DNA from: Bacillota bacterium
GTDB lineage: Bacteria; Bacillota; Sulfobacillia; Sulfobacillales; Sulfobacillaceae
Direction: 5' to 3'
DNA: 37,138 nt
Assembly (NCBI GenBank): GCA_021792935.1
Contig: JAJYTS010000009.1
Location: 1-37,138 of the forward strand
The notes under the pieces were generated by a model that saw only the letters and a program-made list of their open reading frames with translations, did not search any database and had not been told where the DNA came from. This document shows, in pieces, positions 1-37,138 of the stretch (position 1 is its first letter; the number at the start of each line of letters is the position of its first letter). Made by a program: the position numbers and the translations under genes.

Positions 1-7
1 CGCTGCC

Positions 8-367
8 ATGAGTCCGCAAGACCGGGTGCATGCGGCATTGTTGTTTGATGTGTATGGTCCGCTTTTGACGGAGCACCAGCAAGAGATCTGGCAGCTTTAT
101 TATTTGGAAGACTGGTCATTGGCTGAAATTGGGACGGAGCAGGGAATATCGCGTGCGGCTGTCCATGATTCGTTGGAACGAACTCAACGGGTGTTGCAGG
201 ATTACGAAGAGCGTCTGGGTCTGTTGGCGCAGCACCAACGACGACAAGAACGGTTGCGAACAATCATGCGGCTGATTGCGCAGCTTGCCCAGGAAAGTGT
301 CGAGGTGCGCGCTCTGCGTGAGGCGGTGGCGCAATTGGCGGAGGAGGAGGGCTTGGCCGGTGTTTGA
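8..367 (+). CDS. ylxM: YlxM-family helix-turn-helix protein, SRP-associated
   Basis: Small DNA-binding-like protein (119 aa) of the YlxM/p13 family, which in Firmicutes is encoded directly before ffh and is thought to modulate the signal recognition particle. The region around residues 28-60 (a stretch rich in Leu/Tyr, then LAEIGTEQGISRAAV) is a sigma-70 region 4-like helix-turn-helix. The rest is helical and charged. The ATG at 8 is the first possible start, and only 7 bases lie upstream, so the ribosome site cannot be judged and an upstream start cannot be excluded. The gene overlaps ffh by 8 bases, which suggests translational coupling. The identification rests on the fold and on the position before ffh. 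Confidence 0.85.
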   Translation: MSPQDRVHAALLFDVYGPLLTEHQQEIWQLYYLEDWSLAEIGTEQGISRAAVHDSLERTQRVLQDYEERLGLLAQHQRRQERLRTIMRLIAQLAQESVEVRALREAVAQLAEEEGLAGV

Positions 368-1694
368 CGCACTGACGGAAAAGTTGCAGCAGACCTTTAA
401 GCGAATGCGCAACAAAGGGCGCCTGACGGAAGCGGATGTAAGCGAAGCCTTGCGCGAAGTACGGCTGGCTTTATTGGAAGCGGATGTCAATTTCAAAGTG
501 GTCAAAACCTTTTTGGACGCGGTGCAGGCTCGCGCCGTAGGCCAAGATATTCTGCAAAGCTTGACCCCTCACCAAGGCGTTATCCGTATTGTCCGCGATG
601 AGCTCATTGCTTTGATGGGCACCAGCGTAGAGCGGGTGCACATGGCTTCCAACCCTCCGACCGTTATCTATCTGGTGGGACTGCAAGGAGCGGGGAAAAC
701 CACTGCAGCCGCGAAGCTGGCCCGCATGCTGCGTCATCAGGGGCGACAGCCGCTGTTAGTGGCGGCGGACGTATACCGCCCGGCGGCTATTGATCAGTTG
801 AAGGTGCTGGCTGAGAAGATTCAGGTTCCGGTGGTGGCCGACGCCGACGCGTCGCCTTTGGCTTTGGCCGAACAGGGCATCAAAATGTCCAAGCGGTTGG
901 CTAAAGATGTGGTGATTATCGACACCGCGGGGCGTCTGCATGTTGATGAGGATCTCATGGGTGAATTGGAATCCATGAACCGCAAGGTTCCCGGACATGA
1001 ATTGCTGCTGGTAGTTGATGCCATGACCGGGCAGGATGCCGTACGGGTAGCCACCGCGTTTAAGGAGCGCTTGCCGTTAACCGGCGCGATCATGACCAAG
1101 ATGGACGGCGACGCCCGAGGCGGCGCGGCTCTTTCCATTCGGCAGGTGGCGGCTTTGCCCATTAAGCTGGTGGGGTCAGGCGAGAAGCTGGAGGATTTGG
1201 AGCCCTTCGTTCCTCAGCGCATGGCCTCGCGCATTCTTGGCATGGGAGATTTGGAGAGCCTGATTGAAAAGGCTGAAGCTGCCATGGACCGGGATGACAC
1301 GCAAGCCTTGGCCGCTAAGATTGATAAGGCGGACTTCACTTTGGAGGACTTCCGGGGAATGATGCAGCAGGTGAAGAAAATGGGCCCCTTGTCCAAGGTG
1401 ATGGAAATGATGCCGGGGATGGGCGGTCAATGGGCAAAAGTCAAGGATAAAGTGGATGACCGAAGCATGATTCGGGTGGAGGCTATCCTAAATTCCATGA
1501 ACAAGCGGGAGTTGGCCCGTCCCGAACTTCTGGACGCCAGCCGGCGCTTGCGCATCGCCCGCGGCAGCGGTACCACCGTGCAGGAAGTGAACCGGCTCAT
1601 GAAACAGTTTGATGAGTTAAAAAAAGTGATGAAGCAGATGAAGGGAAAAAAAGGGCGGCGGATGGGCCGAATGCCGTTCCCTCCCTTTAATTGA
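360..1694 (+). CDS. ffh: Signal recognition particle GTPase Ffh (SRP54)
   Basis: Ffh binds signal sequences and the 4.5S/6S RNA and delivers ribosomes to FtsY at the membrane. The protein has 444 residues, normal for the family. It has an N-terminal four-helix domain ([10 protein letters not shown]...), then the GTPase domain with the P-loop GLQGAGKTT at about 107-115, [20 protein letters not shown] and the later GSGEKLEDL. The methionine-rich M domain follows, with MMPGMGG and a lysine-rich tail. The frame is open further upstream (to 276), but that part is the ylxM shadow. The GTG at 360 sits 9 bases after a gaggaggagg ribosome site and begins exactly at the conserved N-terminus. The stop is 20 bases before rpsP. 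Confidence 0.97.
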
Positions 1695-1714
1695 GAGCGA
1701 AAGGAGGATTTTTA

Positions 1715-2002
1715 ATGGTAAAGATTCGTTTGCGTCGCATGGGGGCTAAGAAGCGTCCGTTTTACCGGGTGGTGGTGGCGGACGCCCGTTCACCCCGGGA
1801 TGGACGCTACATTGAAGAGATTGGCTATTACGATCCCACCAAGGATCCGGCTGTCATCAAGATTGACGAGGACAAGGCGGTGCGCTGGATTAACAATGGG
1901 GCTCAGCCGACCGATACGGCACGCTCCTTGTTGAAAAAGACCGGAGTGCTGAAAAAGGTGCACGAGTTAAAGCAGCTTCAGTCTAAGGCCAATGAATCGT
2001 AA
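1715..2002 (+). CDS. rpsP: 30S ribosomal protein S16
   Basis: Small-subunit protein that stabilises 16S rRNA during 30S assembly. The 95-aa product carries the family signature at its start ([20 protein letters not shown]) and the YYDPTKDP motif. The ATG at 1715 follows an aaggagg site with good spacing. A TTG eight codons upstream would only add ffh-overlapping sequence. It lies in the ffh-rpsP-rimM-trmD-rplS operon. The KH-domain gene khpA (ylqC), which usually sits between rpsP and rimM in Firmicutes, is missing, because rimM starts inside the end of rpsP. Confidence 0.97.
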
Positions 2003-2534
2003 GAACGCCCAGGTTTGGCCCGGACATGTCATGGTGGGTGAAGTCACGTCCCCATTTGGCATTGACGGTTCAATTCGGGTGTTTCCCACTACTGACTTTC
2101 CAGAACGGTTGGTGCGCTTGCAAAAAGTGGCGGTCGACCGCTTGGGGGAGGAGCGGGCTGTGGTGGCGAGTCGTTTGGCCCCGCCGGTGGCGGTGATGAA
2201 ACTGGCCGGTTTTATGACCCGGGATCAGGCCGAGACTCTTCGGGGGGCCATTTTAATGGTGGCTGAGGAGCACTTGCCGGAACTCCCGGAAGGCGACTAT
2301 TATTGGCATCAGTTGGTAGGGCTGCGGGTTGTGGAAAGCGGCACCGACCGATTTCTCGGTCCGTTGACGCATGTGTTGCGCACGGGTGCCGGCCACGACG
2401 TGTTTGAGGTGGAGAGGGCAGGGAAAAAGCCGCTTTTAATTCCTTCCCTTAAGTCTATCGTCAAGCAGGTTGACCTCAGCCAGGGCCGGATGGTGGTGGA
2501 GCTGCCGCCCGGTCTTGAGGATGTCGCGGACTGA
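1992..2534 (+). CDS. rimM: 16S rRNA processing protein RimM
   Basis: Assembly factor for the 30S head that binds S19 and helps 16S maturation. The 180-aa protein has the N-terminal RimM beta-barrel ([25 protein letters not shown]) and the C-terminal PRC-barrel ([13 protein letters not shown], then [11 protein letters not shown] and [15 protein letters not shown]). The ATG at 1992 lies 11 bases inside rpsP with no strong ribosome site of its own, so translation is probably coupled. The stop overlaps the start of trmD (TGATG). Confidence 0.95.
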
Positions 2535-3226
2535 TGCTTATTCAAGTGGTCACGCTGTTTCCAGAGATGTTTGCGGGAGTGCTGGATTCAAGCATTTTGA
2601 AGCGGGCACGTCGCGGCGGACGATTGGACGTGCATTTGGTGCCGCTTCGTCCCTTTGGCGTGGGACTCCATCGTCAAACCGATGATTACCCGTTTGGCGG
2701 CGGAGTGGGCATGCTGTTAAGGGCGGATGTGGTGGTTCCTGCTGTGGAATGGGCCATGATGCATGCAAAGGCGTCAGCCCACGTGGTCTTTACCTCGCCG
2801 CAGGGGCGCCTGTTTACACAGGAAGTGGCCCGGGAGTTGAGCCGACTCGAACATGTGATTATTGTAGCCGGTCATTACGAAGGAATCGACGAGCGGGCAC
2901 GGGCGCTGTTGCAAGCGGATGAGATTTCTATTGGAGATTTCGTTTTAACCGGCGGTGAGTTGCCGGCGATGGTGATGGTGGATGGTCTAGCAAGGCTTTT
3001 GCCGGGCGTGCTGGGATCCAGCCGCGGGGCCGAGGATGACTCCTTCAGCCGCGAGAACGGTTGGTTGGAAGGCCCCCAGTATACCCGTCCCGAAACCTAT
3101 CGCGGGTTGGCGGTGCCGTCGGTATTGACGGAAGGCAATCATGAGGCCATCCGGCAATATCTGAATTCCATGGCAGAGCGGCGGACCCGGGAACGACGGC
3201 CGGATTTGCTTGCGGATCAGGAGTGA
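2534..3226 (+). CDS. trmD: tRNA (guanine37-N1)-methyltransferase TrmD
   Basis: SAM-dependent trefoil-knot methyltransferase that makes m1G37 in tRNAs and so prevents +1 frameshifting. The 230-aa protein shows the knot signature GHYEGIDERA followed by SIGDFVLTGGELPAM, plus the GGGVGM motif near residue 58 and the EDDSFS loop with the catalytic aspartate. The C-terminal helical domain (YLNSMAERRTRERRPDLL) is complete. The ATG overlaps the rimM stop by one base. It is followed after 14 bases by rplS. Confidence 0.97.
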   Translation: MLIQVVTLFPEMFAGVLDSSILKRARRGGRLDVHLVPLRPFGVGLHRQTDDYPFGGGVGMLLRADVVVPAVEWAMMHAKASAHVVFTSPQGRLFTQEVARELSRLEHVIIVAGHYEGIDERARALLQADEISIGDFVLTGGELPAMVMVDGLARLLPGVLGSSRGAEDDSFSRENGWLEGPQYTRPETYRGLAVPSVLTEGNHEAIRQYLNSMAERRTRERRPDLLADQE

Positions 3227-3240
3227 AGGGAGGTTGAACC

Positions 3241-3582
3241 ATGGATTACATTAAGTTGTTGGAAGAGGATCAGATGAAAGCGGATATCCCCCCCTTTCGG
3301 GCTGGTGATACCGTGAAGGTGGCGGTTAAGATTAAAGAGGGCAATCGCGAGCGCGTGCAAATGTTTGAAGGGGTCGTAATTCGCAGGCGCGGTGAGGGAT
3401 TGTCCAAAACCTTTACCGTGCGCCGGGTCAGCTATGGAGTTGGGGTAGAGCGAACCTTTTTGCTTCATTCGCCCCGCGTCGAGTCTATTCAAGTAGTGCG
3501 ACGCGGCAGGGTGCGGCGCGCACGCCTCTATTACCTGCGTCAGTTGCGGGGGAAGGCGGCTCGCATTCGCGAGCGGCGCTAA
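3241..3582 (+). CDS. rplS: 50S ribosomal protein L19
   Basis: Large-subunit protein at the 30S/50S interface. The 113-aa product has the family pattern: [12 protein letters not shown] near residue 20, [21 protein letters not shown], and the basic C-terminus ending [11 protein letters not shown]. The ATG at 3241 follows a clear gggaggttg site. A strong intrinsic terminator begins seven bases after the stop, so rplS is the last gene of the SRP/ribosome operon. Confidence 0.97.
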
Positions 3583-3588
3583 CACCGT

Positions 3589-3623
3589 GGGCGAAGGCGG
3601 CTGGCCTTCGCCCTGTTATTTTC
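3589..3623 (+). terminator. Rho-independent terminator after rplS
   Basis: A perfect 10-bp stem (GGGCGAAGGC at 3589-3598 with GCCTTCGCCC at 3604-3613) closes a 5-base loop and is followed by the T-rich tail tgttattttc. It ends the ylxM-rplS operon. It also argues that lepB starts downstream of it and not at the frame opening at 3587. Confidence 0.85.
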
Positions 3624-3640
3624 ATGGGTGGGGTGACGTG

Positions 3641-4162
3641 GTGGAAAATCGGCGTAAAAAGAGCGGCGCGCGCGAATTTGTTGAGACCTTGGCCATTGCC
3701 CTGGTATTGGCATTTTTAATTCGCGCCTTCGTGTTCGAATCCTTTCGAGTGGACGGCAGATCCATGCAGCCGACCCTGTTTACTAATGAAAGAGTACTGG
3801 TGAACAAACTCGCCTTTGATCTAGGAAAGCCCAAGACGGGAGAGATTATCGTCTTTCAAAGCCCGCTGATTCCCAGTGAGGATTGGATTAAGCGAGTGAT
3901 TGGGGTTCCGGGAGACACGGTCAGCATCCGTCACAACACCGTTTATATTAACGGCAAGGTCTATCCTGAGCCGTTTCTCAAGTATCGCCAATCAAGCAAT
4001 TACGGTCCCGTAAAAGTTCCGCCGGGCCACTTGTTTGTTTTAGGCGACAACCGGCCCATCAGCGAGGATAGCCGCTACTTCGGCATGTTGGCCGAGTCGC
4101 GGGTGCGGGGACAGGCTTTCGTGATATGGTGGCCCTTAAATAGCCTGCGGTGGCTTCCGTAA
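3641..4162 (+). CDS. lepB: Signal peptidase I
   Basis: Membrane serine protease that cleaves signal peptides from exported proteins. One N-terminal membrane helix (about residues 14-32) is followed by the nucleophile box GRSMQPTL (Ser41), the general-base box DWIKRVIGVPGD (Lys84), and the C-terminal box GDNRPISEDSR. At about 173 aa it is a short Gram-positive SipS-type enzyme. The frame is open from 3587, but that part lies inside the rplS terminator. GTG codons at 3638 and 3641, after a ggtgggg stretch, are the likely starts. The stop overlaps the rbgA start (TAATG). Confidence 0.93.
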   Translation: MENRRKKSGAREFVETLAIALVLAFLIRAFVFESFRVDGRSMQPTLFTNERVLVNKLAFDLGKPKTGEIIVFQSPLIPSEDWIKRVIGVPGDTVSIRHNTVYINGKVYPEPFLKYRQSSNYGPVKVPPGHLFVLGDNRPISEDSRYFGMLAESRVRGQAFVIWWPLNSLRWLP

Positions 4163-4914
4163 TGTCCGCTCAGGGCTGGTATCCCGGCCACATGGTGGCC
4201 ACTCAGAAAACCATTCGCGAACTGGCCCCATATCTTTCGGCCTTTATCGAAGTGGTGGATGCTCGTGCCCCAGAATTGACCCGCCATCGTCCCTTGGCAA
4301 AGTGGGTAGGCCACACCCCCATTATTTTAGTGCTGAATAAAAGCGACACCGCCGAGGCGGACTGTACCAAACGATGGCTTGCGCGGTATCAAGCGGAGGG
4401 GATAGCCGCGGCTGCCGTGTCCGCGCAGTCAGGTCATTCTTACCGGGAACTTGGGCGGGTGGTGGCCGCGACCCTTCGTCCCCCGTATCGACTGTCGGTG
4501 GTCGGGTTGCCTAATTTAGGGAAGTCCACCGTTCTAAACCGCATGGTCGGCAAAAACCGGGTACGGACGGGAGCCAAGCCGGGACTCACCCGGGGGCCGC
4601 AGTGGATTCGCTTGGAGGGTGGCTGGGAGTGGCTCGATCTTCCTGGCGTGGTCACCCCGTCCAAGTCGCGCGACTGGCGTCTTAAGCTGTTGGGTGTGGT
4701 GCCGGTGGATCCGAATGACGCCGAGGAGATTGCCGCGGAAGTTTGGCGGCTGTATCATCCAAACGCGGGTGACGGCGACTGGTTGCAATGGGGCCGCCAA
4801 CGAGGGTATTTGTCGGCAGGGGGTCAAGTTGACAGCCATCGTACCGCGGATGCCCTTATCGCGGGGTTTCGCAGCGCGCGACTAGGCCGGGTGAGCCTGG
4901 AGGAACCATCCTGA
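4162..4914 (+). CDS. rbgA: Ribosome biogenesis GTPase RbgA (YlqF)
   Basis: Circularly permuted GTPase needed for late 50S assembly. The permuted order is visible: G4 NKSD (59-62) comes first, then G1 GLPNLGKST (115-123) and G3 DLPG (159-162). The N-terminus GWYPGHM is typical of the family, and a C-terminal helical domain follows. The ATG at 4162 overlaps the lepB stop by one base. A GTG at 4150 in the same frame is possible but adds residues not seen in the family. The stop overlaps the start of rnhB. Confidence 0.93.
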   Translation: MSAQGWYPGHMVATQKTIRELAPYLSAFIEVVDARAPELTRHRPLAKWVGHTPIILVLNKSDTAEADCTKRWLARYQAEGIAAAAVSAQSGHSYRELGRVVAATLRPPYRLSVVGLPNLGKSTVLNRMVGKNRVRTGAKPGLTRGPQWIRLEGGWEWLDLPGVVTPSKSRDWRLKLLGVVPVDPNDAEEIAAEVWRLYHPNAGDGDWLQWGRQRGYLSAGGQVDSHRTADALIAGFRSARLGRVSLEEPS

Positions 4915-5525
4915 TGAATCGGCCCACATGGAACCAACTCAATATTTTCGAAGAGGTATTTCGCGGTCAAGGGCTTTTGGTGGCCGGAACCGACGAGGTG
5001 GGCCGGGGACCCTTAGCGGGTCCGGTAGTGGCCGCGGCCGTGATTTTAAATGCCAGCCATTCCATTGAGGGATTGGATGATTCCAAGCGCCTTTCTCCCG
5101 GGGCGCGCCTGCAATTGACCGCCCTTATCCAAAGCCGGGCCTTGGCCATCGGTATTGGCGCTGTCGGACCCCGTACGATTGAACGCATCAATATTCTTGA
5201 GGCCTCGCGTTTAGCGATGCGCCGCGCCATTGCCCGCCTATCTATGCGGCCTCACATTGTTTTGTCTGACGCCATGGCTCTTCCTCATGCACCATATCGG
5301 ACCGTGGCGTTAATCCGTGGTGACCAGCGCTCCGCTTCCATCGCGGCGGCCTCCATTGTGGCCAAGGTCGTGCGCGACCGCTATATGGAAGATTTACACC
5401 GCCAATTCCCTCAGTATGGGTTTGAGCAACATAAGGGATATGCCACGCAGAGCCACCGGGACGCCATCCGGCGCTTCGGCCCCTGTGGGGCCCACCGTGC
5501 CACTTTTTTGCATAGCCGCAAGTAA
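4914..5525 (+). CDS. rnhB: Ribonuclease HII
   Basis: Cuts RNA in RNA-DNA hybrids and single ribonucleotides in DNA. The 203-aa protein has the N-terminal signature GTDEVGRGPLAGPVVAAAV (Asp-Glu metal ligands), DDSKRLSP, a third acidic residue in LSDAM, and the C-terminal HKGYATQSHRDAI...GPCGAHR motif. The start overlaps the rbgA stop (TGATG), and a ggaggaacc ribosome site sits just upstream. In many Firmicutes rnhB is followed by yraN-yifB-dprA-topA. Here none of those follows, and the next 8.5 kb are unrelated. Confidence 0.95.
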   Translation: MNRPTWNQLNIFEEVFRGQGLLVAGTDEVGRGPLAGPVVAAAVILNASHSIEGLDDSKRLSPGARLQLTALIQSRALAIGIGAVGPRTIERINILEASRLAMRRAIARLSMRPHIVLSDAMALPHAPYRTVALIRGDQRSASIAAASIVAKVVRDRYMEDLHRQFPQYGFEQHKGYATQSHRDAIRRFGPCGAHRATFLHSRK

Positions 5526-5606
5526 TCCTCATTGCGGGTCAGTTGAGCGAGTCCGCCGTGCCCGTTCGCTTTCACTTGCCGCCATGGCGCCAACGGGCAT
5601 GGGCTG

Positions 5607-5911
5607 CTTCTTCTAGATCTTTCGCCGGATGCCGGTGAAAAATTCCTGTCGCTGGGGTGTCGCTTCGGCATCCCCAATCTCAACACTCTGATGAGGGCTA
5701 GTCCCACGGAAGCGATACTGGACGGAGAGAATCTGAAGATCGCGCTTGGCGGCGGGTGCGCCAATTATGGCGCGCCGGGGATACCATCGACTAACTGGTC
5801 CACGACTTCACGACCATTACCCATGGTCTAGAAACTCTGAAACCGACCGGCGGCGTCCGAATGCTGACTATCCGCCGCCATTGGCGCACCACTCGACGTG
5901 TACTGCGTTAG
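5607..5911 (+). pseudogene. Decayed reading frame of unknown origin
   Basis: The 575 bases between rnhB and the coiled-coil gene hold no intact gene, but two stretches look like old coding DNA. From 5607 one frame is open to a stop at 5829 (LDLSPDAGEKFLSLGCRFGI near its start). The frame shifted by +2 reads RAWRRVRQLWRAGDTID, a stop, then a basic tail with LETLKPTGGVRMLTIRRHW to a stop at 5909. Joined by a frameshift they would make one protein of about 100 residues with one inner stop. I do not recognise the family; a transposase relic is possible. The rest, 5912-6100, shows nothing I can support. Confidence 0.3.
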
Positions 5912-6100
5912 GAGTGAAAATCGTAGCGGCATGGGGCTTTTGGCAACCTATCGACCTCGCAATACGCGGGATTTACACCAAAGCAGGGGCGCCCTTTCGC
6001 CAAGACGCTGGTCGCATCCAACCTTTGTAGCTAGATTTTGGCAGGGTAGGTCACTGGCACGCGTACCCAATAGTCGATGCCGATGGGACTAACCTCCCAT

Positions 6101-6538
6101 CTATAGGTGCACATGACCCAGCAAAAAGCCGAGAATCACGGTAAGAACAGGAAGGACAATGGCCACCCAAGTGCTGACACGATTGGCTAATCGCACCTCC
6201 AATCCGTCCATTCTGTTATCTAAGCCGTCCATTCTTTTATCCAAGCCGTCCATCCGGTGATTGAGCGTGGTGCTCACGTCCTCAAGGCGCTGTGAAAGAT
6301 TGGTGTTCACCTCTTCAATTCGCTTGGAGAGATTCGTATTCACCTCTTCAATCCGCTTGGAGAGATTGGTGTTTACGTCATCAATACGCCGAGCGAGATT
6401 CGTCCCCATATCGTCAATGCGCGCGTTCACGTCGCCCAATCGGTCGAAAAATCGCGGGCATTCGGATTTCTTATGGCTTTCGAAATACCAATAGGTGCCA
6501 TTTGTTCGCGGGTTCGTCTTGGTTATCGTATCGGCCAA
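6101..6538 (-). CDS. Membrane-anchored coiled-coil protein with 11- and 7-residue repeats
   Basis: A 145-aa protein of unknown function. After a short polar head (residues 1-35) comes a long amphipathic helix built of hendecads (VNTNLSKRIEE and variants, about residues 44-87), then three heptads (MDGLDKR, MDGLDNR, MDGLEVR, 96-116). It ends in one membrane helix (about 122-143). It is likely a tail-anchored oligomer with the coiled coil in the cytoplasm. The only start in the frame is TTG at 6538, with a weak GGA eight bases upstream, so the N-terminus is uncertain. It stands alone on the minus strand, divergent from pstB. Confidence 0.65.
   Translation of the reverse strand: MADTITKTNPRTNGTYWYFESHKKSECPRFFDRLGDVNARIDDMGTNLARRIDDVNTNLSKRIEEVNTNLSKRIEEVNTNLSQRLEDVSTTLNHRMDGLDKRMDGLDNRMDGLEVRLANRVSTWVAIVLPVLTVILGFLLGHVHL
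6191..6253 (-). repeat. 21-bp tandem repeat encoding MDGL heptads
   Basis: Three near-identical 21-base units (each beginning ATGGACGG on the minus strand) encode the heptads MDGLDKR, MDGLDNR and MDGLEVR of the coiled-coil protein. The third unit has diverged at its end. Such units can expand or contract by slippage. Confidence 0.75.
6278..6409 (-). repeat. 33-bp tandem repeat encoding hendecads
   Basis: About four 33-base units on the minus strand encode the 11-residue repeats of the coiled-coil protein. The two central units (VNTNLSKRIEE twice) are nearly identical in DNA, and the outer ones are more diverged. This indicates fairly recent internal duplication. Confidence 0.7.
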
Positions 6539-6688
6539 GAGTTGGTGTCCTGTTGCAGCGATGGCGGGAACCCGTCATCCCTCTGTCATACCAAGCTAAA
6601 GGAATGGGGCATTTCGCGCGGTGGCCCGCGGTCATGGATGGTGCCTCGGCGTATCCTGTGGCAGTACTCATGAGCTGCCATTTCAAGT

Positions 6689-6727
6689 CTTTATAAACTC
6701 TTTATTTCGCTATCGCGGGTTCATAAT
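6689..6727 (+). promoter_or_regulatory. Candidate pst promoter with Pho-box-like direct repeats
   Basis: Two CTTTAT hexamers (6689-6694 and 6700-6705) are spaced exactly 11 bases apart, the spacing typical of PhoB/PhoP half-sites. The second overlaps the expected -35 position of a possible -10 CATAAT at 6722-6727 (17-base spacer from 6699-6704). The pstB start codon is about 55 bases further on. Assignment to a Pho regulator is inference from position and spacing. Confidence 0.4.
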
Positions 6728-6781
6728 ACTCAGCTAATATCATCAGCCCTGGGGACGGAAGGTATCTAGGGAGGCTGAACC

Positions 6782-7576
6782 ATGAACCAAGTACTTGAGT
6801 TGGATCCCTATGTTGGAGAGACACCCGCCGTGGGCTTGCGGATCGAGGAGATTTCGGTGCGCGTCGGCAAGCACATGGTGTTGGAGGGCGTGTCGATGGA
6901 TTTGCCGGGTGGGAAGATAAGCGCCTTGGTAGGACCCAGCGGCAGCGGAAAGTCCAGCTTGCTGCGTGTCCTGAACCGCTTATGGGACGGGATTCCACGG
7001 GCACGGGTCGAAGGCGCCGTTTGGTACCAAGGCGTCAATTTGTATGGACGGGGGGTCGATGTGGCAGCGGTGCGCAGTCGCATTGGAATGGTTTTTCAAC
7101 GCCCCACGCCCTTTCCCAAGAGCATCGTTCAAAATATTTCTTTGCCTCTGGCCGTACATGGGTATCCGCGTTCCGAGATCGCTGATCGGGTGCAAGCAAG
7201 TCTCAAAACAGTCGGATTATGGGATGAGGTGGCCAATCGTCTGGGAACCTCGGCTTTGGCGCTTTCGGGAGGACAGCAGCAGCGCCTTTGTATCGCCCGG
7301 GCGTTAGCGATTCAACCCGACATTTTACTGATGGATGAACCCGCTTCGGCCCTGGACCCCAAGTCACGAGGACGGATTGATGACCTTATCCTCTCCCTCA
7401 GGGATGCGGTGACAGTATTGTTGGTAACTCACCATCTTGAAGAAGCGGAACGAGTTAGCGACCGGCTCGGGGTATTGATGGACGGCCGTCTGCAAGCTTT
7501 CGGACCTACTCAAGAACTCTTTCGTTCGGCCCCCGAGAAAGTCGCCCAGTATTTGCGTCACGGCAGCGGCAATTGA
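6782..7576 (+). CDS. pstB: Phosphate ABC transporter ATP-binding protein PstB
   Basis: Powers phosphate import by ATP hydrolysis together with PstA/PstC. The 264-aa protein has Walker A GPSGSGKSS, the Q-loop in VFQRPTPFPKSI (the PTPFP stretch is typical of PstB), signature LSGGQQQRL, Walker B ILLMDEPASALDP and the switch histidine in LLVTHH. The ATG at 6782 (clear in the plus-strand text) follows gggaggctgaacc. It is the first gene of the cluster, whereas in most bacteria pstB follows pstSCA and precedes phoU. The stop lies 30 bases before the pstS start. Confidence 0.93.
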   Translation: MNQVLELDPYVGETPAVGLRIEEISVRVGKHMVLEGVSMDLPGGKISALVGPSGSGKSSLLRVLNRLWDGIPRARVEGAVWYQGVNLYGRGVDVAAVRSRIGMVFQRPTPFPKSIVQNISLPLAVHGYPRSEIADRVQASLKTVGLWDEVANRLGTSALALSGGQQQRLCIARALAIQPDILLMDEPASALDPKSRGRIDDLILSLRDAVTVLLVTHHLEEAERVSDRLGVLMDGRLQAFGPTQELFRSAPEKVAQYLRHGSGN

Positions 7577-7605
7577 TGATTCCAACAACAAGAAGGAGTG
7601 GCAAT

Positions 7606-8685
7606 ATGAAAAGTGGCGTGCTGGCAACAATGGCGACGATGGCTGTGATGGGTGCGACGTTACTTGCCGGTTGCGGAACACCCGCGGCCACGAACACAAG
7701 TGCGCACGGGTCAAAAATCAACATTCTTGAAACCGGCTCAACTTTGCTCTTCCCTCTGTTTTCGAAGTGGGTTCCATCTTATGAGTCCTCGCATCACAAT
7801 GTCTCGATTACTCCCGCCGGAACCGGAAGCGGGACCGGGATTGCTCAAGCCTTGGCCGGGTCTGTTCAGATTGGCGCTTCCGACGCCTATATGTCCTCGT
7901 CGCAAATGAAGCCTGGCATCCTGAATATTCCCTTAGCGATTTCCGCCCAGGTTGTCGCTTATAATCTGCCGGGTCTTAATGGCCGCCATCTAAACCTTTC
8001 CGGGCGCATTCTGGCCGGTATTTATACGGGTCATATCACCTCCTGGGACGATCCGGAAATCGCGGCGGCCAACCCCGGGGTGGTTCTTCCTCATCACGCG
8101 ATTATTCCTATACGCCGCAGCGACGCGTCAGGCGATAGTTTTCTCTTCACCTCTTATCTAACCGACACGGCCCCAACTCTGTGGAACGCCGGTTTTTCTA
8201 CTTCGCCCAATTGGCCGGCGGTGTCAGGCGAGGTTAGTGAAGACGGCAACGGAGGCATGGTGGACGGTTTGAAGGCCAATCCTTATTCCCTCGCTTACGT
8301 CGGCATCTCGTACCTTAATAGTATGGAATCGGACAACCTCGGCTATGCGGCTTTGCAGGACAAAAGCGGCCAGTATGTCTTACCTCTGGCTTCTAATATT
8401 ACCCGGGCGGCGTCCGCCATGGTGTCCCATACACCAGCGGATGAAAGGGTTTCACTTATCGACGCTCCGGGCAGCGATGCCTATCCCATTATCAACTATG
8501 AGTACGCGATTGTGCAGTCTCATCAAACCAGCGGCTCGACGGCTGCCGCATTAAAGACGTTTATGCGGTGGGCCATTTCCTCTTCAGGCGGCAGCGCTCC
8601 CGCTTTTCTCAAAACGGTTCACTTTTTGCCGCTGCCGGCGTCGGTAGTCCGCCTCAGCCTTAACCAGATCCATGCGATTCATTAG
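7606..8685 (+). CDS. pstS: Phosphate-binding lipoprotein PstS
   Basis: Extracytoplasmic phosphate receptor of the Pst system. The 359-aa protein begins with a lipoprotein signal peptide (lipobox LLAGC, Cys23), so it is anchored on the outer face of the membrane. Family motifs follow: ETGSTLLFPLF, GTGSGTGIAQAL, GASDAYMS and, later, RRSDASGDSFLF. The frame is open from 7573, but the ATG at 7606 has an aaggagtgg site at the right distance and starts the signal peptide. The end overlaps pstC by 14 bases. Confidence 0.93.
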   Translation: MKSGVLATMATMAVMGATLLAGCGTPAATNTSAHGSKINILETGSTLLFPLFSKWVPSYESSHHNVSITPAGTGSGTGIAQALAGSVQIGASDAYMSSSQMKPGILNIPLAISAQVVAYNLPGLNGRHLNLSGRILAGIYTGHITSWDDPEIAAANPGVVLPHHAIIPIRRSDASGDSFLFTSYLTDTAPTLWNAGFSTSPNWPAVSGEVSEDGNGGMVDGLKANPYSLAYVGISYLNSMESDNLGYAALQDKSGQYVLPLASNITRAASAMVSHTPADERVSLIDAPGSDAYPIINYEYAIVQSHQTSGSTAAALKTFMRWAISSSGGSAPAFLKTVHFLPLPASVVRLSLNQIHAIH

Positions 8686-9676
8686 ACAACGTCGGGCAGA
8701 CCGGGTGGTGGGCGCCCTGTTGGGGATGGGCGCCCTTGCCCCGCTTGTCGTTGTGGTGGGGCTTTTAAGCTATTTGGTTGAGTCCTCCTGGCCGGTCTGG
8801 CGCATGATGGGCTGGCACTTTTTTACGGGCCAATTGTGGAATTTGGGAAACTTGTATGCCGCGCGTCCCGCTATTGTTCACGGTGTTCCGGTAATGCCGG
8901 GCGCCTCCTTTGGCGCCCTGGTCTTTATTCTGGGCACCGCGCTGACGTCGTTCATGGCGTTGGCATTGGCGGTGCCGCTGGGCTTTTTTGTGGCGGCTGC
9001 CAGCGGGTATTTCGTTCACGGCCGCTGGCGCGTGGTCATGGCGGGGCTGGTGGAGATGATGGCGGGCATTCCCAGCGTCATCTTTGGACTGTGGGGGCTG
9101 ATGGTGGTGGCTCCCGCTTGGGCTCATCATGTGGGGCCTTTGTTGAATCGTGTCTTGCATCATTTGCCTTTCTTTACCGGGCCCGTTCAAAGCGAGACGA
9201 ATCTCACCGTGGCCGTGGTTGTGATTACTCTCATGATTGTGCCTATTATCGCCGCCACCATTCGCGCCGTGATGGAGCGGGTGCCGCGCGAACTGGTGGA
9301 AAGCGGACTGGCCCTGGGGTGGACCGAGGCCGAAACATTTTGGCGGCTGGTGTGGCCTTACGCGCGTTCCGCGGTTATCGGGGGCGCGATATTGGGGTTG
9401 GGGCGGGCGCTGGGAGAAACCATGGCGGTGCTGATGGTGAGTGGCGATGCCCTAAACGTTTTGCCACGGAACATCTACAGCTCCATTTCGACAATGGCCG
9501 CTACCATCGCTGGGCAATTGGACGCTGCCTTGACTGACCCTACCAAAATGGCTATTCACGCCTTGGGCGCTTTGGGATTAGTGCTGTTTGCCGCTACCTT
9601 TGTGGTCAATATTCTGGCTCGCGTGATTGTCAATCGTTCCACGGCACAATTGCGGGCGGTGACCAAGAATGGCTGA
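8672..9676 (+). CDS. pstC: Phosphate ABC transporter permease PstC
   Basis: One of the two membrane subunits forming the phosphate channel. The 334-aa protein has about six membrane helices and the permease EAA-type loop (VPRELVESGLALGWTEAETF, then GRALGETMAVLM), which docks on PstB. The segment EMMAGIPSVIFGLWGL is typical of the family. The ATG overlaps the end of pstS, which suggests coupling. The stop overlaps the frame of pstA. Confidence 0.92.
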   Translation: MRFIRQRRADRVVGALLGMGALAPLVVVVGLLSYLVESSWPVWRMMGWHFFTGQLWNLGNLYAARPAIVHGVPVMPGASFGALVFILGTALTSFMALALAVPLGFFVAAASGYFVHGRWRVVMAGLVEMMAGIPSVIFGLWGLMVVAPAWAHHVGPLLNRVLHHLPFFTGPVQSETNLTVAVVVITLMIVPIIAATIRAVMERVPRELVESGLALGWTEAETFWRLVWPYARSAVIGGAILGLGRALGETMAVLMVSGDALNVLPRNIYSSISTMAATIAGQLDAALTDPTKMAIHALGALGLVLFAATFVVNILARVIVNRSTAQLRAVTKNG

Positions 9677-9698
9677 GATGATGTTGAAGGAGTTGTCT

Positions 9699-10544
9699 AT
9701 GAGACGATTGCGAGTGGGACTTTCGCGGCGGCTGAAATCAGGTTTATGGCGCGGTGTGTCGGTAACAGCGGCCATGGCTATGATTGCCTTATTGGGACTG
9801 ATTTTCTGGACGGTCATTAAGGGGTCGCTTCCCGCTTGGAGTTGGTCGGTATTGACTACCCCCACCCAAGGGCTGGCGGGCGGGCTGGAAAACGCGATTG
9901 TCGGCACGTTGTGGCTGGGGCTCTTAACTATGCTCGGGGTAGCCATCGCCGGCATCGCCACAGGCATTTACGCGGCCGTGTACGCGCCTTTGTGGGCGCG
10001 CGAGTCCATCCTCTTTATCAGCGACGTGCTCTCGGGAGTTCCGTCGATTGTTTTTGGCTATGTAGGGTATCTGGCCTTTGTGGTGGCGTTTGGCTGGGGG
10101 TTTTCCGCATTGGCGGCGGCCCTCACCTTGACCATGCTGTCGCTGCCGTATATGGTGCGCAATACTTATCAGTCTTTCGCCAAAGTCCCTATTCACCTGA
10201 TTGACTCCGCCAGGGCCTTGGGGTTTTCCCGCGCCCGTACCATTTGGTCTCTGATGTGGCCGAGTTCCTGGGGCGGAATGGCCGCGGGCTCCATTTTGGC
10301 GCTGTCGGTGGCCATGGGGGAAACCGCCCCCTTGATTTACACGGCGGAATGGTCGCAAAACTTGCCGTCATGGGATTTAACCCATCACTCCGTGGCATAT
10401 CTCACGTATGTTGTCTGGACATTTATTCAAGAGCCTTATCCCCAAGCCAATGCCCTGGCATATATGGCCGGTCTGGTGCTAATGCTGGTGATAGGGGCGG
10501 TGTCGTTCGGCGCCCGTGTGAGAGAGTTTGGTCGCGCGCGTTAG
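9699..10544 (+). CDS. pstA: Phosphate ABC transporter permease PstA
   Basis: Second membrane subunit of the Pst importer, 281 aa and about six helices. It has the DVLSGVPSIVFGYVGYL segment and the coupling loop IDSARALGFSRARTIWSLMWP, then AMGETAPLIYTAEW. An ATG at 9669 overlaps the pstC stop in frame. The ATG at 9699 has an aaggag site six bases upstream and begins the basic N-terminus MRRLRVGLSRR, so I prefer it. No phoU follows, and the next gene is on the other strand. The 109-base convergent gap shows no convincing terminator. Confidence 0.92.
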   Translation: MRRLRVGLSRRLKSGLWRGVSVTAAMAMIALLGLIFWTVIKGSLPAWSWSVLTTPTQGLAGGLENAIVGTLWLGLLTMLGVAIAGIATGIYAAVYAPLWARESILFISDVLSGVPSIVFGYVGYLAFVVAFGWGFSALAAALTLTMLSLPYMVRNTYQSFAKVPIHLIDSARALGFSRARTIWSLMWPSSWGGMAAGSILALSVAMGETAPLIYTAEWSQNLPSWDLTHHSVAYLTYVVWTFIQEPYPQANALAYMAGLVLMLVIGAVSFGARVREFGRAR

Positions 10545-10653
10545 GACCGCGGTCAGGGTGGGTAAAGAGTCTCGGGATGGGAGATGGCGTCGTGGATCAG
10601 AGGCGCCTTCCCACGCACTTTGCGGAGGGGAAAAGGATAAAACTATTCTCGCC

Positions 10654-11331
10654 TTACCGTTGGTGATTGCGCATCCGGTATCCCACGCCGCGCACCGTTT
10701 CGATTTCTCCTTGACCTTCCTCCCCGAGCTTTTCTCGTAAGTTTTTGATGTGCACATTGACGGTTCGGGCATCCCCACCCACTTCATATCCCCATACTTG
10801 GCGGAGCAAATCTTGTCGCGAAAAGACTCGTCCAGGATTTCTCAGCAGGAGTGACAGCAGCTCAAATTCCGTGCTGGTCAGATTGACAGGCCGACCTTGG
10901 ACGGTCGCTTCGCGCCGGTCAAGATTGATGGCAATTCCGTTCCAGGTCAAGTCGGTTTCTATTGACCGGGTTTCTTGGCGACGGAACATCGCTTTTACGC
11001 GGGCGCTGAGCTCTCGAACAGAAAATGGTTTGACCACATAGTCGTCCGCGCCCAGTTCTAACCCTACCACCCGGTCAACTTCTTCTTTGCGGGCCGAGAG
11101 TATGATGATGGGTACCGTGGAATGAGTGCGCAGTTCACGCAATACTTCCAGCCCGACGATTCCGGGAAGCATCAGATCCAAAATGATTAAATCGGGATGG
11201 TGGCTTTTCGCGGTTATTATCGCGTCAATTCCGTTTTCCGCCGTGAGAACTCGAAATCCGTCGTGCTCAAGTCGGTGGCGGATAAGGAGAATAATGGCCG
11301 GCTCGTCGTCGACAACTAAAATGGTGCGCAT
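10654..11331 (-). CDS. OmpR/PhoB-family response regulator
   Basis: Two-domain transcription factor of 225 aa. The receiver domain has the acidic pocket DDE (8-10), the phospho-acceptor Asp52 in LIILDLMLP, the Ser/Thr switch in IILSA and the lysine in VVKPFS. The winged-helix output domain (LTSTEFELLSLLL..., RTVNVHIKNLREKL, VRGVGYRM) is typical of PhoB/PhoP/OmpR. It lies convergent to pstA and just downstream of the penicillin-binding protein gene, with no histidine kinase next to it. Control of phosphate genes is a reasonable guess from the neighbourhood but unproven. The ATG at 11331 follows an aggagg site. Confidence 0.9.
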   Translation of the reverse strand: MRTILVVDDEPAIILLIRHRLEHDGFRVLTAENGIDAIITAKSHHPDLIILDLMLPGIVGLEVLRELRTHSTVPIIILSARKEEVDRVVGLELGADDYVVKPFSVRELSARVKAMFRRQETRSIETDLTWNGIAINLDRREATVQGRPVNLTSTEFELLSLLLRNPGRVFSRQDLLRQVWGYEVGGDARTVNVHIKNLREKLGEEGQGEIETVRGVGYRMRNHQR

Positions 11332-11379
11332 CAGCAGCAGCCCTCCTGCCCCTTAGATGCGGGTTTTATGTTGCTATAA

Positions 11380-11392
11380 GGGTATATAACCC
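11380..11392. promoter_or_regulatory. Imperfect palindrome upstream of the response regulator
   Basis: GGGTATATAACCC has GGGT and ACCC arms around an AT-rich centre. It lies 49 bases before the response regulator start, between it and the PBP gene. It could be an operator or part of a promoter; the sequence alone does not say which. Confidence 0.25.
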
Positions 11393-11417
11393 GTATTAAG
11401 ATCCCGTGAGAACCTTA

Positions 11418-13739
11418 TTAAGGTTTGAAAAATATTTTGGCGGGGCGGTCTTGCTTGGCTTTGACGGAACAGGTGGCCGAGGGTCCCCAAAATCGCGCGT
11501 CCCAGGGCTTGGGGACTCCCGGATGCCACGCGGACTCTCGCCTAAGGGCCGCCATGACCAGATAAGGTCCGCAGCCGGGGCGCCAGCGACGCGCGGGGTT
11601 GTCGGCCAGCACCCGCAGAGGATGCCAAAGATGGTCCATTCCCCGGGGTTGGGTGCCGGCGATGTACCATCCTCCTTGAATGTCGTGGAGCGGGGTATAC
11701 GCCCCTGCACGTTTTCCCGAGGTGATGCTTATGCGGCGAACGTAAATGAGACCGGGTGGTTGGGAAAAGCGCTGAGGTTTCAGGTGCAAGGCTTGATTGA
11801 CCGACCGCATGATTTGTTGCCAAATGGGCCCGGCCGCCACCGCCCCGTAGGCGGGACCGCTTCCGCTGTCGGTGTAGGGCTGGGCGATTTCGCCGACCCG
11901 GTTTCCTTCCCACACCCCTACCAGAATTTGTGGTTCATAGCCGATGAACCAGGCGTCGGATTCCTGGGTGTTGGTTCCACTCTTGGCCGCCGCCGGCCTT
12001 CCTATACCCAGACGTGACCCGGTGGCTAGCGCGCCAGGTCCGATACCCTTCAAAGGATGGGGATTTAAGACGCCCTCCAGCATATTGGTGAGAAGAAAGG
12101 CTTCTTGCGGAGTGAGCGCTTGGCGTGTTTGAACGGGTGCGTGAAACAGCACTTGGCGGTGCCAGGTGACCTGGGTGACGAAGACGGGCTGGAGCAGGCG
12201 TCCACTATTGTCCAGGGCACCATAAGCCCGAGTCATCGCCAGCAAGCTGGTGTTGACGCCGAGAGCCGACCCGAGGTTGTGCGCTTGACTGGCAGGTACG
12301 CTGATGGCAAAGTGCTGGCGCAAGAAACTGATACCGTATGCCAGGCCAATTTTTTTCAGCACGTGAACGGCGGCGTCATTGTCGGAAATTGCCAGGGCGT
12401 CCTTAAGGTTGATATATCCTCGGTATTGATTATCGTCGTTGGCGGGCCACCACGACTGACCCTGGACGTTTTGGTAGAGGGGCACATCTTGAACTACAGA
12501 CATTTCCGTATAGCCTTTGGCCAGAGCGGGCGCGTAATCCAACAGCGGCTTGATGGTGGAGCCGGTGGAACGGTTGGAGTCCAGGGCTAAGTCTTCCTGC
12601 AAAAAGGTAAAGTGGCGGCGGCCGCCAATAATGGCCCAAACATGGCCGTTTTTAGGGTTTTCCACGATAGCGGAGGCTTCATGATGGGGATAGCGGGCTT
12701 TAGATTTCCCAAAATTTTTGTTCATCCATTGGTCGACAGCCGCTTGCGCGGCTTGATACGCCTGGGGGCGCAGGGCGGTATGAATGCGCAGGCCCCCGTA
12801 TAATATTTGATTCATGGTAAAGCCATGGCTCAATAGTTCGCTGATGACCCGGTCCACATACCAAGGATACGGGTATTGGCCTGAGCCGGAAGTTGGCGCT
12901 TTTGGATGAAGTCCTAGAGGCGCCTTAAAGGCGCGCTGGGCACTGGCTGGGGATATGTCATGGTAGCGGACCATGGCATCCAGCACCTGCCGCTGTCGTT
13001 CTTTAGCCTCTCGCATGTGGGTGATGGGGTCGTACGCGCTCGGGGCTTGCGGGAGTCCCGCCAGCAAGGAGGCCTGCGCCAAGCTGAGCCTAGCCGGGGT
13101 GGTGTCAAAATATATGTGGGCCGCCGCCTTTATTCCCTCGGCTCCTTGCCCGTAATAGACGGCGTTGAGATACATGTCGAGAATCGTATTTTTGCTGTAT
13201 TGATGGGCCAGCTCAATCCCCAGCAGAAATTCTTGGATTTTGCGGCTGAGCGACTTTTGGTCACTGAGAAAGAGATTCTTGGCCAATTGTTCGGTGATGG
13301 TGCTGGCTCCCTGCAGGGGCGCCCGGTGCCGAATGTCGACCAAAGCGGCTCTTGCGATGGAGCGGATGTCAAATCCGGGGTTTTGATAAAAGGAGTGATC
13401 TTCAACGGCAATTACCGCCTCATCCAGTTGCGGAGAAATCCGGGACAAGGGGATCGCTTGTCGTACGGGACCTCCGAGACGCGCGATAATTTTTCCTTGG
13501 CTGTCATAGACCAGGGAACTGGGCGAGCTTTTGAAGCGCGCTCCCAAATGGGCTGTCGACGGCAGTTGTTGTGACACTCGGATAAGGGCCAGGAGGCAGA
13601 AGCCGCCTGCCATCAGTGCCAGCAGAGCGGCCAGCCGGCCTCGACGGAGACGGCGCCGGGGGGGCGTCAGCCGCGTCCCGCAGTGTTGGCACACGCTCTC
13701 CCTGGCGCGGTTGGCAGTGCCGCAGGAGGGGCAAATCAT
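11418..13739 (-). CDS. Class A penicillin-binding protein with N-terminal zinc ribbon
   Basis: Bifunctional peptidoglycan glycosyltransferase/transpeptidase, 773 aa. The N-terminus is a cytoplasmic zinc ribbon (C3-x2-C6 ... C17-x2-C20), then a basic stretch and one membrane helix (about 37-57). The GT51 glycosyltransferase domain shows EDHSFYQNPGFD, GASTITEQLAKNL and NAVYYGQGAEGI. The transpeptidase domain has the S-x-x-K box STIK, the SDN box and KSG (in place of KTG) in AAKSGTNTQESDAW. The ATG at 13739 follows gaggtgg; the frame opens ten codons earlier. It lies upstream of the response regulator gene on the same strand, with an 86-base gap. The C-terminal 100 residues beyond the catalytic domain are unusual and basic/aromatic. 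Confidence 0.9.
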   Translation of the reverse strand: MICPSCGTANRARESVCQHCGTRLTPPRRRLRRGRLAALLALMAGGFCLLALIRVSQQLPSTAHLGARFKSSPSSLVYDSQGKIIARLGGPVRQAIPLSRISPQLDEAVIAVEDHSFYQNPGFDIRSIARAALVDIRHRAPLQGASTITEQLAKNLFLSDQKSLSRKIQEFLLGIELAHQYSKNTILDMYLNAVYYGQGAEGIKAAAHIYFDTTPARLSLAQASLLAGLPQAPSAYDPITHMREAKERQRQVLDAMVRYHDISPASAQRAFKAPLGLHPKAPTSGSGQYPYPWYVDRVISELLSHGFTMNQILYGGLRIHTALRPQAYQAAQAAVDQWMNKNFGKSKARYPHHEASAIVENPKNGHVWAIIGGRRHFTFLQEDLALDSNRSTGSTIKPLLDYAPALAKGYTEMSVVQDVPLYQNVQGQSWWPANDDNQYRGYINLKDALAISDNDAAVHVLKKIGLAYGISFLRQHFAISVPASQAHNLGSALGVNTSLLAMTRAYGALDNSGRLLQPVFVTQVTWHRQVLFHAPVQTRQALTPQEAFLLTNMLEGVLNPHPLKGIGPGALATGSRLGIGRPAAAKSGTNTQESDAWFIGYEPQILVGVWEGNRVGEIAQPYTDSGSGPAYGAVAAGPIWQQIMRSVNQALHLKPQRFSQPPGLIYVRRISITSGKRAGAYTPLHDIQGGWYIAGTQPRGMDHLWHPLRVLADNPARRWRPGCGPYLVMAALRRESAWHPGVPKPWDARFWGPSATCSVKAKQDRPAKIFFKP

Positions 13740-14015
13740 GGTGACCACCTCAAGAGGACAGGGTCCCAAACGGGTCCATCATATCGGAGAGCCTGTCCTT
13801 CCTGCACGAAAATTATGTCGGCTATCCCAGTAATCGGCCAAAAATTTCCGGCGTCATGGGGAGCCCGCCAATATTGGTTGTCCAGACTTCGCCATGACGA
13901 CCTATTCCCGAGCGCAATCGCCCATCACCCTCATCCGCAATTCTTGAGGCGGGCCTTGGTGATATCATCGCGCGCACTCCATCACAATTACTTTGCTAAA
14001 GACCGCTTAGAGTGG

Positions 14016-14043
14016 TTGCATTTCTAGCGTGGGGCCGCATAAT
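14016..14043 (+). promoter_or_regulatory. Candidate sigma-A promoter of topA operon
   Basis: TTGCAT (14016-14021) and CATAAT (14038-14043) are separated by 16 bases, and the topA start codon lies 40 bases further on. The remaining divergent gap (13740-14015) between the PBP gene and topA contains no gene I can support. Confidence 0.45.
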
Positions 14044-14082
14044 GCGATATTATGGGGACGCTTATGAACGGGAGGTGGCCGA

Positions 14083-16179
14083 TTGCCGAAGCCAAAGCCC
14101 TTGATTATTGTGGAATCACCGGCTAAAGCAAAAACTATCGGGCGTTTTTTGGGAAGCCGCTATCAAGTGAAGGCAACCATGGGGCACGTGCGCGACTTGC
14201 CCAAGAGTCAATTCGGGGTTGACGTGGAGAAAGAATTTGAACCCCGCTATATTACCATTCGCGGCAAAGGCAGCTTGGTTAAAGAGCTTAAAGATGCCGC
14301 CAAGAAGACCGATCGGGTATATCTGGCGACCGACCCTGATAGGGAAGGGGAAGCCATCGCCTGGCATCTCAGTGAAACGCTGGGGATTTTGCCAAGCCGG
14401 GCACAGCGCATCGAGTTTCATGAGATTACCAAGGATGCCGTCACCGATGCTATCCGACGCGCCCGCCCCATTAATATGAATTTGGTCGACGCGCAGCAGG
14501 CGCGCCGGGTGCTGGACCGCGTGGTGGGCTATCAACTTTCGCCTTTGCTCTGGCGGAAAGTTCGGCCGGGATTGTCGGCAGGGCGGGTGCAGTCAGCGGC
14601 ATTGAAGCTGATTGTGGATCGCGAGCGGGAATTTAAAGCGTTTAAGCCGGAGGAATATTATACGGTTCATTTAATGGCTGATTCCCAGCCTCCCTTGCCG
14701 GCGGAATACTTTGGCCCCTGGGGAGAAAAAGGCCGGGTGAGCCAGTCTGAGGCCTTGCGCATTCTTGAGGAAGTCCCGTCGGGCGCCGATATTCTCGTGC
14801 AATCGGTCAAAACGCGGGAGCGACGCCGTTTTCCGGCAGCCCCCTTTACCACTTCCACACTGCAGCAAGAAGCGTCACGCCGCCTGGGATTCTCAGTAAA
14901 GCGCACCATGGCCGTGGCACAGCAGCTTTATGAAGGATTGGAAGTGAAAGGCGAGGGCAATGTCGGTCTGGTGACATACATCCGCACCGATTCCACCCGG
15001 GTGGCGGATATTGCCCAAGCCGACGCCAAAACTTATATTGACGCCACTTATGGTTCCGAGTATGGGAAGGGGAGCGGTCCCGCGCGGACGGAAAAGGCTA
15101 AGCCGGGAGTGCAAGACGCGCATGAGGCCATACGCCCGACAGCCGTGGGACGTCATCCCGACACGTTGAAGGGGTCTTTGAGCCGGGATCAGTTGCGACT
15201 CTACCGCCTCATTTGGGAGCGGTTTGTGGCCAGTCAAATGGCCCCCATGGTGTATGATGCCACGACGGTCGATTTAATGGCGGGCCAGCATCAGTTTAGG
15301 GCGCATGGAGCCCTGGTCAAGTTTGCCGGTTTTACCGTGCTGTATCAGGAAACCCGCGAGGAGAGCGACAAGAGCGCCGACGACGCGAGTGGCAGTCCCT
15401 TGCCGCAACTATCTGAGGGTCAGAGTCTCAAGGCGGTGCAGGTCGATTCCAGCCAGCATTTTACCGAGCCGCCCCCTCGTTTCACCGAGGCCAGCCTGGT
15501 AAAGACCTTAGAAGAACTAGGGGTGGGACGTCCGTCAACCTACGCCCCGATTATTGACACATTGCTGCAGCGCGATTATGTGCGGCGAGAGCAAAAGCGG
15601 CTCATGCCCACCGACCTCGGCGTTGTGGTGGTAGACCTGCTGCAGAGCTACTTTCCTGAAATTGTAGATATTTCCTTTACCGCCGCGATTGAGGGCCGCC
15701 TGGATCAGGTGGAGGAGGCCGAGATGAGTTGGCGCGAGGTGCTGCGCGATTTCTACGGTCCATTTTCGCAAGAGTTGGCGCGTGCCGATCAAGATATTGA
15801 AAAAGTGGCGGTACCCGTCGAGGCGACCGATGAAAAATGCGCTCAATGCGGGAAGCCCATGGTGGTCAAATATGGTCGCTTTGGAAAGTTCCTGGCCTGT
15901 TCCGGGTATCCTGAATGCAAAAACACGCAGCCATTGGTGGAAAAGACGGGCGGGGCTTGTCCCAAGTGCGGGTCGGATTTGGTGGTGCGCCGCAGCAAGC
16001 GGGGCCGTACGTTTTACGGTTGCCGCGCCTACCCGTCCTGCGATTTCGTTACCTGGTGGCGGCCCACCGAAAAGAATTGTCCACGCTGCGGCTCTTCCAT
16101 GGCGTTGCGACGAAAGGGTCGGCAGGACACCCTAGTGTGTTTGAGAGAGGGATGTGGTTTTGAAGAAGAGGCTCAATGA
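14083..16179 (+). CDS. topA: DNA topoisomerase I
   Basis: Type IA topoisomerase that relaxes negative supercoils. The 698-aa protein has the TOPRIM domain (LIIVESPAKAKTI near the N-terminus, then ATDPDREGEAIAWHL), the active-site tyrosine in TYIRTDSTR, and DAHEAIRPT. Three C-terminal zinc ribbons are present: CAQC...CSGYPEC, CPKC...CRAYPSC and CPRC...CLREGC. The start is TTG, placed seven to eight bases after gggaggtgg, with no better start nearby. It heads the topA-trmFO-xerC-hslV-hslU gene run. The end overlaps trmFO by 20 bases. Confidence 0.97.
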   Translation: MPKPKPLIIVESPAKAKTIGRFLGSRYQVKATMGHVRDLPKSQFGVDVEKEFEPRYITIRGKGSLVKELKDAAKKTDRVYLATDPDREGEAIAWHLSETLGILPSRAQRIEFHEITKDAVTDAIRRARPINMNLVDAQQARRVLDRVVGYQLSPLLWRKVRPGLSAGRVQSAALKLIVDREREFKAFKPEEYYTVHLMADSQPPLPAEYFGPWGEKGRVSQSEALRILEEVPSGADILVQSVKTRERRRFPAAPFTTSTLQQEASRRLGFSVKRTMAVAQQLYEGLEVKGEGNVGLVTYIRTDSTRVADIAQADAKTYIDATYGSEYGKGSGPARTEKAKPGVQDAHEAIRPTAVGRHPDTLKGSLSRDQLRLYRLIWERFVASQMAPMVYDATTVDLMAGQHQFRAHGALVKFAGFTVLYQETREESDKSADDASGSPLPQLSEGQSLKAVQVDSSQHFTEPPPRFTEASLVKTLEELGVGRPSTYAPIIDTLLQRDYVRREQKRLMPTDLGVVVVDLLQSYFPEIVDISFTAAIEGRLDQVEEAEMSWREVLRDFYGPFSQELARADQDIEKVAVPVEATDEKCAQCGKPMVVKYGRFGKFLACSGYPECKNTQPLVEKTGGACPKCGSDLVVRRSKRGRTFYGCRAYPSCDFVTWWRPTEKNCPRCGSSMALRRKGRQDTLVCLREGCGFEEEAQ

Positions 16180-17494
16180 CCGCATTGCGGTCGTGGGGGG
16201 AGGATTGGCCGGTTGCGAGGCCGCCTGGCAATTAGCGCAGCGCGGCCTTGAGGTTGATCTTTATGAAATGCGGCCTGAGGTTATGACTCCCGCCCATCAC
16301 ACCTCGGCGCTGGCGGAATTGGTTTGCTCCAACTCTTTCGGGGGAGATGAAGGCTTGTCGCCGGCCGCTCTGTTGAAGGCGGAAATGCGGCTTTTCGACT
16401 CGCTCATTCTTAACGCGGGCGCGGACGCGCGGGTGGAAGCGGGGTCCGCTTTGGCAGTGGATCGCGAAGGCTTCAGCCAGGCGGTGACGGCTGTCATTGA
16501 GGCCCACCCTCGCATAACCGTGAACCGAAGCCTGGTGGAAAAGATTCCTGAGGGTCCCGCCATTTTGGCTACCGGCCCCTTAACCCACGCCTCTTTAAGC
16601 AAAGATTTAATGGAGACTTTAGGGGACAACCCGCTCTCCTTTTTTGACGCGGCCGCCCCCATTCTGTTTGGCGACTCCATCGACATGAACCATGCTTTTT
16701 GGGGATCGCGGGAAGGCGGGCAGGATTATATCAACTGCCCATTGACGAAAGTGGAATATGAACCATTTTATGAGGCTTTGATTGGGGCGGAGCAGCATGA
16801 GCGCCACGATTTTGAGGAAGCCGCCTTCTTTGAAGGCTGCCTTCCTATTGAGGAATTAGCCCGGCGGGGAAAACGCACTCCCTTGTTTGGACCGATGAAG
16901 CCAACCGGCCTGTCCAACCCTTTTGAGGATGGACGGCGGCCTTACGCCGTGGTGCAGCTGCGGCGCGACAACGCCGCGGGTTCGCTGTGGAGCATGGTGG
17001 GGTTTCAGACCAATCTGCGCTGGGGGGAGCAAAAGCGGGTGTTTCGCCTGATCCCGGCTCTCGCGGGTGCGGAATTCGCCCGTTATGGGGTGATGCACCG
17101 CAATACCTATTTGAGGAGCCCCTCTATTTTAGACGCCACGCTGGCCGTGCGGGGGCGCCCCCAGTTATTTCTGGCCGGGCAGATGATTGGGGTGGAAGGT
17201 TATATGGAATCGACCGCCGCCGGGATTGTGGCGGCCTTAAATTTGGCCAGGATGGCGGCTGGTCAAGATCTCCTGCAATTCCCCCGCGAAACCATGATGG
17301 GAGCCCTGATGCATTATATCAGCCACGCCGATCCCCAGCATTTTCAACCCATGAACGCGTCATTTGGGTTATTTGAGGTCCCGGACGAAGTTCGGCAAAT
17401 GAAGGAGAAGAGGGCGCGGCGCCAGTGGTTGGCGGATAGGGCCCTGGGACGTCTACGTACCTTTTTGGGTGAGACTCATGCCCGATATGCCTAG
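16160..17494 (+). CDS. trmFO: Folate/FAD-dependent tRNA (uracil54-C5)-methyltransferase TrmFO
   Basis: Makes m5U54 (T54) in tRNA using methylenetetrahydrofolate and FAD. The 444-aa protein begins with the dinucleotide fold IAVVGGGLAGCEAAWQLA and has ELVCSNSFGG, the GPMKPTGLSNP segment and the C-terminal FLAGQMIGVEGYMESTAAG motif. Possible starts are GTG at 16154 and TTG at 16160. The TTG has better spacing from a gagaggga site, and this N-terminus matches the family length. It overlaps topA by 20 bases and xerC by 17. Confidence 0.95.
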   Translation: MKKRLNDRIAVVGGGLAGCEAAWQLAQRGLEVDLYEMRPEVMTPAHHTSALAELVCSNSFGGDEGLSPAALLKAEMRLFDSLILNAGADARVEAGSALAVDREGFSQAVTAVIEAHPRITVNRSLVEKIPEGPAILATGPLTHASLSKDLMETLGDNPLSFFDAAAPILFGDSIDMNHAFWGSREGGQDYINCPLTKVEYEPFYEALIGAEQHERHDFEEAAFFEGCLPIEELARRGKRTPLFGPMKPTGLSNPFEDGRRPYAVVQLRRDNAAGSLWSMVGFQTNLRWGEQKRVFRLIPALAGAEFARYGVMHRNTYLRSPSILDATLAVRGRPQLFLAGQMIGVEGYMESTAAGIVAALNLARMAAGQDLLQFPRETMMGALMHYISHADPQHFQPMNASFGLFEVPDEVRQMKEKRARRQWLADRALGRLRTFLGETHARYA

Positions 17495-18371
17495 CCCCGC
17501 CCACTCCCTTATGCAAGCCTATCTGCGCCACTTGGACGCGGTTGAGGAAGTGTCGGAGCATACACTCAAAGCCTATACGAGCGATTTGACACAGTTTTTG
17601 CGATTTGTGGGGCCGCTTGAGGGGGTGGACGCCAAGCTGGTCCGGCGTTATTTAGCCCATTTGGGAAGCCGCGGAGTATCGGCGCGCAGTGTCGCCCGCA
17701 AACTGTCGGTGATTCGAAGTTTCTTTCGATATTTAGAGCGGGAAGATCTGGCGTTGGCCAATCCCGCCAAGCGGGTTTTGGCTCCGCGTTTTCGCCGCGG
17801 CTTGCCTCGGGTGCTGACGGTGGAGGAGATGCGGCAGTACATCGAGACGGCGATGAGAGAGACCGGCCCCTTAGGGCTGCGCAACTGGGCTCTTATCGAA
17901 ATCATGTATGGAGGAGGGCTGCGCAGCCAGGAAGCGGTGGACTTAAATTTACGCGACCTGGACGGGGGCGGGGGACTGGTGCATGCCCTGGGCAAAGGCA
18001 AAAAAGAGCGCATTGTGCCAATCGGCCAGTTTGCTCTCACCGCCTTGCGGCAATACCTGGAAAAAGGACGGCCAATGCTTGCCCCGTCCTCGCAAAAGGC
18101 GCTTTTCGTCAATGCCCGGGGAGGGCGGTTAACGACGCGCAGTGTGCGGCGCATTGTCAAGGCCACTTTGGTGAAGAGCGCCTTGCACCGCAATATTAGT
18201 CCCCACTGGCTCAGGCACTCTTACGCCACGCATATGCTGATGGGGGGAGCGGACTTAAGGGTCGTTCAGGAACTATTGGGCCATGAAAGTTTAAGAACGA
18301 CGCAAATCTATACGTATGTCTCGCAGGAGCAATTGGGCCGCATCTATCAGAACACCCATCCCAGGGCGTAG
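17478..18371 (+). CDS. xerC: Tyrosine recombinase XerC
   Basis: Site-specific recombinase that resolves chromosome dimers at dif. The 297-aa protein has the N-terminal SAM-like core-binding domain (YLRHLDAVEEVSEHTLKAYTSDL) and the catalytic domain. The domain's residues are visible as Arg in YGGGLRSQEA, Lys in ALGKGKKERIVPIG, His-x-x-Arg in HWLRHSYATHM, His in LLGHESL, and the nucleophilic Tyr in TTQIYTYV. The ATG at 17478 is chosen; a GTG nine bases earlier is possible. Its place before hslV/hslU/codY is the conserved Firmicutes arrangement, which favours XerC over an integrase. Confidence 0.93.
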   Translation: MPDMPSPAHSLMQAYLRHLDAVEEVSEHTLKAYTSDLTQFLRFVGPLEGVDAKLVRRYLAHLGSRGVSARSVARKLSVIRSFFRYLEREDLALANPAKRVLAPRFRRGLPRVLTVEEMRQYIETAMRETGPLGLRNWALIEIMYGGGLRSQEAVDLNLRDLDGGGGLVHALGKGKKERIVPIGQFALTALRQYLEKGRPMLAPSSQKALFVNARGGRLTTRSVRRIVKATLVKSALHRNISPHWLRHSYATHMLMGGADLRVVQELLGHESLRTTQIYTYVSQEQLGRIYQNTHPRA

Positions 18372-18393
18372 AATACCGTAGGGAGGAAACCAT

Positions 18394-18936
18394 GTGATTG
18401 AATTTCACGGCACAACCATCTTGGCCGTGGTGCGGGATGGCCAAGCTGTCCTTGGCGGAGACGGCCAGGTGACTTTTGGGCAAAACACTATTATGAAGCA
18501 CACCGCCAAAAAAGTTCGACGCCTGTACCATGGGCAGATTTTGGCCGGTTTCGCGGGCGCGGTGGCCGATGCTCTCACGTTGTTTGAACGATTTGAGGGA
18601 AAGTTGGAGGAAAGCCACGGCAATCTTCCCCGGGCAGCGGTGGCCTTAAGCCGGGAATGGCGTACCGACCGCATGCTGGGTAAATTGGAGGCGCTGTTGC
18701 TGGTAGCCGACCGTCAGAACTTATTTGTATTGTCGGGAACCGGTGAAGTGATTGAGCCGGATGACGGAATTGCCGCGGTAGGATCGGGGGGCACGTACGC
18801 CTTGGCGGCTGCTCGGGCACTGGCCTCGGTTGACAGCGGGCTATCGCCGGAGGATTTGGTGCGCCGCTCTTTAGAAATCGCGGCCGACATTTGCATCTAC
18901 ACCAACCATCAACTAACGGTTGAATCGCTACAGTAG
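18394..18936 (+). CDS. hslV: ATP-dependent protease proteolytic subunit HslV (ClpQ/CodW)
   Basis: Two-ring threonine-type peptidase chamber that works with HslU. The 180-aa product reads [12 protein letters not shown], so the nucleophile is probably Thr7 after removal of a short propeptide. [10 protein letters not shown], the KKVRRLY segment, AVGSGG and the end GDICIYTN-like ([10 protein letters not shown]) match the family. The start is GTG at 18394 after gggaggaaacc. Bacillus has the same order xerC-hslV-hslU-codY. Confidence 0.95.
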
Positions 18937-18944
18937 GAGGCGCC

Positions 18945-20351
18945 ATGGACGAATCGTTGCTCACTCCGAGTCGGATTGTGGAAGAGTTAGATAAATATAT
19001 CGTGGGGCAAAACGATGCCAAGCGGGCGGTGGCAATCGCCCTGCGCCACCGTTGGCGGCGGGGGAGACTGGACCCGGAGCTGCAGGAGGAAATAACCCCA
19101 AAGAACATTTTAATGATAGGCCCTACCGGGGTGGGCAAAACGGAAGTGGCGCGGCGTTTGGCGCGATTGCTGCGGGTGCCTTTCGTGAAAGTGGAGGCGA
19201 CCAAGTTCACGGAAGTGGGGTACGTGGGACGCGACGTGGACGCCATGGTGCGCGATTTGGTCGAAACCTCCATTCGCATGGTGAAGGAAGATCGCGGTCA
19301 GCAGGTGAAAGAGCGGGCTGAGCGAATGGCGGAGGATCGCATCGTGGAGGCGATGGCGCCATATCCCGAGGATAACTCGGGGTCCAAGGGCAATCCCTTT
19401 GAGATGTTTTTTGGCGGCGGCACCAATTCCAACAATACCCGCGTCCCCAATTCCGAGGAGCGGATGCGGATTGATGAAGAGCGCCGGCGCATCCGGGAGA
19501 AGCTTCGCTTAAAGGGAATGGAGCACGAGGTTGTTGAGATTGAGGTAGAAGACCAGAGTCCGGCCTTTCCGATGATGGGGGGCATGCCGGGGATGGAAAA
19601 TCAAATGAATTTGGGGGAGATGTTTCAGGGGTTTTTGCCTAAGCGCACCAAACGCCGCAAGATGACGGTGGCGGAGGCGCGCCGGGTACTGACCCAGGAA
19701 GAAGCGGATAAATTGATTGACAGCGATGCGGTCAATACCGACGCGGTATGGCGCGCCGAACAGCAAGGCATCATTTTTATCGACGAGTTTGACAAGATTG
19801 CCGGGGGACACGAAGGCAGTCGTGGACCCGATGTATCCCGGGAGGGGGTGCAGCGGGATATTCTTCCCATTGTGGAAGGGTCGACGGTGCAAACCAAATA
19901 TGGTCCAGTAAAAACGGATCACATTCTGTTTATGGCCGCCGGAGCTTTTCATGTGTCAAAACCTAGCGATTTAATTCCCGAATTGCAAGGGCGTTTCCCG
20001 ATTCGTGTGGAGTTTGATGCCTTGACGGAGGAGGACTTTTACCGGATCTTGACAGAGCCCAAGCACTCTTTAATCTTTCAGTATCAGGCGCTGCTGGGGG
20101 CCGAGGGAGTGACGGCGCAGTTTGACGAGAGCGCCTTGCGCAGCATGGCGCGATATGCTTTTCAGGTCAATCGCGACAGTGAGAATATTGGGGCAAGGCG
20201 CCTGCACACGATTTTGGAAAAGGTACTGGAGGAATTAAGCTTTAGCGCCTCCGAGCTTAGCGGCCAAACCATTACCGTGACAGACCGCTATGTTGATGAA
20301 CGCTTGTCCGGCATTGCCGAAAACATTGACATCAATAGATATATACTCTGA
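18945..20351 (+). CDS. hslU: ATP-dependent protease ATPase subunit HslU (ClpY)
   Basis: AAA+ unfoldase that feeds HslV. The 468-aa protein has Walker [16 protein letters not shown], the pore motif [10 protein letters not shown], Walker [13 protein letters not shown], the I domain (about residues 110-235, here with a Gly/Asn-rich and Met-rich loop) and the C-terminal hook ending in hydrophobic residues (INRYIL) that inserts into HslV. The ATG follows taggaggcgcc, eight bases after the hslV stop. Confidence 0.96.
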
Positions 20352-20388
20352 ATTTTTGTTTTCGTCACCACCTTTAGAGCCTTCTCCG

Positions 20389-20397
20389 TGCTATAAT
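20389..20397 (+). promoter_or_regulatory. Extended -10 promoter of codY
   Basis: TGCTATAAT is a perfect extended -10 element. No good -35 lies 17 bases upstream, as often seen with extended -10 promoters. Transcription would start near 20404, which supports the codY start at 20440 and not at the GTG at 20404. Confidence 0.6.
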
Positions 20398-20439
20398 TGG
20401 TGAGTGAAAATTTCCTGTCGACCAGAGGGGGACAATGTC

Positions 20440-21219
20440 GTGGAAAAGCTTCTTGACAAGTCTCGGCGTATCAACCGCCTTTTGCAGCGTTCAGCCGGAC
20501 AGCCTGTTAATTTTGAGGAAATGGCGCAACTTTTGTGCGAGTTGGTGCGCGCGAATGTGTACGTGGTGAGTCGCCGCGGAAAGATTTTGGGATATGCGCT
20601 GGATTCGTTTGAGTGCGATGTCATGCTGAACGAGGTGTTGCCGGCCGAATCGTTTCCCCAAAGCTACAATCAAGGGTTGCTAAAAGTGGACGAGACCCGG
20701 CCTAACGTGACACAGGAAAAGCAACGTTGCGTCTTTTTCCCCGACAAGCCGTGCCTGCACGAGAATAAGATTACGACAGTAGTTCCCATCAATGGGGGCG
20801 GTGACCGCTTAGGCACATTAATTTTGGCCCGTTTTGGCCACGAGTTTGATGACGAGGACCTGATATTGGCGGAATATGGCGCCACGGTGGTGGCGATGGA
20901 GATTCTCCGTTCCAAGTCGGATGAATTGGAAATGGAGGCCCGCAAGAAGACGGCGGTGAAGGTGGCCATTGACACCTTGTCCTATTCCGAGTTGGAAGCG
21001 GTACAACACATATTTGAAGAGTTAGGTGGACCTGAAGGACTTTTGGTGGCGTCTAAAATTGCTGACCGCGTGGGCATCACCCGATCGGTCATCGTTAATG
21101 CGTTGCGGAAATTCGAGTCGGCCGGTGTGATTGAGTCGCGTTCGTTGGGAATGAAGGGAACGCACATCCGGGTTCTTAACGACCGTCTCCTGGGAGAACT
21201 GCGCAAACTGCAGCGGTAA
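20440..21219 (+). CDS. codY: GTP- and branched-chain amino acid-sensing repressor CodY
   Basis: Global nutrient regulator of Firmicutes. The 259-aa protein has the N-terminal GAF ligand domain ([42 protein letters not shown]) and the C-terminal winged helix with the nearly invariant [20 protein letters not shown]. The frame opens at a GTG at 20404, but the GTG at 20440 follows agaggggga with correct spacing and matches the family N-terminus. It follows hslU but has its own promoter and terminator. Whether CodY regulates any gene in this window cannot be told from the sequence. Confidence 0.97.
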
Positions 21220-21237
21220 TGGTCTAGAGCGATTTCT

Positions 21238-21270
21238 GGCTCGGGAATTTGTTTCCCGGGCCTTTTTATT
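21238..21270 (+). terminator. Rho-independent terminator after codY
   Basis: A 10-bp stem with one G-U pair (GGCTCGGGAA at 21238-21247 with TTCCCGGGCC at 21253-21262) has a 5-base loop and is followed by tttttatt. It lies 18 bases after the codY stop. Confidence 0.9.
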
Positions 21271-21341
21271 GGGATTTCAGAGGTATGGAGTTGAGGCAGG
21301 GGGCGCATCCTAGACGAAAGTCATCGCGGGAGGTTAAGCTT

Positions 21342-22043
21342 ATGCCCTGGATTAGTTTTATTTTGGCGTCCCTGTTTTCCTGGTTTCCTCTGCATCATCA
21401 GGCCGCCGTTACTAGACCCGCCCCCTTAATTAAGCAGGTTCTGACGACTCAAAAGGTGGCGGCGCTCACCTTTGATGACGGCCCCAACCCTAAATGGACC
21501 CCAAAAATATTGCGGATATTGAAGGATAATCATGTGCACGCCACTTTTTTTGTTATTGGCAGCCATGCCATGCAGCAACCCCTGCTGTTAAAAGAGGAAG
21601 TGGATGCCAAGATGGAAATTGGCAACCACGGATTTCAACATATTATATTGCGCAACAAGGGGGCACAGGCCGTCAAGCATGAGATTGAGCAGAACGAATC
21701 GCTGCTAACCTCTTTGGGGGTGCCCAAGCCCACGCTCTATCGCTTGCCGGCGGGCAGTTCCGACAGCACCGCCCTGAAAGTATTGGGGGAAATGGGGTAT
21801 CGGGTGATTGGCTGGTCGGTCGATACTCGCGACTGGCGGCACCGTTATACCGCCGAGCAAATGGTGAAACTGGTGCAAAAGCAGATTAGCCCAGGTGCCG
21901 TGATTATTTTTCACGATGGCCCCAACTCTTCGCAAGCGACCGTTGACGCCGTCAAGCAAATTATTCCCGATTTAACCCGGCAAGGCTGGAAGTTTGATAC
22001 GGTTTCGCAGATGCTCAAGTTAGAAAAGTTTTCCCACCACTAA
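21342..22043 (+). CDS. NodB-type polysaccharide deacetylase
   Basis: Probable extracytoplasmic metal-dependent deacetylase of carbohydrate esterase family 4, acting on peptidoglycan or another N-acetylated glycan. The 233-aa protein has a hydrophobic N-terminus (about residues 3-15: signal peptide or anchor), TFDDGP (43-48, catalytic Asp and metal Asp), the metal histidines in GNHGFQH (His96, His100), RLPAGSSD, the DTRDWR motif and FHDG near the C-terminus. The frame is open from 21249, but the ATG at 21342 follows gggaggttaagctt. It is preceded by the codY terminator, so it is a separate unit. Confidence 0.88.
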   Translation: MPWISFILASLFSWFPLHHQAAVTRPAPLIKQVLTTQKVAALTFDDGPNPKWTPKILRILKDNHVHATFFVIGSHAMQQPLLLKEEVDAKMEIGNHGFQHIILRNKGAQAVKHEIEQNESLLTSLGVPKPTLYRLPAGSSDSTALKVLGEMGYRVIGWSVDTRDWRHRYTAEQMVKLVQKQISPGAVIIFHDGPNSSQATVDAVKQIIPDLTRQGWKFDTVSQMLKLEKFSHH

Positions 22044-22107
22044 AAGAGATGGGGAGACTAGGCCGTTAGAGCCTGGTTTTGTCCGTCCTCGAATCTCATT
22101 AGCTACG

Positions 22108-22131
22108 GCCAGCACGCGGCGCGGTGCTGGC
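22108..22131 (+). terminator. Hairpin downstream of the deacetylase gene
   Basis: A perfect 8-bp stem (GCCAGCAC at 22108-22115 with GTGCTGGC at 22124-22131) is followed by only ttt. It is probably a weak terminator. The surrounding stretch (22044-22331) has no gene. TTTCCA and TACGAT with a 17-base spacer, just before 22233, could be the promoter of the next gene. Confidence 0.4.
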
Positions 22132-22331
22132 TTTGGCACGCCATCCGGGCCACACCCCGACGCTGTGTTTGTTTCCTCTTAAGACCTCTCTTTTTTACTT
22201 GTTTGTTTCCACGTCCCCGCATTTAGGCTACGATGAATCCAGTTTGGGCGCCATCAATGCCAGAGGTGGGTTGCGGCCGCAACTTGCGCCGGATTGTCAG
22301 TGGGGGAACAGACAGATTTAGGGGGCGGTCG

Positions 22332-23144
22332 ATGCAGGCCACGGTTGTTGCATTAGTTGTGGTTTCCGCGTTTTTTCATTTGGGATGGAATCTGGTGATA
22401 CGCGGGCGTTCTGGAAGTCTTCTTTTCGTATGGTGGCTAACCCTGTTTGGAGGTTTAGTGGCTACGGCCTTGACCCTGATTTTGCGCATTCCTCTTCAGT
22501 TTGGGCAGGTGTGGCCCTGGCTGGCAGGCACCATCGCGTTTCATGCGCTCTATTTCTTAGGGTTATCCCGTTCCTATAAAGATGGCGCGTTGGCGGAAGT
22601 ATACTCGGCCACCCGGGGCGGGGGAGTTCTGGGAACCACCTTGTTGGCGGGGCTGCTCTTTCACCAGCGATTGCCGCTTCTGACGCTAATAGGGGTTGTG
22701 GCGGTTTCACTCTTGATTATTGTGCCGGCGCTAAGGGGTCGGCAGAAGCCGGGTGTTATTTTGTGGGCCGCATTGGTAGCGCTGACTATTGCCGTTTATT
22801 CCACAGTTGACAGCCATGGGGTGCGCCTGTTATCGCCCATCCCCTATATCGCCTGTCAGTTTTTAGGTGTTGCCGCCATTTTGGCTCCCTGGGCTTGGCG
22901 CGACCACTCGCCCGTTGACAAGCGGCTGGCAGTAGGGGCGGGAATGATGAGCGTGGTCTCGTATTTGCTCATCCTTTACGCTTATCAACGCGCCTCGGCG
23001 GCTCCGGTGGTGGCCTTGCGGCAAATAGGGATTGCCGTGTCGCCTTTAGCGGGCTGGCTCCTTTTAAAGGAGCGAGTGCGCCGCTACACCTGGTGGGTTT
23101 CCCTGGGCATTGCCCTCGGATCAGTGTTGATTGTGCTGGGATAG
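22332..23144 (+). CDS. EamA/DMT-superfamily transporter
   Basis: Integral membrane protein of 270 aa with about nine to ten helices in two similar halves, as in EamA (DUF6-type) drug/metabolite transporters. The second half ends in the usual ALRQIGIAVSPLAGWLLLKE segment and the final helix. The frame opens at an ATG at 22233, but the ATG at 22332 after ggggcggtcg starts directly at the first helix. The substrate cannot be inferred. The NUDIX gene follows after 20 bases, probably in the same operon. The last ~90 bases of this gene are duplicated in decayed form downstream. Confidence 0.8.
   Translation: MQATVVALVVVSAFFHLGWNLVIRGRSGSLLFVWWLTLFGGLVATALTLILRIPLQFGQVWPWLAGTIAFHALYFLGLSRSYKDGALAEVYSATRGGGVLGTTLLAGLLFHQRLPLLTLIGVVAVSLLIIVPALRGRQKPGVILWAALVALTIAVYSTVDSHGVRLLSPIPYIACQFLGVAAILAPWAWRDHSPVDKRLAVGAGMMSVVSYLLILYAYQRASAAPVVALRQIGIAVSPLAGWLLLKERVRRYTWWVSLGIALGSVLIVLG
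23053..23143 (+). repeat. Direct repeat, copy 1 (3' end of the EamA gene)
   Basis: This stretch, encoding the last ~27 residues of the transporter, has a clearly related copy at 23651-23737 on the same strand. The two share ttccctgggca and ttgattgtgctgggata exactly. Confidence 0.8.
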
Positions 23145-23164
23145 CCAAGGGAGGTGGGGGGCCG

Positions 23165-23641
23165 ATGCCCATGTCGCCATATTACCGCAAGCTGCGGGAA
23201 AAGATTGGAACCACCCGGATTTTTAGTCCGAGTGTGGTGGGAATTGTGCGCAATCCCAAGGGTGAGGTTCTCTGTGTGAAAGATCGTGAATCTCAGATTT
23301 GGGGACTGCCGGCGGGAGCCATGGAACTCGGTGAAACCCCGGCTCAAGCTATAGTGCGGGAAATGCTTGAGGAAACCGGGCTTTCAGTGCGGCCCAAGAA
23401 GCTTTTAGGAGTATTTGGCGGTGAGCGCTTTCGCTGGACTTATCCTGACGGCAATCAGGTGGAATATGTAATCGTCGCGTTTGATTGTGAGGTGCTGGGG
23501 GGAGTGCTGAAGCCGCAAGACGGAGAAATTGAGGCCTTTAACTATTTCTCTGTGGATGCCCTTCCACCACTGCCGCTCCCCTATCCGAAGTCTCTTTTTT
23601 CTTCTTCCGAGCCATCACTGGTGCGTTATGAATCGGAGTAG
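23165..23641 (+). CDS. NUDIX hydrolase
   Basis: Hydrolyses a nucleoside diphosphate linked to another moiety; the substrate is unknown. The 158-aa protein has a perfect NUDIX box (residues 51-73: G-x5-E-x7-R-E-x2-E-E-x-G-L, read as GAMELGETPAQ followed by AIVREMLEETGL). It starts with MPMSPYYRKLREKIG, an N-terminus often seen in ADP-ribose-pyrophosphatase-like Firmicutes proteins. The ATG at 23165 follows a strong gggaggtgg site. The open frame upstream overlaps the EamA gene and is not coding. It lies between the two copies of the direct repeat. Confidence 0.88.
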   Translation: MPMSPYYRKLREKIGTTRIFSPSVVGIVRNPKGEVLCVKDRESQIWGLPAGAMELGETPAQAIVREMLEETGLSVRPKKLLGVFGGERFRWTYPDGNQVEYVIVAFDCEVLGGVLKPQDGEIEAFNYFSVDALPPLPLPYPKSLFSSSEPSLVRYESE

Positions 23642-23650
23642 GACAACCAA

Positions 23651-23737
23651 GGCTTTTTAAGGGAGCGGGTACGCCATTACACCATGGGGGGTTCCCTGGG
23701 CAATGCCATGAGACCGGGGTTGATTGTGCTGGGATAA
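23651..23737 (+). pseudogene. Direct repeat, copy 2: decayed 3' end of an EamA transporter gene
   Basis: This is a second copy of the EamA gene tail, still in frame to its own stop codon. Compared with copy 1, 16 of the last 26 residues are identical (for instance ERVR.YT and LIVLG). It has no upstream part and no start codon, so it is a remnant of a duplicated or second transporter gene. Confidence 0.7.
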
Positions 23738-23831
23738 CACGTCTTCGTGACCCTAAGCCGGATTCCGGCGCGCCCGCGGCGAAACTTAGGCGGCCGCGAA
23801 GCCCTACGGGACGTCTATGCGTGGCGTCTCT

Positions 23832-23944
23832 AATGGCTGGTCCGCGTTCGGTCGGGCGCCGGGGTATTGGGACTTGGTTGGTTGGGGCTTTTGAATGTGG
23901 CATCTCTGTTTCTGTCCATGAAACCTGTGAAGGACCACGGTTAA
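23832..23944 (+). pseudogene. Possible C-terminal remnant of a membrane transporter
   Basis: Between a TAA near 23830 and the TAA at 23942 a frame reads through a hydrophobic helix (GVLGLGWLGLLNVASLFLSM) followed by KPVKDHG, the usual look of the last helix of an MFS-type carrier. It has no start codon and nothing upstream in the same frame. This is an impression from hydrophobicity only. Confidence 0.3.
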
Positions 23945-23953
23945 CGTAGGGTA

Positions 23954-23969
23954 GTTGTCCCCCGACAAC
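23954..23969. promoter_or_regulatory. Palindrome resembling the ArsR/MFS operator
   Basis: GTTGTCCCCCGACAAC has the same 6-4-6 layout and core TTGTC-N4-GACAA as the operator candidate at 34818-34833. It sits just after the transporter remnant. It may be an orphaned binding site, or simply a small hairpin. Confidence 0.3.
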
Positions 23970-24378
23970 CTGGTCACCCAGCAAGGTCTAACAGACGTCC
24001 CGCCGGGCACTTTCTCCCAGTTATGATTAATTCCACCTGGCAAATCACCCATGCAACGGATCAGACCCCGACAAATCAATCGGCGAGCGTATGATATTTT
24101 CGGGAAAACTTTCAATGTCACCTCCGGAGTGAGTGTTGCGTTAACCCATAGAGATAGCCTTGAAAGGAGCGCGTTCCATACAACTGATTCCTCGCGTTAT
24201 CGTACTGCGAGGAGCTACCATGATCACCCTTCCTGTGCCTGCAGCTTTTGGAAAGGGTCCCACGCTCCCGGCGTCTCCCGGTCATCCTTCAGCTCTGACG
24301 CATCGTCGCGTCGTCTCGTACGCCCCCGCGCGAATGGGACGGTAACGCCACCGGCACAACGTAAGCGTATAACTGTTC

Positions 24379-24567
24379 TCACCTTTGCGCGTGGTCTCGG
24401 GCCTCATGGCGGACCCAGCGCTCTAACGTGCCCCAATCACACCCATACTGGACCAGCTGCACGATATCCCAAATGGTATCCGGCCGGGGCCACGGTCCCA
24501 AAAACTGCTCACAGTCGGCCGCTAAATCCGGAAGCGCCGCCACCGGGTAATGCCCTGTGCGGAGGAT
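24379..24567 (-). pseudogene. Anonymous open frame without start, possible gene fragment
   Basis: On the minus strand a frame runs between two stops for about 62 codons with protein-like composition (PDLAADCEQFLGPWPRPDTI near its start, then WDIVQLVQYGCDWGTLERWV). No ATG/GTG starts it, and it is not continued upstream. It may be the tail of a lost gene. Apart from this and the two remnants listed before it, the stretch 23740-24900 shows nothing I can support; the open frames on the plus strand have no coding look. Confidence 0.25.
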
Positions 24568-24914
24568 TCAATGGTCCGGGGGATTCGAGCCCCTGTCCAC
24601 GGCGCCACCAAAGCCAGCCCTGCATCATCGACCTGTGTAGGTGGTGTCCTAACGGGTCCGTTGACACCAGGCGAGGGGCTCTTGTTGTTCGTGAGCGGAA
24701 TGGTTGTGGCCGCGGTGGTGTTGGGCAGTTAAAGTGCGGTGATAAAAGTCCTCAGTAATAAGACCTAAAGGGAGCGGCGGGATTACACAGGATGTTATGG
24801 TTCTCGGGACCATTGGAGAGCGCTAAATCCGCCTAACCGTATCTCCGGCAGGAATCCATGGATGACAACCGTTTGTGAAGGAGTGATGAATCGTGGCCTT
24901 GATGGTTGATCGAT

Positions 24915-25201
24915 TTGGGTTAGCCGCGTTGGCCAATCCAAAACGACGCAGCAAATCGTCAGTCACTTCACCCGGATTTTAGAGATGGCGGAGTTTGCCC
25001 ATCATGATGAGATTTTCCCGCCCCGTCAACACTTCGCGCGAATTGCCCGGTGAGGCTAATAGACTGCCGCACCCGCTCGGGCTGCGACACCACGTCGAAC
25101 CCATTGACGGCGGCAGTTCCGTGGTCTGGCTTCACGAGCGTGGCAAGAAATTTGACACGCGTAGTCTTGCCCGCCCCGTTAGAACCCAGCAGGGCGAGGT
25201 C
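24915..25201 (-). pseudogene. Truncated DrrA-like ABC transporter ATPase
   Basis: The minus strand reads [14 protein letters not shown] (Walker [10 protein letters not shown]), then [31 protein letters not shown] and, after a frameshift, [19 protein letters not shown] stop codon and then DDLLRRFGLANAANP follow. These are the successive landmarks of daunorubicin-resistance-type (DrrA) ABC ATPases. The ~35 residues before Walker A and everything from the signature motif on are missing. It is directly fused to the PadR remnant upstream on the same strand. Confidence 0.75.
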
Positions 25202-25418
25202 TCAAGGATGCGCTTGGCATACTCCCAATTGCTTTTGTTGCGAGCGTAAGTGGACCGACCCTTTTCGGTAATCCGAAAATATTTGCGTCGTCCCCCTGCG
25301 ATTCATCGCCCCAATACCATGCGATATCGCCGTCCGCCTCCAACCGACGGACGCTGGAGTACATCGTCGCTTCCTTCAACTCATACTCTCCCCGGCACCG
25401 CTCGACAATCAGCTTAAC
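25202..25418 (-). pseudogene. Frameshifted PadR-family regulator remnant
   Basis: The minus strand reads VKLIVERCRGEYELKEATMY, then SSVRRLEADG and WYWGDESQG, the PadR winged-helix core. At the G-run a one-base loss shifts the frame; reading on in the next frame gives GRRKYFRITEKGRSTYARNK, then [11 protein letters not shown], the normal continuation. The N-terminal ~20 residues are lost (stop codons in frame). PadR regulators are commonly encoded just before DrrA-type ABC exporters, which agrees with the fused ATPase remnant downstream. Confidence 0.75.
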
Positions 25419-25920
25419 CTATGTCTGTCAACATACATTGCACAAGATAGCACACCGGAGTGTGACATCATTGCTGATTGAAAACCGCGAAGGCCTCCGG
25501 GCGCCAATCGGCAGCCAAATGGTCTCGGTACCCAAAGCCTCTTTCATGTCATAATTTTTGCGTATGATTTTGACCGATATACAATGATCCATTGTCTGCC
25601 ATGATTTTTTGTCCCCACGGGGATGGCTGAGGATCTTATATATTCGACACCGTTCCCGATCTTTTTTTAAGGATTGCCCTTATAGTGATGGGAAATGAGG
25701 CGATAATCGCCGAGTCAGACGTATTCACAAGGATACTGCAAGATTAAGAGACGTCACGTCATAATGGTCGCTGTAGCGGCGGGGACTTTCGCGGAAATTG
25801 CCGGTCCCTATCGGCCTCACTATACCCCTAATGCACCGGTTGGATTATCAAGTTTCCAATGGTACAAATCGTCGCCATGTCCATGATGCAATGGATATCA
25901 ACCAATAAAGGGGCAATACG
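25419..25920. other. AT-richer gene-free spacer
   Basis: No coding frame is supported here. The stretch is more AT-rich than its surroundings and contains a 15-base palindrome ACAATGATCCATTGT (25581-25595). It also has a lone element GTCCCCACGGGGATGGCTGA (25611-25630) that resembles a type I-E CRISPR repeat but occurs once. No clear promoter for the gene at 25921 was found. Confidence 0.4.
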
Positions 25921-26376
25921 ATGAGTGAAAATGCGTCGACGTTATACTGGCATTGGGCGATAAACCCTGTGCACCGACAGGTTGCTCTTTCCTCTTTCCT
26001 TCATGCCGCCGCTGTCGCGGGATTCTCAATTGGATATGATGTGTCCGACTCCGGGGCGGAAGAGTTCGCCGAGGTGGCGGTTGCTATGGGCGTGTTTCTC
26101 ACGCCGGTAGTCAATCTTGACGAGCACCAGGAGGGGGCGGTATTCCCCCAGGCTTGGGTGGGCACGCATGGAGATAAGGCGGTTCTCAATTGCGAGAAGC
26201 TATTGCGACAACCTCGTCCGCCCTGTCTTGTTCTGTGCTTGCCACGTACTCCTGGACAACTCCCCATAGAGCTGCCCCTGTCGCATCAGTTTTTTGTCAC
26301 GGGAACAACATTTAACACAGCCGATTGTCTGCGGGTCTATGAGGCGCTTGACGCCGGCGTGGGCAGGGTTCATTGA
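25921..26376 (+). CDS. Unknown small protein
   Basis: I do not recognise this 151-aa protein. It starts at ATG 25921 after a good aaaggggc site and has no signal peptide or membrane helix. It shows acidic and hydrophobic patches consistent with a small globular alpha/beta fold: a helix-rich N-terminal third with WHWAINPVHRQVALSSFLHA, a central EEFAEVAVAMGVFLTPVVNL, and a C-terminal part with CLVLCLPRTPGQLPIELPL. It contains three cysteines. It stands alone between decayed DNA and the oxidoreductase gene, and its good ribosome site is the main reason to believe it is expressed. Confidence 0.6.
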   Translation: MSENASTLYWHWAINPVHRQVALSSFLHAAAVAGFSIGYDVSDSGAEEFAEVAVAMGVFLTPVVNLDEHQEGAVFPQAWVGTHGDKAVLNCEKLLRQPRPPCLVLCLPRTPGQLPIELPLSHQFFVTGTTFNTADCLRVYEALDAGVGRVH

Positions 26377-26742
26377 CGCGGCTGCGCGCCAGGGCAACTT
26401 GCTTGTCGCTTATCGAATCCGTTTGAGTGATTAGGGGACGATGGTCCGCCGTCGGGAATGGCGTGATTCTTGTCAGCGCCTCGCCAATGAACGCGGATGG
26501 GATGAGGGTGTACATACGTGAGTGGCTGGTTTAGTCCATATGGCAGGGGCCGCATGAAGCGGATGCCCCTTTTGTTGTCCATCTTCCGGGTATGAAGGCT
26601 TGCTGGCGGCCTTTCATCAGGGCCAGCGGTTTTATGAAGGGGTGGGTAGCGCGCAGCTTTTGGGTGCGACCTTTGTAGGCAGCGTCGGAAGTGGTGAGGT
26701 ATCGCGATAGCCGTTGCTTTATGAGGGAACAATCCGGGCCTT
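26377..26742. other. Gene-free spacer upstream of the oxidoreductase
   Basis: No coding frame with a ribosome site or recognisable protein is visible on either strand. Only the promoter element at its downstream end (26744-26751) can be named. Confidence 0.4.
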
Positions 26743-26751
26743 TGCTATAAT
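26743..26751 (+). promoter_or_regulatory. Extended -10 promoter of the oxidoreductase gene
   Basis: TTGCTATAAT contains the same TGCTATAAT extended -10 as the codY promoter. The start codon follows 20 bases later, after an aaggggg ribosome site. Confidence 0.55.
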
Positions 26752-26771
26752 CGCAGCAAGGGGGATAGGCA

Positions 26772-27797
26772 ATGAAAGCAATGGTATTTGAGGAATTTGG
26801 CGATGAAAGTGTTTTGAGCTTTCGGGAGGTTCCTACGCCCGAACCGGGTCCCGGTCAAGTTCGGGTCAAAGTGTCGCGAGTGGGTGTTAACCGCTTGGAT
26901 CTGATGGAGAGGCAGGGTTTGGTGGGAAAGTTGGCAATGCCCCATATCCCTGGCTCTGAAGTGGCCGGCGTCGTGGATAAAGTGGGGGCGGGCTCCGCTG
27001 TCGCTCCTGGGCTTCGGGTGGCGGTTGCCCCTTATTTGTTCTGCGGCCATTGCGAACCGTGCCTTAGCGGCGAGGAAAACGTGTGTGTCAGCAGCGATAT
27101 ATTGGGGCTTCGTTCAATGGGCGGCTACGCGGAATACGTCGTGGTCCCGGAATCCAGCCTCATCCCCATTCCCGATGGGGTCAGCGACAGCGCGGCCGCG
27201 GCCGTGACCTTATCCACCATTACCGCGTGGCATATGCTGGTGGAGAAGGTGCGTATCAATCCCGGTGACATAGTGCTGGTATGGGCGGCCGGGTCCGGTG
27301 TGGGCAGCGCCGCCATTCAAATTGCGCGATTGCTGGGGGCGAAAGTTATCGCCACCGCCGGCAGCGATGACAAGGTGAAGCGGGCCATGGATGAGTTTGG
27401 CGCCGACTGGGGTATTAATTATCGGAAAGACGATGTGGCCGCGGTTGTTCGGAACATTACGGCAAAGCGCGGTGTGGATGTGGTTTTCGAACATTTGGGA
27501 GCCGAGACCATGGCCACCAGTTTCAAATGTCTGGCGCGGGGCGGGGCGGTGGTAACATGCGGAACGCTTACCGGAACGCGTGCCGAGGTGGATTTGTGGC
27601 TGGTTTTTGCCAAACAGTTGCGCTTAATCGGATCCTATGGCGGAACCCGCAAAGACTTGGCGCGGGTTCTTCAATTGGTGGCGGATGGCCGTCTCAAGCC
27701 GGTTATTGACGAGGAAATTTCCTTGTCGGAAGCCGGGCGGGCGCAGCGCAAGATGGCTGAGCGTTCGCAGTTTGGGAAAATACTGCTGGTCCCTTAG
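26772..27797 (+). CDS. Zinc-lobe NADPH:quinone oxidoreductase / alcohol dehydrogenase-like enzyme
   Basis: Medium-chain dehydrogenase/reductase of 341 aa, probably a cytoplasmic NAD(P)H-dependent reductase. The N-terminal GroES-like domain carries the four structural-zinc cysteines (C91, C94, C97, C105 in CGHCEPCLSGEENVC). The usual catalytic-zinc cysteine and GHE motif are absent (NRLDLMERQG and GSEVAGVV instead), which is the quinone-oxidoreductase pattern. The Rossmann part has AAGSGVGSAAIQIARLLGAK. Substrate unknown. The ATG follows aaggggg. It has its own extended -10 promoter and is followed by the structured leader. Confidence 0.85.
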   Translation: MKAMVFEEFGDESVLSFREVPTPEPGPGQVRVKVSRVGVNRLDLMERQGLVGKLAMPHIPGSEVAGVVDKVGAGSAVAPGLRVAVAPYLFCGHCEPCLSGEENVCVSSDILGLRSMGGYAEYVVVPESSLIPIPDGVSDSAAAAVTLSTITAWHMLVEKVRINPGDIVLVWAAGSGVGSAAIQIARLLGAKVIATAGSDDKVKRAMDEFGADWGINYRKDDVAAVVRNITAKRGVDVVFEHLGAETMATSFKCLARGGAVVTCGTLTGTRAEVDLWLVFAKQLRLIGSYGGTRKDLARVLQLVADGRLKPVIDEEISLSEAGRAQRKMAERSQFGKILLVP

Positions 27798-27819
27798 TCG
27801 CCAGAAGACTAAAAATTTA

Positions 27820-27977
27820 CAGCCAAATTGTAGGAGATCATAGGTTGGCTGTCGAAACACTAGTTTGTCATCAATTCCTATGAACTATGGAATTACGACA
27901 GGGCCTAGAGAAAAGTCTTTGGACCCTGTCATTATTTTTTTGGAGGCGGGCAAGACTGATCCCCGTAAGGAGGGGTC
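27820..27977 (+). promoter_or_regulatory. Structured leader: candidate attenuator plus SD-sequestering hairpin
   Basis: Helices seen by eye are P1 27820-27826/27845-27851 (CAGCCAA/TTGGCTG); P2 27873-27878/27889-27894 (AATTCC/GGAATT); a terminator stem 27897-27903/27924-27930; and a last hairpin 27958-27964/27972-27977 whose 3' arm GGGGTC contains the Shine-Dalgarno of the next gene. An alternative helix 27849-27854/27896-27901 (CTGTCG/CGACAG) would use the 3' arm of P1 and the 5' arm of the terminator, that is, an antiterminator. This is the layout of a transcription attenuator combined with translational control. I do not match it to a known riboswitch or T-box. Confidence 0.5.
27897..27941 (+). 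terminator. Intrinsic terminator within the leader
   Basis: GACAGGG (27897-27903) pairs with CCCTGTC (27924-27930), with partial pairing continuing inside (CCTAGAGA / TCTTTGG). It is directly followed by attattttttt. It may end the oxidoreductase transcript, attenuate the next operon, or both. Confidence 0.75.
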
Positions 27978-28013
27978 GTTGCGCGCGGGAGAGAGTTTTG
28001 GAAGGATAACGCA

Positions 28014-29198
28014 TTGTTTGGCGTGGCCTCCCTAATGGCCGGTTTCTTTAACTACCTGTACCATGTGGTGCTGGCCCACGTGCTGGGTCCCGGCGATTAT
28101 GGCGATTTGGCCACCTTTTTAAATGTCACCACATTTTTAGTGCTGCCGGGGCCGGTCATTACTCTCTTGTATACCCGTATAGGGCGTCGGGAAAAGGGCC
28201 GGGGCAAAAGAGAGTCCTGGCTTTTATGGGGCGGGGGATTGGGGTTATGGGTGCTCTTAGCTTTTTTTTCCCCGGTTCTCGGCCAAATGCTGCATATCAG
28301 CTCCCTTCTTTTATTGGTATTTAGTCTTGAGGTCGTGCCGACATTCGCTCTGGCCGCCAATCTCGGCATCCTGCAACGAGTGCGCTGGTACTTGTGGGTC
28401 GGTGTGTTGACGGTGCTGATGTCCGCCTTTCGCGTTCTGGCCGCGGCCATCGCCGCGTTTTTGCGCATGTATCCCCTTCTTGTGGTTGGCTTGTTGGAGG
28501 GTTTGGCCGTATTTGTCACGTTCGCGGTAAGCCGCCGCTGGGCTGCGCGCGCTCCTTGGGCGGGCGAAGCGTTCAAGGCGGATGTAATTTCCGGAACCGC
28601 GGTGGTAGGGGTCATTAATGTATTGTTGGCTATATCGGATGGACTTTTAGCCAAACATTCGCTCAGTCCCTTGTCCGCGGGGCGGTTTACGGGGATGGCG
28701 ACTATCGGGCATACCATTCAATTTCTTTCGGGGAGTTTTGGCACGGTGATGCTGACCTCCATCATGGCGGATCCGGAACACCGCTTACGGTTTGTGGGAA
28801 TGACCTTATTGGTGTACGCCAGTTTGGGCGGGATCGGTCAGTTTCTTTTTCTCACGCGGGCGCGTTGGGTCGTGATGACAATACTGGGCCGCCATTTTGC
28901 GCCCATTGTGCCCTGGATCTCCTATTATGGATGGGGTATGATATCGCTAGGTTTCATAAATATTGCCATGCTGTACTCAGTGGCGTTGAAGCGCTGGGAG
29001 GTTATCGCCACCACCGGCCTAGGCTTAACCGCGTGGATTTGGCGGCTCTTGCGCGCCCACAGCGTGGGCAGCTTCGTCCGCGACACCACCAGCACCATGG
29101 TGATTATTCTGCTGGCGACCGTCATTATTATGGTGGTGGTGGAAATGCGGGGCGGCCAGTCTCATTGGAGAAAACGGGTAAGAATGTCGGGGGAATAG
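28014..29198 (+). CDS. Polysaccharide flippase-like membrane protein (MOP/Wzx type)
   Basis: Integral membrane protein of about 394 aa with some eleven to twelve helices. Its N-terminal helix region MAGFFNYLYHVVLAHVLGPG followed by DYGDLA is typical of oligosaccharide flippases of the MOP superfamily. The only in-frame start is TTG 28014 (aagga eight bases upstream). Without a start codon the frame continues upstream as EFWKDNALFG. A strong aaggagggg site precedes TTG 27979 in another frame, so one lost T in the run at 27996-27999 may have cut off the true N-terminus (see findings). The acyl-CoA ligase follows after 10 bases. Confidence 0.7.
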   Translation: MFGVASLMAGFFNYLYHVVLAHVLGPGDYGDLATFLNVTTFLVLPGPVITLLYTRIGRREKGRGKRESWLLWGGGLGLWVLLAFFSPVLGQMLHISSLLLLVFSLEVVPTFALAANLGILQRVRWYLWVGVLTVLMSAFRVLAAAIAAFLRMYPLLVVGLLEGLAVFVTFAVSRRWAARAPWAGEAFKADVISGTAVVGVINVLLAISDGLLAKHSLSPLSAGRFTGMATIGHTIQFLSGSFGTVMLTSIMADPEHRLRFVGMTLLVYASLGGIGQFLFLTRARWVVMTILGRHFAPIVPWISYYGWGMISLGFINIAMLYSVALKRWEVIATTGLGLTAWIWRLLRAHSVGSFVRDTTSTMVIILLATVIIMVVVEMRGGQSHWRKRVRMSGE

Positions 29199-29208
29199 GG
29201 GGCGCCAA

Positions 29209-30735
29209 GTGTTAACTATTGGCCAAGCTTTAGAGGGGGCGGCGCGCCGGTATCCGGAAAAGCCCGCTCTTATTTTCGCGGATCAGGTTTTAACCTATCG
29301 CGTGCTTAACCAGCGGGCCAACCGCATGGCACACGCTTTTCTTTCCCGCGGATTAAAGCCGGGAGACCGGGTCGGGCTGCTGCTTCCCAACGGGCTATCC
29401 ATGGCGGAAGCCTATTTCGCCTTAGGCAAGGCAGGGTTGGTGGGAGTGCCGTTAAATCTTCGCTGGCAGCCGGGAGAGATTTTCTATGCCTTAAGCAATG
29501 CCCAAGTGTCGATGCTATTGGCGGATCGCGATTTGGCGCCTCTCTTGGCCTCTTTGGCCGGGCAGCTGCCGGTGTACTTTACCGGAGGGTACGGGGAGGA
29601 TCCTACGCGCGATTGGGACACGCTGGCCGAGCGGCAGCCAGAGGATAATCCGGGGGTTGAGGTGAAGGAAACCAGTCCCTGGGTGATTGTTTACACTTCC
29701 GGCACCACTGGGCGGCCTAAGGGCGCTCTGCGTTCTCATTACAGCAATGTGATTATCGCCTTAACGTTGGTGTCTCAGCTAGGGATTACGGCCAACGACG
29801 TAGGGTTTGCCATTTTACCCATGTTTCATGTGAATTCCATGTGGTTTGTCACTCTTTCCCTGGCCGTGGGAGCCACCTGCGTCATTTATCCGCATCGCGC
29901 CTTTCACCCGCAGCACATTATCGCGGAGATGAACAAGCATAAAGTCACGTACAGCATGTTCGTTCCCACGATGCTCACGTTTTTGGCGGACGCCGCGGAA
30001 CAGGGAAAAATCGATCCGACTTCGCTGCGGGTGATGATGACCTCGTCAGCACCGCTTGATTCAACCCTGCGCGACCGCCTGCTCAAGGGCTTCCCCCAGG
30101 CGGAGCTGCACGATGTTTACGGGTCTTCCGAATATGGGGCGGTTACCCTCATTCGCCATCAGCCCAACGGGATTCTAGGTTCGGTGGGATATCCCGCGAT
30201 TGGGCAGGAGGTGCGCATCCTTTCTGACGACAAGACGACGGTCGAACCAGGGACCATAGGCGAGGTGTACGTGCGCGGTCCGTCACTGATGACGGAGTAT
30301 TGGCGGGACCCGCAGGCCACTCGGCAATCGTTTACCGCCGAGGGCTTTCTTACGGTAGGAGACATGGGGTATATGACCGAGGAAGGGCTGCTCTACCTGG
30401 TAGACCGAAAAAAAGACATGATTATTGTGGCCGGCGAGAATGTGTATCCCACCGAAGTGGAAAATGTGCTATTAAGCCATTCCGCTGTTTCGCTGGCGGC
30501 GGTGGTGGGGGTTCCGGACCCCCGGCGGGGGGAGCGAGTGGTGGCGATGGTTGTGGCGCGGGAGGGCAGCCGCGTCGATGTGGAGGAGTTGGCGGGGCTG
30601 TGCCGACGGGAATTGGCGGACTATAAGCGCCCCTATGTTATTGAGGTGGTGCCGGAATTGCCCTTGGGGCCCACCTCTAAAGTCATTCGACGCTTGGCCC
30701 GCGACCAGTGGCTGGCGAGCCACACTACCTCATAA
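29209..30735 (+). CDS. Acyl-CoA synthetase (AMP-dependent ligase)
   Basis: Adenylate-forming ligase of 508 aa that activates a carboxylic acid, probably a medium/long fatty or aromatic acid, to its CoA ester. Motifs in order: P-loop YTSGTTGRPKGA, A5 YGSSEYGAV, A7/A8 GDMGYMTEEGLLYLVDRKKD with MIIVAGENVYPTEVE, and the C-terminal catalytic lysine in PTSKVIRR. The start is GTG 29209 after gggggcgcc. It is probably cotranscribed with the flippase-like gene and ends 14 bases from the convergent metC-like gene, with no room for a separate terminator. Confidence 0.9.
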   Translation: MLTIGQALEGAARRYPEKPALIFADQVLTYRVLNQRANRMAHAFLSRGLKPGDRVGLLLPNGLSMAEAYFALGKAGLVGVPLNLRWQPGEIFYALSNAQVSMLLADRDLAPLLASLAGQLPVYFTGGYGEDPTRDWDTLAERQPEDNPGVEVKETSPWVIVYTSGTTGRPKGALRSHYSNVIIALTLVSQLGITANDVGFAILPMFHVNSMWFVTLSLAVGATCVIYPHRAFHPQHIIAEMNKHKVTYSMFVPTMLTFLADAAEQGKIDPTSLRVMMTSSAPLDSTLRDRLLKGFPQAELHDVYGSSEYGAVTLIRHQPNGILGSVGYPAIGQEVRILSDDKTTVEPGTIGEVYVRGPSLMTEYWRDPQATRQSFTAEGFLTVGDMGYMTEEGLLYLVDRKKDMIIVAGENVYPTEVENVLLSHSAVSLAAVVGVPDPRRGERVVAMVVAREGSRVDVEELAGLCRRELADYKRPYVIEVVPELPLGPTSKVIRRLARDQWLASHTTS

Positions 30736-30749
30736 TCTGTTTTGTTTGG

Positions 30750-31901
30750 CTACGAGGCGGACTGGATGGCGCGGCGAAACTCCTCCACCAGATCGTCGCC
30801 ATTTTCCAGACCTACGGAAACGCGCACGACGTCGGGTGTGATTTGCCGAAGCTGCCGTTCTTGCGAGGTGAGGGCGGCATGGCAATGAAGTTCGGGGAGT
30901 GAGATGCTGGTCTCGGCGCCGCCAAATCCCGCCCCAATGACGATAAAGCGCAGGCGTTCCACCATGCCCCGCACCGCGTCGCCGTCCTTTAAGCGGAACG
31001 TCAGCATGGTGCCAAATCCCGCCATAGTGCGCTGGGCAATGTCGTGGCCGGGATGGCTGGAAAGCCCGGGGAAATAGATCGGGGCCACTTCTGGCATCTG
31101 ACTTAGAGCCTGGGCCAGCAGCATGGCGTTGGCTTGAGCCTTTTCCATGCGGGCAGGAAGTGTTTTCAGCCCGCGAAATACTTGATATGAGTCATCGGGC
31201 GACAAGGCCAAGCCGCAGGCATTCTGAATAAAATAGAGACGCTTGGCTAAGGTCTCGTGCTGAATGGCCATGACCCCAGCCGTCACGTCGGAATGGCCGG
31301 CAATCATTTTGCTGGCGGAGTGCAGCACCACATCGGCGCCGAAGGCTAAGGGCTTTTGCAGGTAGGGAGTAACAAAAGTGTTGTCAACGATAGTGAGCAA
31401 GTTGACGCTTTTGGCCCATTCCGCCACTTGAGCGATGTCTGTTACCCGCAAAAAAGGGTTGGAGAAGTTTTCAATAAACACGGCTTTGGTATTGGCCCGC
31501 GTTTCTCTGGCCAGATCATCCAAATTGTCGGTGTCAACATAGGTTGCGTCTAGGCCCCACTGCTGAAAAAGTCCTCGCAGCACCCGCTGCGTTCCTCCCT
31601 GGCAGTCGCGGGTAACCAGGATGTGGTCACCGGCTTGAAACAGAAGAAAAGCGGTGGTGATGGCCGACATCCCCGATGAAAAGGCCAATCCGCGCACCCC
31701 GCCTTCCAGAAGGGCGATAGCATCCTCCAAGGCTTGACGGGTGGGATTTCCAGAGCGGGAGTAGTCATAGGGCGGGGGGTTCCAGGGATCTTGCTGATGA
31801 AAGCTGGTAGCCCGATAGACGGCGGGCACCACTGCGGCGAAATGCGGTTCGATTTCTTTTCCGGTATGTATGAAGCGGGTGGCATTATTATTAGACTCCA
31901 T
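30750..31901 (-). CDS. metC: MetC-like PLP enzyme (cystathionine beta-lyase family)
   Basis: Cys/Met-metabolism PLP enzyme of 383 aa. PLP lysine K198 lies in HSASKMIAGHSD, the phosphate-binding segment is FSSGMSA, and YDYSRSGNPTR is complete. It resembles MetC more than MetI (SFHQ...YDYSRSGNPTR, LEGGVRGLAFSSGM). The PLP-stacking tyrosine of the LYGGT motif is replaced by Gln101 (DCQGGT), and ETPSNP reads ENFSNP, so its exact activity is doubtful. The start is ATG 31901; a GTG at 31910 overlaps the stop of the upstream metI-like gene and has only a too-close aaggga. It is the second gene of the pair. Confidence 0.75.
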   Translation of the reverse strand: MESNNNATRFIHTGKEIEPHFAAVVPAVYRATSFHQQDPWNPPPYDYSRSGNPTRQALEDAIALLEGGVRGLAFSSGMSAITTAFLLFQAGDHILVTRDCQGGTQRVLRGLFQQWGLDATYVDTDNLDDLARETRANTKAVFIENFSNPFLRVTDIAQVAEWAKSVNLLTIVDNTFVTPYLQKPLAFGADVVLHSASKMIAGHSDVTAGVMAIQHETLAKRLYFIQNACGLALSPDDSYQVFRGLKTLPARMEKAQANAMLLAQALSQMPEVAPIYFPGLSSHPGHDIAQRTMAGFGTMLTFRLKDGDAVRGMVERLRFIVIGAGFGGAETSISLPELHCHAALTSQERQLRQITPDVVRVSVGLENGDDLVEEFRRAIQSAS

Positions 31902-31909
31902 AGCAGCCA

Positions 31910-33070
31910 CTATCCCTTCCTAATCGTTTTAAGCGCCTGATCCAAATCCTCGATAAGGTCCGGCGCGTGTTCCAATCCTACTGAGAGGCGCATGAGTCCG
32001 GGTCCGATCCCAAGGCGCCGACGCAGTTCTTCCGGCAGTTCCCGGTGTGTTTCGGTAAAAGGGTGGGCAATGAGGGACTCTGTTCCTCCTAATGAAACCG
32101 CCGGCAATACCAGCGACAGGGCATCCATAAATTCGGCATAGCGATTTCCTTCCCACAGTTGGAACGACACCATGGCGCCTGGTCCTTGGGCTTGTTCCTG
32201 ATGGATGGAAAATCCTCGGTGAGAGGTCAGTCCGGGATAGTAGACATGGTCGACGGCGGGATGCCGCGCTAAAAACTCCGCGATTTGGCGGGCGTTGGCC
32301 TCTTGCCGGTCTAGCCGCACCGCCAAGGTTTTTAATCCCCGCATCATCAGCCAACAGTCAAATGGGGCCAGCACCCCGCCGGTGGTATTGGCGATGTCCG
32401 CTATTTGTCGGCCCAACGCTTGGCTGCGGCATACCAAAGCGCCAGCCAGCACGTCGTTGTGACCGGCCAAGTACTTGGTGCCACTATATACGGTAAAGTC
32501 CGCGCCGTGTTGCAAGGGCCTTTGCCGTAACGGAGTCATAAAGGTGTTGTCAACCACTAGCCAACAATCTTGGTCATGGGTGATGGCGGCCATCGCCGCC
32601 AGATCGGTAACCGCCAGATGAGGATTTGAGGGAGTTTCGATAAATACCATGCGGGTTTCCTTGCGGATGGCGGAAGCGACCTGGTCGGGGTCGGAGGTGT
32701 TGACAAAAGTGGCTTTGATGCCGAATTTCTGGAATATATCCGCCCAGAGCCGATAAGTGCCGCCGTACAGATCCTCGGTCAGCACGACATGATCGCCGTG
32801 CGAAAGCAGATGAAAAAGGGCCACGATGGCCGCCATTCCCGATGAAAAAAGGCTGGCGCTGGCGCCGCCTTCCAACTGTGCCAATCCTTCGGCAAGAGCC
32901 GTACGCGTGGGATTTTCCGTTCGCGAGTAGTCGTACCGTCCTAATTCGCTTCCGGGATGTTGATATGTCACGGTTTGGTAGATGGGCGTACTCACGGATC
33001 CGTATGCGGGGTCTTGTCCCACTCCAATATGCGCGGCAAGGCTTTCCGGATGCAGTTGTTTATCCCTCAC
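31910..33070 (-). CDS. metI: MetI-like PLP enzyme (cystathionine gamma-synthase/O-acetylhomoserine thiolyase)
   Basis: Transsulfuration enzyme of 386 aa making cystathionine or homocysteine from activated homoserine. RYDYSRTENPTR is present, as are the stacking tyrosine Y102 in LYGGTYRL, ETPSNPHLAVTD and PLP lysine K199 in GTKYLAGHND. GGVLAPFDCWLMMRGLKTL resembles Bacillus MetI. Cystathionine gamma-lyase activity cannot be excluded from the sequence. The start is GTG 33070, eight bases after agaggg. Its stop overlaps the frame of the metC-like gene, as in the metI-metC pair of Bacillus. No S-box or T-box leader was recognised upstream. Confidence 0.82.
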   Translation of the reverse strand: MRDKQLHPESLAAHIGVGQDPAYGSVSTPIYQTVTYQHPGSELGRYDYSRTENPTRTALAEGLAQLEGGASASLFSSGMAAIVALFHLLSHGDHVVLTEDLYGGTYRLWADIFQKFGIKATFVNTSDPDQVASAIRKETRMVFIETPSNPHLAVTDLAAMAAITHDQDCWLVVDNTFMTPLRQRPLQHGADFTVYSGTKYLAGHNDVLAGALVCRSQALGRQIADIANTTGGVLAPFDCWLMMRGLKTLAVRLDRQEANARQIAEFLARHPAVDHVYYPGLTSHRGFSIHQEQAQGPGAMVSFQLWEGNRYAEFMDALSLVLPAVSLGGTESLIAHPFTETHRELPEELRRRLGIGPGLMRLSVGLEHAPDLIEDLDQALKTIRKG

Positions 33071-33094
33071 GCGGGGTGCCCTCTTTCTTTTTAT

Positions 33095-33484
33095 TTAGGA
33101 TTCCAGCAAAAACCGCTCTAAGCTTTCGCGGGCGGAAGCTTCCCGGCTGGCCACCTGCACCAGTTCTTGGGAGAGGGCATCAATCCAGGGATTTAACTCC
33201 ATGGGGTCGGTCTTGATGGCGACCCCGCGGACCATTTTAACGCGGGCGGTATTGACTCGTCCCCGTTGATTCTCAAGGACGTACTGCCACGCGTCAAACG
33301 TGACCATGAGGCGCCGTACCGGAGGGTTTTTCTGAAAGAGGCCGCCTTGGCGCTCCACCCGGACAAATCCAGGCACCGCTTCCTCTAATTTCTTCGCTAA
33401 CACCTCACTAAATACCGCTAAGTCGCGAGTGTCATGGCGAAGGCTTGCCGCCAATACGTCAAATGAAAGCGAATTGTCCATCAT
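33095..33484 (-). CDS. Unknown conserved-looking protein upstream of metI
   Basis: A 129-aa soluble protein with an acidic N-terminal helical part (SLSFDVLAASLRHDTRDLAV), a mixed beta region with many aromatics (MVTFDAWQYVLENQ) and a charged helical end (SREASARESLERFLL). I cannot assign a family. It lies 24 bases before metI on the same strand and so probably belongs to the same transcript. ATG codons at 33484 and 33481 lack a clear ribosome site, so the start is uncertain. Confidence 0.6.
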   Translation of the reverse strand: MMDNSLSFDVLAASLRHDTRDLAVFSEVLAKKLEEAVPGFVRVERQGGLFQKNPPVRRLMVTFDAWQYVLENQRGRVNTARVKMVRGVAIKTDPMELNPWIDALSQELVQVASREASARESLERFLLES

Positions 33485-34468
33485 AGATCGGCGGTGGGAC
33501 TCCGTCCATCAGGGCGGAGAGGAAGCCGCCTTCCCCCTTTCATAACGCGCACGTTTTTGGGTCACCTGCCAGCCGTTCCCGTTCTCCTTCATTTACTTCC
33601 TCATTGCGATACGGCATGGCCGGCCCGGGCGTGGATACACGATAGAAAGATCGCGCGCGGTTAATCAGCCATATCATACATTTTCCGCAAAACCTTAGTG
33701 GTCCGCAAGGCCGCGTACTCGGTAACCGTTTTGACTTTTCGTGATACTTATGCTTGAGCATAGGCGAAGATGGTGGAGGTGGTGAGTATGTTTCCGCGGT
33801 CTCCGAATGCGGCTGTACGCATATCTGACGGCGTGCAAGGGTCGCTGATGGGGCGCACTCTGGGGCTATGTGACCCTTCTACTGTGTCCGCCAGCGCTTT
33901 GATATCGCCGACCGTGGCCCCTGAGGGTTTTGGATTGGTTTGGCAAGCGCCTTGCTGGGGACCATTATGGTGGGCTGAAACGCTTATCCGGATCGCCGCA
34001 TGCTAACTCGGGCATAATGGTTGAGGGCGGCATGGGGCTTCTCATTGGTCCCGTGACGAGTGACCAACACCAGTTCGCCCTAGGCACTCTCGTGGCAGCG
34101 GTGCAGTTTTCGGCGTTGTTAGTTAGTTGGGTGCCCTGGGACTTCTCGTATTATGCCGCGATTATTTTTGGGACTTATTTTGCTATTGATTGCGGGATTT
34201 CTTGACTGGTGCCGGGAATGGCCGACATTGCCCTCTGCAAAACCTACTACCTTATTGGAGTCATTATTTTTATCGGCTACCCTTTGGTGGATTTCTCCCT
34301 CTAGCGGGTGCGCGGAGGATTAATTCCCGCTTAGGGAAGCACCTTGGTGCTGGTGGTTTCGCTTTTGATTGATATTGGTAATTTGGGCTATATGCTCGTT
34401 CGACATGTGCTCTGGTGAAAGGGTTAACAACGGGGAGGATGAAGATGAAGATCCTATCTACGCTTATC
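33485..34468. other. Degenerate gene-poor spacer
   Basis: About one kilobase without a supported gene. It holds a 14-base palindrome TATGCTTGAGCATA (33749-33762). Several hydrophobic stretches in shifting frames (around 34050-34330) may be a decayed membrane-protein gene. Confidence 0.35.
34153..34323 (+). CDS. Possible small membrane peptide or remnant
   Basis: A short frame of 56 codons starts at ATG 34153 with one strong membrane helix (MPRLFLGLILLLIAGFLDW) and a Trp/Ser-rich tail ending CAED. It has no convincing ribosome site and lies in decayed DNA, so it may be a fragment and not a gene. Confidence 0.2.
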   Translation: MPRLFLGLILLLIAGFLDWCREWPTLPSAKPTTLLESLFLSATLWWISPSSGCAED

Positions 34469-34777
34469 CTAGATGGGCTCGACGGTGTTCTTGAGTGTCT
34501 CCAAGAGTCCCGGAAACCGGGCGTTCAATTCCTCACGCCGCAAGGTTACCCGCTGGGCGGTCCCGACAGGTTCTACATAAATTAATCCCGCTTCACGCAA
34601 AATCCGTAGGTGGTGCGACCGCGTCGACTTCGGTATGGCCGCATAGCGCACCGAACAATTCACGGACGGGTCTAGGTACAGCGAGCGGACCATGTCCAAT
34701 CGGGTCGGGTCACTTAGGGCATGAAAGACGTCGGGCAGGTGGATATCCTCTAGCTTCGGATGAAACAACGCACGCAT
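34469..34777 (-). CDS. ArsR-family winged-helix repressor
   Basis: Small regulator of 102 aa. LSDPTRLDMVRSLYLD opens the ArsR winged helix; the recognition part is IPKSTRSHHLRILREAGLI and the wing YVEPVGTAQRVTLR. There is no cysteine metal-binding box, so it is not a classical arsenite/metal sensor; it looks like the SdpR/YczG-type subgroup paired with an exporter. The ATG at 34777 follows gggaggttcaacc; the frame opens earlier at 34825. It is divergent from the MFS gene, with a palindrome overlapping both promoters. Confidence 0.82.
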   Translation of the reverse strand: MRALFHPKLEDIHLPDVFHALSDPTRLDMVRSLYLDPSVNCSVRYAAIPKSTRSHHLRILREAGLIYVEPVGTAQRVTLRREELNARFPGLLETLKNTVEPI

Positions 34778-34817
34778 GGTTGAACCTCCCACCACATTGT
34801 TCCATAGTCGCAGAACT

Positions 34818-34833
34818 ATTGTCAAACGACAAT
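34818..34833. promoter_or_regulatory. Palindromic operator between arsR-type gene and MFS gene
   Basis: ATTGTCAAACGACAAT is a perfect 6-bp inverted repeat with a 4-base spacer. It contains the -35 hexamer of the plus-strand promoter (TTGTCA, 34819-34824) and, on the minus strand, a consensus TTGACA (34825-34820). A dimeric winged-helix repressor bound here would block both genes. Confidence 0.65.
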
Positions 34834-34847
34834 TCTTAATGTATTAT
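34819..34847 (+). promoter_or_regulatory. Promoter of the MFS gene
   Basis: TTGTCA (34819-34824), a 17-base spacer and TATTAT (34842-34847) form a near-consensus sigma-A promoter 41 bases before the start codon. The -35 element is inside the palindrome. Confidence 0.7.
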
Positions 34848-34888
34848 GTTCGATGGTCGTAAAACCCTAGGCTTATGGGAGGAATAAT

Positions 34889-36109
34889 ATGATCACCAAT
34901 TCGTCGACCCGCAGGGGCCCACGGCTGTCGAGGGTGGCCGGCTTCTGGACGGCGGCGGCACTCCTAGCGTCCTTTTTGGTGGGATCGACGGCTCCGACAC
35001 CGTTGTATGATATCTACCAGCGGCAGTGGCATTTCTCCGCGACCGTCCTCACCGTGATCTTCGCCGTGTATGCGGCGGCGGTGCTGGTAACATTGTTGGT
35101 AGCTGGCAAGCTCTCCGACTACCTGGGGCGCCGCCCGATTATCATTAGCGCGTTGGTTACCACGGTGATCGGGACCGTGCTGTTTCTCGCGGCGCATGGC
35201 GTCGCGTGGTTAATGATGGCCCGCGCGTTCCAAGGCATCGGCACGGGGGCTGCGACGCCCGCGATATCGGCCATGCTGGTCGATCTGCAGGTCCCGGGCA
35301 GTCAACGCGGGCCGCTATTCGCTACCATCTCCCCTGGCATTGCGATGGCTGTGGGGGTGATGGTCTCGGCTGTGCTCGCCCAGTATGCCCCCAATCCCAC
35401 CCAACTTATCTGGATTGTGCTGCTAGCGATATTCGTTGTCGGGGTTTTGGCTGCGTTCGCGATGCCCGAGTCGGTTTCCCGGCGCCCTGGTGCGCTCCGT
35501 TCACTCAGGCCTCGGGTGGGGATTCCCGCAGGGGGGGTCGGAGTATTCGTGGTCGGCATTCCCGGGATGGTCGCCGTCTGGGCCCTAGCCGCCTTCGTCC
35601 AGTCACTCGGACCGGCCTTGGTCTCCGGCATTCTCGGATCCACGAACCTGCTATGGGGTGCTCTCATGACCGTCCTACTTACCGGACTGGGAAGTGTGGG
35701 TATGCTGATCTTGCGCAACGCGACGCCGTCCCTCACGATGCGGGTCGGCCTTATCGTCCTGGCGGTTGGCAGTCTTGTTACGCTGGTCGCCGCCATTCAC
35801 GGGTCAGTATGGCTATTCGTCGGCACGGGTGTCGCCGGCGTCGGCTGGGGTATCTCGTACCTTGGTCTGTTCCACACCATGGTCGCCATCGCGCGACCAT
35901 CCGAGCGGGCGGAGCTCGTGTCGGTGATCTACATCGTCGGCTACCTAGGCATGAGCGTGCCCGCCATTATCGCAGGCCTTGCGGTCACCCGGTGGGGGAT
36001 TCGACCCGCGTCCATGGGGGTGCTCGCGGCGGTGTCGCTCCTGGCCGTGATGACAATAGTGGGCGAGTGGCTGGAGGCACACCGAAGCACGCCCACGGGA
36101 CCCCAATAA
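34889..36109 (+). CDS. MFS-family efflux transporter
   Basis: Twelve-helix major facilitator of 406 aa, probably a proton-driven drug/metabolite exporter. MFS motif A is seen as GKLSDYLGRRPII after the second helix, with the RAFQGIGTGAATPAISAML segment (motif B/C region) following. The ATG at 34889 follows gggaggaataat. Codon choice (many ATC, CTC and GTC codons) is more GC-rich than in neighbouring genes, which suggests horizontal acquisition, possibly from a high-GC organism, together with its regulator. Substrate unknown. A truncated second cistron follows. Confidence 0.85.
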   Translation: MITNSSTRRGPRLSRVAGFWTAAALLASFLVGSTAPTPLYDIYQRQWHFSATVLTVIFAVYAAAVLVTLLVAGKLSDYLGRRPIIISALVTTVIGTVLFLAAHGVAWLMMARAFQGIGTGAATPAISAMLVDLQVPGSQRGPLFATISPGIAMAVGVMVSAVLAQYAPNPTQLIWIVLLAIFVVGVLAAFAMPESVSRRPGALRSLRPRVGIPAGGVGVFVVGIPGMVAVWALAAFVQSLGPALVSGILGSTNLLWGALMTVLLTGLGSVGMLILRNATPSLTMRVGLIVLAVGSLVTLVAAIHGSVWLFVGTGVAGVGWGISYLGLFHTMVAIARPSERAELVSVIYIVGYLGMSVPAIIAGLAVTRWGIRPASMGVLAAVSLLAVMTIVGEWLEAHRSTPTGPQ

Positions 36110-36159
36110 CACCGATGAAGCGGAGGATATCACCTGATGAACGCGGGAAAGGAAGTTCT

Positions 36160-36186
36160 ATGACGTCTATCGTCGCAAGAGGATAG
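36160..36186 (+). pseudogene. Truncated start of a second cistron after the MFS gene
   Basis: A good ribosome site (ggaaaggaag) precedes an ATG at 36160 that opens only eight codons (MTSIVARG) before TAG. This looks like the beginning of a gene once cotranscribed with the MFS gene and cut off by rearrangement, possibly linked to the IS607-type element next to it. Confidence 0.35.
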
Positions 36187-36205
36187 ATCGCGTCCTAGAA
36201 CGCCC

Positions 36206-36451
36206 CTAACGAAATAGACGTTCGCGTAATTCCTCTGTACGGGTTTTCGCGCGCCGATTGCTGGGTTTTGTGGAGGTTGCGGTGCCCGGCAGACCAGGCA
36301 CCCTTCTACTCGGTGGAGTGTCCATTAAGCGTCCGCCCGTGCGATAGGGCCGTTTCGCATCATTTGCGTCGCTATGGAAGTGGGTGACCAAGACAGTGGC
36401 CCTGTGAGGGGCTATGGCAGCATGCGATTGTTCTTCTCGAACGGATCCCAA
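36206..36451 (-). pseudogene. Possible remnant downstream of the transposase gene
   Basis: A minus-strand frame of about 80 codons lies where tnpB of an IS607 element would be expected. A short stretch HFHSDANDAK is faintly like the end of the TnpB zinc-ribbon region, but the cysteines are missing. The assignment is weak. The remaining bases between 36110 and 36490 show nothing else I can support. Confidence 0.2.
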
Positions 36452-36489
36452 AATATTTGGAAGATCAGGCGGTGGATGACCTCATGGAA

Positions 36490-36945
36490 TCATAACACAC
36501 ATGCTACGGCGCCAAATCGGAGCAGTCGATCGTTATGCGTGATGACGAGCCGACCAATCCGGTCGGCCAGGATATCATTAAGGAGTGTTTTGAGGCCATT
36601 TCTGTGATAATTCATCCCCGAGCCCAGGTCGGCGACCACCGTAAAGGTCCAGCCTTGGCGGGCGCAGTACAATTCGAGCACGGGCTTTTGCCGTTCCCGA
36701 GCGGCTTTTTGGTCGTGGCTCGACACCCGGGCATACGCCACGGTCTCGCGCTCCCCATCCGGCTGACGAAACTGGTTGGGACGCAATCGCGCGAGATCAT
36801 CGCACCGATACCCCCCGGCGGTCCGTTCATCCAGCAGCAACCGGCCTTCTTGTTCCCAACGCGGCAATGTCGAGGGGTTCACGCCCAAAAACTCAGCCGC
36901 TTCCCGGATGCCCACAAGTTTTCTGTTTATGGTTAAATGATACAA
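36490..36945 (-). pseudogene. tnpA: Truncated IS607-type serine recombinase TnpA
   Basis: The N-terminal MerR-like helix-turn-helix (VGIREAAEFLGVNPSTLPRW) is followed by the serine-recombinase domain with catalytic Ser in VAYARVSSHDQK, DLGSGMNYHRNGLKTLL and ITHNDRLLRFGA. IS607 TnpA proteins usually continue for some 50-70 residues, ending in a basic DNA-binding helix. Here the frame stops after 151 residues, right behind RLLRFG, with an altered tail (VACVL). The only start is TTG at 36945, without a clear ribosome site. The element is probably dead by itself. Confidence 0.75.
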
Positions 36946-36994
36946 CCGTGAGCAATCATGAGCAAAGTTTTAGCGAACTGTTAAAACCCCTCGC

Positions 36995-37138
36995 TCAATC
37001 CTTGGACGGCTGCCGCCAGCGCCCTGGGGCTGCCCAAAGTGCTGTAAGTCCTGCCAACAGGGTGAACCCTGTAAGATAGAGCACTCCGGCCCAGACACTC
37101 AGTGTCCCCGGGAGTCCATGCAGGGCAATAATCCCCTG
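36995..37138 (-). CDS. C-terminal end of a membrane protein (runs off the window)
   Basis: The last 47 codons of a minus-strand gene are visible, open to the window edge and stopping with TGA at 36997-36995. They include one complete membrane helix (SVWAGVLYLTGFTLLAGLTA), then a basic tail WRQPSKD. This would fit the final helix of an ABC-2 type or other multi-spanning permease, but the family cannot be named from so little. Confidence 0.5.
   Translation of the reverse strand, partial: QGIIALHGLPGTLSVWAGVLYLTGFTLLAGLTALWAAPGRWRQPSKD

Follow-up and report, generated by a model that had tools for sequence, protein, structure and literature searches.

The interval and its genes

Upstream of a flippase/acyl-CoA ligase operon in a Bacillota genome lies a short stretch which the original prediction read as an attenuator-like leader, in which mutually exclusive helices and a buried ribosome binding site would respond to a signal. 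Is this stretch a two-way RNA switch, or an element of another kind? Comparison with 25 relatives puts the chances at about even that it is instead a small self-contained RNA gene. All coordinates refer to the window, i.e., the whole stretch of 37,138 nucleotides that was analysed. The interval between the dehydrogenase gene and the flippase-like ORF is 216 bases long and holds all the strings on which the prediction was built.

26772 to 27797, forward strand: zinc-binding dehydrogenase/quinone oxidoreductase gene, upstream of the interval
28014 to 29198, forward strand: flippase-like membrane protein gene, whose frame probably opens near 27975 without a standard start codon
29209 to 30735, forward strand: acyl-CoA ligase (AMP-binding) gene, after the flippase gene

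The flippase-like protein has no match in Pfam or NCBIfam. In the window, no ATG, GTG, TTG or other start codon of table 11 lies in its frame (27966 to 28014) from the in-frame TAA at 27966 up to the conserved FWKDN; the codons of this stretch are GGA, GGG, GTC, GTT, GCG, CGC, GGG, AGA and GAG. The flippase frame of genome G001 likewise has no table-11 start there. The protein begins either with a rare start codon or at the TTG at 28014. Positions 1 to 26000 of the window carry ordinary housekeeping genes (ffh, rimM, trmD, lepB, rnhB, a phosphate-type ABC transporter, a penicillin-binding protein, topA, trmFO, an xerC-type recombinase, hslVU and codY).

A conserved unit in one family

Of the 101 genomes searched, 37 gave a homologue of the flippase, and the upstream DNA was read for the orthologous group; further loci were gathered by pattern and with a covariance model. 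The comparison of these loci establishes the parts of a conserved unit, their order and their spacing. From 5' to 3', it consists of a 19-bp palindrome, a promoter, the motif TAAnnnGAATGAACYRY and an intrinsic terminator. Among 34 genomes of one Bacillota family, 26 carry the unit, each in a single copy, and these cover all 11 genera; 20 of the 26 loci have the palindrome, which lies upstream of the −35 element. The expectation that the element would be found upstream of homologous flippase/acyl-CoA ligase genes is thus borne out. The gene on the other side changes: in other genera a GH18 gene or a CpsB/CapC gene takes the place of the dehydrogenase. An additional, decayed copy in genome G025 has lost the promoter, the palindrome and the motif and retains the terminator and the operon.

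The covariance model (R2) gives a single match per family genome and nothing convincing elsewhere among 151 genomes of the class. Matches outside the family (L132–L134) were discarded, being weak and showing no upstream promoter, as was an apparent second copy in G031, which falls inside a coding region; a second match in G027 is weak. A dispersed repeat or mobile element was rejected, the sequence being single-copy in its own genome, and a search of a plasmid collection with the element gave no match. The original prediction placed the RNA in no known class. Indeed, Rfam gave no match in the window at the gathering threshold (T-box, SAM, c-di-GMP, ZTP, ykkC and others); scans of ten homologous loci that allowed E values up to 5 were likewise empty at the element.

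Other features were noted in individual loci. G008 (L024, 3163–3240) matches the fluoride riboswitch below threshold (27.9 bits against a gathering threshold of 34, E 7.5e-4). In G032 (L063, about 1700–1980), a direct repeat close to GTTTCAATTCCTTATAGGTAGGCTACACAC recurs at regular intervals and suggests a CRISPR array. G007 (L011, before 150) lacks the palindrome and has, immediately upstream, a GC-rich inverted repeat, CGCCCTTTAGGGCG, which is perhaps the edge of an insertion.

A sigma-H-type promoter

27794 to 27812, unstranded: 19-bp palindrome TTAGTCGCCAGAAGACTAA (consensus TTAGTCGTNANACGACTAA), probable operator, overlapping the stop codon of the upstream dehydrogenase gene
27830 to 27838, forward strand: −35 element GTAGGAGAT of the sigma-H-like promoter, AGGA invariant in 26 of 26 loci
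27851 to 27859, forward strand: −10 element GTCGAAACA (consensus TGTCGAATA), GNNGAA invariant in 26 of 26 loci

Sigma-H is a transition-phase/sporulation sigma factor, and its consensus of the Bacillus subtilis type is RNAGGAWWW at −35 and RNNGAATWW at −10, separated by 11–12 nt. Across the 26 loci the promoter reads GTAGGATTTT, then 11 or 12 nt, then TGTCGAATA, or in summary form GTAGGATTT-N11/12-TGTCGAAT, which fits. By consensus, the promoter therefore matches the sigma-H type. It resembles sigma-H promoters in both elements, in the spacing, in the presence of a sigH gene and in that further genes share it, and differs in a stricter −10, TGTCGAAT; the window's own −10 carries GAAA where the consensus has GAAT. 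A sigH gene (TIGR02859) scores above the NCBIfam cut-off in 28 of the 34 genomes, and the genome of the window, which is 60% complete, has only weak sigma-factor matches.

With a sequence-only model of the region, the −35/−10 pair recurs at many other places in the genomes. The genes that follow it, of which 20 were examined, include ftsE/ftsX, several oligopeptide-binding proteins, amino-acid permeases, GntR regulators, cytochrome oxidase parts and a PAS-type sensor kinase. They were identified by eye from translations. Given the positions of the two elements, transcription should start near 27865.

The palindrome is essentially confined to this locus. It usually lies 16–17 nt from the −35 element; three loci, from related genera, have 27 nt instead, and L024 has 7 nt. 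In G014 (L064, G014:C92, about 1501–1570), it stands 7 nt from a sigma-H-like promoter followed by a gene for a membrane GGDEF diguanylate cyclase, without the RNA. The spacing by whole helical turns and the use of the palindrome without the RNA argue that it is a protein-binding DNA site, probably the operator of a DNA-binding regulator.

FapR was considered as the protein that reads it. The FapR operator is TTAGTACCTRNTACTAA, and the palindrome shares with it the TTAGT start, the ACTAA end and the lipid context; fapR is also encoded in these genomes. However, the palindrome is 19 bp long instead of 17, has a different centre and does not conform to TTAGTACCTRNTACTAA. FapR is not supported: its classical site hardly occurs in the family, and neither that site nor the palindrome was present in the upstream regions of fapR that were read, two in number.

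The predicted RNA and its terminator

27865 to 27941, forward strand: predicted short RNA of about 77 nt, its start set by the promoter (± 3 nt) and its end by the terminator
27866 to 27900, forward strand: local fold and possible antiterminator, TGTC (27866–27869) and AATTCC (27873–27878) pairing with GGAATT (27889–27894) and GACA (27897–27900)
27880 to 27888, forward strand: conserved motif ATGAACTAT, core of TAAnnnGAATGAACYRY, mostly unpaired
27897 to 27941, forward strand: intrinsic terminator, GACAGGG...CCCTGTC followed by a T-run

The terminator of the original prediction (arms at 27897–27903 and 27924–27930, T-run to 27941) is real and passes every test. Its own arms pair far better than arms swapped between loci (0 of 2000 swaps as good) while the sequence varies between genera, and alone it folds at z = −5.7. 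Against shuffled sequences, the 191 nt taken together reach z = −3.6, nearly all of which is due to the terminator: the 84 nt before it give z = −1.25, and the RNA body before it −0.5. In most loci, the nascent transcript as far as the terminator loop does not fold better than its shuffled versions.

The predicted RNA ranges from about 75 to about 115 nt across the genera and is longest where a 5' hairpin is added ahead of the motif. The arms of this hairpin covary in the genera with longer RNAs (z = 10 against shuffles, 0 of 2000 arm swaps as good). In the motif, TGAA is invariant (26 of 26) and the following C nearly so (24 of 26), before YRY. A leader peptide starting at the ATG of ATGAAC was rejected, because frames and stops are not conserved (short stops in L010 and L012) and four loci read GTGTGAA. 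A weak stem around ATGAAC is indistinguishable from a shifted control, and pairing of the motif with the first 250 nt of the operon is unremarkable. Matches to Hfq are weak, and most of this genus shows none, so that dependence on Hfq is not claimed.

Only in L007, L013, L014 and partly L010 is a fold like that at 27866–27900 predicted, with GACA taken from the terminator, and there it is not above shuffles. No antiterminator pairing conserved across genera was found, about 4 of the 26 loci having such a fold.

A proposed small RNA acting in trans

The reading that we prefer, with a probability near one half, is that of a sigma-H-dependent, intrinsically terminated RNA of about 75–110 nt which acts in trans. 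RNA polymerase carrying sigma-H, with the aid of a protein on the upstream palindrome, would start near 27865 and stop at the intrinsic terminator (27897–27941), releasing an RNA of about 77 nt in this genome. The unpaired UAAnnnGAAUGAACYRY just 5' of the terminator would be the active part, contacting a target RNA or protein. The flippase/acyl-CoA ligase genes would have, or could have, their own promoter, and might be a target or merely a stable neighbour. Transcription and its start site, the activator, the trans action, the role of the motif and any target are all inferred.

Several findings support such an RNA. The order of the unit is constant despite three different upstream genes, the element has a promoter and a terminator of its own, and TGAAC, invariant or nearly so, forms a conserved seed lying mostly outside predicted helices. 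The comparison also shows that the element is separable from the operon: G024 has the ligase gene and a promoter-like block in common with G026 and G028 and lacks the element, and G025 lost the promoter, palindrome and motif yet kept the terminator and the operon. Between G026 and G028, which belong to the same genus, identity is 82–93% in the element, 67–72% in the adjacent gene and about 53–70% in the spacer after the terminator. The sigma-H-type promoter, the phased palindrome, the maintained 5' hairpin and the lack of a conserved antiterminator pairing or an Rfam match point the same way. What counts against this reading is that the element is not independent of one neighbouring operon and always stands beside the flippase/ligase locus, which is unusual for a free small RNA and fits an element in cis. 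The conjectural operon promoter, the short gap between terminator and Shine-Dalgarno sequence, the unremarkable pairing of the motif and the weak Hfq matches also speak against it.

The main alternative: a possible terminated leader

27951 to 27959, forward strand: conserved block CAAGACTGA, 3' of the terminator (CAACACTGA in relatives)
27967 to 27975, forward strand: Shine-Dalgarno sequence AAGGAGGGG of the flippase gene, present in relatives too

The element lies between the sigma-H promoter and the operon, and a second promoter of the operon may follow the terminator. In most short-type loci, a CAACACTGA (or CACACTAA) block is found about 11–16 nt past the terminator; in genus g8, a different conserved block, AGTCARAATG, follows it. 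The block at 27951–27959 is possibly the −10 element of the operon's own promoter, the existence of which is a guess.

The constant neighbourhood suggests that the same parts could form a terminated leader. Sigma-H would then start transcription of the flippase/acyl-CoA ligase operon, most transcripts would end at the terminator, and a factor acting in trans (a protein or other) on GAAUGAACYRY would permit read-through; in the clade of the window, the antiterminator could be the hairpin that has GACA in common with the terminator. In 26 of 26 genomes the flippase and/or ligase gene comes directly after the element, although the gene on the upstream side differs and one of the two downstream genes may be absent (G008 has only the flippase, and G019, G026 and G028 only the ligase). 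Several genomes with neither gene, e.g., G002, G006 and G012, also lack the element. The possible antiterminators in four loci and the short distance from terminator to Shine-Dalgarno sequence in the window, only 25 nt, point in the same direction. On the other hand, no pairing that competes with the terminator is conserved across genera, the ligase gene persists without the element in G017 and G024, and in G025 it persists with the promoter and motif lost and the terminator kept. Leaders controlled by riboswitches, T-boxes or antitermination proteins resemble the element in having a promoter, a short RNA and a terminator before a metabolic operon, whereas the element has no Rfam match and no conserved antiterminator or aptamer, and it can be lost while the gene stays. 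The factor-controlled leader is the main alternative, a tentative one, and the small RNA, at roughly even probability, is favoured over it. Less probable still, and on balance unlikely, is a new class of terminated leaders in which, under sigma-H control, transcription of the operon would be decided by the binding of GAAUGAACYRY to a dedicated factor or to a lipid-derived signal.

A further possibility is that the RNA itself is inert, and that the locus consists of a regulated sigma-H promoter and a terminator which shields the operon from read-through. Of all the parts, the promoter, palindrome and terminator are best understood, and in G025 the terminator outlives the promoter and the motif. 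However, this would leave the invariant TGAAC motif, the 5' hairpin maintained in the RNA and the retention of a promoter ahead of the terminator without explanation, and we regard it as improbable.

The predicted switch

The strings of the proposed switch all exist: CAGCCAA (27820–27826) and TTGGCTG (27845–27851) of the helix P1, CTGTCG (27849–27854) and CGACAG (near 27896–27902) of the alternative helix, and GATCCCC (27958–27964) and GGGGTC (27972–27977) around the Shine-Dalgarno sequence. In shuffled versions of the 158-nt interval, at least one perfect 7-bp stem occurs in 32% and at least one 6-bp stem in 77%; the three 7-bp words observed are a count reached in 5% of the shuffles.

P1 brackets the −35 element and overlaps the −10, and hence should not be transcribed from that promoter; it could exist in transcripts coming through from the upstream gene. 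P1-like pairing is in weak excess (6 of 5000 permutations, z about 4), strongest in L007, L027 and L056. Since shifted control geometries reach a nearly equal z of 3.2–3.3 and P1 is absent from most loci, we treat it as not established. CTGTCG sits within the −10 element itself, and its pairing with CGACAG is at chance: when arms were swapped between species among 24 homologous loci, 1128 of 2000 permutations were as good. The hairpin said to mask the Shine-Dalgarno sequence varies in place and sequence in relatives, and in the window it folds at z = −2.1. Nothing supports the suggested lipid or glycan ligand. A riboswitch-like leader in which P1 and CTGTCG/CGACAG exclude each other and the Shine-Dalgarno sequence is masked has in its favour the strings and the weak excess of P1-like pairing, with good pairing in the three loci named, and is very improbable in view of the position and rarity of P1, the similar excess in controls, the chance level of the alternative helix and the shifting hairpin. 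What stands of the original prediction is a regulatory RNA before the flippase/acyl-CoA ligase operon, with its terminator and its conservation; the switch built from P1 and CTGTCG/CGACAG is not supported.

Relation to known RNAs and significance

Judged by the Rfam scans and the comparison of loci, the element is an RNA family new to Rfam, of a known kind. SpoX and SpoY of Clostridioides difficile are sporulation-linked small RNAs which base-pair with the spo0A mRNA, and SpoX has an 83-nt isoform ending at an intrinsic terminator (PMC10267692). The element is like them in that it would be a short, intrinsically terminated intergenic RNA tied to a sporulating lifestyle; no sequence relationship is implied. 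A literature search found no small-RNA study in this group of spore-forming Bacillota.

The locus also holds a lesson, namely that a hairpin read from a single sequence can be promoter DNA. For this group of spore-forming Bacillota, the element would provide a compact and testable new RNA family, which ties a sigma-H promoter and a putative palindrome-binding regulator to a lipid/polysaccharide-type locus.
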